Part shown: positions 1-54,378 of the stretch, in pieces
Position numbering within the stretch: the stretch's first letter is position 1
How the letters are laid out: each line of letters starts with the position of its first letter
Assembly: GCA_030065755.1 (NCBI GenBank)
Contig: JASJDA010000008.1
Location: 1 to 54,378, forward strand
Length of the DNA: 54,378 nucleotides
Reading direction: 5' to 3'
Origin: Prochloraceae cyanobacterium
GTDB taxonomy: Bacteria > Cyanobacteriota > Cyanobacteriia > Cyanobacteriales > JASJDA01
Position numbers and translations under genes: made by a program
The notes under the pieces: model-generated
Seen by the model: only the letters and a program-made list of their open reading frames with translations
Told to the model about the DNA's origin: nothing
Database searches by the model: none

Positions 1-1
1 A

Positions 2-118
2 GCTGCAAATCTTGACGCTCCCTACGCATCTACGCCCTCGCGTGGGGATTCTGGATTCAAGGGAACTAGCTCATACCAATTCTCGAAAATAACGAGAGAT
101 TTAGGGAACGGGGAATAG
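2..118 (+). pseudogene. possible 3' end of a gene cut by a repeat
   Basis: An open frame enters from the window edge and runs without a stop until position 116-118, which lies inside the dispersed repeat that begins at 74. The first 24 or so codons (ending ...SRGDSGFKGTS) read like ordinary protein, and the rest is translated repeat. I do not recognise the protein. Because the same repeat truncates a gene at the other end of the window, this may be another gene tail replaced by the repeat, but a chance frame of this length is also possible. Confidence 0.2.
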
Positions 119-194
119 GGAATAGGGAATAGGGAATAGAGGGATTTGTGCTTTTTTTATTAATAAAAAGTATTTCTTATCTCTCCAGTTACTT
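74..194 (+). repeat. dispersed repeat, copy 1 (ATACCAATT-headed, GGGAATA tandem core)
   Basis: This stretch is repeated in the same orientation at 54251-54378. It starts with TACCAATTCTCG, has a small hairpin (TCTCG/CGAGA), then four tandem GGGAATA heptamers (111-138), an A/T-rich middle and the tail CTCTCCAGTTACTT. The two copies differ by about five substitutions and one 7-bp unit. No open frame of note lies inside it. It is best described as an intergenic dispersed repeat, possibly a non-autonomous mobile element. Confidence 0.8.
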
Positions 195-566
195 TTGAGA
201 AATATTATTAATAATTGCTAAAGGAAAAGCGACTTTGTCTCATATTTAATTTCAATATAATTTCTGGTTTATTACATATAGATTTAACTAATTTTTTTAG
301 TCAATTTGTTCGCTTTTAACCCGCCAACTATTACGCAGAAGTTTGACGAGCAAAGTTACATCAAGCTACTATTAACGATTAATCATAAAGCCATAAATTT
401 TTTATTATTTATTTTCTTTTAAGGATATTTTAAGGAGCTTTTTTAACAATTGTACACATCCCAGATCACTGAGAATCTCGATCGAGGAAAGCTAGTATGT
501 GTTTACAAGTAAACAAAAGCAAAAAACATAAGCTATGGAGACTTTATTAGTAAACATTTATCTTGG
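195..566. other. A/T-rich intergenic region
   Basis: A/T-rich sequence between the dispersed repeat and the first small gene. I see no coding frame with sensible composition, no tRNA and no convincing terminator. It presumably carries the promoter of the gene starting at 579. Confidence 0.5.
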
Positions 567-578
567 GTGGTCAAAACT

Positions 579-797
579 ATGAAAGCAAAAGATTTCTTGA
601 TTGGTGGCATTGCCTTAGTTGTTCTACTTGGTTCAATTATTATCGCAATTCGCCCTCAATCTAATCTCGTTCGACTTGAAGAAGAAAACAAGACATCTCC
701 CCTTAAAATCAAAGAAGCTGAAGAAAACCCCAGGCAGGCTCCTAAACAGCGTTCCCTACCCCCAAATATAGAACCAGAACAAGTTGCACAAGACTAA
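579..797 (+). CDS. small single-pass membrane protein, unknown function
   Basis: The product is 72 residues from the ATG at 579; a GTG twelve bases upstream (567) is the alternative start and neither has a strong Shine-Dalgarno. Residues about 6-23 form one hydrophobic helix (GGIALVVLLGSIIIAI), followed by a highly charged, proline-rich tail of about 45 residues rich in Glu, Lys and Gln. This suggests an N-terminally anchored protein with a disordered tail. No family is recognised. The next gene starts 159 bases downstream on the same strand, so co-transcription is possible but not shown. Confidence 0.55.
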   Translation: MKAKDFLIGGIALVVLLGSIIIAIRPQSNLVRLEEENKTSPLKIKEAEENPRQAPKQRSLPPNIEPEQVAQD

Positions 798-956
798 CTT
801 TATTCTTCGTAGAGCTGATTTGTAAAGTAAATCTTAAAAGAAATGAAAACTTTGCTATGATTAGCTTTAAATCAGAAATTAGTTCTCTTGTTAGAGATTC
901 TGAGTTGTTTGATTTTTTATTAAGTAAGTCAAACTTAAATTGATTTGGAGAAAATT

Positions 957-1631
957 ATGAGCGAGCAAGAAACTAAAGAATTACCTTTGTGGGTAGAAGA
1001 TAGAGACAAAGTAATCGCTAATAGTGGAACAGACGTAGAATGGCGCGAGCAAAATCCTCCAGACTATACTATGCAAAAAGAATCTTTTGCTCGAGGAAGA
1101 AAATATAATCATCCAGAAGGTTCAATTGAAGCATTAGTACAAAATTTAGTCAGAACTTTTGAGATGGAAGTATCTCACAAAACTAATCCTCAACAGTGGT
1201 TGTCTGTTGTGGCTGACAAATTTAGAATTACCACTAATGGGAAGCAAACTTATAATGCTGAAGATGTTGCCAGAGAAGGAAGTTACAACCTCTTTATCGA
1301 AGCAACAGAGCATTACAATCCCAAAGAAGAAACATTTGAATCTTCTGCTGAACTGTTTCACAAAGCTTTTCCCGAAGGATTTTTGTGGGAAGTGAGTGAA
1401 GTGATATCGGGACCGCCCAAAGTTGTATTTAAATGGCGACACTGGGGGAATTTTACTGGTCCTTACAGAGATTTTCAGCCCACAGGAAAAACCATCGAAA
1501 TATTTGGAATATCTGTTGCTAATGTCACAGAAGATTTAAAAGTAACCACGATGGAACACTATTTTGACAATAGTGCTTTCTTGAACGACCTGACCGCAGG
1601 TTGTCCCATGCACAAAAACAGCAACTCTTAA
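957..1631 (+). CDS. SnoaL-like protein, homologue of plant pathogen-related protein
   Basis: The ATG at 957 is chosen because GGAG (947-950) sits six bases upstream; an in-frame TTG at 945 lacks such a site. The 224-residue product matches, from memory, the barley/plant pathogen-related protein family along its length: a WEMELSHK-like block (FEMEVSHKTNP), ETFESSAELFHKAFPEGF, SGPPKVVFKWRHWG, and GPYRDFQPTGKTIEIFGISV. These proteins have the SnoaL/NTF2-like cone fold used by polyketide cyclases and other small-molecule binding or isomerising enzymes. The C terminus ends with a GCPMH motif whose Cys and His could bind metal (inference). There is no signal peptide, so it is probably cytoplasmic. 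Substrate is unknown. No neighbouring gene suggests a pathway. Confidence 0.75.
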   Translation: MSEQETKELPLWVEDRDKVIANSGTDVEWREQNPPDYTMQKESFARGRKYNHPEGSIEALVQNLVRTFEMEVSHKTNPQQWLSVVADKFRITTNGKQTYNAEDVAREGSYNLFIEATEHYNPKEETFESSAELFHKAFPEGFLWEVSEVISGPPKVVFKWRHWGNFTGPYRDFQPTGKTIEIFGISVANVTEDLKVTTMEHYFDNSAFLNDLTAGCPMHKNSNS

Positions 1632-2091
1632 ATCATAGATCCCTGCAGACAAAAATCAACTAGTGACAATTAGCGATCGTATCGAATTAATCCGCGATCG
1701 CTAGGTTTATATTCCCTGTTTTTTGTCAATAATGCATAATTTACTTAGCGCTATAATTAAAAATTAATTAATTTTACTTCTTCGATCGCTTATCTGACCT
1801 TTTCCTATCAATAAGTCAGATTTCAACCAAATACAAATAAATCTTTAATTACATCTTAAAAAAAAATATGCAGTACGATTATCTCTCAACTGCTCTTGAT
1901 TTAGCAATCATCGGGGGTGCGGGAGTGGGGAATAGGGAGTGGGCAGTAGGGAGAGAGTTTTGAGCTTATTAATATCGCACCGCTCCCTTTGTTCTTGGGT
2001 TTTAAAGAATAAAAAGAAGTTCTCTAGACCCTACGTACCACCCTCGCATCAATTTATATTGTTGTTATAGAGGAATAATATATAAAAAATT
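1632..2091. other. intergenic region with G-rich repeat
   Basis: Contains a GGGAATAGGG-type G-rich tract (about 1917-1956) related in composition to the heptamer core of the window-end repeats, plus several CGATCG sites. No coding frame or RNA gene was recognised. GAGGAA at about 2069-2074 lies upstream of the next gene but is rather far from its ATG. Confidence 0.5.
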
Positions 2092-4110
2092 ATGGAATTA
2101 ACCAGTACCTACAATCCTACTTTAGTCAGTTTTTCCATATTTATTGCGGTGATAGCGGCTTATACCGCACTAGAACTGACTGAAAGAATTAGCGAGAAAG
2201 GAAAAATCAAATTAAGTTGGCTCATAGGTAGCTCTTTAACTATGGGAACAGGGGTTTGGGCGATGCATTTTGTGGGAATGCTAGCTTATAGTATTGGAGT
2301 GCCCATTAATTACGATTTAACTACAGTTATAATTTCTTGGTGTCCGGCAATTATCGCTTCAGGGATGGTTTTTTACTATCTCGAACGAGGATTTAACAAT
2401 TGGTTTGAACTTTTGTGGGCTGGGACTTTGATGGGGTCTGGCATTGGTGCAATGCACTATATCGGTATGGTGGCGATGCGAGTTCCAGCAGTAATGCACT
2501 ACGATTACTCTGTAGTAGCTTTATCGGTAGTGTTTGCAGTGATTTTATCGAGTGTCTCACTAGCAACAGCCAACTTTGTGCTCAAAAAATTTAAAGAGCG
2601 AGAAGAAATGAAAATAGCAGGTAGTTTCCTGATGGGAACAGCCATTAGTGGAATGCACTATATCGGAATGGCAGCAGCACATTTTACTTCTAGCAGTTTG
2701 ACTCCAACCCGCTCTAGTATACGGATAGCTGATACAGGTTTAGCTTCGACCATCGGCACAGTCACGATCATTATCATTTTTGCCGCTTTAATGGCTTCGA
2801 TGAGAGAGCAAAAAAAAGATCTCCAACTAATGACCAAAAAGTTACAGAACTCTTATGGTCTTTTAGAAACAGTCAATCAACAGCTAGAACAAAGAGTAGA
2901 AAAACGCACCGCCCAACTCAAATTAGCCAAAGAAGCGGCAGAAGCAGCCAATCGAGCTAAAGAAGATTTCTTAGTGAATATAAGTCACGAACTGCGCACC
3001 CCACTCAACACCATCAATGGCTACACAAAAATGCTGCTGCGCGCTCCTAATCTCGACCAATCCCAACAGCTAAATTTGCAAGTAGTCAAACAAAGTGGAA
3101 CTCATTTATTGACTCTGATTAATGACATTCTCGACTTTTCTAAAACCCAAGTCAATAAAATAGAATTAACTCCAGCTCCGTTGCACCTACCTTCTTTTCT
3201 CTCTGAAGTAATAGGAATGTTTGAGATACAGGCAAAAGAGAAAGGTATTGTTTTAGGCTATCAAAGTGATTCGGACTTGCCAACAGGAATTGTGGCTGAT
3301 TCTAAACGACTGCGACAGGTTTTACTCAATCTCTTAGGTAATGCCATCAAATTTACTGACATTGGCTCGGTGAATTTCAAAGTGAGCAAACTGCCAAATA
3401 CTCTTGTTAACTCCCATCAAATAACCATGAGGTTTGAAGTAAGTGACACAGGGGTTGGCATGAGTAAGGACGCACTCAGTAAAATCTTTCAACCCTTCGA
3501 ACAAGTAGGCGATCGCACCAGTCGAAATAAAGGAACCGGTTTAGGTTTATCTATATCGAGTAAATTAGTTGAGTTGATGGGAAGTAAGATCTGCGTAAAA
3601 AGCGAATTAGGAAAAGGCACGACATTTTGGTTTGACGTAACTTTTGATCTAGTGCAACTGAAAATAGACCAGCAAAAACAGCAGCTCAATTTATCAAAAA
3701 TAGTAGGTTATCAGGGAAATCATCGCGTCCTTTTAGTCGTAGACGATCGGAGCGAAAATCGAGAGCTTTTACGAAATATTCTCACCCCGCTCGGTTTTAA
3801 AATTATTGAGGCTACTAATGGCAACGAAGGATTAGAAAAGGCAATAGATGGCAAACCAGATTTAATCTTGACCGATTTAATGATGCCACATAAAACGGGA
3901 ATAACGATGGTTTTAGATCTCAGAAAAATACCAGAATTGAAAAATACACCCATTATTGCTAATTCTGCATCCAGCTTAGAAATAATGAAGAAAAAAGGTC
4001 TAGATGCTGGATGTAATGTCTTTTTACCTAAACCCATTGATGAAGATAAATTACTTCTACATTTACAAGAATATTTAAATTTAGAGTGGATTTATAAAGA
4101 AAACAAGTAA
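2092..4110 (+). CDS. MHYT-domain hybrid sensor histidine kinase with C-terminal receiver
   Basis: A membrane sensor kinase of 672 residues. Residues about 8-240 form the MHYT sensor: several transmembrane helices carrying three M-H motifs (WAMHFVGM, AMHYIGM, GMHYIGM), which in this family are proposed to bind copper and to sense oxygen, CO or NO. A coiled linker follows (about 240-290), then the dimerisation/phosphoacceptor helix with His299 (SHELRTP), the ATPase domain with N box (NAIKFTD), G1 (DTGVGM), F and G2 (GTGLGLSI) boxes, and a C-terminal receiver with phosphoacceptor Asp595 (LTDLMMP) and the conserved Lys (PKP). All catalytic motifs are intact, so it should be active and able to pass phosphate to its own receiver. 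No output gene is adjacent; the partner is presumably encoded elsewhere. Confidence 0.92.
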   Translation: MELTSTYNPTLVSFSIFIAVIAAYTALELTERISEKGKIKLSWLIGSSLTMGTGVWAMHFVGMLAYSIGVPINYDLTTVIISWCPAIIASGMVFYYLERGFNNWFELLWAGTLMGSGIGAMHYIGMVAMRVPAVMHYDYSVVALSVVFAVILSSVSLATANFVLKKFKEREEMKIAGSFLMGTAISGMHYIGMAAAHFTSSSLTPTRSSIRIADTGLASTIGTVTIIIIFAALMASMREQKKDLQLMTKKLQNSYGLLETVNQQLEQRVEKRTAQLKLAKEAAEAANRAKEDFLVNISHELRTPLNTINGYTKMLLRAPNLDQSQQLNLQVVKQSGTHLLTLINDILDFSKTQVNKIELTPAPLHLPSFLSEVIGMFEIQAKEKGIVLGYQSDSDLPTGIVADSKRLRQVLLNLLGNAIKFTDIGSVNFKVSKLPNTLVNSHQITMRFEVSDTGVGMSKDALSKIFQPFEQVGDRTSRNKGTGLGLSISSKLVELMGSKICVKSELGKGTTFWFDVTFDLVQLKIDQQKQQLNLSKIVGYQGNHRVLLVVDDRSENRELLRNILTPLGFKIIEATNGNEGLEKAIDGKPDLILTDLMMPHKTGITMVLDLRKIPELKNTPIIANSASSLEIMKKKGLDAGCNVFLPKPIDEDKLLLHLQEYLNLEWIYKENK

Positions 4111-4208
4111 ACAGTAATTTACAGCCATCGGCGCAGTTGAAAGCCCACCTTACTATTACTATCAATTCATAGAATCGGGGCTTCGATTCTGAGGGTTTGA
4201 GCCTCGAA

Positions 4209-4255
4209 TCTCACGTTTTTAGTGACGCTAGGAACGGAAACGTGGGAGTAGGTCA
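4209..4255 (+). mobile_element. possible IS200/IS605-type right-end hairpin remnant
   Basis: The arms TCTCACGTTT (4209-4218) and AAACGTGGGA (4238-4247) form a 10-bp stem with one G-U pair and a 19-base loop, preceded by GAA and followed by GTAGGTCAA. This GAATC-hairpin-GGGAG-GTCAA layout resembles the right ends of cyanobacterial IS200/IS605 elements. No transposase or TnpB frame remains nearby, so at most a solo end is left. The assignment rests on memory of the pattern only. Confidence 0.3.
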
Positions 4256-4361
4256 ACAAGAATTATCTGGGATGACACAAAACCAAGCTATCGCTCCCTC
4301 AATCATTATCTGAAGCAGTAGTATACTCAAATTACAAAAGCTCTGAGGAAAATTAACTCCA

Positions 4362-5129
4362 ATGCAACGACCAGATAATTTTGTAGATCCCAGACATGAA
4401 ATCTGGATGATTTCAGCGAATATGTTGTCAGAAATTTATCTTTCTTCCGATAGCGACGTTGATTGGGATGGGTTAAAGAAAAATATTCCTTCAGCGAGCC
4501 GAGAAAAAATAGAGAAACTTGTCAGTAAAATCAAAAAGAGCCAAGACCTTGACAAAGGCGATCGCATTTTTCTGGTGATGTTAAAGCTTTTAAATGATTC
4601 ATTCTCTAAGAATGGGTTGGAAGTACTGAAACGCTTGCAAGAATATATATCAGAAATTGAAACGACCTTTGTGCCTTGGCATATTGTATTAGAAAATCAA
4701 AAGCGTAATCATCACGAATCTGAAACCGATCCGATGAAATTGGCAGATTTATATCGAATTGACTCTACCCAAAGAGCTATTCAGGATGCCAAAGCTGGCG
4801 TACCTCCTCAACAACGAGACCAATTTTACCGTGGTATTATGAAACCCCCATCAAAAACTGCTTGCCGTAGAAATGTTTTTCCAGGGTTAGCGATATATGG
4901 TTTAGTGCAACACTTGGTTACGGTAGATGAGCAATATGGTGCAATACAGATTCAGCAGGTAGGTAAACCTTATCAATTAACAATTACAGGTCTTTGGTTT
5001 GATAAAGACTACTTTAAATCTATGCCCAAGCGAGCTTATGATTTTCAGAAACCTGGAACTAATGGAAAAAATGTTTGGGATGACCGTACCTTTAATGAAG
5101 AAGCAGATATTAGTAATAAGAAAAGTTAA
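4362..5129 (+). CDS. unrecognised 255-residue soluble protein
   Basis: An ATG start follows a GAGG about 14 bases upstream. The product has no membrane helix or signal peptide. The N-terminal half (about 1-110) looks helical and charged, and begins with an aromatic-rich HEIWMISANML stretch. The central part (about 125-175) is basic with Gln/Arg pairs and a TACRRNVFPGLAIYGL block. The C-terminal part looks like beta strands (QLTITGLWFD). I cannot assign a family. Base composition is similar to the neighbours. It stands alone between the kinase gene and a convergent hydrolase gene. Confidence 0.6.
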   Translation: MQRPDNFVDPRHEIWMISANMLSEIYLSSDSDVDWDGLKKNIPSASREKIEKLVSKIKKSQDLDKGDRIFLVMLKLLNDSFSKNGLEVLKRLQEYISEIETTFVPWHIVLENQKRNHHESETDPMKLADLYRIDSTQRAIQDAKAGVPPQQRDQFYRGIMKPPSKTACRRNVFPGLAIYGLVQHLVTVDEQYGAIQIQQVGKPYQLTITGLWFDKDYFKSMPKRAYDFQKPGTNGKNVWDDRTFNEEADISNKKS

Positions 5130-5361
5130 TTTATACTTTGGGTCAAGGGCGATCGAAATCGCGTTTTTGGCGGCACTGGTTTTCTTGAAGCTTTTGCTCA
5201 TTTTCCACTCGATTTAATAGTACATAATTCCTATTTTTTGATTGCTGAATTGGTGTTTTAGCCAAAATTCAGTATTGTCAATCAATTTCTATCGATCGAA
5301 TAAACATCTGTAGTGAAATTTTAGGAAATTGCTATAACTTTTGATTTTTCAAACAGGCTCT

Positions 5362-6720
5362 CTAAGAGTTATCAATCTCAAGCAGGTAATCGGCTAAAGC
5401 TTCATAAGCAGGTAGAGTTGTAGAGTCATTAGCAGCATTACTTGCAACTGGGTGAGAAGCAAATCTAGCAATCACCATATCGGCTTGGGGATCGATATAG
5501 AGCGATTGACCATGAACGCCTCTGGCCATGAAGGCTTCATGTTTGTTATGAGTAATCCACCACATACTCCGATAGCTCCAACCCTTAAACAAGGAATATC
5601 CAGCATCTGCAAAAGCTTGTCGATCGCCGCCGCTATGAATATTACGAATCACCGCTTCAGAAACAACCTGCCGACCCGCAAAAGCACCGTTATCTAAAAT
5701 CATTTGTCCGAAGCGTCCCAGATCGCGCAAACCCGCATTTAAACCTCCGCCAGCAAACGGTGTGCCAATGGAATCTACAGTGAAGAAAGCATCTAGTTCC
5801 GCGTCAATTTGGCTCCAAATTTTTTGCGATAATACCTCAGTGATAGGTTGTCCAGTGACACGACTAATCAACCAACCGAGAACATCTGTGTTTACTGTTT
5901 TATACGCAAAACTGCGGCCATGTTCTCCTTGTTTTTGAACGGTTTGGAGGAATTCAAAGTAAGTTCTAGGACCAGTGTAGTTTTCTGGCTTAGGAAGAGG
6001 ATTCCCTGCTGCTGCATGTTGCCATACTTCAGCATTAGGATCGGCATAATCTTCACTGTAGCTCAATGCCGTGGTCATGTCGAGGACTTGACGTACTGTT
6101 GCATCCCCAAAAGCACTTTTTGCCAGTTCGGGAATGTATTCTTTGACAAGCCGATCTTCCTCCAATTTGTTTTCGGCAATTAACATTTCCCCCAACAATC
6201 CCACAAAGGATTTAGTTAAAGACATGGCTGCATGACGGTTAGTTGGTGTGAGGCAACCAAAAAACTTTTCATAAACGATTTTGCCGTGATGAAGAACGAC
6301 AATGCCATCTGTGAAATTTACTCCCAGTGACTGTTGCCAAGTCATCGGCTCCTTTGCATTCGAGGGGATGAAAGTTAGCCGGTCGATATCAGCTAATTTC
6401 TCTTTTTTCAAAGGAGCACTAGAGGATAATCCGCGTCCAACGGATTTTGTTGGCATAAGCTGCTGAAAATGGCAAACACTCCAGCGCTTTTGCGGGAATT
6501 TAAAATAACTTTCGTCATCAAAGCGGATAATTCGGTCGGGAGCTGGTGGAGATCCTTCCATCCAACCCAAAACATTTGGATCGGAAGTTTGCGATGTCCA
6601 AATGAAATTATTCGAACTTGTACGGCCTTCTTTTGCTGTTAACATGATTGAAATATTCACGCCAATTGCCAGTAAACAAGCAAAGAAGAAAAGATTTAAT
6701 AGAGTTCTCTTCAATTTCAT
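5362..6720 (-). CDS. beta-lactamase-fold serine hydrolase, 6-aminohexanoate-dimer-hydrolase-like
   Basis: The product is 452 residues with an N-terminal hydrophobic segment (about 8-27) that acts as signal or anchor, so the enzyme should be periplasmic or exported. The class C beta-lactamase/penicillin-binding fold is shown by the nucleophile motif S167-L-T-K170 and the Tyr273 motif (YKTVN). The block VRQVLDMTTALSYSEDYADP is characteristic of the NylB-type subgroup, which hydrolyses amide bonds of nylon oligomers but includes carboxylesterases and peptidases. The true substrate cannot be read from the sequence. The gene is alone on the minus strand, convergent with the unknown gene ending at 5129. 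Confidence 0.85.
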   Translation of the reverse strand: MKLKRTLLNLFFFACLLAIGVNISIMLTAKEGRTSSNNFIWTSQTSDPNVLGWMEGSPPAPDRIIRFDDESYFKFPQKRWSVCHFQQLMPTKSVGRGLSSSAPLKKEKLADIDRLTFIPSNAKEPMTWQQSLGVNFTDGIVVLHHGKIVYEKFFGCLTPTNRHAAMSLTKSFVGLLGEMLIAENKLEEDRLVKEYIPELAKSAFGDATVRQVLDMTTALSYSEDYADPNAEVWQHAAAGNPLPKPENYTGPRTYFEFLQTVQKQGEHGRSFAYKTVNTDVLGWLISRVTGQPITEVLSQKIWSQIDAELDAFFTVDSIGTPFAGGGLNAGLRDLGRFGQMILDNGAFAGRQVVSEAVIRNIHSGGDRQAFADAGYSLFKGWSYRSMWWITHNKHEAFMARGVHGQSLYIDPQADMVIARFASHPVASNAANDSTTLPAYEALADYLLEIDNS

Positions 6721-6893
6721 ATTGATATTAAGTACTTTATTATTCTTTTTTTGTCACTTTAGGATATTACCTGGGTAGGTATATTTCAACTCTTAATTTT
6801 GACAATATTTCCAATTCTGGCACTGGATAGTTAAGCAGTGTTATCTTGCCAGCTTCGGCAATTTAACACTCATCAGTCATCAGTTATCAGTTA

Positions 6894-7058
6894 TCAAATG
6901 ATACGTTAACTTTGCTGAGCGAGGGTGGCTCTCGTATTTACGGTGGCGATGGATATGACGAGATTTTCCTCGGTCAAGGAGATCGTGTTGTAGGCAGTGC
7001 AGGAAAAGACAGTTTTTTTGTCGTTAGCAGTGGCAATAACGTAATTACTAGCTGCTAA
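6894..7058 (+). pseudogene. C-terminal remnant of an RTX (hemolysin-type calcium-binding) protein
   Basis: Within an otherwise non-coding 507-base gap, one frame reads a degenerate glycine/aspartate nonapeptide array: GGSRIYGGDGYDEIFLGQGD, followed by VVGSAGKDSFFVV and a stop at 7056-7058. This is typical of the calcium-binding beta-roll at the end of secreted RTX proteins. The upstream part of the gene is missing and the frame starts directly after CAGTTAT tandem repeats (6881-6894). It has no start codon in a sensible context, so it is a gene fragment rather than a functional gene. Confidence 0.6.
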
Positions 7059-7227
7059 CTTTGTTTTTGCGCAAAGTATCTAGGTCAATAAAATAAGAGG
7101 GGGAAATTTATGATGGCAAAATATTCCCCCCTACCCAAAAACTTATAGAAAGTGGGAATATGTCAGAGCCTACATTTTGCACTTGAGTTTGCAGCCGCTA
7201 AAAAGTATGGAGCTTAACGCAGTTTAA

Positions 7228-7890
7228 CTAGTTTTTTAGAGCGAGAGTTAAACCGTCGGCGATCGGAAGCAGGCTCATAGTAACTCTCGTATCTTCGTGA
7301 ATTTTTTGATTTAAGGCTCTAATTTTAATAGTTCTGGTATCCTTTTTTTCTGGATCTGCTACACTGCCTCCCCAAAGTACATTATCTATCGCAATTAGTC
7401 CTCCCGATCGCACCAGTTTTAGTGAAAGTTCGTAGTAGTTAAGATAATTACTTTTATCCGCATCGATGAAAGCAAAATCGAAGGTTTCTGCTTCTCCTTC
7501 TGCTAGCAATTTTTCTAAAGTTTCTATTGCTGGGGCGATTTTTAGGTCAATTTTATTCGCAACTCCAGCTTTTTCCCAATAGCGACGAGCGATCGGCGTA
7601 AATTCTTCACTAATATCGCAAGCCACTACTTTCCCATCTGTAGGTAAGGCTAAAGCAACTGCTAAAGCACTGTAACCAGTATAAACTCCTACTTCAAGAG
7701 TTTTCTTTGCCCTAATTAACTTTATCAATAAAGCCATAAACTGCCCTTGTTCGGGGGATATTTGCATTCGACTGGTGGGATATTTTGCTGTTTCTTCTCG
7801 CAGCTGCTGCAAAACTTCAGATTCCCGCAGAGAAACAGATTGAAGGTACTCGTAAAGTCGATCGTCTAATCTGAGAGTTTTACTTGACAT
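7228..7890 (-). CDS. class I SAM-dependent O-methyltransferase (CCoAOMT type)
   Basis: The 220-residue product matches the cation-dependent caffeoyl-CoA O-methyltransferase-like family in length and motifs. The SAM-binding motif I is LEVGVYTGYSALAVALAL. The metal-binding residues are in FAFIDADKSNY and AIDNVLWGG. In cyanobacteria the family methylates catechol-type hydroxyls in vitro; the physiological substrate is not known. It is cytoplasmic. It stands alone, 209 bases from the EF-G-like gene, with a C/T-rich low-complexity tract between them. Confidence 0.9.
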   Translation of the reverse strand: MSSKTLRLDDRLYEYLQSVSLRESEVLQQLREETAKYPTSRMQISPEQGQFMALLIKLIRAKKTLEVGVYTGYSALAVALALPTDGKVVACDISEEFTPIARRYWEKAGVANKIDLKIAPAIETLEKLLAEGEAETFDFAFIDADKSNYLNYYELSLKLVRSGGLIAIDNVLWGGSVADPEKKDTRTIKIRALNQKIHEDTRVTMSLLPIADGLTLALKN

Positions 7891-8099
7891 TTTAGTGAAG
7901 ATATTTTTGTCTTATTGTAGATCTCGAACTAATCGTAGCGAGATATCCTAACAACTCAACGCCAATATAATTAATTGCTATCTTGTGAGAGGTGTGGGAA
8001 GTATTTGGCTGTTGGCTGTTAGCTATTTGTTTGCCCCATCTCCACATCTCCCCCTCTCCCTCTCCCAAAAACTGCAGAAAGTAGACTTAGAAAAATTGA

Positions 8100-10151
8100 C
8101 TATCGACCATTCCCATTACCGTTGCCATTACCACTAGTTCCCAAGACTTTAGCTGTAAGCTTTTCAGGAACTTCTTGCAGGCGATCGTATTGCCAAATAA
8201 AGAAACCAACCCCAAGAGTAAGCGATCGCAACTCAACTATAAAATCGTGCATTTCTGCTTGAGGTAAATGAGCGAAGGTGCGATCCCAGCCTTTCCAGCC
8301 ATCAAGTGTTTCGTAACCTAGAATTTGTCCTCGTCGTCCGCTAATAAGCTGTAGCACCTTAGAGGTAAACTCTGAAGGTGCAGAAACTTTAATTGAAAGA
8401 ATAGGTTCGAGCAAGACGGGTTTACATTGTGGCATACCCTCACTCATGGCAATACGCGCTGCTTGCTTAAATGCCTGTTCGGAACTATCAACCGAGTGAT
8501 AAGAGCCATTAGTCAAAGTAACATCTACATCTACCACAGGGAAACCTAATGGTCCGTGTTGTAGATATTCTCGCACTCCAACTTCTACTCCTGGAATATA
8601 CTGTTTCGGTACTACACCACCGACTATAGTTTCGTGGAAAGAGAAACCCTCACCTCGCGATCGAGGTTTAATATCGAGATAAACATCTCCATAAGCACCG
8701 TGACCCCCTGTTTGGTGCTTGTAGCGACCGTGGGAGCTAGTAGTTTGGCGAATAGTTTCTTTATAAGGTACTTGGGGTAAATGAGTGGTCATGGGCAAGT
8801 TATACTTGCGACGCAGTCGATCTAAAGCAACTTGCAGGTGAATTTCCCCCTGTCCCCACAGAATTACTTCTTTAGTATCCCCGTGTTGTTCCCAGGATAA
8901 GGAAGGATCTTCCTCAATAAGTTTAGTCAAAGCACCGCTTAGCTTAACTTCATCTTTACGATTTTCTGCAGCCAGTGCCAGGGCATAGAGTGGTTCTAGT
9001 TGTTGTGCTTTCGGTAATTGCTTAACTTTCTTATCGAAGTTGCTTATAGTATCGCCAGTTTGAATGCCATCTAAGCGACCGATGGCAACAATATCTCCAC
9101 CTAAAGCTAAATTGGTATACTCTTGTTGTTGACCTTTCATCTGATAGATACCGCCAGCACGAACCCCATTTAGTACCATGCCGTCAGTAAGTTTGCCTTG
9201 CCATACGCGAACTAAAGAAAGTCGTCCTCCTTGGGGAGTAAAAAATGTTTTTAAAACTTGTGCTATTGTCTCCTCTTCAGCTTGTGGTTTCAGTCCTCGA
9301 CGGTGGGAGGTAAGGGCTGGGGCTGGAGCTTCTTTAATTAAAGCATCTAATAGAGGACGAATGCCGTAATCGCGATCGGCAATGCCTAGAAATACAGGAA
9401 CGATAAGATCTGCGCTGAGATCCTGTTTTAAATCTTTGAGAATCTCTTCCTTAGGAGGTTCTACTTCTTCAATTAATTCTTCTAGAAGATGGTCGTCAAA
9501 ATCAGCAAGGGTTTCGAGCATTTCATCCCGTGCTATTTTTTCTTCTTCCTGGAGGTGAGAAGGAAGGGGAACTGGATCGGCAGGACTTCCTGAATGGTAG
9601 TGATAGGCTTGTTCTGTGACCAGATCGATATAGCCAACTAAATCTTGTCCTTGGCGAATGGGATATTGCTGGGGAACTAAGGGACGGCTAGAGACCTCTT
9701 GGAGAGCGTGGAGAACCTCCATATAGCCGTTTTTAGACTTATCCATCTTGTTAATTAATACTAGATGGGGAATTTCCCAATCGTCGAGAAATTTAAATAA
9801 GGGAGCTAAAGTTAAAACTCGATCGACTACTGGCTCGCAAACAACTATAGCTGCTCCTGCTCCTACCAAAGCGTTATAAGTTTCTTGGGCAAATTCGATC
9901 GAACCAGGACAGTCAAGAAATGTAAAGTTAATATCATTATACTTAGTACTGGCGGCAGATACTTCTACGCTCATCTGGCGAGTTCGTGCTTCTGCTGCAC
10001 TGTCACCAACGGTATTGCCTTCTTTGATGCTGCCTTTACGGGAAATAGAACCTGTAACAAATAGCAAACTTTCAAGTAAAGTCGTTTTACCACCAGAATA
10101 AGGGCCAACAATGGCAACATTACGGGTGTTTTCTAAGGCTTTTTTATTCAT
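8100..10151 (-). CDS. EF-G-like translational GTPase with altered catalytic motif
   Basis: The start is placed at 10151: the upstream 53 codons in frame are not EF-G-like, and a GGGGAT sequence precedes this ATG by about 8 bases. The product is 683 residues, with an N-terminal GTPase domain, then domains II-V as in EF-G (GGHGAYGDVYLDIKP, EGMPQCKPVLLEP). The P-loop is GPYSGGKT (16-23), and NKMD (134-137) is the guanine-specificity motif. Switch I reads RQMSV where EF-G has RGITI, and switch II reads DCPGS (80-84) where canonical EF-G has DTPGH. The catalytic His is therefore replaced by Ser84. This marks the divergent EF-G-like subfamily rather than the main elongation factor. The C terminus ends in a low-complexity Gly-Asn run. 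Its role in translocation, recycling or stress is unknown. Confidence 0.85.
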   Translation of the reverse strand: MNKKALENTRNVAIVGPYSGGKTTLLESLLFVTGSISRKGSIKEGNTVGDSAAEARTRQMSVEVSAASTKYNDINFTFLDCPGSIEFAQETYNALVGAGAAIVVCEPVVDRVLTLAPLFKFLDDWEIPHLVLINKMDKSKNGYMEVLHALQEVSSRPLVPQQYPIRQGQDLVGYIDLVTEQAYHYHSGSPADPVPLPSHLQEEEKIARDEMLETLADFDDHLLEELIEEVEPPKEEILKDLKQDLSADLIVPVFLGIADRDYGIRPLLDALIKEAPAPALTSHRRGLKPQAEEETIAQVLKTFFTPQGGRLSLVRVWQGKLTDGMVLNGVRAGGIYQMKGQQQEYTNLALGGDIVAIGRLDGIQTGDTISNFDKKVKQLPKAQQLEPLYALALAAENRKDEVKLSGALTKLIEEDPSLSWEQHGDTKEVILWGQGEIHLQVALDRLRRKYNLPMTTHLPQVPYKETIRQTTSSHGRYKHQTGGHGAYGDVYLDIKPRSRGEGFSFHETIVGGVVPKQYIPGVEVGVREYLQHGPLGFPVVDVDVTLTNGSYHSVDSSEQAFKQAARIAMSEGMPQCKPVLLEPILSIKVSAPSEFTSKVLQLISGRRGQILGYETLDGWKGWDRTFAHLPQAEMHDFIVELRSLTLGVGFFIWQYDRLQEVPEKLTAKVLGTSGNGNGNGNGR

Positions 10152-10753
10152 ATATCGATCCCCAAAATGGAAATATGTCACTAGCTGACACTGCTGTGCA
10201 AACAAGGTGAAGGAGAGATTTAAAAGGAGGGATGAAGGATAAAGGATTAGGAATGAGGATAACGATCCCGCGCTATCTAGTACGCCTAAAGTGATAGATA
10301 GGGGATTCAAACCCTGAATAACTGGCGATGAATTTACTCATCTTTGAGATTTTATCCTTCATAATTTATTTGAGATCTGAGAAGTGCGCGTTCTTTCTTG
10401 AGTCTTTATTCCTCCTCTTGCTTTGCCCCGAAGTGGCTCTACAGTCAGTGCGAGTCAACAAGTTTGAGTTAAGGGCAAATTAAGTCCTTATGATTGTTAG
10501 ATTAACTCGTTCTAGACTCATTAATGAGAAAATTGCAATCTCTTGTAATGAATTAATTAAATTTTACTTAATTTTTTTTCATTCTTATCTGGAAGCAAAA
10601 TTGCCGATCTCTCTTGTCTGTTAGTAACGTTATATTGACAAAAAGCTGAGATTTTATCTGTATATGGAGTTATATCGTGGATGTAAAAACAAATATTTAT
10701 AACATTCTTCTATTAAATAGTTATTATTTGGCTCGCGCTAAGGTAAAACAAAA
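10152..10753. other. divergent intergenic region
   Basis: A 600-base region between the minus-strand EF-G-like gene and the plus-strand response-regulator gene. It should hold promoters for both. It contains a purine-rich low-complexity tract (about 10215-10265, GGAT/GAAT repeats) and otherwise A/T-rich DNA. A T-arm-like sequence near 10292 is not part of a tRNA that I can fold. Confidence 0.45.
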
Positions 10754-12535
10754 ATGACCTCAGAAACGATTAAGCTCTTTCTCATAGAAGATGACCCCAT
10801 CTTCCGACGGGGTTTGTCCGTTGTATTGGAAGAGTACAGCGATATCGAAATTATCGAAGCAGCGGAGACAGGCGATCGCGCTCTGGAAATTTTACGGATG
10901 CTGTACGCTGACGATCGAGAACCTGATTTGGTGGTTTTAGAGCTGGGTTTAGGAGGTTATTTCTCAGAGCAAATGTCTGGTTGGCAACTGTGTCAGCAAA
11001 TAATAAGTTATTATCCAGATTTGCCAATTTTTTTGCTCGCTGCCAATCCAAAAGCTGAAGAATTGATAACAGCAAGAGCAAGTGGAGTTCGAGGTTATTG
11101 TCCCAAAGGAGTAGAAATTAGCGAATTAGTAACGGGCTTTCGCAAGGTAAAATCTGGCGAAACTTACGGCTGGGAAGCAATTCCAAGTTCGACAGGAGCT
11201 AGTAAATTTTTTGGAGGAAAGTTTGCTAGAAGAGGACAATACCCTCGTAAATGGCTCGAAAAAGCCCGAAAATCAGGTTTAGAGCAAATTAATGACAATT
11301 TGACAAAAGTCAAAAGTCAGCTAAAAAAAAAGCGAGCGCTTTCGTTAGACGGGCTATTTTGGAGCGGACGTTATCGAGAACTCTTGGCTGCAAAGTGGTT
11401 AATTAAGCGAGTTTTACCCCCTCCTAGAATTGTTAGATCGAGAAAACCAGAACCCGAAATTTCTCAAACAGATAGCACCGAAAACATAATACTTCCACCA
11501 AAAAATAATTCTCTTGTCAAAAGCTCGGAAGCATCCATAACTTTAGCCCTGTTTGATAAAACTTTAACTAAAATTCAATTTGGCGTTAACAATTTAACAG
11601 AAGTACCTTTAGAAATTGATATTCTTCAAGTTGATAAAAAACGGGAGTTGTTGTATTTAGTTCTCGATCGAATCAGAAAAATTACAGAACAGCTGCAAGT
11701 ATCGAAAAAAACCTACGAAAAGTTGGTTGAAGAAATAGATATCATTTTACGAGATTTATGGAAAGAGCCTGCTCGCGATTTTTTTTGTAAATACTATACC
11801 AAGGACATTCAGGACAATAAATACGATCTCATCAATCAGGTACTAGAAGAAGACCCAATTGTTAGAGAAGAGGTACTTAACAACATTCCTTTAGTTTTAG
11901 AGCTTTTTGCTTATTTAATATATCAAAAACCATTAATGATAGACGATCGCATTTATCGTTTGTCAAATTCTTTTGACTATGTTGAATCCACAAGACTGGC
12001 AGAACTGTTAATACAAAATCTAACAATTCAAATTGCTAATGGAGTAATGACAGTAATTTTGAATTACTTTTCAGAAACAAAAGATATAATACAAAATATT
12101 TATGACAGGCAGTTTATTTCTTCGCGGGAAATAGCAAAATTTCGCAATAGTTTGTCGTGGAGATATCGGAAAGAAAAATACATAGAAAACCCTAAATATA
12201 TTTTTGAGAGCAAATATCGTTTGTTGTTTTTTAACGGAAAAAGTATTAAAAAAACATTTGTATATGCCAGGCGAACAGAAGAATTAGAGCAACTTAGAGG
12301 AGTTCCTTGGCTGACAACAATAGCTCTAGAAAGCAAAGACGCGATCGCTCCACTTTTACGCTCGGTAGTAGGTTTTCTAGGCAATGGATTAGTTTACATT
12401 CTCACCCAAGTAATTGGTAGAGGCATTGGCTTGATTGGTCGAGGTATTATCCAAGGAGTAGGTAATACAATACAAGATAGTAGGTATAGTAAAGATAACG
12501 GTAACACCAATAGAGGTAAATACGAACAACCCTAG
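10754..12535 (+). CDS. degenerate receiver fused to Ycf55/DUF3685 domain
   Basis: The product is 593 residues. Residues about 6-125 are a response-regulator receiver: the acidic cluster IEDD and the conserved Lys (YCPKG) are present. The phosphoacceptor position carries Glu63 (VVLELGL) instead of Asp, and the usual Thr/Ser is Ala (FLLAANP). The remainder, about 250-570, is the DUF3685/Ycf55 region found in cyanobacteria and some red-lineage plastids, ending in a hydrophobic glycine-rich stretch that may contact membranes. Function of Ycf55 is unknown. The stop lies 19 bases before the ftsH start, so the two are probably one transcript. Confidence 0.8.
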
Positions 12536-12554
12536 AGTGTGTCAAACTGGAAAT

Positions 12555-14519
12555 ATGGAGCTAAGTTTTGGGATAAAGCAATTGGGAGATAGGCAGACGA
12601 TCGTTACTAACTTAAAGAAAAATAAGTCAGGACTGCGGCCTAGAAGCAAAAAAAGTCCGTGGCGACACCTGTGGCGAGTAACTGCTAGTTTGATGATTTT
12701 TCAAGGCGTATTGATAGGAACGCCAACATGGGCCAATGGGGAAGAAAATACTCTAAGTTACAGCGAACTGTTAAGAAAAATAGAAGCAGGGGAAGTAAAA
12801 GAAGTATCGATCGACCCAGTGAACCAGAGAGCAAAGGTAACTCTCAAAAATCAAGGAGAAAACGCCACTCCCAAAGAAGTAGTAATTTTCCAAAATAACA
12901 ACCAAGAGTTAAAAGATAGGAGTATAAAAAACAACGTAGACTACAGTATCGATGCTTCTGTAGATCGATCGACAGCTATCAGCATAGCAATTCAGTTGCT
13001 GTTTATCCTATTTATCATCGCCATAATAGCGATGTTAGTGCGTCGCTCGACAAATGCTTCCGGTCAAGCCATGAACTTCGGCAAGTCAAAGGCTAGATTC
13101 CAGATGGAAGCTAAAACAGGAATGACATTCTCTGATGTAGCTGGCATTGAAGAAGCCAAAGAGGAACTCGAAGAAGTTGTAACTTTCCTCAAACAACCAG
13201 AAAAATTTACAGCCATAGGTGCGAAGATACCTAAAGGAGTACTCTTAGTAGGCCCTCCTGGTACGGGAAAAACCTTGTTAGCCAAAGCAGTAGCTGGCGA
13301 AGCAGGAGTACCATTCTTTAGTATATCTGGCTCGGAATTCGTAGAGATGTTTGTTGGGGTGGGAGCTTCGCGAGTGCGAGATTTATTTAAAAAAGCTAAA
13401 GAAAATGCCCCTTGTTTAGTGTTTATCGATGAAGTCGATGCAGTAGGTCGCCAGCGGGGAGCTGGTTATGGTGGCGGTAATGACGAGCGAGAACAGACCC
13501 TAAACCAACTATTAACCGAGATGGACGGGTTTGAAGGCAATAATGGCATAATTATCATCGCTGCTACTAACCGTCCAGACGTACTAGACTCGGCTTTATT
13601 ACGCCCTGGACGTTTCGATCGACAAGTAATTGTTGATTATCCAGATTTGAAAGGACGTTTAGGAATTTTAGACGTTCACGCTCGCAATAAGAAAATAGAC
13701 CCAGAAGTTTCTCTCGAAACAATTGCCCGTCGGACTCCAGGTTTTACAGGAGCAGATCTGTCCAATCTATTGAATGAAGCGGCTATTCTTACAGCTAGAC
13801 GGCGAAAAGAGGCCATCACCATGCTAGAAATTGGCGACGCTATAGATAGGGTCATAGCTGGTATGGAAGGTACGCCTCTAGTTGATAGTAAGAGTAAAAG
13901 GTTAATCGCCTATCACGAGATCGGTCACGCCATAGTTGGCAGTCTCACTTCCGGTCACTATCCTGTAGAAAAAGTAACCCTCATACCCAGAGGACGAGCA
14001 AAAGGTTTAACTTGGTTTACTCCTGATGAAGAGCAAGATTTAGTCAGCAGAACTCAAATATTAGCTCGCATTACAGGTCTTCTCGGCGGCAGAGCAGCAG
14101 AGGAAGTAATTTTTGGCAATGGTGAAGTAACTACTGGTGCGGGGAACGACTTAGAAAAAGTTACTTCTTTAGCACGGCAGATGGTCACGAAATTTGGCAT
14201 GTCCGATCTAGGCCCTATTGCACTAGAGAGCGAAAATGGATCTGGTTTCTTGGGTAGCGATCTCAATAATCGTTCGGAATATTCTCAAGAAATAGCAGTT
14301 CATATTGATGCCCAAATACAATCGATTGTTGCTCAGTGTTACAAACAAGCCAGAAATATTATCGAGGAAAATCGAAATATTATCGATCGACTGGTGGATA
14401 TATTAATCGATTTTGAAACCATTGGAGGCGAAGAGTTCCGTAAAATTTTAAATGAAACAACCAAAATCAAGGCAATAGACACAGAGAAAAAAACAAGTTC
14501 TTTAGACAAGGTTTTTTAA
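12555..14519 (+). CDS. ftsH: ATP-dependent zinc metalloprotease FtsH
   Basis: A membrane AAA+ protease that degrades damaged membrane proteins, including photosystem subunits, in cyanobacteria. The ATG at 12555 gives 654 residues; a GTG at 12537 is the alternative. There is a basic N-terminal extension of about 40 residues, a signal-like first helix (about 42-61), a periplasmic or lumenal segment, and a second helix (about 141-162). The AAA+ domain has Walker A GPPGTGKT (233-240), Walker [10 protein letters not shown] and arginine fingers (RPGRFDR). The protease zinc site is HEIGH (454-458). All catalytic residues are present. It lies just downstream of the receiver-Ycf55 gene. Cyanobacteria have about four FtsH paralogues and I cannot be sure which this is. 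Confidence 0.93.
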
Positions 14520-14553
14520 CAGTTACCAGTGACCAGTTATGTGTTATCTAATG

Positions 14554-14955
14554 TCACGGTAAAAATCTGTCTAAAGCTGCCTTTAAGTGTTCGATTTCAG
14601 TTTCAATATTACCCTCGTTAGAGGCGCGGGTAATACACTCGCTCAAGTGTTCGTCCAAGATAATCCGCGCTACGCGATCGAGCGCACCTCGAATTGCAGC
14701 AATCTGAACCAAAACTTCCGGACAAGGACGATCTTCACTGACCATAGTTTTAACTCCTCTAATGTGACCTTCGATTCGAGAGAGTCGATTAATAATCTTC
14801 CGTGAAGATTCCTCACTATGAATGTGTGGAGTTCCTGGATCTATATTATGGTGCCCGTGTCGATCCCCAGCATTGGGATTTGATTGTAGCTGTTGTGAGT
14901 TATTCTGTTTTTTCTCTTGGTCTTGGGTAGTAAAACTTTTATTTTTATTAGTCAA
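14554..14955 (-). CDS. inrS: CsoR/RcnR-family metal-sensing repressor, InrS type
   Basis: A small all-helical DNA-binding repressor of 133 residues. The start is a TTG at 14955, supported by AAGGAG eight bases upstream and the lack of an in-frame ATG before the core. The core (RIINRLSRIEGHIRGVKTMV type) is the CsoR/RcnR family. The metal ligands His46, Cys78, His103 and Cys107 have exactly the spacing of the nickel sensor InrS (His21, Cys53, His78, Cys82) as I recall it, so Ni(II) sensing is the likely role. The N terminus is His-rich (GDRHGHHN). InrS normally controls a nickel exporter; none is visible here. It is convergent with ftsH and downstream of rpoC2 in the same direction. Confidence 0.8.
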   Translation of the reverse strand: MTNKNKSFTTQDQEKKQNNSQQLQSNPNAGDRHGHHNIDPGTPHIHSEESSRKIINRLSRIEGHIRGVKTMVSEDRPCPEVLVQIAAIRGALDRVARIILDEHLSECITRASNEGNIETEIEHLKAALDRFLP

Positions 14956-15011
14956 GTCCTTGACTCCTTGAAATTTCCGAATCGCTTAAAAAAAAGGGCT
15001 ACAAAAAATCT

Positions 15012-15096
15012 AGAAAAATCCAGACAGCCTCTATTTAACTTATAACGCGCCATATCTAAGGATAAAGTGTAGTTTGAAGGCTGTCTGGATTTTTCT
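15012..15096 (-). terminator. perfect 19-bp inverted repeat downstream of rpoC2
   Basis: AGAAAAATCCAGACAGCCT (15012-15030) is exactly complementary to 15078-15096, with a 47-base spacer. Read on the minus strand the second arm ends in TTTTTCT followed by ATTTTTTG, so it can serve as a terminator for the rpoB-rpoC1-rpoC2 transcript. The loop is larger than in typical intrinsic terminators, so a mobile-repeat origin is also possible. Confidence 0.6.
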
Positions 15097-15109
15097 GTAT
15101 TTACTTTTT

Positions 15110-15127
15110 GAGGAGAAAAATCTCCTC
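15110..15127 (-). terminator. short hairpin just after rpoC2
   Basis: GAGGAGA (15110-15116) pairs with TCTCCTC (15121-15127) across a 4-base loop, 16 bases beyond the rpoC2 stop. There is no U run directly after it, so it may protect the mRNA end rather than terminate. Confidence 0.4.
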
Positions 15128-15142
15128 CACTAACTATTCTTG

Positions 15143-18100
15143 CTAATCTTCTTGTTCTTCTTCTTCTTCTTCTTCAAAATCGTCCATCATCATATCTATC
15201 TCTTCGCTGTCAATATCCAGCATGGGATCGAAAGAACGATTTAACGATTCCGAAATCGAAGAGGTGCTGTTGGTATAAACGCGAGCAGTTCGATCGTCTA
15301 TGATCGCGTCTTCATTGTCAGTGAAATTTTCAACAGTTAACCGTCGCGATCGAGACTCATTATCGATACCGACGTTGTCCCCTAGATCCAACCCCTCATA
15401 GTCATCTCCCGAAGAAGTATACATAGAGTTACTGCGGGAACCTAAGCCATCGCCGCGCAGAAAACTAGAATCGGAGTCATTTACAGTTCCTAGGGGCAAG
15501 TCTTCGTGAGTATTGAAGCCAGTTCCAGCAGGAATCAAGCGTCCGATAATTACGTTTTCTTTGAGACCTCTGAGCCAATCAGACTTACCTTCAATTGCTG
15601 CTTCAGTTAGAACGCGGGTTGTCTCTTGGAAACTAGCAGCACTAATGAAGCTATCCGTATTTAGCGACGCTTTTGTAATCCCCAGTAACACGGGAGTATA
15701 GCGAGCTGGCGCGCCTCCTGTAATCGCCATGGCTTCATTTACCTGCTCGATTTGGCGTAAATCTACTAGTTCTCCAGGCAACATAGTCGTGTCGCCTCCG
15801 TCGTCTACCCTCACTTTAGAAGTCATTTGCCGCACGATAACTTCAATGTGCTTGTCGGAAATATCAATGCCTTGAGACTGATATACCGACTGCACTTGTT
15901 CGACTAAAAAGTTCTGTGTCTTTTGCAGTCCAATCAAAGCAGCTTCGTAGACACCTTTATCTTCTACGTGGAAATTGAAGAAGATTTCTAATATTTCGTG
16001 AGGATTTGAAGGACCGTCAGTCAAGGGTTCTGCAGCTTCTACTCGCTGACCGTCAGAAACGATCAAATTTTGTCCTGGTGCGAGGGGATATTCGCTAATT
16101 ACTCCATCGTCCTCTACAACCTTCAAATTTACTATTTCGTCCTCTCCATATTCTGCTTGGCAGGTGCCTGGACGACGATTCAAGATGCAAGCTTCCTTTG
16201 GTTTGCGACCTTCTAATAATTCTTCAATTCTCGGCAGACCCTGGATGATATCACCTGTCTTGGAGCGCTCGAATACGAGTAGTACTAAATTATCTCCTCG
16301 TTGTACCAAATCTCCATCGTCGATATGCAGAATTGCTCCAGCAGATACTCGATAAGGACGGGCTAAGCGCAAAGTTATTTCTGACTCTGTCTCCCCTTTA
16401 GTAACTGATACTACTTGACCGGAATTTTCTGCCGTAAATTCTGGAGCTATTTTGGTGCCTGCTACTAGCAATTGCCCTTCTTTCACCACAGGTGTTTGGG
16501 GAACTTTTAGAGTGACTCGATCGACATCCCTAACTATCAGAATCCGACGAATTGCCTCTACTCCTTCCCTAATCCCTCGTACTTCACCTTCATTTTCTTT
16601 ACACTGGATCTCCGTACGAGCTATGACAGCACCTTTTGGTATTTCTTGACCGTCTTCTACTAGCAATCGCGTTACTATATTGCCCCCTAAAGGATCGCTA
16701 TCTGTATCGCGACGCAGCACCAAAGATTCTAAAATCACCATCTGCAGGCGCTGAGACTCTGGATTTTCTTCATCTACTTTCAGCTCAATATCGGCAGAAA
16801 TATTAGAAGCTGTTTCTAATTCGCTGGCGGAGTCAGTGTTAATTTCTAAAACTAATTGAGTACTTAGTAAGGAAACTGCTTCTACTGACTTGACTCTTTC
16901 TCCATCTTTAAAGTAAATTCTTTGTACCGATCGCAGCTCGATTTGCCTGCCCCCTTCCTGGTTTATAGAACCCTGGGATGGAGCTGCTGGTTCGTCTGCT
17001 ACTTTATATTCTTCAACTGGTCTCAATAGGAGAGCTGGCCCTTCAGTAGTTTCGACTAATTCTGCATAGCGCAACTCATTTATCTTGACTGCGTCTAGTA
17101 CTTCAGTACCAGGCTGTAGCAATTGTTCGTGTAAATCTGCTGCAGCGGGATCGTCGCTTAAGTGCAACTCCCCTGGTTTAACAATAATCTCCCGCAGAAT
17201 ATCGTTCTTCTGAATTACTTCTACCACCCCAGAAGACTGGCAGAATATATCTTTAACTACTTCGGTACCGGCTTCTACATATTGACCGTCTTCTACTAAC
17301 AGCAGTGAGATATCCTTATTAACTTCGTGGCTCTCTTCGGGAATCCAGAGCAGAGTTCCGCCTTGCACGACTTCATAACCCTGCTTGCGACTGCCTTTAG
17401 AGATTTCCACCCCCGCGTATTTAATAATACCCCCAGTATGGGTTGTATAGCGATCGTCAATCAATTCTGCCACTATGGCATGATTTTGTACTTTGGTTCC
17501 TGGAGTGGCTCTGAGCAAAAATCGCTGACCGTTGGCGGTATCGATGATGTACTGTTCCCGACCTCCAGTACTTTCTACATGGACTTTGGCTTGGTCTAGT
17601 AACACCGAAGCGGTAATAATTTCAATCTCCCGACTTCCTGGAGTGAGTCGTACTACTCCACCACTGGCAGTAACTAACTTAGTTTCTGCTAAGACTGTTC
17701 CAGGCTCGACTCGAGCGCCATTTTTAACTACTGATTCAGCGCCAGGGGGCAAGTTGTACACTTCTCCCGATAAAACCCAAAGCAATCCACCTCTTTGAGC
17801 AATCCTGGTCGTATTTCCCTGCCGATCTGTTTTCTCCTCTGGCACTAAATCGGCAAAGAGCACTTCTCCTGCTAAATCTGAGGATACGTCTTTGGTTGCC
17901 TTTTCTGTAGATTTTTGGTGTTTTTGGGATGCTACTACTTCTATCAGTAGTTGACCTTCTTCAACGACGCTACCGTCTTCTATTAATAGAAGAGAACCAG
18001 CAGACACAGATATAGCGATCGCTTTGCTCCCATCACTTGGTTCGAGTACTAATTCTCCAGGAACTTCTACTTGTTCTCGGTCTTCTCCGTGACGAGTCCG

Positions 18101-19198
18101 CACTTTTCTGGTGGTGAGTTTTTTCCACTTGACAGTTCCAGATTTTTCTGCTTTTACTATTCTGGCTACTTCTCCTGTAAACACCCCTCCCGTGTGGAAG
18201 GTGCGCATTGTTAGCTGAGTACCTGGTTCTCCAATTGATTGAGCGGCAATAATTCCTATTGCTTCCCCCATATCCACCATTTTACCGTGGGCGAGGCTCC
18301 AGCCATAGCAGTACTGGCAAACACTGCGAGCGACTTCGCAGGTCAGAGGCGATCGCACCCACACTTCTTTTACTGTGTTTTCGATTTTTTTGGCCAAATC
18401 TTCGTCCATATCCTGGTTGCGTTTGGCGATTACTTCTCCAGTTTTTGGATCGACTACGTCTCTTGCTAAAAGCCTTCCCATGAGGCGATCTCTTAGGGGA
18501 ATCAGGGTGCGATCGCCATCAGTCATAGCTTCTATGCGGAGACCTCTTTGGGTGCCGCAGTCTACCTCCCGCGCAATTACATCTTGGGATACGTCTACTA
18601 ATCGACGAGTTAGATAGCCCGAATCTGCGGTGCGTAAAGCTGTATCTACCAGCCCTTTCCTGGCTCCATATGAGGATATAATATATTCAGTTACTGTTAG
18701 ACCTTCTCGGAAGTTGGTTTTAATTGGCAAATCGATAATCTGTCCTTGAGGATCTGCCATTAGACCCCGCATTCCCACTAACTGACGCACCTGGGATAAG
18801 TTTCCCCTCGCTCCACTAAACGCCATCATATAAACGGAGTTTAGAGGGTTAGTCTCCTGGAAATTTCTCACCACTTCTTGTTTTAGGGCTTCGGAAGTGC
18901 TATTCCAAGTATCAATTACTTTTTGGAACCGTTCTACCTCCGTTATTTCCCCTCTGGCATAGCGCTTTTCTGTAGCTTTAATTTCAGATTCTGCTTCTTC
19001 GAGCATTTCGCGCTTAACTGGGGGTACTTGCAGGTCGTCTACGCTAATGGATACTCCTGCTTTGGTTGCATAGCGGAAACCCATTTCCTTTAGTTTGTCT
19101 GCTACTTCAGCACAGCGCGCACTGCCGTAGATAGTATAAGCCCAGGAAATTAATTTCTTTAGCTGACGTTTATCGACAATTTGGTTGTAAAATACCAT
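15143..19198 (-). CDS. rpoC2: DNA-directed RNA polymerase beta' subunit, C-terminal part (RpoC2)
   Basis: In cyanobacteria and plastids the bacterial beta' subunit is split; this 1351-residue protein is the C-terminal piece. The N-terminal part has the conserved blocks [41 protein letters not shown], and the trigger-loop/bridge region including [19 protein letters not shown] second zinc site is formed by Cys residues near [15 protein letters not shown]. The long middle is the cyanobacterial insertion made of repeated sandwich-barrel hybrid motifs (many LLVEDGQ and VVEEGQ repeats), which binds the primary sigma. The C terminus ends in a Glu/Asp run. It is the last gene of rpoB-rpoC1-rpoC2, 110 bases after rpoC1. 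Confidence 0.98.
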
Positions 19199-19308
19199 TT
19201 TTTCCGCTTTATGAGTAATTAGTTAAATTTGTTGTCATTAAGGACGTTCCAGAAATGTCCTCAAAGTTCTCAGTTGTCAAGGTATCTTTACATATCTATA
19301 AAAAACCT

Positions 19309-21186
19309 TTATTGTGCGAGTGCTTCTTGAATAGTTATGTTGTAAAGTATACGACCAGGAGTAGTTCTTATATACTGGCAAATCGTCTCTCCTGAAGCAG
19401 TCTCGCGAATAAACCTCTCTCTGTAATATTTGATAATGGTTCCGTCATCGGACTCTTTTGTTTTCACTACCTCTTCATCTGGCTTTTCAGTTTGTACCTC
19501 ACCTTGATAGCGAACCCAAACCTTAGCGTGAATGTCTACGTATCCCTGTTCGTAGGCTCTTAAAGCATCTTTTAGATTAGCAAAGTAGGTTTCTTCTTCT
19601 TGTTCTATTGCCGGATTTTCTGCGGTCAAATAGTAACAACCCAAAACCATATCCTGAGAAGGCGCAATTATGGGGCGACCTGTAGCTGGAGAGAGTATAT
19701 TATGACAAGCCAGCATTAACAATCGCGCTTCTGACTGGGATTCCAGGGATAGAGGAACGTGAACCGCCATTTGATCCCCGTCAAAATCGGCGTTGAAAGG
19801 AGGACAAACTAGAGGGTGAAGCTGAATGGCACGACCGTCAACTAGTATGGGTTCAAAAGACTGAATCCCTAAGCGGTGTAGGGTGGGAGCGCGGTTGAGC
19901 AACACTGGGTGTCCGGCAATTACTTCTTTTAAAACATCCCAAACGCTCGGATCGCCTCTTTGAATTAGTTTTTTGGCTGCTTTAATATTATTGACCAATC
20001 CGCTCACAATCATGCGGTGAATGACAAAGGGTTGAAACAGCTCGATCGCCATCTCTCTGGGCAAACCGCATTGATATATTTTCAATTTCGGGCCGACTAC
20101 AATTACCGATCGTCCCGAATAGTCCACCCGTTTACCTAACAAGTTTTGTCGGAAGCGTCCCTGTTTCCCTTCGATAATATCTGAAAGGGACTTGAGGGGA
20201 CGATTATTCGCACCTACAACTGTGCGACCTCGCCTGCCGTTATCGATCAAAGCATCTACCGCTTCTTGAAGCATCCGCTTTTCATTGCGCACGATGATTT
20301 CTGGCGCTAAGATTTCCTGCAAGCGCGCCAGTCGATTGTTGCGATTAATTACGCGACGATAGAGGTCGTTTAAATCCGAGGTAGCAAAACGTCCTCCATC
20401 CAGTTGCACCATAGGACGCAGGTCTGGCGGAATTACGGGGATCACCGTTAGTACCATCCACTCAGGACGGGCTCCAGTAGCAATAAAGTTGTCAATAACT
20501 CGCAGACGCTTAATTAGTTTGGCGCGCTTTTGACCTTTAGCATTAACTATGTCTTCCCGCAGTTTTTCGGCTTGTTCTTCTAGTTGTAACTCTTCTAGCA
20601 GTCTCTGAATTGCTTCTGCGCCAATTCCTACCTCGACTCCTAACAACTCCGAGTCTTCGCTGTAAAGTTGCTCTTCAATCTCGATCCACTGATCTTCTGT
20701 GAGCAATTGTTTGGGTTCTAGGTTTTTAGCGTTACCTGGATCGAGAACTACGTAGGCATTAAAATAAACTATTTGTTCTACATCTCGCAGAGGCATATCC
20801 AGCAAAATACTGAGATAGCTAGGAATCCCTTTAAGATACCAAACGTGAGTTACTGGAGCTGCTAACTTGATAAACCCCATGCGATGGCGGCGAACTCTAG
20901 ATTCGGTAACTTCTACACCACAACGCTCGCAGACAATTCCTCTATGGCGCACCCGTTTATATTTTCCGCAGTGGCATTCCCAGTCTTTAGACGGACCAAA
21001 AATTCGCTCGCAGAAAAGCCCGTCCATTTCTGGTTTAAGGGTTCTGTAATTAATAGTTTCCGGTTTGGTTACTTCACCCACAACTTGACCGTTGGGAAGA
21101 GTTCTTTCTCCCCATTGACGAATTCTCTCAGGACTTGCTAGACCAATTTTAACGTAGTCAAAGCGCTGTTCGAGCTGATTTCTCAT
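19309..21186 (-). CDS. rpoC1: DNA-directed RNA polymerase gamma subunit (RpoC1)
   Basis: The N-terminal piece of the split beta' subunit; 625 residues, the normal cyanobacterial length. The zinc ribbon uses Cys71, Cys73, Cys86 and Cys89. The catalytic magnesium site is NADFDGDQM (465-473), with Asp467, Asp469 and Asp471. The switch/lid region contains [16 protein letters not shown] and [10 protein letters not shown]. It lies between rpoB (105 bases upstream) and rpoC2 (110 bases downstream) on the minus strand and should be co-transcribed with both. Confidence 0.98.
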
Positions 21187-21291
21187 GTCTTTTTTTATTT
21201 GTTGTTTGTTCTTTGTTTTTTGTTATTAGATTGTTAATTGTGGAAAGATTTTTAGAATCCTACTAACAACTAACAATCTAAAAAACGATTT

Positions 21292-24200
21292 TTATGCTTC
21301 TTCTTCTTGAAGATCTTCGGTAGTGAGAGATTCGTAAGTTGGTCTGTTTGGTGTCCGACGGAAACTATCAGACATTAGATCGACCTCTACATCCCGACTA
21401 GTGCCGTCATCTGCTGTTTCAACTTTATGTACTGAAATATCGAGTCCCAAAGATTGCAATTCTCGCATTAGTACTTTAAAAGATTCTGGGGTTCCAGGTC
21501 TGGGAATGGGTTTCCCTTTGACGATCGCGTTGAGTGCTTCGTTTCTTCCTTGCATGTCGTCGGATTTCACTGTTAGCAATTCTTGCAGTGTATAAGCCGC
21601 GCCGTAAGCTTCTAATGCCCATACTTCCATTTCTCCGAAGCGCTGTCCTCCTTGTTGGGCTTTTCCACCCAGAGGTTGCTGGGTTACTAGGGAGTAAGGA
21701 CCGGTAGAACGAGCGTGAATCTTGTCGTCTACGAGGTGTACTAGCTTGAGCATGTAAGCATAACCTACTGTGACTGGGCGATCGAAGGGTTCTCCGGTAC
21801 GACCGTCATAAACTTGAATCTTGCCAGGATTTTGAGGCTCAAATATCCAGCTTCTTCCTTGTCTGCGGCTCCCCTCTTCTATTTTGCCGTGTACTGTTAA
21901 GCGGGAGGCTTCTTCCCCATACATTTCGTCGAAGGGAGTTATTTTAGAACGCATTCCCAAATTGGCTCCTGCCCAACCTAACAAGCACTCAAATACTTGT
22001 CCTACGTTCATCCTAGAAGGTACGCCCAGAGGATTTAGCACGATATCTACTGGGGTTCCGTCGGGCAAGTAGGGCATATCTTCTATGGGCAAAATCCTGG
22101 AAATGATCCCTTTATTTCCGTGTCGCCCTGCCATTTTATCGCCTACCTGTATTTTCCGTTTTTGGGCGACGTAGACTCTTACCACCATATTTGCTCCAGG
22201 GGGAAGTTCGTCTCCTTCCTCGCGGGTAAATACGCGCACGTCTACAACTCTTCCTTTTTCTCCGTTGGGTACGCGCAAAGAGTTATCTCTTACGTCTCTG
22301 GCTTTTTCGCCAAAGATTGCCCGCAATAATTTTTCTTCTGGGGGCTGATCTGATTCTCCTTTGGGGGTTACTTTTCCAACCAAGATGTCTCCAGATTCTA
22401 CCCAAGCCCCAATACGAATAATTCCTCGCTCGTCTAAGTTTCTCAGAGCATCTTCTCCGACGTTAGGAATTTCGCGAGTAATTTCTTCTGGCCCTAGTTT
22501 AGTTTGTCGCGCCTCAATTTCGTATTTTTCTACGTGAATACTGGTGTAAACGTCGTCATATACTAGGCGTTGGCTAATCAGAATTGCGTCTTCATAGTTG
22601 TAGCCTTCCCACGGCATATAGGCTACCAGAATATTCTGACCTAGAGCTAATTCTCCTCCTTCAGTAGCGGAGCCGTCGGCTAATACTTGACCTGGAACTA
22701 CGTCTTCTCCCTCGTATACTAAGGGGCGCTGATTCAAGCAGGTATCTTGGTTAGATCTTTGGTACTTTTGCAGGTAGTAGACAATTTCTTTTCCTTCTTC
22801 TTTTGCTTGTTTCTTGTTCTCTTCCCCTGGAGGCGGTGCGGTTACTCGCACTTTTACCACCTTGGCATCCACGCGGGTAACAATACCGTAAGTACGAGAA
22901 ACTACTACCATCCCCGAATCTCTTGCTGCCTGTGCCTCTAGTCCCGTTCCTACTAGAGGTCGCTCTGGACGCAATAGAGGTACTGCTTGCCTTTGCATGT
23001 TGGAACCCATTAGAGCGCGGTTAGCGTCGTCGTGTTCGAGGAAAGGAATCAAGGAAGTTGCTACCGATACGATCTGCAAAGGCGAGATCGCAACGTAGTC
23101 TACTTGTTCTGGAGTTGTAGTCGAAAACTCTTGGCGGTAGCGTACTGGAATTGTTCCTCCCAGAATATGCCCTTCTTCATCTGTGGCTACGTCTCCTGGG
23201 GCTACTCGCATATCGTCTTCTTCATCTGCTGTTAGATATACGGGTTGCTGCTCTTTGAGTACCCTACCGTTTTCTACGCGATAGTAGGGAGTTTCAATAA
23301 ATCCGTATTGATTGACGCGAGCATAGGTGGCTAAAGAACCGATTAATCCTGCGTTTGGTCCTTCTGGAGTTTCTACCGGACAAATCCTACCGTAGTGGGA
23401 GGGGTGAATGTCTCGCACGGCAAAACCAGCTCTTTCTCTAGTTAAACCTCCAGGTCCTAAAGCTGAGAGTCGCCGCTTGTGGGTCAACTCTGCTAAGGGA
23501 TTGGTTTGATCCATAAACTGAGATAGTTGGGAGGAGCCAAAAAATTCTTTAATTGCTGCCACCAGAGGTTTTGGATTGACTAAAGAAGCGGGGGTAAGGC
23601 TGTCAGCATCGCTAACTGTCATGCGTTCCCGAATAATCCGCTCCAAGCGGTTCAATCCTACCCGCACTTGGTTTTGTAACAATTCTCCTACCGATCGCAC
23701 CCGACGATTGCCTAAGTGGTCGATGTCGTCGGTGCTGCCGATATCAAATTCTAAGTTAATTAAGTAGTCGATCGCTGACAAGATGTCTGTAGGTGTCAGC
23801 ACTCTGATTGTATCGGCAATGTTGAGGCGCAGTTTCTTGTTCAGCTTGTAGCGACCTACTCTTCCCAAATCGTAGCGCTTACTGTCGAAAAATCGCGATT
23901 CTAGTAGTTGCTGTCCCCCACTTACTGTTGGCGGTTCCCCTGGGCGTAGTTTGCGATACAATTCTAACAATGCATCTTCTTCGCTGGGGCTGCCTTCTTT
24001 GTCTAAAGTTTTTTGATAATATTCTGGATGGCGCAAGCTGTCTAAAATTTCGTTGTCTCCCAGCCCGATCGCTTTGAGCAGTACCTGGGCTGATAGCTTC
24101 CGCGTTTTATCTATTCTCACCCAGACTAATCCGTTTTTGTCTGTCTCGAATTTTAGCCAGGCTCCTCGATTGGGTATTAAAGAGGCTGAATAGGTACGTC

Positions 24201-24618
24201 TTCCGTTTTTGTCTGTTTCGGCTTTATAGTACACTCCTGGGGAGCGCACGATTTGATTTACTATTACTCGTTCTGCACCATTGATAATAAATGTTCCCCG
24301 TTCGGTCATCAGGGGCAGATCCCCAATGAACACTTGCATTTCATTGATCTCGCCTGTTTCTTTATCAATTAGGCGAGTAGGTACGTACATCTGCACTGCG
24401 TAGGTGCTATCTCGACGCTTAGCCTCTTCTACGTCATATTTAGGCTCTTTGAGTTGGTAATCTTGTCCCATGAAGTGCAACTCTAGTTTTCCCGTATAGT
24501 CACTTATGGGGGAGAAGCTATTTAGTTCTTCTATCAACCCTTCTTCGAGAAACCAGCGAAAAGAAGAGCGTTGTATTTCAATTAGGTCTGGTAGTAGTTT
24601 ATCGGTTAATTCGCTCAT
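21292..24618 (-). CDS. rpoB: DNA-directed RNA polymerase beta subunit (RpoB)
   Basis: 1108 residues, the usual short cyanobacterial beta. It starts with a conserved [20 protein letters not shown] block. The rifampicin-binding region is present ([35 protein letters not shown]). The active-site region includes [10 protein letters not shown] and [12 protein letters not shown]. Blocks near the C terminus ([24 protein letters not shown]) complete the match. It leads the rpoB-rpoC1-rpoC2 unit, and the 328-base gap to tatD suggests that it has its own promoter in addition to possible read-through from rpsT-tatD. Confidence 0.98.
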
Positions 24619-24814
24619 GGTTTAAGGTGCGATCGCAGCTAGAGATAATGGGTTTGGCTAGAATTATTTGGCTAAAATTGGGATTATAGATAGTGAATTC
24701 TAAAAAATTAGCCGAGCTGTGAACTTAATTAAGTCCACAATGTATTTTTCTCCTCAATTTTATTTTCATTATCTAGAAAAATTTCCTTATATTAGTCTAC
24801 TCACAGATGTATGC

Positions 24815-24867
24815 ACGGCCAAAAACATCTTATCTAACCTAATGATGTATGTCCTATTTTTGGTCGT
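24815..24867 (-). promoter_or_regulatory. stem-loop in the tatD-rpoB gap
   Basis: The arms ACGGCCAAAAA (24815-24825) and TTTTTGGTCGT (24857-24867) pair over 11 positions with one G-U. They flank a spacer of about 30 bases, in the 328-base gap between tatD and rpoB. On the transcript it could end rpsT-tatD read-through or act as a leader structure for rpoB. An ATACATC motif occurs twice beside it. The rest of the gap (24619-24946) shows no gene. Confidence 0.4.
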
Positions 24868-24946
24868 AACTTCTCACATTATGGCTTAATTGCTCAAATT
24901 TCAAGTCAGTTTTTCTCTAATGAAAGAATAATCAATCCCCTGTTTG

Positions 24947-25729
24947 TCATCCTAAAGACAATTGAAACAGTTGACAAGCGTTATTGGTTGTTTCTCTTGC
25001 TAAACTCTCTAATGAAGTTTGCCTTAAAGAAGCTAGGTATTCGGCTACGTAACGCACGTAGGACGGCTCATTTCTTTTTCCTCGCTTGGGTACAGGAGCT
25101 AGAAAAGGACAGTCTGTTTCTATTAACAAGCGATCGCTCGGGACTAAGCAAGCACTTTCTTTAATTTGCCGAGCATTTTTAAAAGTAACTATCCCGCTAA
25201 AACTAATATAAAAACCCAAATCTAAAAACCATTTTGTTTCTTCTGGCGTCCCTCCCCAACAGTGCATCACACCTCTAACTGGTCCGCGCTCTCGCCAAAA
25301 ATTTTCAAATAGTTCTCGCAAGGGGGCTGCTGCGTCTCTGCAGTGAATGATGACTGGTTTGTCTAGTTGTCTGGCTATCTCTAACTGTGCTTGTAATACT
25401 TTCTGTTGTTGCTCGTAATTATCAGCTTTATATAAATCTAGCCCCATTTCCCCTATTGCCACTACTCGCGGATCGGATTTGGCAAGTTCTAGAATTCGCT
25501 CGGCTGTTTGAGATGTCCATTTTTCACAGTCTAGAGGGTGCAGTCCTACTGCAAAAGACAACTCTGAAAATTTATCGGCTATTGCTTGAATGCTTCCAAA
25601 TTCTGTTGGTTCTACACAAGAGTGTACTAAATGAACTACCCCTGCTTCTTGCCAACGTTTCTGTAGCAAGATTAAGTCTTCTTGAAAAACATCAAAATTG
25701 ACGTGGACGTGGGTATCTATTAGCTGCAT
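24947..25729 (-). CDS. tatD: TatD family metal-dependent deoxyribonuclease
   Basis: 260 residues, a TIM-barrel amidohydrolase-fold nuclease. The metal ligands are visible: the N-terminal DTHVHV (HxH), the glutamate in IGEMGLDLY, the histidines in PVIIHCRDA and VMHCWGG, and the aspartate in [11 protein letters not shown]. The family trims 3' ends of DNA and may act in DNA repair or turnover; it is cytoplasmic. The gene lies between rpsT and rpoB, an arrangement that I recall as common in cyanobacteria. No motif is missing. Confidence 0.93.
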
Positions 25730-25868
25730 TTGCTGACTTTTACTACCTCTGTTTGCCTAATTGGAGCTATTAAATGATTCAAAGGCTCTATTTATTTGGT
25801 TTTTTGGGAAATAATTGCAGTCTCAACAGCTAACTACTTTCTTTAACAGCGATCGCGGTGGATATACT

Positions 25869-26162
25869 TTAGGAAGGTACTGCGACTTTTTTCAACGCTC
25901 TTGCTAGACGGGCTTTTTTCCTAGCACCATTATTGCGGTGTAGCACTCGACGTTTTACTGCTTTATCGATTTTGCTGTAGGCATCTGACATAGCTTTTTG
26001 TACCTGCTCCATTGTTTCTGGAGTTGGAGTTGCCGTGTAGTCTTCTACTGCTTGAAAGTATTTTTTCATCAAAGTTCTTACCGCTGATTTGTAAGCTTTG
26101 TTGCGCAGGCGATTGCGCTCGTTGATTTGGATGCGCTTAATTGCAGATTTTGAATTTGCCAC
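25869..26162 (-). CDS. rpsT: 30S ribosomal protein S20
   Basis: 97 residues, basic and helical, starting [21 protein letters not shown] and ending in the conserved [20 protein letters not shown] block. It binds 16S rRNA early in 30S assembly. The start codon is GTG (complement of 26160-26162) with only a weak ribosome-binding site, which could reflect the translational control known for S20 in other bacteria (inference). It is first in the rpsT-tatD-rpo block, 139 bases before tatD. Confidence 0.96.
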
Positions 26163-26467
26163 AGTTATTGCTACTATACTCTTACTTGTCGCACTAATGG
26201 AACATTATACTCGAACCTTAATTATAACAATATAAGTACCCCAGTCACAAGAAAAATTCTAGAGACTAAATAGGGATTGATATAGCAATGTTAGAAACTG
26301 AGTATATTATAATCCAACACGAAATTAAGAAAACGACCGAGAAAAAAATCCAGGTTAAGCTATAGAAGAGAGTTGTGGTGGAAGCAAAAGACTCATTGAC
26401 TAACTGAGAGTGCTTAGCTTACATATTAACTCCGATCGGGTATTAGCTAAAAGGGGGTTCGGGCTCT
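26163..26467. other. divergent promoter region between rpsT and the HisD-like gene
   Basis: 305 bases with no gene seen. It must hold the rpsT promoter on the minus strand and the promoter of the HisD-like gene on the plus strand. AAGGGGG lies about 15 bases before the HisD-like ATG. Confidence 0.5.
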
Positions 26468-27790
26468 ATGCTGCGAATCATTACTCAGCTTGCTGAGGCA
26501 AAAACCGAACTAGGACGAATAGGAGAGCGCGCCCGCGACGAGCAGATAAAAATCCCAGAGGCAGCAGTTAGGAACATCCTAGAAACCGTAAAGCGCCAAG
26601 GGAATAAAGCACTCCTAGATTACGCAAAAAAGTTTGACTGGGGACAAACTCTGAGTCTTGGGAATATGCGGGTTAGCGGCTCGGAATTAGATGCTGCTTA
26701 TCAACAGATATCAAAAGAGTTACTCGATGCCATACAGCTAGCCAAAACCAATATAGAAGCTTTTCACAAACAGCATCTTCCCCAATCTTGGGTACAATTC
26801 GAGGAAGACAATGTCGTATTGGGCAAGCGCTATACTCCGGTGGATAGAGCAGGAATATATGTACCTGGAGGGATAAAATCCTATCCCAGCACGGTACTCA
26901 CGAACGCTATACCTGCCAAAATTGCTCGCGTGCCTCAGATTGTCATGGTAACTCCACCAGGAGGAGTGGACTCAAAAATTAATCCAGCTGTCTTAGTAGC
27001 TGCACAAGAAGCAGGGATCGAGGAGATTTATCGAATAGGAGGAGCGCTGGCGATCGCTGCTTTAACCTACGGCACTGAAACTATCCCCAAAGTAGACGTA
27101 ATCGCTGGAAAGGGAGATATTGAGGTGGCGATCGCTAAAAAATTGGTCTACCCTACTGTGGGGATCGATTCAGTCGGAGGACCTCCAGAAATAATAATTG
27201 TCGCCGACGATCAGGCAAATCCTCAAGTACTGGCAATAGATTTACTAGCACAAGCAGAACAAGATCCTATGGGTGCGGCAATCTTATTAACTACAAGTAT
27301 GTCTTTAGCTAAAAAAGTTCAATATGAAGTAGAAAAACAACTAGAAAACCATCCCAGCAGGATACCTACGGAAAAAGCGATCGCCCACTACGGTTTAGTT
27401 GTAGTGGTTGAATATTTAGAAGAAGCTGCCGAACTATCAAATCTGTTTGCACCACAAAAGCTGCAATTAGAGGTTGCCGAGCCTTGGGAATTACTCGAGC
27501 AAATTCGCCACGCTGGGGCTATTTTTTTAGGCAACTCTACCCCCAAAGCGGTAGGAGATTATTTGGCTGGACCAAATAGCAATCTACCAACTTCTGGGTC
27601 AGCACGTTATGCTTCTGCTTTAGGAGTAGAATACTTTATCAAACATTCGAGTTTAATTGAATACTCTAGCACTGCTCTCAAGAAAGTCTCTAGTGCTATT
27701 GAAATTCTCGCACTAGCAGAAGGCTCCCATTCTCTTCTTCACTCAGTGCGCGCGCGATCGCAGAGGCAAGACAAACAGATAGATAAATAG
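26468..27790 (+). CDS. histidinol dehydrogenase family protein lacking catalytic residues
   Basis: Over 440 residues the fold matches HisD: RAGIYVPGG, YPSTVLTNAIPAKIA, VDVIAGKGDIEVAIAKKLV, VGDYLAGPN. However, the residues that make HisD an enzyme are changed. The zinc ligand block SQAEHD is AQAEQD (His to Gln265). The catalytic Glu-His pair in APEHLEL is Gln330-Lys331 (APQKLQL). The substrate His in NHVLPT is Ser371 (NSNLPT). The C-terminal ligand His in EGLxAH is Leu423 (EGSHSLL). GPSE is GPPE. Only Asp364 survives. I infer a pseudoenzyme; the working hisD should be elsewhere in the genome. It should not be annotated as an active histidine biosynthesis enzyme. The gene is followed 99 bases later by usp. 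Confidence 0.85.
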   Translation: MLRIITQLAEAKTELGRIGERARDEQIKIPEAAVRNILETVKRQGNKALLDYAKKFDWGQTLSLGNMRVSGSELDAAYQQISKELLDAIQLAKTNIEAFHKQHLPQSWVQFEEDNVVLGKRYTPVDRAGIYVPGGIKSYPSTVLTNAIPAKIARVPQIVMVTPPGGVDSKINPAVLVAAQEAGIEEIYRIGGALAIAALTYGTETIPKVDVIAGKGDIEVAIAKKLVYPTVGIDSVGGPPEIIIVADDQANPQVLAIDLLAQAEQDPMGAAILLTTSMSLAKKVQYEVEKQLENHPSRIPTEKAIAHYGLVVVVEYLEEAAELSNLFAPQKLQLEVAEPWELLEQIRHAGAIFLGNSTPKAVGDYLAGPNSNLPTSGSARYASALGVEYFIKHSSLIEYSSTALKKVSSAIEILALAEGSHSLLHSVRARSQRQDKQIDK

Positions 27791-27889
27791 CTATCTATAA
27801 GGCCAAAACTAGACAAAAACTAAGTCTTAAAGGCAAAATTCTTAATAGCACAAAAGCTAGTCGATCGGTTTTTATGGGGGTAAATTTCG

Positions 27890-28315
27890 GTGCTAAAGAC
27901 AATTGTCGTCGCTTTAGATAACTCAGACCTATCAGAACAAGTAATCGATTCCCTAATAAATCTCAGAATCGAGCCAGAAACCAAAATAGTCCTCTCTCAC
28001 GTACTTCCATCCCCAGAAGCCACTCGAGATTTGCCCCCAGATCGACCCCATCAATCTCGGGACTCTCTCTATCAGGAAATAGAACAACAGTTACAAGCCT
28101 ATCAAAGCCAACTACCTGGCTCTATGTTAGAAATAACTGAAGGGGATGCGGCTTCGGAAATTATTCGCTTGAGCAATATTCACCAAGCCGATTTAATCGT
28201 ACTTGGCACTCGCGGACTTAAGGGCATAAAGCGGATTGTAGAGGACTCTGTTAGCTCTCAGGTAGTAGCAGAAGCTCCTTGTTCTGTTTTAGTAGTTAAA
28301 CCCAAACAAGTTTAA
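27890..28315 (+). CDS. universal stress protein (UspA family)
   Basis: The 141-residue protein starts at a GTG preceded by a GGGGG tract about nine bases upstream. It has the Usp fold: an N-terminal TIVVALDNSDLSEQV strand-loop and a C-terminal ATP-binding-like segment GTRGLKGIKRIVEDSVSS. The usual G-x2-G-x9-G-S/T motif has Asp in place of the last Gly, so nucleotide binding may be weakened. The protein is cytoplasmic. The stop overlaps the start of the next gene (TAATG), which shows translational coupling with the phosphatase. Confidence 0.88.
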   Translation: MLKTIVVALDNSDLSEQVIDSLINLRIEPETKIVLSHVLPSPEATRDLPPDRPHQSRDSLYQEIEQQLQAYQSQLPGSMLEITEGDAASEIIRLSNIHQADLIVLGTRGLKGIKRIVEDSVSSQVVAEAPCSVLVVKPKQV

Positions 28316-29136
28316 TGTCACTAATTATTTTTACCGATTTAGACGGAACCTTACTCAATCAGGACGACTATAAATACGATCGCGCTGTTCCGGCGATCGA
28401 AGAGCTAAAAGCTCAAAAAATTCCTGTAATTCCAGTTACGAGTAAAACTCGCGAGGAAGTAGAAGCCTTACTTGTAGAGCTAGATCTGAAGGCTCCTTTT
28501 GTTGTGGAAAATGGCAGTGGCGTCTTTGTTGCCAATAACGATCGCCGATTTTCCCTCCCCGACAAACAACAAGACAGCGATTATTATTTAGAACTTCTCG
28601 GCTGTACCTATAATCGGGCAAGAGAGGGATTAAAAGCAATTGCTGAGGCTTTAGGAGAAGAATTGCGAGGATTTGGGGACTTGAGCGAGGCGGAGATCGA
28701 AAAATTGACTGGACTGCCACCAGAGGCTGTAAAAAGAGCAAAAGCGCGGGAATTTACCGAGCCTTTCCTCACTCCTCGTCAGGTAGACCCAGAAAAGTTG
28801 AAACAAGCCGTGGAAGAGCGAGGATTTAGAGTGGTAGTAGGCGATCGCTTCTCTCATTTAATCTGGGGTGAAGCGGGTAAAGGGAAAGGAAGTATGTGGT
28901 TAAAACAACAATATCTTCCTACCCTCTCAGGAGAAAAAGTTATTACCGTGGGTTTGGGTAACAGTCCTAACGACCTCGATATGTTGGAAGTCGTAGACTA
29001 TCCCATTATTATTCCAGGTAAAAATGGTCCCCATCCTGGTTTAGTAGGTAAAGGATGGGAAGTTGCTCGATCGCCTGGTTGTCAAGGTTGGGCAGAATCT
29101 GTTAGGGAAATTTGCGAGCGCTTAATATCCTCATAG
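28315..29136 (+). CDS. HAD-IIB phosphatase, mannosyl/glucosyl-3-phosphoglycerate phosphatase type
   Basis: 273 residues of the HAD superfamily, type IIB cap. The nucleophile motif is FTDLDGTLL (Asp8, Asp10), followed by VTSKTREEVE and the ENGSGVFV block seen in mannosyl-3-phosphoglycerate phosphatases. Motif IV is VGLGNSPNDLDML. Members remove phosphate from mannosyl- or glucosyl-3-phosphoglycerate to make compatible solutes. No glycosyl synthase gene is adjacent, so the substrate is inferred only from family. It overlaps usp by one base, suggesting a stress-related two-gene unit. Confidence 0.82.
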   Translation: MSLIIFTDLDGTLLNQDDYKYDRAVPAIEELKAQKIPVIPVTSKTREEVEALLVELDLKAPFVVENGSGVFVANNDRRFSLPDKQQDSDYYLELLGCTYNRAREGLKAIAEALGEELRGFGDLSEAEIEKLTGLPPEAVKRAKAREFTEPFLTPRQVDPEKLKQAVEERGFRVVVGDRFSHLIWGEAGKGKGSMWLKQQYLPTLSGEKVITVGLGNSPNDLDMLEVVDYPIIIPGKNGPHPGLVGKGWEVARSPGCQGWAESVREICERLISS

Positions 29137-29166
29137 AAAGGGAGCGATCGCCGGTTTATTATCTGG

Positions 29167-30078
29167 TTATTTTTTGGGATTTGACTGGGAATTGAGCATA
29201 TTCAGCGCCATTTCTAAACTAACTTTCATTCGATTGAGAGATGCAGCTAAAATGCCAATTTCGTCTCTTGTCTGATGTACGAATTCCTCAGAAGTGCTAC
29301 CCGTACTAACTTTTTTAGCCCATTGAGACATTTTTCTTAGAGGTTGAGTAATACTTATTCTCAAGAAGACATCGATTAACACGATTGCCAAGAGCAAAAA
29401 TATGGAAATCGTTCCAATTACGACAAATTCTAAACGCCTAGTAAAGCGAAAAACCGTATCTGCTGGAACGAAGACTACTTGCGCTCCCACAATCTCTCCT
29501 AACTTCCAACCGTAACCATTTTGGTCTCCGTAGGTCCGAATTTGGCTTCTAGGAGCGTCTTTAGGATATCCGTGACATTCTAAACAGCTTTCTTTGGAAA
29601 CAGAAAGGGGACGAGCTATGTAAAAGATTTTTTGACCGGCAAGATCTCGAAAGCCTCTTGTTTCTTTTTTGTCCGATTGCTCTTTAAAATTATTGACGAT
29701 CTCGGTTTCAAATCGATCTGCTTTATCTCTGAGATTGGTTGGGTTGAGAGTTGCTTCTTTATATAAATAATCCTGATAGCCGTCGCGCTTTCTCAAGTTC
29801 TCAAATACCTCTCTTGCTGAATACGCAGGGACTGTTTGTGGCAAAAACTGCTCTTCTTCGTATAATCTAGAAGCTAACTCCGGTCTAACACTCGTGCTGG
29901 TATATTCCCGCACTGAAAGCATGGTTTCCATGATCAGCGTGGCTCGGTCTGCTACCACCTGTTGCGCATTCTTTTCTAGAATGACAGATAAGGACGAACC
30001 AGTGACTCCAACTACAAATAAAAAAATTATTAACAAAAGTACGTTTAACTTGGCGTTTAATTTAAGATTTTTTAACAT
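29167..30078 (-). CDS. membrane c-type heme sensor: Tll0287-like (DUF3365) plus HAMP
   Basis: 303 residues. A first helix (about 10-32) and a second (about 217-240) enclose an extracytoplasmic domain of about 180 residues. This is the DUF3365/Tll0287-like PAS-type fold with a covalent heme site C165-L-E-C168-H169. After the second helix comes a HAMP linker (about 241-292), and the protein then ends without any kinase, cyclase or methyl-accepting domain. Redox or gas sensing is the likely input; output must pass through a partner. The gene is divergent (108 bases) from two solute-binding proteins, and 22 residues of polar tail follow the HAMP. Confidence 0.8.
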   Translation of the reverse strand: MLKNLKLNAKLNVLLLIIFLFVVGVTGSSLSVILEKNAQQVVADRATLIMETMLSVREYTSTSVRPELASRLYEEEQFLPQTVPAYSAREVFENLRKRDGYQDYLYKEATLNPTNLRDKADRFETEIVNNFKEQSDKKETRGFRDLAGQKIFYIARPLSVSKESCLECHGYPKDAPRSQIRTYGDQNGYGWKLGEIVGAQVVFVPADTVFRFTRRLEFVVIGTISIFLLLAIVLIDVFLRISITQPLRKMSQWAKKVSTGSTSEEFVHQTRDEIGILAASLNRMKVSLEMALNMLNSQSNPKK

Positions 30079-30186
30079 TAGTTAACTCCTTAAAATTTAT
30101 TAATGATTTATCAAAGCAAATTATCTTAATCTGCCAAAATTATGTAGGCTAAAATATTCGATCGGTATTTCTAAACTTTTTAAAAT

Positions 30187-31047
30187 ATGTTTGCATTGCG
30201 TATAATTATCCTGCTATTTTTTTTAACATTGACAGGGTGCGGTCAAAGAGATTCTCCTGGATCTGGATTAAAGAGATTGACCATCGGAGTGGTGAGTTTT
30301 GGAGAAAACCAGCAATCGCTAGAGCAATACTCCAAGCTACAAAATTATCTTAGCGAAGAACTCAATGCCATAATCGAACTAGAACCAGCCTATAACGAAG
30401 TCAAAGCTGTACAACAAATTAAAAATCAGGAGTGGGATATAGTATTTGCGCCTCCAGGATTAGCAGCGCTCGCTAAGTCTCAACAACAGTATACGCCAAT
30501 CATATCCCTACAAGGAGGAGACAACATTATTTCAATAATAGTTGTCCTCGCAGATAGTTCGATGCAAGATTTACCAGCCCTACAAGGAAAAACCGTCGCT
30601 CTAGGTCAGCGAGGTTCTGCTACAGGATATTTTTTTCCTATATACAATCTTTATGGCTTAACTTTAACAGAAGTTAAGTTTGCTCCTACCCCGAAAAAAA
30701 TTCTAGATTGGATTTATCAAAAAGAAGTGGATGCTGGAGCTGTATCTCTCGGCGAATATAATCGCTTTCGCCAAGACTATCCTCAAATGTCTTTCCGCGT
30801 TCTGCATACAGATATTCACGAAGTCCCTAATGGCTCTATAATACTGTCGCCAGCCTTGGATTCAGAAAAACGGGATCGAATATATCAAGCTCTGATATCG
30901 GCTTCTCCTGAGTTAATTGAATCTTTAGGATACGTGCCAGAAAAGCCAGTCCCTAAATATAAATACTTAATTGAAGTTGTGACTAGAGTAGTTCCTATTT
31001 CTGAAAGAATTAGAGAACAACCAGCTCGTTTATATGAAAGCCAATAA
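30187..31047 (+). CDS. PhnD-type substrate-binding lipoprotein
   Basis: 286 residues with a lipoprotein signal (lipobox LTGC, Cys18), so it is anchored to the outside of a membrane. The mature part is the PhnD/phosphate-phosphite-phosphonate binding fold: LTIGVVSFG, WDIVFAPPGLAALA, LQGKTVALGQRGSATGYFFP, DAGAVSLGEYNRF. Such proteins deliver oxyanions or other small ligands to ABC transporters or to sensor domains. No permease or ATPase gene is adjacent. It is 11 bases upstream of another binding protein and divergent from the heme/HAMP sensor, which suggests a sensing rather than a transport role (inference). Confidence 0.8.
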   Translation: MFALRIIILLFFLTLTGCGQRDSPGSGLKRLTIGVVSFGENQQSLEQYSKLQNYLSEELNAIIELEPAYNEVKAVQQIKNQEWDIVFAPPGLAALAKSQQQYTPIISLQGGDNIISIIVVLADSSMQDLPALQGKTVALGQRGSATGYFFPIYNLYGLTLTEVKFAPTPKKILDWIYQKEVDAGAVSLGEYNRFRQDYPQMSFRVLHTDIHEVPNGSIILSPALDSEKRDRIYQALISASPELIESLGYVPEKPVPKYKYLIEVVTRVVPISERIREQPARLYESQ

Positions 31048-31058
31048 ATTAGATTGCT

Positions 31059-31847
31059 ATGGTAAAGAAACCGAGGCTATTTTTTCTCAGTTTAGCCATT
31101 AGTTTAGTAGGAATGTTATCCAATACTGCACTAACAGTCAGTATTGCTGCCGAACTAGAAGAAATTAAAAGTAGGGGGAAACTAATAGTAGCAGTTAAAG
31201 ATAATTTGCGTCCTTTAGGTTTCTACGATTCGATCGGCAATTTACAAGGACTAGAAATTGACATCGCTAAGGGAATAGCTGAAAAAATACTGGGAAGTTC
31301 TGATGCAGTAATCTTAAAACCTGTCAGTAACGCCGATCGTCTGGACGTGCTATTAGAAGGAAAAGTAGATCTGACCGTAGCTAGAGTAACGGCAACAACT
31401 TCACGACATAGGTTAGTGGAGTTCAGTACCTATTATTATCTCGATGGCACTGGTTTGATAGCGAAAAAACCCTCAATAGTTAGCCTGGGTAATTTGTCTT
31501 CTGCTAAAATTGCCGTTCTCAAAGATTCTAGCAGTATTGCTGTAGTGCGCTCGAATTTGCCCAATGCTCAATTAGTCTCAGTAAATTCCTATCAGGAAGC
31601 ACTGACTTTGTTAGAAGCAGGAATAGCCGATGCTTTTGCTGGAGACATAACTGTTTTAACTGGTTGGGAACAAGAATATCCTCAATATCGATTATTACCA
31701 GAAAGGTTATCTGGGGAGGCATTGTGCGTAATAATGCCAAAAGGTTTGCAGTATGTAGATTTACGAACTAAAGTAAATTCTGCGATCGCCGAGTGGAAAA
31801 AATCAGGGTGGTTGCGAAGAAGAGCCACCTATTGGGGTTTACCGTAA
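31059..31847 (+). CDS. family 3 extracellular solute-binding protein
   Basis: 262 residues with a Sec signal peptide (about 1-30, ending near SIAA). The mature protein is the periplasmic amino-acid binding fold: LIVAVKDNLRPLGFYDSIGN, LQGLEIDIAKGIAEKILG, VDLTVARVTATTSRHRLVEFS, DSSSIAVVRSNLP, ADAFAGDITVL. Ligand is unknown; family members bind amino acids or serve as the sensing part of kinases. It is in the same orientation as the PhnD-type gene with an 11-base gap, so the two are almost certainly co-transcribed. No transporter components are nearby. Confidence 0.82.
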   Translation: MVKKPRLFFLSLAISLVGMLSNTALTVSIAAELEEIKSRGKLIVAVKDNLRPLGFYDSIGNLQGLEIDIAKGIAEKILGSSDAVILKPVSNADRLDVLLEGKVDLTVARVTATTSRHRLVEFSTYYYLDGTGLIAKKPSIVSLGNLSSAKIAVLKDSSSIAVVRSNLPNAQLVSVNSYQEALTLLEAGIADAFAGDITVLTGWEQEYPQYRLLPERLSGEALCVIMPKGLQYVDLRTKVNSAIAEWKKSGWLRRRATYWGLP

Positions 31848-31939
31848 AGGAGATCTGGAGATGAAGAGAACTCGAAGACCAACCTATCTAGATAAAGAAG
31901 TTCTTACCAAAGTCTCTACCCACTAACCACTAGCTAATT

Positions 31940-32470
31940 ATGCAAGACAATCTACCACTAATATATCTTTCTATTTTGCTTATTTTGCTTGGCGGCGCAG
32001 CAATATTTATTTTTCGTCAGATTCTCAGGACTCGACGAATTGAAACCACTTTCTCGCGGCTACACAAAAAGCTGAAAGAGGAACAAGGAACTGCTGAAGA
32101 ATATTACGAACTAGGCAGTCTTTATTTACAGAAAAAACTTTTCGTGCAATCGATCTCTCTATTTCAAAAAGCCTTAAAGGCTGGAAATGAAATAGAGCCA
32201 GAAAACCAAGCACTAATTTATAATGCTTTGGGCTATGCTTATTTGGCTCAAGAGCAATTAGATCTAGCAATCCGCCAATATAAAGAAGCCTTGAAACTTT
32301 ACCCCGAATATGTAATGGCTTTAAATAATTTGGGTAATGCTTACGAACGAAAGCAATTAACTGCTCAAGCACTAGAAGCTTACGAACAGGTGTTAAAAGT
32401 CGAACCCAAAAACGATACGGCTAAGCGTCGTGCTGAATCTTTACGAAAACGCTTAGTAACTTCCAATTAA
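31940..32470 (+). CDS. ycf37: TPR membrane protein, Ycf37 homologue (photosystem I assembly)
   Basis: 176 residues: one N-terminal membrane helix (about 6-28), the basic RTRRIETTFSRL linker and about three TPR units (YNALGYAYLAQEQLDLAIRQYKEALK and following). Length, the RQ-LRTRR motif after the helix and the TPR layout match my recollection of Ycf37, a protein that aids photosystem I assembly or stability and corresponds to plant PYG7. The position next to psaL agrees with that role. It is 92 bases after the solute-binding gene and may have its own promoter. Confidence 0.72.
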   Translation: MQDNLPLIYLSILLILLGGAAIFIFRQILRTRRIETTFSRLHKKLKEEQGTAEEYYELGSLYLQKKLFVQSISLFQKALKAGNEIEPENQALIYNALGYAYLAQEQLDLAIRQYKEALKLYPEYVMALNNLGNAYERKQLTAQALEAYEQVLKVEPKNDTAKRRAESLRKRLVTSN

Positions 32471-32486
32471 GCTTGAGAAAATTAAC

Positions 32487-32515
32487 TTTCGGGGATTTAA
32501 TGTCGCTCCCCGAAA
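32487..32515 (+). terminator. terminator after ycf37
   Basis: TTTCGGGG (32487-32494) pairs with CCCCGAAA (32508-32515), loop of 13 bases, beginning 17 bases after the ycf37 stop. It is followed by A-rich rather than T-rich sequence on the plus strand; on the minus strand it precedes no gene, so it most likely ends ycf37 mRNA. Confidence 0.55.
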
Positions 32516-32518
32516 AAA

Positions 32519-32578
32519 GGCGTTGATTAGTTTGCTCATTGAACACAATAGCTAACAACGCCCTATTTACTAATCAAC
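32519..32578. repeat. mutually exclusive stem-loop arms
   Basis: The segment GGCGTTGATTAG (32519-32530) can pair in two ways. GGCGTTG pairs with CAACGCC (32556-32562), and GTTGATTAG (32523-32531) pairs with CTAATCAAC (32570-32578). The two stems share bases and cannot form together. Located between convergent ycf37 and psaL. Confidence 0.55.
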
Positions 32579-32627
32579 TAGATAGAATAACTCGAAAATT
32601 TATTCTACCTGTGGTTGCCACTTAAAT

Positions 32628-32762
32628 CAGTTATCAGTTATCAGTTATCACTGTGCGCAGTAATGGACTGTTACCACGCTCTGATTCGTCCTAATTAGAG
32701 AATTAGGGGACTTTTCATCCCACTCACAACTGATAACTGTTTACTGATGACTGATTACTGTT
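32628..32762. repeat. CAGTTAT tandem repeats in inverted arrangement
   Basis: Three tandem CAGTTAT units (32628-32650) face an imperfect inverted copy containing ATAACTG (32729-32762), with about 80 bases between. The right arm abuts the psaL stop, so it probably acts as the psaL terminator as well. Similar CAGTTAT runs occur at 6881-6894 and, more diverged, near 14521. Confidence 0.5.
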
Positions 32763-32770
32763 AAAAATTT

Positions 32771-33235
32771 TTAGAAGAGACTTCCCACTACTCCAGAAAG
32801 AGCAAAGTAAACTCCAAAGGCTACAAGAGCGCCACCAGAACCTCCAACTAAGAAAGCTCTAGCAAATTCTATCCAGCCTTCTTTTGTGCCTAGCTCTTTA
32901 GGTGGATTTGGAGTAGTAACACTAGCAATAGGTTTACCACTTTGAGCTTTAGCATAAAGTTTCAGACATGCGGTAAGGATAACAACTAATCCTACTGCTG
33001 CTAGCAAACCAGCATATTTACCAAAATCAGTGTCACGCAAAGGTCCTAGTTTGGTAAATGGTCCATAAAGTAAATAGCCGTGAGCCATACCGACTTCTAG
33101 ACCTCTACGCCATGGCGTTAGACCTTCGCGGTATGCTGGTAAGTTACCAATGAAAGATTTGCTTAGATTGGAAGAATTAAGTGGAGTTGCTAGATTACCA
33201 ACTTGAGGATCGCCAACAGGTCGAATTGCTTCCAT
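32771..33235 (-). CDS. psaL: photosystem I reaction center subunit XI (PsaL)
   Basis: 154 residues, normal cyanobacterial length. The conserved N-terminal and first-helix region LTPWRRGLEVGMAHGYLLYGPF and DFGKYAGLLAAVGLVVILTACLKLYA are clear, followed by a second pair of helices ending at GVVGSLF. PsaL holds the trimer (or tetramer) contact of photosystem I in the thylakoid membrane. It is convergent with ycf37. Upstream, on the opposite strand, lies a candidate small membrane ORF at 33344; no psaI was recognised next to it. Confidence 0.96.
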   Translation of the reverse strand: MEAIRPVGDPQVGNLATPLNSSNLSKSFIGNLPAYREGLTPWRRGLEVGMAHGYLLYGPFTKLGPLRDTDFGKYAGLLAAVGLVVILTACLKLYAKAQSGKPIASVTTPNPPKELGTKEGWIEFARAFLVGGSGGALVAFGVYFALSGVVGSLF

Positions 33236-33343
33236 ATGAATAGATTTACTCTCAAATTTGACAAATACTTTAAATAACTTTACATCAAACTGCTTTTTTC
33301 TACCCTGTCGTTAAAAATATTTACAGTGGGCGAGCAAAACAAG

Positions 33344-33463
33344 ATGAATTTTCTGGAACAGCAAGTGTTTTATTCCAAAAGCATTTTACTAGTTATCAGT
33401 ATTAGTTTAATACTTTTGTCTGTTTGGATCTATATGGGAATTAATAAATCCCTAATAACATAG
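33344..33463 (+). CDS. candidate 39-residue single-helix membrane peptide
   Basis: An ATG frame of 39 codons ends with TAG at 33461. The peptide starts MNFLEQQVFYSK, then has one hydrophobic helix (about 13-31, ILLVISISLILLSVWIYMG) and a short polar tail. Size and shape resemble small photosystem or NDH subunits, but the sequence matches none that I know (not PsaI, PsaJ, PsaM, PsbT or PetM). No strong ribosome-binding site is seen, and an in-frame GTG at 33326 is an alternative start. It lies in the 391-base gap between psaL and crtP. It may be a chance frame. Confidence 0.3.
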   Translation: MNFLEQQVFYSKSILLVISISLILLSVWIYMGINKSLIT

Positions 33464-33623
33464 TACAAAAGTTCTTGAATAGGGATATAGAAATGATAAC
33501 CGACAATTGCTATTTAGCAAAATATACAGCTTTATCAAAATTTAGCCTTTAAATGTAACGAAATGCAAATTATAATTAAAGACGATTATCAACATAAGCA
33601 CTGATTCAGATTAGTAACAATAA

Positions 33624-35057
<1,434 letters not shown>

Positions 35058-35198
35058 ATCTACATATAGAGCAAATTTGAATTGATAATGACCAGATGGG
35101 CGAATAAATGAGACAATTCTAATTGGTTAATATTTGCGGATAAGTATAAATACATTACAGCCTCCCCCGACAACGGAAAATAATTCAGCCGGCGATGA

Positions 35199-36134
35199 AT
35201 GTTGCAATTACCTAAACTTCAACCTACTACAAGAAAATTAGCCACTCTAGAAGAGGCATACGAATATTGCCGTAAAATTACGGCAAAATACTCCAAAACG
35301 TTTTATCTGGGCACGCTGTTGATGCCAGAAGAAAAACGTAAAGCAATCTGGGCGATTTACGTATGGTGTCGGCGTACTGACGAACTAGTAGACGGTCCCC
35401 AGTCCAAGTTTACGACTCCAGAAACCCTAGAACTATGGGAAGAACAACTGGAATCAGTATTTGCTGGCGTTCCCATAGATGACCCAGATGTGGCTTTGGC
35501 GGACACAGTAGAACGCTTTCCGAAGATCGATATTCAGCCTTTTCGGGACATGATCGCCGGACAGCGTATGGATCTTTACCGCAACCGCTATGAAACATTT
35601 GAAGAATTAAAGCAATATTGCTACAGGGTTGCAGGGACGGTGGGGTTAATGACTACTGCTGTTCTTGGAGTGGGCGATCGGCGCGATACCTCTCCTTGGA
35701 ATAAAAATAGACAACCATATATCCCTATCTCTGAAGCGATCGCTCTGGGAATTGCTAACCAACTGACTAATATTCTCCGAGATGTAGGAGAAGATGCTCA
35801 AAGAGGTCGAATTTATTTGCCTCTTGAAGATTTAGCATTATTTAATTACACCGAACAAGATTTGTTTGATGGAGTAATTGACGATCGCTGGCAAGCATTA
35901 ATGCGCTTTCAAATTAAAAGGGCAAGGCAATATTTTAACGAAGCTGAAAAAGGTATTAGTTACCTCATCCAAGATGCCCGTTTGCCTGTAATAACGGCGT
36001 TGACGATTTATCAGGGCATCCTCGATGTCATTGAACGCAATCAATACGACGTTTTTAACCAAAGAGCTTATGTTTCTGGATCGAGAAAAATGCTTTATTT
36101 ACCAGTTGCATGGCTGAGGGCGCAATTACTTTAG
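35199..36134 (+). CDS. crtB: phytoene synthase
   Basis: 311 residues. It joins two geranylgeranyl diphosphates into phytoene, the first committed carotenoid step. Both magnesium-diphosphate motifs are present: DELVD (61-65) and DVGED (195-199) within NQLTNILRDVGEDAQRGRIYLP. YSKTFYLGTLLMP and YCYRVAGTVGLM are further family signatures. It acts with crtP immediately upstream. Start at 35199 is preferred; an overlapping out-of-frame ATG at 35195 is not coding. Confidence 0.97.
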   Translation: MLQLPKLQPTTRKLATLEEAYEYCRKITAKYSKTFYLGTLLMPEEKRKAIWAIYVWCRRTDELVDGPQSKFTTPETLELWEEQLESVFAGVPIDDPDVALADTVERFPKIDIQPFRDMIAGQRMDLYRNRYETFEELKQYCYRVAGTVGLMTTAVLGVGDRRDTSPWNKNRQPYIPISEAIALGIANQLTNILRDVGEDAQRGRIYLPLEDLALFNYTEQDLFDGVIDDRWQALMRFQIKRARQYFNEAEKGISYLIQDARLPVITALTIYQGILDVIERNQYDVFNQRAYVSGSRKMLYLPVAWLRAQLL

Positions 36135-36154
36135 TAGATGACCGCTGCTAACCA

Positions 36155-36736
36155 CTAACCGTAATAAGCTGGCTCTTTTCCTGGCTTCCACTTGATATTG
36201 CAACCAATGCTGGGTTTTTGGTCGCGATCGATCTCCTTGTCTGCTAAAACTGCATCAATGGCAGAACGCAAATCTTTCCCTGTCACTGCTTTGTCGTTAC
36301 TGGGGCGACTTTCGTCTAACTGACCTCGATAGACAAGAGCGCGATCGCCATCGAAAAGAAAAAAGTCTGGGGTACAGGCAGCGGTGTAGTTTTTTGCCAC
36401 TTCTTGGCTTTCGTCGTAGCACAAAGGAAACTTAAAGTCAAGGTCAGTTGCCATTACTTTGAGATTGTCGGGGGAATCATCTGGATAATTGGCAACATCA
36501 TTAGCACTAATTGCCACAATTCCTAGGGAGCGATCGGCATAATCATTGCCAATCTTTGCTAATTCTTGTTGCACGTGCTTGACAAAAGGGCAATGTTGAC
36601 AGATGAACATAACCAGGATTGCTTTTTTGTCAGCAAAAGTTTCCAGAGAAATAGTATTACCGGAAACCACATCCGGTAGCTGGAAATTGGGTGCTTTTGT
36701 TCCCAATTTCAACATGGTAGATTGGGTTCGTGCCAT
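36155..36736 (-). CDS. thioredoxin-fold redoxin (AhpC/TSA-like) protein
   Basis: 193 residues, cytoplasmic. The redoxin domain starts LGTKAPNFQLPDVVSGNTISL, with the active-site motif C46-Q-H-C49 followed by PFVKHVQQEL. The IVAISANDVANYPDDSPDNL and PDFFLFDGDRALVYRGQLDESRPSN blocks define a well-conserved thioredoxin-like family with a CxxC, distinct from true peroxiredoxins. It is likely a disulfide reductase or peroxidase. It is convergent with crtB, 20 bases apart, and not part of that operon. Confidence 0.85.
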   Translation of the reverse strand: MARTQSTMLKLGTKAPNFQLPDVVSGNTISLETFADKKAILVMFICQHCPFVKHVQQELAKIGNDYADRSLGIVAISANDVANYPDDSPDNLKVMATDLDFKFPLCYDESQEVAKNYTAACTPDFFLFDGDRALVYRGQLDESRPSNDKAVTGKDLRSAIDAVLADKEIDRDQKPSIGCNIKWKPGKEPAYYG

Positions 36737-36841
36737 AGCTCAACTCCTTTAATTGGTTAAATAATTTGCGGTATTGCACTTGTATCATATATTGAATGTC
36801 GATCGCCTTTTAGAACTTTAATACATATAAATAACAATTTG

Positions 36842-37948
36842 TCAAGATGATTTAGATGGGTTGGTCTTGCCAACAGAAGTAATCTTACACTGGTTAGTGC
36901 GATCGAGAATTCCCTTCATCTTTGTATAGGTAGACCACCTACTATTGTTCGCAACTCGAAATACTCGCGCTGGCAGATGTCCTTTGGGGGCATTTAGATC
37001 GAAAGTAAGTGAGTTATAGTGTTTAAATTGTCCTCTGTTGATACGCCATCCGACTTGGGAGCCTAAAGCATTAGTAGATTTTCCCAAGCTTTGGTATATA
37101 TTATTCTGAACCCTAAAACCAAAGCGACCTTGACTGTATTGGTTCCAAAGGTTGTCGATCGTCTTTAAGTCGTTACACGAGAAATTTTTGATAGATTGTT
37201 TGGTCAGATCGCCTCCCTTTTCTATATTGGCAGCTTTGAGCATAAGTGTATATGTTTCCTCGTCTGCTTTTTGCCAATTGCCTATTTTTAAGCGATCGCG
37301 TAGTTGGGTGTAGTCAATTTCTGTATCGCTTTGTAGCTTAACTGGCGCGTCAGTTATGGAGGATTCAATTTCTTTGTCAACTGGCATGTCAGTTATGGAG
37401 GGTTCAATTTCTTTGTCAACTGGGGTGTCAGTTATGGAAGTTTCAATTTCTTTGTCAACTTGTTGAGCTAGTTGATTATTTTGTATGAATAGAGTTCTGG
37501 CTACAATAGTCGTTAAAAATACAATTCCAGTGAAAGTAGCTAGTTGAAAAAACCTTTTAATTGAATTGTTTCTGGCGGGAGAAATCGGTTCGATAATTGG
37601 CGGTGTGGGCTCTGGAAAACTATTTGAAGATTCAATTTGTGTTGAAAACATTATGTGAAAATTGCCAATTTTGATAATATCACCATCAGCTAATTTTTGT
37701 GATTTATGAGGCGATAGTTGTTCGTATTTTAAGTAGTTGGCATCAGTTAAATAAGTGCCTTCAGTACTGTCTAAGTCTGTAACTACATATCCATTATTTT
37801 TTTTGCTAATTACAGCGTGGAAACGAGAGATAAATGGCTCGTCAAGAATGAGAATATTATCTGGCGATCGACCTATGGAGATCCAATCGTCTTTTAAGAT
37901 AAACTCACGAATAATTGTCCCCTCTTGAAAAATTACGAGTTTGCTCAT
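36842..37948 (-). CDS. FHA-transmembrane-GUN4 fusion protein
   Basis: 368 residues in an unusual order. Residues 1-100 are an FHA phosphothreonine-binding domain with Arg27 (GRSPDN), Ser41, Arg42 and His44 (SRFHAV). One membrane helix follows (about 134-154), then three 13-residue tandem repeats (DKEIE-S-ITD-PV, 165-203), and a GUN4 porphyrin-binding domain (about 213-346: LKIGNWQKADEETYTLML, IDNLWNQYSQGRFGFRVQ, GWRINRGQFKHYNSLTFDL, APKGHLP). GUN4 domains bind Mg-protoporphyrin or bilins and regulate chelatase or kinases. The combination suggests phosphorylation-dependent docking with tetrapyrrole sensing across a membrane. Convergent with no partner gene. Confidence 0.85.
   Translation of the reverse strand: MSKLVIFQEGTIIREFILKDDWISIGRSPDNILILDEPFISRFHAVISKKNNGYVVTDLDSTEGTYLTDANYLKYEQLSPHKSQKLADGDIIKIGNFHIMFSTQIESSNSFPEPTPPIIEPISPARNNSIKRFFQLATFTGIVFLTTIVARTLFIQNNQLAQQVDKEIETSITDTPVDKEIEPSITDMPVDKEIESSITDAPVKLQSDTEIDYTQLRDRLKIGNWQKADEETYTLMLKAANIEKGGDLTKQSIKNFSCNDLKTIDNLWNQYSQGRFGFRVQNNIYQSLGKSTNALGSQVGWRINRGQFKHYNSLTFDLNAPKGHLPARVFRVANNSRWSTYTKMKGILDRTNQCKITSVGKTNPSKSS
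37341..37457. repeat. three 39-bp tandem repeats inside the FHA-GUN4 gene
   Basis: Units begin at 37341, 37380 and 37419 and differ at only a few bases. They encode the 13-residue linker repeats between the membrane helix and the GUN4 domain, and keep the frame. This is a recent in-frame expansion. Confidence 0.85.
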
Positions 37949-38026
37949 AGATAAGGATATAGTCTATCTTGTTTTTTCCAGTAGCATCAGACTTCAATTA
38001 ACTTAAAAATAGCTCAGATGAGTGGA

Positions 38027-38310
38027 CTATTTAATTCTAAGAAGCTGTTTGTAAACTATTGTTAAGCGATCGCTTGACAATTTCTCGGTTAATTGTATGT
38101 TTACCTGCTCTTCTTTAAAAGGTAGAATAATTTGCCACTGCCGATCGTTTTTGGTGCAGCTTTCAGATTTCGATTATCTATGAAAAACACGGCTTATCTT
38201 TCAACTGTTCCCAAGATACAGGTTTGACTATTACCTCTGTAACTTTCTGGGAGAGATGCGCCTGCACTTTCCGGAGCGCTGGAGCGCATAAATCATCGGG
38301 AAATTCGCGA
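38027..38310 (-). pseudogene. decayed gene of unknown family
   Basis: In the 553-base gap two protein-like minus-strand frames follow each other with a frameshift. The first has REFPDDLCAPALRKVQ and VTEVIVKPVSWEQLKDKP, stopping near 38180. The second, one frame over, contains QWQIILPFKEEQVNIQL and RLTIVYKQLLRIK and stops at 38027-38029. Neither has a start codon in a good context. Composition looks like real protein, but I recognise no family. A start could have been lost around the overlapping GCGATCGC repeats at 38308-38322. The rest of the gap (37949-38026, 38311-38501) shows nothing clear. Confidence 0.35.
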
Positions 38311-38501
38311 TCGCGATCGACTTACCGCAACTAGATTCCCAACAAAGCTCGATTCTACTCTATCAGGGGTATACAGCGAGAATATTGACGCGCAAGCGTC
38401 AAACAATAAGACATCACAATTAGAGAGAGACTGGGGATTAGAATGAGAAGTGGCGAAGATAGTTTCAACAAAAAGTAGCTCAATGCTTCCCTTTATCAAA
38501 A

Positions 38502-39740
38502 ATGGCAGAAGATTTAATCAAAACAAGTATTAAACACCAACCAATTAAAAAACTAGGAACTATTGGTATTATTTTAATTATTCCTTTAATTGGAACCAGA
38601 ATTATCCTCAGAGAATTACAACTCTACAATGATAATCAATTGGTACAAAATTGTGAAGGTCAACAAATCTGTGCAGGAAGAATTCAAGCCATTGAAAATT
38701 TAGTAAAAGCATCTTATCGGCTAGAGCAAATTAATCTTGAGAAAGCCAAACTCAACGATGCTAACCTTAAAGGAGCTAAGCTCAATGGAGCCAACCTCAA
38801 TGATGCCCACCTCAACGGAGCCCATCTCAATGATGCTAACCTCAATGGAGCCCACCTCAGTGATACTAATCTCAATAATGCCGAGCTGATTGGTGCCAGC
38901 CTCAATAAGGTCAACCTTAAGGGAGCCAACCTCAATAATGCCGAGCTCAATAATGCCGAGCTCAATAATGCCGAGCTCAATAATGCCGAGCTGATTGGTG
39001 CCAGCCTCAATAGTGCGCACCTCAATAGTGCCAATCTGATCGGTGCTAATCTCAATGATGCCAACCTCGAAGATGCTAAGTTGATTGGTGCCAACTTCAA
39101 TAATGCTCGCCTTAAGGGAGCCAACCTCAATAGTACTGACCTTTATGCTGCCAACTTCATAGGTGCCAATCTCAATAATGCCAAGCTCAATAATGCCAGG
39201 CTAATTGGCGCAAACCTCAATGGCGCAAACCTGATTGGTGCTAAACTCATTAATTCCGAGTTTAATGGTGCCAACCTCATAGGTGCTAAGCTGATTAATG
39301 CGAACCTCAATGGTGCCAACCTGATTGGTGCTAAACTCATTAATTCCGAGTTTAATGGTGCCAACCTCATAGATGCTAAGCTGATTGGTGCGAACCTCAA
39401 TAATGCCAAGCTAATTAATGCCAACTTTATTGACTCTAACTTCAATGAAGCTAAGCTGATTAATGCTAATCTCAGAAGTGCCAACCTCAATGGAGCCAAC
39501 CTCAATAATGCCGACCTCATTGGTGCTGACCTCCAAAGCGCCAATCTCAGAAGCGCCAACCTCAATAATGCTGACCTTATTGGTGCCAATCTCAAAAGTT
39601 CTAACTTCCATAGCGCAAAAGGTTTAACCCCAGAGCAAGTAAAAAAAGCAAAAAACTGGGAGCTCGCGTATTACGACCCAGAGTTTCGCTCTCAACTTGG
39701 CTTACCCCCAGAATCAACAGAAGTTAAGAGATCGAATTGA
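38502..39740 (+). CDS. pentapeptide-repeat protein with N-terminal membrane anchor
   Basis: 412 residues. Residues about 20-38 are a hydrophobic helix; a short linker with CEGQQICAGRIQAIENL follows. From about residue 78 to 385 it is almost pure A(N/D/E/K)L(N/I)(N/G/S) pentapeptide repeats, some 60 units, forming a right-handed quadrilateral beta-helix. The C-terminal cap is GLTPEQVKKAKNWELAYYDPEFRSQLGLPPE, which is common in cyanobacterial members. Function is unknown; such proteins may act as scaffolds or DNA mimics. The DNA contains very recent tandem duplications, so copy number may vary between strains. Confidence 0.9.
   Translation: MAEDLIKTSIKHQPIKKLGTIGIILIIPLIGTRIILRELQLYNDNQLVQNCEGQQICAGRIQAIENLVKASYRLEQINLEKAKLNDANLKGAKLNGANLNDAHLNGAHLNDANLNGAHLSDTNLNNAELIGASLNKVNLKGANLNNAELNNAELNNAELNNAELIGASLNSAHLNSANLIGANLNDANLEDAKLIGANFNNARLKGANLNSTDLYAANFIGANLNNAKLNNARLIGANLNGANLIGAKLINSEFNGANLIGAKLINANLNGANLIGAKLINSEFNGANLIDAKLIGANLNNAKLINANFIDSNFNEAKLINANLRSANLNGANLNNADLIGADLQSANLRSANLNNADLIGANLKSSNFHSAKGLTPEQVKKAKNWELAYYDPEFRSQLGLPPESTEVKRSN
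38931..38990 (+). repeat. four perfect 15-bp tandem repeats in the pentapeptide gene
   Basis: The unit CTCAATAATGCCGAG is present four times without a mismatch, each encoding one pentapeptide (LNNAE). Perfect identity indicates very recent slippage or conversion. Confidence 0.95.
39231..39370 (+). repeat. 90-bp spaced direct duplication in the pentapeptide gene
   Basis: The 50 bases at 39231-39280 are identical to 39321-39370, and similarity continues beyond with single differences. The spacing of 90 bp equals six pentapeptides, so the frame and the helix register are kept. Confidence 0.9.
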
Positions 39741-39790
39741 AATGCAATATGAGAAGGTGGTGAAATAGTGGGACTTCTTTTGACATCTAG

Positions 39791-40654
39791 TTAAAGTAAG
39801 CGATCGATTAAATTTTGATAAGCTGTGTCGTTTAAACCGCGACCCAGATCGGAAGTTTGGGGGTCAATTCTGCGTCGTAAAAAGGAGATCCGTTCGGATG
39901 TGGCTGGGTGGGTGTTGAGAAAACTTGGATTATTGCGGCGATCGCCATTATATTGTTTGAGTTTTCTCATAAAAGTTAGCATTCCTAAAGGAGCGTAACC
40001 AGAACGTTCGAGAGTCATTAGCCCCATATGGTCAGCGTCAAATTCATCCTCGCGGCTGTTGGGTAAATTTATAGCTAATTCTACCCCTATCTGAATAAAT
40101 TTATCACTCCTCAAGCCGACAGCAGAGAGAATCCCTTGATTAATCGCTTTTTGACGCATCTGTTGAAGAGCGTGACCCCCAGCAATATGACCGATTTCGT
40201 GAGCAATTACGCTTGCTAATTCTGCTTCATTATCTGCTGCTTTCATTAAACCACTATTCACGTAGACAAAACCCCCCATAGTGGCAAAAGCATTAATATT
40301 ATCGTCATTCACTACTTGAAAAGTGTAGGGAATATTGGGACGATAGCTATTGATTGCTAATTGCTGTCCGATGCGATTCACGTAGCGATTCAAACGGCGA
40401 TCGCTATTTATTTTGATTTTTTTTTGACTAATTAACTGCTGATTAATTTGTCTCCCCAACTCCACTTCTTGGGCATTAGAAATATTAGACAACTGTATAA
40501 TTTGAGCGCCGTTGCGAAGAAGATCTCTAAAGTAAGAACCGTGACTGGGCTGTGGTGTAAAAAGATATAAACAAAGGGCAACTGATATACAAACAAGTCC
40601 GTATAACCAGTGTCGCTTAATAAACTTTAACAAAAAATACAATGGTTTAAACAC
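39791..40654 (-). CDS. M48 family (Oma1/BepA-like) zinc metallopeptidase
   Basis: 287 residues. An N-terminal hydrophobic helix (about 17-33) serves as a signal or anchor. The zinc site is H152-E-I-G-H156 (VIAHEIGHIAGGHAL), with the third ligand Glu in NSREDEFDADHMGL. The FATMGGFVYVNSGLM and NTHPATSERI blocks are typical of the periplasmic/Oma1 branch of M48, which degrades misfolded membrane or envelope proteins. There is no TPR tail as in BepA. It is convergent with the pentapeptide gene, 50 bases apart. Confidence 0.9.
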   Translation of the reverse strand: MFKPLYFLLKFIKRHWLYGLVCISVALCLYLFTPQPSHGSYFRDLLRNGAQIIQLSNISNAQEVELGRQINQQLISQKKIKINSDRRLNRYVNRIGQQLAINSYRPNIPYTFQVVNDDNINAFATMGGFVYVNSGLMKAADNEAELASVIAHEIGHIAGGHALQQMRQKAINQGILSAVGLRSDKFIQIGVELAINLPNSREDEFDADHMGLMTLERSGYAPLGMLTFMRKLKQYNGDRRNNPSFLNTHPATSERISFLRRRIDPQTSDLGRGLNDTAYQNLIDRLL

Positions 40655-40814
40655 GATAAATTAAGTTAATAACGATCGCGATTTTCCTTGCTACAGACGT
40701 AACTTCTGTATTTTATGTTGCCATTGCTTTTAGTTTTGCCTATCTTACATTAAGCTTATATTTGCCGCCTTTGAGAATCATTCATTCATAATAGTCCTAA
40801 GCAGTTTATTGGCT

Positions 40815-41108
40815 TTAGTTACTGCGCCGATACTCGTAGCGACAAAAATTGAACAGATCTAATAAAGTGCCTACAATACCACAAGTAATTCCAATAACAA
40901 AAATTCCTTGGACTGGAAATCCATTACCGAAAATAGTCAGAAAATTCACAATATCTCTTGCACCACTATGACCCAATATAGTTAAGCCAGGAATGTAACT
41001 TGCTACGAAAAAACTGCTTAATAATGTGCCGACCAACAACAGCGGTACAGTAAAGCTCATAAACGCCGTTAACATTAGGGAACTGACTAAAGTAAACATA
41101 GTGCTCAT
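40815..41108 (-). CDS. small membrane protein, unknown function
   Basis: 97 residues, mostly hydrophobic: about two to three helices (about 5-38, 52-85) separated by a short GHSGARDI loop, and a basic C terminus (FCRYEYRRSN). Met at residue 4 is an alternative start. No family is recognised, though it looks like a conserved cyanobacterial hypothetical membrane protein. Just upstream on the plus strand is the motif ATACCAATC, similar to the start of the dispersed repeats. Confidence 0.6.
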   Translation of the reverse strand: MSTMFTLVSSLMLTAFMSFTVPLLLVGTLLSSFFVASYIPGLTILGHSGARDIVNFLTIFGNGFPVQGIFVIGITCGIVGTLLDLFNFCRYEYRRSN

Positions 41109-41267
41109 ACCAATCTAAGGTCGCTGATAAAATAACCTCTTACTTATAGAATAGGTGCGATTACTTAGCTATCGCCAAATTGTCAAAAATCTTAAATCTT
41201 CCTTAAAAATATTGGTAAATGTCAGCAAATAGCTGTAAAAGCACGGTCGTGAAGTTCCCCATCTGAA

Positions 41268-42272
41268 TTAAAACTTTACAATTGTGCCAGTTCGAGCAGC
41301 GCGATCGGCAGCATCAGCTACTTTGAGGGCATAAAGGCTAGCAGTCGGGGTGACATACAAAGGTTGACCCGTCTCTAAGCGATCTAAAACTAATTTAGTA
41401 TCTTTAGCTAACAAGCCCCGACGGCTTCCCACTTCAAGAGGTATTTTTTCTTTTTCTCGAACGAGAGTCCCTTTTTCTCCCTCAAAAATTAACGTCCCTC
41501 GATCGCCGTGGATTTCAAAATGACGGCAGTTTTGCCAAAAAACTTCACCCTTGCCATAGGTAATATCTGCGATTAAACCACTATTAAAACGCAGTTGAGC
41601 ATTGCAGAGACAAGCGATGTAATATCCCGATTCTGGAGCATCCCAAAAGCGAGACTGACAAGCTACAGAGGTTACGGTACCAAATAGGTCTGTAAATCGA
41701 TGGATGCGGGAAAGAGCCGCAGTTAAAGGAAATCCGCACATCTGATAGTTATAATTCCAGTGAAGAGGGGCGGGGCGTTGGGATTTTATGGTAGCGTAAC
41801 GGGCATAGAAAACATTGCCTATTTCTGGCAAGTACTGGCCCATAGCTTGATGCAAACCGCCTAGTAATTCGATGTGTTCTACATGGAGCAGTTTCCCCTT
41901 TGTTTTAGCTAAGTTAATTAATTCTTCTGCTTCAGTAGGATTGAGAGCGAGAGGATACTCGACGATCGCGTGTTTAGAACTCTCCAAAACAGCGCGGACT
42001 ATTGCTGCTCGATCGCGATTGATGTTAGAGATTATGACTAAATCTAGGTCGGGTTGGTTGACTAATTTTTGCCACGATTCTACAGGAGATAGGGAATTAG
42101 TTTCACAAAAAGCAATTAGATTTTCTGGTGTATTGCCACTAGCACATAATAATTGAGCGCGATCGTCACTGCGCAAAGCCTCTGCTCTTCGTTGCGCTAC
42201 ATACCCCGTGCCAACTATACCCACTTTTATCGGCAATTTAGTCGAAAACTCAGCTGAGTTTTTGTTTGTCAT
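41268..42272 (-). CDS. bvdR: biliverdin reductase
   Basis: 334 residues of the Gfo/Idh/MocA oxidoreductase fold. The Rossmann motif is VGIVGTGYVAQRRAEALR, followed by KLLHVEHIELLGG, FYARYATIKSQRPAPLHWNY, FPLTAALSRIHRFTDLFGTV, YGKGEVFWQN and GDRGTLIFEGE, and the tail TGQPLYVTPTASLYALKVAD. These match my memory of Synechocystis BvdR (slr1784) block by block, so the specific name is justified rather than a generic oxidoreductase. It reduces biliverdin IX-alpha to bilirubin with NADPH, in the cytoplasm, and affects phycobiliprotein status. It is divergent from the ferredoxin gene petF, with a 356-base shared region. Confidence 0.88.
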   Translation of the reverse strand: MTNKNSAEFSTKLPIKVGIVGTGYVAQRRAEALRSDDRAQLLCASGNTPENLIAFCETNSLSPVESWQKLVNQPDLDLVIISNINRDRAAIVRAVLESSKHAIVEYPLALNPTEAEELINLAKTKGKLLHVEHIELLGGLHQAMGQYLPEIGNVFYARYATIKSQRPAPLHWNYNYQMCGFPLTAALSRIHRFTDLFGTVTSVACQSRFWDAPESGYYIACLCNAQLRFNSGLIADITYGKGEVFWQNCRHFEIHGDRGTLIFEGEKGTLVREKEKIPLEVGSRRGLLAKDTKLVLDRLETGQPLYVTPTASLYALKVADAADRAARTGTIVKF

Positions 42273-42922
<650 letters not shown>

Positions 42923-42974
42923 AACATAAGTTGTTAGTTTTTTTGATTAAAAGTTATAGTACCTAAGTACTCAG

Positions 42975-43013
42975 GCAGGGCCTTAATTATTTGAGTCCCT
43001 GCGTTTATTTTTT
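42975..43013 (+). terminator. intrinsic terminator of petF
   Basis: GCAGGG (42975-42980) pairs with CCCTGC (42997-43002), followed by GTTTATTTTTT. The position, 50 bases after the petF stop, and the U run make this a typical intrinsic terminator. Confidence 0.75.
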
Positions 43014-43172
43014 AAAGATATCTTTATTAAATACTTAGTATAAATTATTTTTAATAAGTAATAAAGTGAAATATATCTCTAAACCTAGTGATTTCACCTA
43101 TTTACATTAAAAATATAAACAAGTTAGTATAATCATTAAGAGACATTACATTAGCATATTAAATTAAGTCAA

Positions 43173-43520
43173 ATGAAATCCCCAGTAGTTAAGTTATTAA
43201 CAGCAGCAACATTAGGATTAGTGGTTAACGCCATAGCTCTTCCAGCTAATGCTGCTCCAGGTGACAAAGAGTACAAACAACTTCCCCGCTACATGGACAG
43301 TTTGCCCCAACACGTACAAGACATAATGATTCTAACCACTTTTGGTGTAATTGGGACAGCAGTATTGGTAGGAACAGGCGTGTCAATGAAACACGAACAA
43401 GAATCTGCCAAAGAAGACACTAATAAGGCAAATGAAAACGGAGTTAAGCCCAGCCCCGCCAAAAAACAAGTATCTCTAAACTCGGCTAATGCTGTCGAAA
43501 GACACGTATATAAGAAATAA
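43173..43520 (+). CDS. exported small protein, unknown function
   Basis: 115 residues with a Sec signal peptide (cleavage near residue 28, PANA-AP), a short conserved-looking segment LPRYMDSLPQHVQDIMILT, and one membrane helix (about 54-72, TTFGVIGTAVLVGTGVSM). The charged, Lys/Glu/Asn-rich tail looks disordered. No family is recognised. It is in the same orientation as petF, 250 bases downstream and beyond the terminator, so it is separately transcribed. Confidence 0.6.
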   Translation: MKSPVVKLLTAATLGLVVNAIALPANAAPGDKEYKQLPRYMDSLPQHVQDIMILTTFGVIGTAVLVGTGVSMKHEQESAKEDTNKANENGVKPSPAKKQVSLNSANAVERHVYKK

Positions 43521-43931
43521 AATTAGTAAATACAACTAGTATTATTTCTCACCAAAACATACCAGTACGGTTCCTTAGCTTATTCGGTTTCTGTATTGGT
43601 TTTTTATTTGTTATCAAATATATAATATTAGTATATTTTATTCATAATAGCACAAAATCTTTGCTTGAAGCAATATATAGAAAAAGATAATTAATTCAAA
43701 ATTTTCAAGACCGTCTTTAACAATAATTTATCTTTGAACCAAACAATTTTAGCGGGGGTATCTATAAACTTAATCCGTGCTTTTTCCAAATTCACTCTTT
43801 GGGAAACAGCGAGAATTCTCTTTTAATCCCAATTTCAAAAAATACTGCTACAGATCAATTATCCGAATCTATTGCCTATTGCCTGTTGCCTTTCCTAACC
43901 GAAGTGTAGCAATCTTAAATGAAATTGGTAT
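43521..43931. other. intergenic region with repeat-like DNA
   Basis: A/T-rich sequence after the small exported gene. From about 43860 to 43935 it carries a CCTATTGCCTGTTGCC tract and ends with GGTATAAC at the edge of the DUF790 remnant. This edge, read on the minus strand, is CAAGTTATACCAATT, the same word as at the window-end repeat. Confidence 0.5.
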
Positions 43932-44126
43932 AACTTGGCAGTCAGGGCTATCTCCTTGTAGATCTAAAAGTTTTTTATCGAGTTGTCCTTGGGTACTCCC
44001 CACAGCATCACAAAAGCAGTTAATCTGTTCGGTAGCTAAATATATTCCAATTGAATTAATTGACAATGGTTTGGGTACAATAGTAGCGCCTACTGGACGA
44101 AAAATTAATAAATCTGAGGTAAGCAT
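43932..44126 (-). pseudogene. truncated N-terminus of a DUF790 (Bax1-like) nuclease gene
   Basis: From the ATG at 44126 the frame reads MLTSDLLIFRPVGATIVPKP, then a block ending STQGQLDKKLLDLQGDSPDCQV. This resembles the start of DUF790 proteins (relatives of the archaeal Bax1 nuclease partner of XPB helicase): MLPSELL-IHR..G..V.PK and G.T.GEL...L..LEGDSPDYRV. The full protein is several hundred residues; here similarity stops at about residue 65 and the frame runs on into GTTATACCAATT repeat DNA. The gene is therefore broken at that point. The XPB helicase partner is absent. Confidence 0.5.
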
Positions 44127-44174
44127 ATAAAAAACTAGAGAAGTTCGAGTAAAGACCTTAATTAGCCCTAAAAA

Positions 44175-45050
44175 ATGAGAAATATTCACTCATATTCAAT
44201 ATATAGACCCCTAGAATGCCGACCAGATAGTTATCAAGGGTGGTATCAACAGGGTCATATACTGCAGCAGCAACAACTCTATACTGATGCTCTCCTAAGC
44301 TACGAAAAGGCTTTAGAATATTATCCTAACGATTATTGGTCTTGGTACAAACGAGGAGCAATCTTAGAAATATTAGGTTGCTATCAGGAGGCTGCTGATA
44401 GTTACGGACGAGCTTCGCAAACTCAACCTAATAACTACTGGGCTTGGTACGATCGCGGCTGTATTTATCTCGAAGAGTTAGAAAAATATACTTTGGCGAT
44501 CGCCTGTTTCGATAAAGCCCTAGAAGCCCATCCTCGCGACTATTGGTGTCAATATAGGAAAGGAGAAGCAAATCACTTGTTGGGAGAATACGAGATCGCG
44601 ATCGCTTGTTTCGATCTCGCTTTACAAGTCCGCAGTTGCGACTATTGGGCTTGGTATCGAAGAGGTGATAGTTTGAGATTGTGCGGAAAACTAGAAGAAG
44701 CAATAGCAAGCTACGATCGATCCCTAGAAATTAAACCCCAAGACTATTGGAGTTGGTATCAACGAGGAGTTAGTTTGCAGCAGTTAGGACGTTTATCACA
44801 AGCAATTGACTCTTACGATCGCGCATTAATCGCCGAACCAGAAGACGAACCAGCTTGGTACAATCGAGCTTGCTCTTATACATTACTTGGCAATATAGAA
44901 GAGGCCATTACTAGTCTAGAACGAGCAATTAATCTCTATCCAGAAAAATATTTATCCTTAGTTCAATCTAACTCCATTTTTAGCGAACTGCGACAAAATA
45001 GAAAATTTAAGTATTTCATATCGCAATTGGACTTAAAAGATAGAACATGA
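44175..45050 (+). CDS. TPR protein with repeated DYWxWY motif
   Basis: 291 residues, soluble, built of about seven TPR units of 34 residues. A striking feature is the start of successive units: NDYWSWYKRG, NNYWAWYDRG, RDYWCQYRKG, CDYWAWYRRG, QDYWSWYQRG, EDEPAWYNRA. The aromatic residues recur at the same place in each helix A and would line one face. This pattern occurs in some cyanobacterial TPR proteins. Partner is unknown. It starts 49 bases from the divergent DUF790 remnant. Confidence 0.85.
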   Translation: MRNIHSYSIYRPLECRPDSYQGWYQQGHILQQQQLYTDALLSYEKALEYYPNDYWSWYKRGAILEILGCYQEAADSYGRASQTQPNNYWAWYDRGCIYLEELEKYTLAIACFDKALEAHPRDYWCQYRKGEANHLLGEYEIAIACFDLALQVRSCDYWAWYRRGDSLRLCGKLEEAIASYDRSLEIKPQDYWSWYQRGVSLQQLGRLSQAIDSYDRALIAEPEDEPAWYNRACSYTLLGNIEEAITSLERAINLYPEKYLSLVQSNSIFSELRQNRKFKYFISQLDLKDRT

Positions 45051-45179
45051 GAAATATTTGTTGTTATTTATTTCTAGAATCAGTCATCGGCAAATTATTG
45101 CTAGAAAATAGACAACCAAATTTAATTAATATCGATTCAACCTGATGACTGATGAGTTTTAACTGGTTAAGATCTGACA

Positions 45180-45647
45180 CTAAATACTGGCATAGCCAAA
45201 AGTAACGTTAAATTGACGACACCAAATAGCCACGGAAGAAAAGTTATTTAAATCTATATTATCAGGAATCAAATAACGTTGAGTCCCGTCAACACTTTTT
45301 AAGGAGGAAAGGGTAATATAATCAGAGCGTCGGATGGATTTTGGGACAATAGAGTTACGGTGTAGGATTACTTCTAATTGAGGTCCGCCACTGGTTTTAA
45401 AATTAGAAAGTAGTTCGACATATCGCTTACCGTCGCTTTCAACAATTTGGACTCCGCCACTTGTAGATTTATCTACTCTAACAAAACGACCTGTAGTCAA
45501 AACTTCATTTTTTTCTGCAATAAGAGTAGATTTATCTAATGAACTAGCATTCGCCGATCGAGTAGTAATAATAGTCTCTGTTAATCCTGCTGCTAAAACA
45601 ACGATAGATGTTACACCGGCGATCGCTGCTAATTTATTAAGTCTCAT
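45180..45647 (-). CDS. exported DM13-domain protein
   Basis: The ATG at 45647 is chosen since GGAG lies nine bases upstream. The product is 155 residues: a signal peptide or anchor (about 6-33) followed by a DM13 domain (about 47-155) with TTGRFVRVDKSTSGGVQIVE, GKRYVELLSNFKTSGGPQLEV and the conserved Cys in VAIWCRQFNVTFGYASI. DM13 is proposed to take part in electron transfer through its conserved Cys; it is found outside the cytoplasm. Monocistronic, convergent with the TPR gene. Confidence 0.8.
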   Translation of the reverse strand: MRLNKLAAIAGVTSIVVLAAGLTETIITTRSANASSLDKSTLIAEKNEVLTTGRFVRVDKSTSGGVQIVESDGKRYVELLSNFKTSGGPQLEVILHRNSIVPKSIRRSDYITLSSLKSVDGTQRYLIPDNIDLNNFSSVAIWCRQFNVTFGYASI

Positions 45648-45849
45648 AGTCTTTGTCTCCAAAAAATAGTAAATTAAGTTGGTTGTTTGTCTCGATCTCT
45701 AATATCGTTGGAGACTCTGAGAGAGATTCAAGCTGAAACTGAAAATACGATTAATATTTCATTAATCAATATGAGGTCAGAGGTCAGGGGTAATATTAAT
45801 TCTGATAGTACGATCGGGAAAAGTTAACGCAGATACCGTAGCGATCGTA

Positions 45850-45965
45850 ATGCCTAGACGTTTAACTATTAGAAGCCAGTTGCGAAAAACCCGTAAAGGA
45901 AGAACACACAAACCCAGATCTTAGGATGTGGGAATCCCTTTCCAGAGACAGGGGAAAATGTCAAG
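45850..45965 (+). mobile_element. possible IS200/IS605 right-end remnant with basic tail codons
   Basis: A short frame (45850-45924) encodes a very basic 24-residue peptide (RSQLRKTRKGRTHKPRS) and stops just before GGAATCCCTTTCC (45931-45943). AGAGACA and GGGGAAAATGTCAAG (45951-45965) follow. GAATC-hairpin-GGGGA-ATGTCAA resembles the right ends of cyanobacterial IS200/IS605 elements, and basic tails precede such ends in TnpB genes. Only a remnant would be present. The remaining gap 45648-46088 shows nothing else. Confidence 0.25.
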
Positions 45966-46088
45966 TATATTAAGATTGAGAAGTAATTTCCCTAAAGTTA
46001 AGGCAGTTTTAAATCTGTAAAAAGCAGCAAAAGATACAAAATTGAATTTTTATATATTCCCGTTTTGTCGTATTTCTTCTCCTCAAAA

Positions 46089-46310
46089 CTATCTGGGAAT
46101 TCCTAACGCCCTGCGAGTTTGTGGTCCTACTATGCCATCAACTCTTAGCTCTTCTTCTTCTTGAAACTTCTTAACAGCTTCTTTAGTATCTTCATCATAA
46201 ACGCCATTAACTTGTTCTTCGGTTAAAAAACCCTCATTAACTAAAGCTTGTTGCACTTTACGAACATCTTCTCCTTCGAGCGGAGGATCTGCCAATAGAA
46301 GTAAACGCAT
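46089..46310 (-). CDS. peptidoglycan-binding domain protein, probably 5'-truncated
   Basis: The frame encodes one complete PG_binding_1 module (LEGEDVRKVQQALVNEGFL, then VNGVYDEDTKEAVKKFQ, RVDGIVGPQTRRALGIP). The open frame continues upstream of this ATG to about 46400 and reads the end of a second module (IDEDGIYGNQTARRLDL), whose first half is missing. There is no signal peptide and no good ribosome-binding site at 46310, so this is probably the 3' part of a longer gene. Such modules bind cell-wall peptidoglycan. The upstream break coincides with the opposite-strand fragment. Confidence 0.6.
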   Translation of the reverse strand: MRLLLLADPPLEGEDVRKVQQALVNEGFLTEEQVNGVYDEDTKEAVKKFQEEEELRVDGIVGPQTRRALGIPR

Positions 46311-46348
46311 TGCAGCAAATCCATTAATGGGAGACAGATCCAGTCTTC

Positions 46349-46561
46349 TTGCTGTTTGATTGCCGTAAATGCCATCTTCATCAATTCGGTGGTGATGAGG
46401 GCGAATTGGTCAAAGAGATTCAGGAAAAAGTTGGTGTTGAGGCCGACGGTATTTTTGGCCCTATAACCGAAGCTGCAGTAAGGCAATTTCAGCGCGATAA
46501 CGGGTTAGTTCCTGACGGTATCGTTGGCCCGCTAACATGGGCTGCCCTTGATGATGACTAA
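46349..46561 (+). pseudogene. peptidoglycan-binding domain fragment, head to head with the previous one
   Basis: From about 46388 the plus strand encodes a PG_binding_1 module: EGELVKEIQEKVGVEADGIF, GPITEAAVRQFQRDNG and VPDGIVGPLTWAALDDD, then a stop. There is no start codon with a ribosome-binding site (only TTG at 46349), and the first codons overlap the opposite-strand module end. It is the C-terminal end of a gene whose 5' part is gone. Together with 46089-46310 this indicates a rearrangement breakpoint near 46380-46400. Confidence 0.55.
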
Positions 46562-47068
46562 TAAATATCTATCTATTAACATACTCCTACTCCGATCGGT
46601 AAGGATACGAACACATAATTCTCATTAAATTCAGCTAAAGCAAGAAGAGATACTCTATCGGCTTAAAAAACCGAATGTCCTGGCTTTTTTTATCTCGATC
46701 GCTGTTACAAACTCTCTATCAGCTTTAAAGCCGCAATGAGGACTATTTTTGCCACCTATACCTATAAGAAAATACTTGCTTGGCTTGGGTTACAGTTAGA
46801 AGGAATTTCTACCTGAGAGGATTTTTGTGGGGAGTATCTTTGAATGTTTGAACTCTTTTTTTGCGATCGTGAACTGCTAATTTATAAATTCTATCGACGC
46901 TGTTATGGCTAGTTATAGCAGCTATTTGTTTAACTGTTTATTCCTGTGCTAATAATCAAATGAATAGAGTGGGAAAATAATAAACAGTAAATAGCTTTGA
47001 GCAAATAGCAAAAACAAAGTGCAACAATGAGAGATACTCGGAGTTATATTAAATATTCGTAGAGACCA
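46562..47068. other. intergenic region upstream of alaS
   Basis: 507 bases. A minus-strand frame (46655-46789, 44 codons, no start) reads protein-like (GIGGKNSPHCGFKADREFV) and may be a gene relic of unknown type. A weak A-T rich hairpin (AAAAAACC/GGCTTTTTT) lies near 46665-46690. The alaS promoter and leader should be in the last 150 bases. Confidence 0.4.
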
Positions 47069-49732
47069 ATGTCTGATTCTCCCCAGTTTATAAGCGGTAG
47101 CGAAATTCGACAAAAATTCCTCGACTTCTTCGCACAACGAGAACACAAAATTTTACCCAGTGCTTCTCTAGTACCGGAAGACCCCACCGTATTGTTAACT
47201 ATAGCGGGAATGTTGCCGTTTAAACCGATCTTCCTCGGTCAAAGAAAATCGGAATACGATCGCGCCACAACTTCCCAAAAGTGCATCCGTACCAATGATA
47301 TCGAAAACGTGGGACGTACCGCCCGCCATCATACTTTCTTCGAGATGTTGGGTAACTTCAGCTTCGGGGACTATTTTAAAGAACAGGCGATAAAATGGGC
47401 GTGGGAACTATCGACAGAAGTATTTGCATTACCTCCAGAAAGGTTAGTAATCAGCGTGTTTGAAGAAGATGACGAAGCATTTGCTATCTGGAAGGATAAA
47501 ATAGGTATTCCCGCACGTCGCATTCAACGCATGGGAGAAGAGGATAACTTTTGGAAATCTGGCTCTACTGGTCCTTGTGGTCCCTGTTCGGAATTATATT
47601 ACGATTTTCACCCAGAATTAGGTGACGACAACATCGATCTAGAAGATGACAGTCGCTTCATCGAGTACTATAATCTGGTGTTCATGCAGTATAACAGGGA
47701 TGCAGAAGGTAATCTCACCCCCTTAGCTTCCCAAAATATTGATACGGGGATGGGGTTAGAAAGAATGGCGCAAATACTGCAAAAAGTCCCTAATAATTAC
47801 GAAACTGACCTGATTTTCCCCATAATTAAAAAAGCTGCAGAAATTGCAGAAATTGACTATCACAAAGCAGACGAGAAAACTAAGATATCTTTAAAGGTAA
47901 TTGGCGATCACGTTCGATCGGTCGTACATATGATAGCCGATGGAATTACTGCTTCTAACACCGATCGCGGTTATGTATTGCGTCGTTTGATTCGTCGAGT
48001 AATACGTTATGGAAGGTTAATCGGTATTTACGAAAAACGCGGGGTTTCTTTTAACTTTACTCCCGAGGTTGCAGAAGTAGCGATCGCTCTTTCAGAATCT
48101 GTTTATCCCAGCGTTAGAGAAAGAGAAGCAGTAATTAAAGACCAACTAAAGCGAGAAGAAAATCAATTCCTCAAAACTCTCCAAAGAGGGGAAAAACTGC
48201 TGAGTGAAGTTATAGAGAGAGTAAAAAAAGAACAAAAAACAGTTATTCCTGGGGAAGATGCTTTTACCCTATACGACACTTATGGTTTCCCCTTAGAATT
48301 GACTCAAGAAATAGCCGCAGAACAAGATTTAACAGTCGATGTGGAAGGCTATAACAAAGCGATGCAAATTCAAATCGACACTTCTCAAGGGGCGCACGAA
48401 ACCATCGACCTCACCGTACAGGGTAGTATAGATAAGCTAGCAGAACACATCCATCCTACTGAGTTTTTAGGTTACACTGAAGCTCAATCTACTGTCAAAG
48501 TAGAAGCTGTCTTAGTCGAAGGAAAAACAGTAGAAACTGGTGAGGCTGGGACGGAAATACAAGTAATCTTAGATCGAACTCCTTTTTACGCAGAGTCAGG
48601 GGGACAAATAGGCGATCGGGGCTATCTAACTGGAGATAATTTATTAGTACACATTGAAGACGTACAAAAAGAATCTGGTTTCTTCGTTCACTACGGTCGT
48701 ATAGAAAGGGGAAGTCTTACAACAGGAGATAGTGTAAATGCTACCATCGATCGCGGTTGTCGTCGTCGCGCCCAGGCACATCATACAGCAACTCACCTAC
48801 TACAATCAGCTTTGAAGAAAATTGTAGACGATTCCATCTCTCAAGCTGGATCTTTAGTAGCATTCGATCGCCTGCGTTTCGATATTAACTGTCCTCGTCC
48901 CATAACCCCAGAAGAACTGCAACAGATAGAGGAACAAATAAACACTTGGATCGCTGAAGCCCACGACACCCAAACTTCCGTATTGGGGTTAGAAGAAGCG
49001 AAAGCAAAAGGGGCGATCGCCATGTTTGGAGAAAAATACGGCGCAGAAGTTAGAGTTATAGATGTTCCTGGGGTTTCTCTGGAATTATGTGGAGGTACCC
49101 ACGTCAGAAATACAGCCGAAATAGGACTGTTTAAAATAGTTTCAGAAACGGGCATTTCTTCAGGAGTGAGGCGCATAGAAGCTGTCGCGGGTCCGGCAGT
49201 TTTAGAGTATTTGAATGTCAGGGATAAAGTAGTTAGGGAATTAGGCGATCGCTTTAAAGCCAAACCAGAAGAAATTCTCGATCGCGTCGGCAACTTGCAA
49301 TCAGAATTAAAAACAACTCAGAAAGAATTAGATGCTGTAAAACAAGAACTTGCTGTAGCTAAATCAGACCAATTATTGAACCAAGCAGAGGCGATCGGCG
49401 ACTTTAAAATTTTAGTAGCCGAAATGGGGGATTTAGACCCCAAAGCATTGCAAACCGCAGGGGAAAGATTGCAGCAAAAATTAGGAGAAGCAGCCGTAGT
49501 TTTAGGTTCCATTCCTGCCGAAGGAAAGGTGAGTTTAGTAGCAGCTTTCAGTCATAAAGTCAATAAAGATAAGAAGTTACAAGCAGGTAAATTCATCGGT
49601 AAAATTGCCAAAATTTGCGGCGGTGGCGGCGGTGGCAGACCGAATTTAGCTCAAGCTGGCGGACGTGATGCTAGTAAGTTACCAGAAGCGTTAGAAGCTG
49701 CTAAAAAGCAGTTAATTGAAGCTTTACAGTAA
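47069..49732 (+). CDS. alaS: alanyl-tRNA synthetase
   Basis: 887 residues, full length. Class II catalytic core with motif 1/2 region ([31 protein letters not shown]), [10 protein letters not shown] and the [12 protein letters not shown] block. The editing domain has HHTATHLL (HxxxH) and the Cys-His pair in CGGTHVRNT. The C-terminal C-Ala domain has a coiled coil (about 720-780) and the conserved [15 protein letters not shown]. It charges tRNA-Ala and deacylates mischarged Ser/Gly. The gene is monocistronic with its own terminator. Confidence 0.98.
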
Positions 49733-49739
49733 TTATTTA

Positions 49740-49758
49740 AGGTGGGTTTTTCCCACCT
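49740..49758 (+). terminator. terminator of alaS
   Basis: AGGTGGG and CCCACCT pair across a five-T loop, starting seven bases after the alaS stop. There is no long U run after it, but the stem is perfect and the position is typical. Confidence 0.65.
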
Positions 49759-49817
49759 CAATCATTATCATTATTCTGTTTTTACAGTCTAATAATTTAA
49801 CCAAAATCTCAAGAAAA

Positions 49818-50924
49818 ATGTTCGATAAAATAACCGAAAATACTCAAATTAATACTTCTGATAAATTAAATAATTTACTCTATTTACCCTCACCATCATT
49901 GTCAGAAATAGAAGAATTTTGCTCAGAAATTGCAACTGAAACTAAACAAAGTAAGAAAAAGGTTGAATTAGAAGTTTTGAATACAACGCTACTATTTTAT
50001 TATTATTATTCTTTGATATTCTCAAAGGGAAAAGTTTCGCTCGAACAATTCAAAAAAAACTCAAAAGAATTTGCTAATTTAGCCGATCTTATCCGCAATA
50101 AGTGGGGTTTTTTGTCACAAAATGTTAGAAATTTGACTTCTGAATTTGTTGAAGAAAATATTCCTCGATATCTTGCGATTTTTGAAAAAATCTACGAAAT
50201 AATAGAATTAAACAAGACAACAGAAAAATTCATGCTTATTCCTAGTTTTCGATCTAACATTAATCAACTTGAAAAATTTTTAGATGAAGTGAAACAAAGC
50301 ATGACGAATTTTAAATTAGCTGTTGACGAAGTTAGTTCTAAACCTCTTTCAGAAACTCGCATCTGGGAACAAAGTACTTTGGCAGAAAAGTCACAAAAAA
50401 ATATAGAACTTTCGGATAAAATAAAACAAATAAAATCTGAGTCTGACAAGAAAAAGGTACACCTAGTTATCTTAGAACAGTTATTTGAATATATTGAAGA
50501 ACTTAGTCCTAATAATGAACAAATAAAACAATTGCGTAGAAAAATCCTTAAACAAAATTTTGAAGAATCTACGGCATCTCAAATACCTTCAAAAGCTAAA
50601 GAAAAGGAATCAGTTATTAGCAACCACATAGAAATTACTCCTGGTGTTTGTGGTGGAAAACCTCGTATCGCTGGTCATCGAATTAGAGTACAAGATGTCG
50701 TAATTTGGCACGAAAAAATGGGACTTTCTCCTGACGAAATTGTCTTCCATCATCCAAGTATCAATCTTGCTGATGTATATGCAGCTTTAGCTTACTATCA
50801 CGATAATCGTGAAGAAATTAGACGACAAATCAAAGAAAGCGAGGATTTTGTCAGAGAATTACAAGCAAAAAATCCTTCAAAACTTCAGCAAAAACTAAAA
50901 GGTAGGAATGTCACAAACGATTAA
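49818..50924 (+). CDS. DUF433 (antitoxin-type) protein with long helical N-terminal extension
   Basis: The start is placed at ATG 49818; the open frame extends upstream to 49716 but that part overlaps alaS and its terminator. The product is 368 residues. The last 100 residues are DUF433, a VapB-like winged helix (ITPGVCGGKPRIAGHRIRVQDVV, GLSPDEIVFHHPSINLADVYAALAYY). DUF433 antitoxins are normally only 75-110 residues. Here about 265 residues precede it, Lys/Glu/Asn-rich, mostly helical and partly coiled coil, with no known domain. The stop overlaps the start of the DUF5615 gene by 17 bases, as in known pairs. A/T-rich relative to alaS. Confidence 0.75.
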   Translation: MFDKITENTQINTSDKLNNLLYLPSPSLSEIEEFCSEIATETKQSKKKVELEVLNTTLLFYYYYSLIFSKGKVSLEQFKKNSKEFANLADLIRNKWGFLSQNVRNLTSEFVEENIPRYLAIFEKIYEIIELNKTTEKFMLIPSFRSNINQLEKFLDEVKQSMTNFKLAVDEVSSKPLSETRIWEQSTLAEKSQKNIELSDKIKQIKSESDKKKVHLVILEQLFEYIEELSPNNEQIKQLRRKILKQNFEESTASQIPSKAKEKESVISNHIEITPGVCGGKPRIAGHRIRVQDVVIWHEKMGLSPDEIVFHHPSINLADVYAALAYYHDNREEIRRQIKESEDFVRELQAKNPSKLQQKLKGRNVTND

Positions 50925-51255
50925 ATTCCACCTCGATGAAAATGTGAGTAATGCTATAGCTGACGGCTTAAAAAGACGTGGAATAGATGTTACCACAACA
51001 CCAGAATTAGGATTAAAGGGGAAAGATGATTTGAAACAAATAGAGTTTGCTTTAAATAACGATCGAGTAATTTTTACTCATGATGACGATCTACTAGTAT
51101 TTCATAACAAAGGAATTAAACACGCAGGTATTGTTTATTGTCATCAAAACTCTTATTCAATAGGCGAAATTATAAAATATTTAATCTTGATTTGGGAATT
51201 TTATGACTCGAAAGAGATGTATAATACTCTAGAATTTGTGCAGAGATTATCATGA
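50908..51255 (+). CDS. DUF5615 PIN-like toxin candidate
   Basis: 115 residues, PIN-like fold. The N terminus IKFHLDENVSNAIADGLKRRGIDV carries the first acidic site (DEN), DRVIFTHDDDLLVF the second (D-DD), and the C-terminal part is AGIVYCHQNSYSIGEIIKYL. DUF5615 proteins are thought to be RNase toxins partnered by DUF433. Overlap of 17 bases with the upstream DUF433 gene indicates translational coupling. All likely acidic residues are present. Confidence 0.8.
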   Translation: MSQTIKFHLDENVSNAIADGLKRRGIDVTTTPELGLKGKDDLKQIEFALNNDRVIFTHDDDLLVFHNKGIKHAGIVYCHQNSYSIGEIIKYLILIWEFYDSKEMYNTLEFVQRLS

Positions 51256-51294
51256 ATTTTGCCCAATGGTACCAAAATTACTAGTAGCTACTAT

Positions 51295-51642
51295 ATGGAA
51301 TTAATAACAAACTTTCCACTTCGTCCAATTACTAATGAAGCCGAATTAATTGCTACTCAAAATCAAATTAATTATATTTTAGACAAAGGACAACTTAATC
51401 GAGACGATCGCGACTACATAAAAGTTTTAGCAATACTTGTATATAGCTATGAAGAAAAACACGAACCAATACCAGCTTTAAAAGGAGTCGAACTCCTTCA
51501 AGCGTTATTAGAAGAGTTGAATTTAGAGCCTAAAGATATGGTAGATATATTTGGAAATGAGCCTGCTGTTTGTGAAATATTAGAAAAAAAGCGTCAAATA
51601 ACTGAAGAAGAAGAGCAAAAATTAACCGATCGCTTTCTCTAA
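51295..51642 (+). CDS. HigA-like antitoxin/regulator
   Basis: 115 residues from ATG 51295 (a TTG at 51259 would add 12 residues). The N-terminal part (ITNFPLRPITNEAELIATQNQINYIL) and the C-terminal part with LLEELNLEPKDMVDIFGNEPAVCEILEKKRQIT match the HigA-type regulators found next to HigB toxins. The helix-turn-helix is short and lacks a typical second half. No HigB gene is beside it; the preceding gene is the DUF5615 toxin candidate, 39 bases upstream. It could be an orphan or part of a three-gene unit. Confidence 0.65.
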   Translation: MELITNFPLRPITNEAELIATQNQINYILDKGQLNRDDRDYIKVLAILVYSYEEKHEPIPALKGVELLQALLEELNLEPKDMVDIFGNEPAVCEILEKKRQITEEEEQKLTDRFL

Positions 51643-51780
51643 AAGTTTCAGAAATATTGAGGTATAAAATGATAATAATTAAACAGTTTTTTCATTTATA
51701 TCGAAACTATAGTGAGGTGCGATCGACCTTTGACAGAATCAAATAAATGCTAAACTTAACAAAAAAATATAAACATATAT

Positions 51781-51912
51781 AAAGCAATCTTAGAAAGCCA
51801 AAACATCTATGAAATCAGGGATCGACTAGTAATTGACGAACGGGGGATCGAACGCGCAGGTATTGTTTACTGCGATCGAAAACATTGTGTTATATATTCC
51901 CGTAATCTCTAA
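51781..51912 (+). pseudogene. remnant of a second DUF5615 gene
   Basis: A frame without start, open from 51781 to the stop at 51910, reads ILESQNIYEIRDRLVIDERG and then IERAGIVYCDRKHCVIYS. The piece DERGIERAGIVYC aligns with NKGIKHAGIVYCHQ of the intact DUF5615 protein encoded at 50908. The 5' part is missing and the end is degenerate. Confidence 0.5.
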
Positions 51913-52223
51913 AAGCAGTGCGCTCCTAACCAACAACTCATGTAAGTTTTTATATGAGTTTTTATATGAGTTTTATGACTTTTAAATCAGAAATATTAGT
52001 TATATTGTGTTTTTAGATTGGGTAAATAAACATTAAAGTTTTTTTCTGATGAGATTAAGGCTCTCACGGATAACGTAAATTAGAAACTTTAAATAATGAT
52101 TTCATCATTAAGAGCATTATGTAAAGTGCATTTTGTCAATTGTTTTTAACAAAACTACGTATTTTGTAGTTCGCAAAAATGCTCTAGACACCCAATTTAA
52201 CAATCAATTTGAGGAATCAGAAG
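51913..52223. other. A/T-rich intergenic region
   Basis: About 310 bases with short ATGAGTTTTTAT-type tandem repeats (about 51948-51977). No gene seen. The promoter of the amine oxidase should be in its last 100 bases; GAGG lies about ten bases before that ATG. Confidence 0.45.
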
Positions 52224-53972
52224 ATGGCTACAACAAAGAAAAGACTTAGCCGATACGACTTTTTTAAAGCCAACCGCCGTGCATCTGGCTGGGCAGCAAT
52301 TTCTCCTACGAGAGGTGACATTGCCGAGTATCTCAAACGGTGTCGCGATAAGGTTGTAGTTCCGACTAAAAATATTGGCAAAGGCAAACAAGCCGTAATT
52401 ATTGGGGGTGGTGTTGCTGGTCTGACCTCAGCCTATGAATTGCTCGTGCAGGAGATTGGTTGTAGTTGTGTAATTTTGGAAGCCAACCAACGAGTTGGGG
52501 GAAGAAACTTCACCGTGCGTCCTGGAGATACGATCGCAGAGGAAGGGTTTGACGCTCAAATGTGTAATTTTGAGGAGGAAAAAGACCAACCCTACGAACC
52601 CTATTTGAACGCAGGACCTGGGCGAATACCTTCTTCTCATACCAATCTTCTGGGCTATCTAAGGCGGTTTAAAGTGCCTATAGAAGTTTATGTCATGAAT
52701 AGTGGGTCTAACCGGACCTACATTGAAAATAATTTTGACGATCGCTCAGTGCCCAACCGACGGTTAGATAATGATACACGAGGCTGGATTGCTCAAGAGT
52801 TGTTCCGACTTTTAAACGGCGATAATTTTCCTTCCTTATATTCGAGCGAGATCGAACAATTTAAGAAGTTGCTGCTGAAGTTTGGCGATCTTAAAAACAT
52901 GGGAAAAGATCGAGGCAAATATTTAGATTCCGATCGATCTGGCTATAGTCATTTACCCAGTATTGGGCCAGGTGAGGTAGAAGAACCTTTGCAACTTGAC
53001 GAACTGCTGGCATCGGAGTTTTGGGACACTCACTTCTATCAACCCCAGGACTTTCTCTGGCAACCTACTTTATTTCAACCTGTGGGCGGAATGGATAAGG
53101 TAGTTGATGCCTTTAGGGAAAGAGTCGAGAAACTAGGCTGCGATATTCGCCTGGGTGCTGTTGTGAACCGTATTGCCTGGAATGGTGAAACTGGAAAATA
53201 CAGCATATACTACGATCGAGGTAATGAAGAAGAGACGATCGAAGCAGACTATTGCTTCAGTAACATCCCTATTCCCCTACTGAAAGGGATATTGCAAGAC
53301 GAACATTTCGATGAAAAATTTAGGGATGCCTTACACGCAGTGTACAGAGCGCAATACAGTAATAGTTCTAATGGTTCTGATGATGGAGAATACCAACGTA
53401 AATTTTTAGCAGATACTACTAAAGTAGGCTGGCAAGCAAAACGCAATTTATGGCAAGAGGCTAAAGGTTCTGGGAATGTTCCTATTTATGGTGGAATCTC
53501 TTGGACTACTGATGAAATCGACCAAATCTGGTATCCATCAGAGAACTATCACGGAGAGTTAGGAGTGCTAACAGGAGCTTACAACTTTGAAGATATAGCC
53601 AGAGATTGGGGCGAACAAACCCCACAGGAGCGCCTAGAACTTGCTCGAAAAGGGGCTAAAAATTTGGGAGGAGATGACTTTGCTAATGGCTTGCAGCATG
53701 GCTTGGCTATCGCTTGGCAAAATATGCCCTATCAAAAAGGTGGTTGGGCACAGTGGTCCACAGTCGATCGACAAGAGTACCACTTTAATAATTTGACCGA
53801 TGGCAACAAAAACTTTTATATTGTCGGAGATCAACTTTCTGCTTTACCAGGATGGCAGGAAGGTGCAATACTGTCGGCAATTAATGCAGTTAATCGGGTA
53901 GCCGACGAAAAGTATATCGTACCAAAACTAGATAAGTTGCCAGATACACGCTTGATAGTACAGGGTATCTAG
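52224..53972 (+). CDS. flavin amine oxidase / L-amino-acid oxidase-like protein
   Basis: The ATG at 52224 has GAGG about ten bases upstream; a TTG at 52209 is in frame but unlikely. 582 residues. The FAD-binding motif is VIIGGGVAGLTSAYELL, then VILEANQRVGGR. EEGFDAQMCNF, NAGPGRIPSSH and GGMDKVVDAFRERVEKLG follow, and the C-terminal motif FYIVGDQLSALPGWQEGAILSAINAVNRV closes the flavin site. This is the monoamine/L-amino-acid oxidase family; cyanobacterial members oxidise basic amino acids and release H2O2 and ammonia. There is no signal peptide. Substrate is unknown. Confidence 0.82.
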   Translation: MATTKKRLSRYDFFKANRRASGWAAISPTRGDIAEYLKRCRDKVVVPTKNIGKGKQAVIIGGGVAGLTSAYELLVQEIGCSCVILEANQRVGGRNFTVRPGDTIAEEGFDAQMCNFEEEKDQPYEPYLNAGPGRIPSSHTNLLGYLRRFKVPIEVYVMNSGSNRTYIENNFDDRSVPNRRLDNDTRGWIAQELFRLLNGDNFPSLYSSEIEQFKKLLLKFGDLKNMGKDRGKYLDSDRSGYSHLPSIGPGEVEEPLQLDELLASEFWDTHFYQPQDFLWQPTLFQPVGGMDKVVDAFRERVEKLGCDIRLGAVVNRIAWNGETGKYSIYYDRGNEEETIEADYCFSNIPIPLLKGILQDEHFDEKFRDALHAVYRAQYSNSSNGSDDGEYQRKFLADTTKVGWQAKRNLWQEAKGSGNVPIYGGISWTTDEIDQIWYPSENYHGELGVLTGAYNFEDIARDWGEQTPQERLELARKGAKNLGGDDFANGLQHGLAIAWQNMPYQKGGWAQWSTVDRQEYHFNNLTDGNKNFYIVGDQLSALPGWQEGAILSAINAVNRVADEKYIVPKLDKLPDTRLIVQGI

Positions 53973-53993
53973 GAAACTGGCGAAAGTTTTATT

Positions 53994-54028
53994 AAGGGGC
54001 AATCCAGATGATTTTGCCCCTTTGAGTG
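53994..54028 (+). terminator. terminator of the amine oxidase gene
   Basis: AAGGGGCAA (53994-54002) pairs with TTGCCCCTT (54014-54022), loop of 11 bases, followed by TGAGTGTTTT. Perfect nine-bp stem 22 bases after the stop. Confidence 0.75.
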
Positions 54029-54162
54029 TTTTAGATCTTCTCCGATCGAAACTCGAAGGAATTCGAGAGTAGCAAGTATAGAGCTTATATCTGACTAATT
54101 ACCACAGCATAACTCGTGTTTTAAAAATACGAGAATTATTAATTCTTCATTTGAGGACGATT

Positions 54163-54309
54163 ATGAAAAACGGCAAAGAAGCAACGTTTTTACAGAGAAG
54201 TTTAGCTAGTTCAACACAAGTACTGGGAAAAACAGAACCTCAACAAGTTATACCAATTCTCGAAAATAACGAGAGACTTAGGGAACAGGGAATAGGGAAT
54301 AGGGAATAG
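54163..54309 (+). pseudogene. gene start truncated by the dispersed repeat
   Basis: ATG at 54163 follows a GAGGA with good spacing. About 28 codons read as ordinary protein (MKNGKEATFLQRSLASSTQV, then LGKTEPQQ). The frame then enters the repeat (VIPILENNERL...) and stops at 54307-54309. The first part is probably the 5' end of a real gene whose remainder was displaced by the repeat. I do not recognise the family. Confidence 0.4.
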
Positions 54310-54378
54310 GGAATAGGGAACAGAGGGATTTGAGCTTTTTTTATTAATAAAAACTATTTCTTATCTCTCTAGTTACTT
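54251..54378 (+). repeat. dispersed repeat, copy 2, running to the window edge
   Basis: Same sequence as 74-194 in the same orientation: TACCAATTCTCG start, four GGGAATA heptamers (54288-54315) flanked by GGGAACA units, A/T-rich middle and CTCTCTAGTTACTT tail. The window ends exactly at the tail, so the right limit of this copy may lie beyond. Confidence 0.8.

Follow-up and report, generated by a model that had tools for sequence, protein, structure and literature searches.

Loss of active-site residues from the native histidinol dehydrogenase of cyanobacteria is linked to a second, type B HisD

The native histidinol dehydrogenase (HisD) of a Prochloraceae cyanobacterium has probably been displaced by a second HisD, lost catalysis and been kept for a non-catalytic job. 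Its gene lies in a stretch of 54,378 nucleotides (the window) of a genome of 8.46 Mb that is 96.6 % complete. Genomes of the survey are labelled G with a number, the window's own genome being G000, and families and genera are given as f and g numbers (f5.g22, for instance). The native cyanobacterial HisD is designated type A, the second HisD type B and a third HisD type C; genomes with and without a type B HisD are called B+ and B-, respectively.

The frame begins with an ATG and encodes 440 amino acids, and the opposite strand in register is full of stops. The whole protein is matched by Pfam PF00815 (494 bits), and it scores 461 bits with NCBIfam TIGR00069 (cut-off 243.8). As both cut-offs are passed, an automatic pipeline would label the gene hisD, just as the original prediction had expected. 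The residues were read by alignment to the solved HisD 4g07 and from a multiple alignment, and are given next to E. coli numbers (Q259, H262, E326-H327, D360, H367, H419):

26468-27790, forward strand: native HisD orthologue (type A) without catalytic residues, 440 amino acids
27047-27049, forward strand: Leu194 codon; a universal HisD Gln in orthologues
27110-27112, forward strand: Lys215 codon; the Pro of the GPGN motif in orthologues
27251-27253, forward strand: Gln262 codon; kept zinc ligand (E. coli Q259)
27260-27262, forward strand: Gln265 codon; in place of a zinc ligand His (E. coli H262)
27455-27460, forward strand: Gln330-Lys331 codons; in place of the catalytic Glu-His (E. coli E326-H327)
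27557-27559, forward strand: Asp364 codon; kept zinc ligand (E. coli D360)
27578-27580, forward strand: Ser371 codon; in place of the substrate His (E. coli H367)
27734-27736, forward strand: Leu423 codon; in place of the zinc ligand His of the other subunit (E. coli H419)

The five replacements that had been named beforehand (Gln265, Gln330-Lys331, Ser371 and Leu423) were all confirmed by the two alignments, and the replacement of key catalytic residues claimed with them stands; that most zinc residues had been replaced was an overstatement, since two of the four ligands (Gln262 and Asp364) remain, both His having given way to Gln and Leu. Other universal HisD positions are altered as well (Q194L, P215K in the GPGN motif, S240P and E333Q), the GPGN region presumably being part of the cofactor site, and some pocket positions are kept. 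Judged from these residues, the protein would be a HisD fold without an active site: it fits the family profile but lacks the Glu-His pair, the full zinc set and the substrate His of a working histidinol dehydrogenase. A structure prediction made without an alignment reached a pLDDT of 37.5 and was hence not used, and a search for a signature confined to native and dead copies produced just 6 positions, too few for a claim.

The window protein is homologous over its whole length to canonical HisD (E. coli 1k75/1kae, 4g07; PF00815, TIGR00069), and its gene occupies the hisD locus native to cyanobacteria; unlike canonical HisD, it is devoid of the Glu-His pair, the substrate His, two of the four zinc ligands and parts of the cofactor motif. 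The DHPS 3-dehydrogenase HpsN (8v35, 8wwe) belongs to the same fold family. HpsN is reported to require Glu-His, Asp and the motif G-R-Y-[AS]-H (PMC11382572), whereas the corresponding stretch of the window protein is GIKSY. An HpsN-like function was ruled out by this motif and by the Gln-Lys found for Glu-His.

Identity to the window protein is 74 % for the intact copy of the genus-mate G300 and about 70 % for the intact HisDs of many families, and the tatD-rpsT-hisD locus is the same in most families inspected. Identity and shared locus together indicate that the window gene is the native HisD and not a separate dead paralogue. The neighbours in question are:

24947-25729, reverse strand: tatD-like hydrolase (name by recognition), conserved neighbour of rpsT and hisD
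25869-26162, reverse strand: rpsT (ribosomal protein S20; name by sequence recognition), divergent neighbour marking the native hisD locus
27890-28315, forward strand: universal-stress-protein-like gene (name by recognition), downstream and also found beside many intact hisD copies

In the tree, the protein is placed in an open, poorly resolved fork with G300 and intact orthologues. A distinct dead branch of the family had been proposed; the window gene is instead an orthologue of the usual HisD at the same locus, and the supposed branch turned out to be many separate deaths of the native gene in type B lineages. The second HisD that the genome had been predicted to contain was found: G000 has two PF00815 matches, the window gene and a type B gene on contig C135. 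The more general statement that cyanobacteria have two HisD homologues does not hold for the phylum, as 144 of the 169 genomes with a HisD match (among 291 scanned) have one and 25 have two. It does fit Synechocystis, for which a review mentions two putative HisD isoenzymes of undetermined function (PMC7133116). These two are probably the same pair as seen here, a dead native copy and type B. All f5 genomes in which the native copy was read contain this combination, and f5 appears to include Synechocystis. Two further forms of HisD were noticed: an in-frame insertion of about 25 residues near residue 167 in native copies of f51 with intact key residues (L201, L202), and a HisD match within a 1001-amino-acid open frame of a distant member of the phylum (G016:C19:6165-7364), possibly a fusion.

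At a threshold of E ≤ 1e-120, 55 of the order's 340 genomes, dispersed among ten families, contain type B, which is 37 % identical to the window protein. At the eight key positions (E. coli 259, 262, 326, 327, 360, 367, 414 and 419), all 46 aligned type B sequences have Glu, His, Glu, His, Asn or Thr, Ala, Glu and His. The copy of G000 (P0002) keeps H262, E326-H327 and H419. The departures from the canonical set are Q259E, D360N or T, and H367A, which leaves no substrate His; because they affect zinc and substrate residues, we can only infer that type B is active. The Asn form is present in 62 and the Thr form in 17 of 80 named type B loci from cyanobacteria, Chloroflexota and Desulfobacterota, one locus being incomplete. 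In four small f5.g32 genomes with HisG and HisB, type B is the sole HisD-family match (E ≤ 1e-20). It is also the sole PF00815 match in five Chloroflexota genomes with HisG, whereas cyanobacterial type B coexists with the native copy. The type B cluster of G000 contains a HAD hydrolase and HisC, which scores 321 bits and thereby exceeds the TIGR01141 cut-off; by similarity, the same set is located beside type B in G296, G311, G356 and G187, and in G311 and the Chloroflexota contigs of G557 and G558, HisG and a HisS/HisZ-like gene are part of the cluster too. In all likelihood, these cells make histidine with type B as their working HisD.

In the type B tree, the cyanobacterial copies form one clade beside those of Anaerolineae, one record excepted, which fits a single entry followed by later spread. 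The transfer would have come from a Chloroflexota-related source. The copies of the two groups also share the key residues EHEHNAEH and a neighbouring gene, c1, which is treated below. The excepted record (L270, labelled Pleurocapsa minor GSE-CHR-MK-17-07R) has a type B among those of Anaerolineae and contains c1, while native HisD was looked for in it and not found; its label may be wrong or the record a mixture. At L235, L250, L269 and many other Anaerolineae loci, type B has a conserved upstream neighbourhood made up of genes for an aspartate-semialdehyde dehydrogenase and a UDP-sulfoquinovose-synthase-like protein. In Desulfobacterales HSG16 (L260:2-2908), a HAD hydrolase is fused to a very divergent IGPD-like domain (54.8 bits with the HisB model), followed by HisC and then type B (3001-4272), and the genome has no HisG match.

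Loss of the active site of native HisD is linked to the presence of type B. This was assessed with 139 native copies scored at the eight key positions, type C copies and fragments being left out; the fragments shorter than 380 amino acids (G408, G361, G473 and G393) are intact at the key positions that they reach. Native HisD keeps all eight residues in 90 of 92 copies read from B- genomes, a non-random set composed of the best matches of the phylum and order searches, a few copies from further searches and 47 hand-picked regions, the last 7 of which were chosen for being weak or split; outside the order, genomes of the phylum scan with a single HisD match were counted as B-. Both exceptions (G168 and G185) carry a type C HisD. 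With such conservation in B- genomes, the losses in the window protein cannot be put down to chance. In B+ genomes, the native copy is intact in 1 of the 47 copies read, that of G187 (matched to Pseudanabaena sp. lw0831), which is a counterexample. The 55 B+ genomes of the order comprise 44 with a native copy that was read, 4 without a copy and 7 (all f5.g22) with a match only, absence having been judged at E ≤ 1e-20 and presence of type B at E ≤ 1e-120.

Fisher's test of intactness against type B gives p = 3e-33, uncorrected for relatedness. Well-supported independent pairs behave as expected in 4 or 5 of 6 cases and in the opposite way in none (sign test, median p 0.0625); this relatedness-aware test does not reach 0.05. 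The tree used for the intactness test requires 10 changes of type B status and 11 of intactness. The midpoint-rooted tree in which the window protein was placed needs 7 changes of type B status, 2 of which are forced by well-supported branches; the midpoint root, which puts the fast-evolving f5 at the base, was given no weight. In f11, f12 and f42, dead copies group with intact ones from the same family, and the replacing residues in the multiple alignment vary between families. The youngest losses concern one ligand each: G440 and G341 lack only H262 and G356 lacks only H419. As G356 and G440 belong to the same genus (both were matched to Symploca) and have each lost a different ligand, decay is visible here at its start. 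Two of three Acaryochloris bins with type B have a dead native copy, and none was seen in the third.

Type C HisD has the canonical residues and is 44-47 % identical to the window protein; it was seen at L108, L138, L139 and L181-L194 (f6). The native copy of type C genomes is dead in G168, carries D360Y in G185 and is intact in six others read, while in G545 no native HisD was found. Among B- genomes, native HisD is split over two frames in G473 (L203, one contig), and no HisD match at E ≤ 1e-20 was found in G362.

The dead copies are under constraint. Pairwise dN/dS, which handles neither saturation nor branch-specific rates, is 0.06-0.15 for dead copies in 24 of the 35 within-genus pairs listed (at most six per genus). 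Values by genus are 0.11-0.13 in f5.g182, 0.125 in f5.g184, 0.065 in f50.g124, 0.02-0.08 in f5.g186 and 0.06-0.22 in f5.g22. The range is 0.02-0.11 for native copies that are intact in B- genera and about 0.01 to 0.16 for type B in the genera of the dead copies. Outliers are f5.g5, whose dead copies have diverged most (0.26-0.33, with a high dS), and f4.g153, where the dead copy gives 0.14-0.80 and type B 0.45 at a dS of 0.01-0.03, which makes the sequences too close to judge. The window protein and that of G300 give 0.142, a pair that spans time before the loss. The frame is open over at least 400 amino acids in all 44 native copies fetched from the order's B+ genomes, those of G513 and G404 being shortened at one end. 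Full length and purifying selection together suggest that the dimer of native HisD has a further task for which catalysis is not required; a separate role, which the original prediction had considered, is made likely by this selection. The native copy was not found (E ≤ 1e-20) in 4 of the 55 B+ genomes, all f5.g32, three of which were matched to diatom endosymbionts (Epithemia, Rhopalodia). The retained role thus seems to be dispensable in such symbionts.

A dead copy without any function, decaying so slowly that no stop codon has arisen yet, would account for the piecemeal loss of active-site residues, differently in each lineage, and for its absence from the four f5.g32 genomes, one of which has a 35-residue possible HisD relic, below the family cut-off. 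This is an unlikely explanation, because the fetched frames are all open and genera with a loss common to their members have a dN/dS far below 1; the window gene itself has neither a broken frame nor a dN/dS of about 1. Just as unlikely is that the dead protein forms heterodimers with type B and regulates or stabilises the working HisD. Retention of the native copy in 51 of the 55 B+ genomes would agree with such a partnership, and mixed dimers are conceivable since HisD-family dimers share the zinc site across subunits (PMC11382572). However, type B does without a native copy in the four f5.g32 genomes and in the five Chloroflexota genomes, it seemingly comes from another phylum, and its identity to the window protein is low. 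The continuing constraint and the kept pocket positions would also suit a new enzyme that has gained another chemistry and another active site, but this is less probable still, as residues that differ from family to family are not what one shared active site would leave. That the native copy is still a histidinol dehydrogenase by some unusual chemistry and type B does something else, as the missing canonical D360 and H367 of type B might suggest, is very improbable given that the native copy has lost its Glu-His pair and two zinc ligands while type B sits in his clusters and is the only HisD seen in four genomes that have HisG and HisB.

Displacement followed by retention for a non-catalytic job thus remains the best explanation. 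The window gene would be the ancestral histidinol dehydrogenase gene of the cell after displacement. A Chloroflexota-related type B gene in a his cluster would have entered several cyanobacterial lineages and taken over histidinol oxidation, upon which native HisD, freed from catalysis, would have lost residues for zinc, catalysis, substrate and cofactor independently and in a different way in each lineage, while mostly being retained at full length under purifying selection. Residue loss combined with selection would suit a pseudoenzyme, and the job that remains is most likely a non-catalytic one: the dimer may act as a scaffold or sensor, most likely one to which a small molecule or another protein binds as partner.

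In G000, c1, a gene for 408 amino acids (contig C135, L308:11342-12568, forward strand), follows type B. It lies within 3 kb of type B at 38 of the 80 named loci, some of which are incomplete, and was found together with type B in 17 of the 340 genomes of the order (G000 and 16 others). The HisB dehydratase (PF00475) was searched for in G000 and not found. Across the order it is absent from 22 of 340 genomes, namely from all 17 with c1 (G483 and G510 were read by subtraction and then confirmed by a second search) versus 5 of the 323 others; these five are the drafts G201, G410 and G448 and two genomes of 1.4-1.5 Mb, from which HisG is missing as well. An assembly artefact could explain the gap in single drafts but is an unlikely cause in all 17 genomes with c1. 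Of 56 selected genomes, 27 contain c1, and HisB is absent from all of these except G187 (26 genomes); among the other 29, HisB is present in 27 of the 28 that were searched for it. Type B occurs together with HisB but without c1 in the fifteen core f5 genomes tested, so c1 is not required for the displacement of HisD.

A model of c1 (407 residues, pLDDT 89) aligns over 306-318 residues with the APH-fold kinases 5-methylthioribose kinase, PsiK and LxmK (Z 17.8-20.8, rmsd 4.4-5.3 Å); it differs from these in its low identity (10-13 %) and in its location in his clusters. No PDB chain was found by a search with the c1 sequence. K66, HGD 240-242, N247 and D261 are invariant in 20 c1 sequences and correspond to the APH-type kinase motifs (Lys, HGD...N, FDP). 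The score with the APH profile PF01636 is 20.4 bits, under the cut-off of 23.2, and the APH-type kinase fold is predicted from the model and the motif residues. Aminoglycoside resistance was not assumed, the fold being common to many small-molecule kinases. Genomic complementarity makes c1 a strong candidate for an unrecognised replacement of HisB. Since LxmK serves as kinase in the lexapeptide dehydratase complex (LxmKY), one might guess that c1 brings about dehydration through phosphorylation followed by elimination. A tentative extension, which we hold to be doubtful as a whole, is that in cyanobacteria and Anaerolineae a borrowed module of type B, c1, the HAD hydrolase and HisC makes histidine without HisB, with c1 replacing the dehydratase, perhaps by phosphorylating the hydroxyl, which would leave as phosphate, and with native HisD surviving through a second, non-catalytic role that it has always had. 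If true, c1 would rewrite one step of a textbook pathway and bear on HisB as a herbicide target.

In the openly licensed literature, no pairing of "histidinol dehydrogenase" with "pseudoenzyme" was found, and the titles and abstract openings of the papers listed contained nothing on replacement of HisB, on transfer or displacement of HisD or on loss of its active site. The results presented above could explain why Synechocystis-like cyanobacteria have two HisD isoenzymes, of which the copy at the native locus should not carry the annotation histidinol dehydrogenase. They also describe a natural experiment that has been repeated, in which catalysis was probably lost in members of ten families of one order and in Acaryochloris while the protein was mostly kept. 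Such repeated loss with retention points to a hidden second function of HisD.
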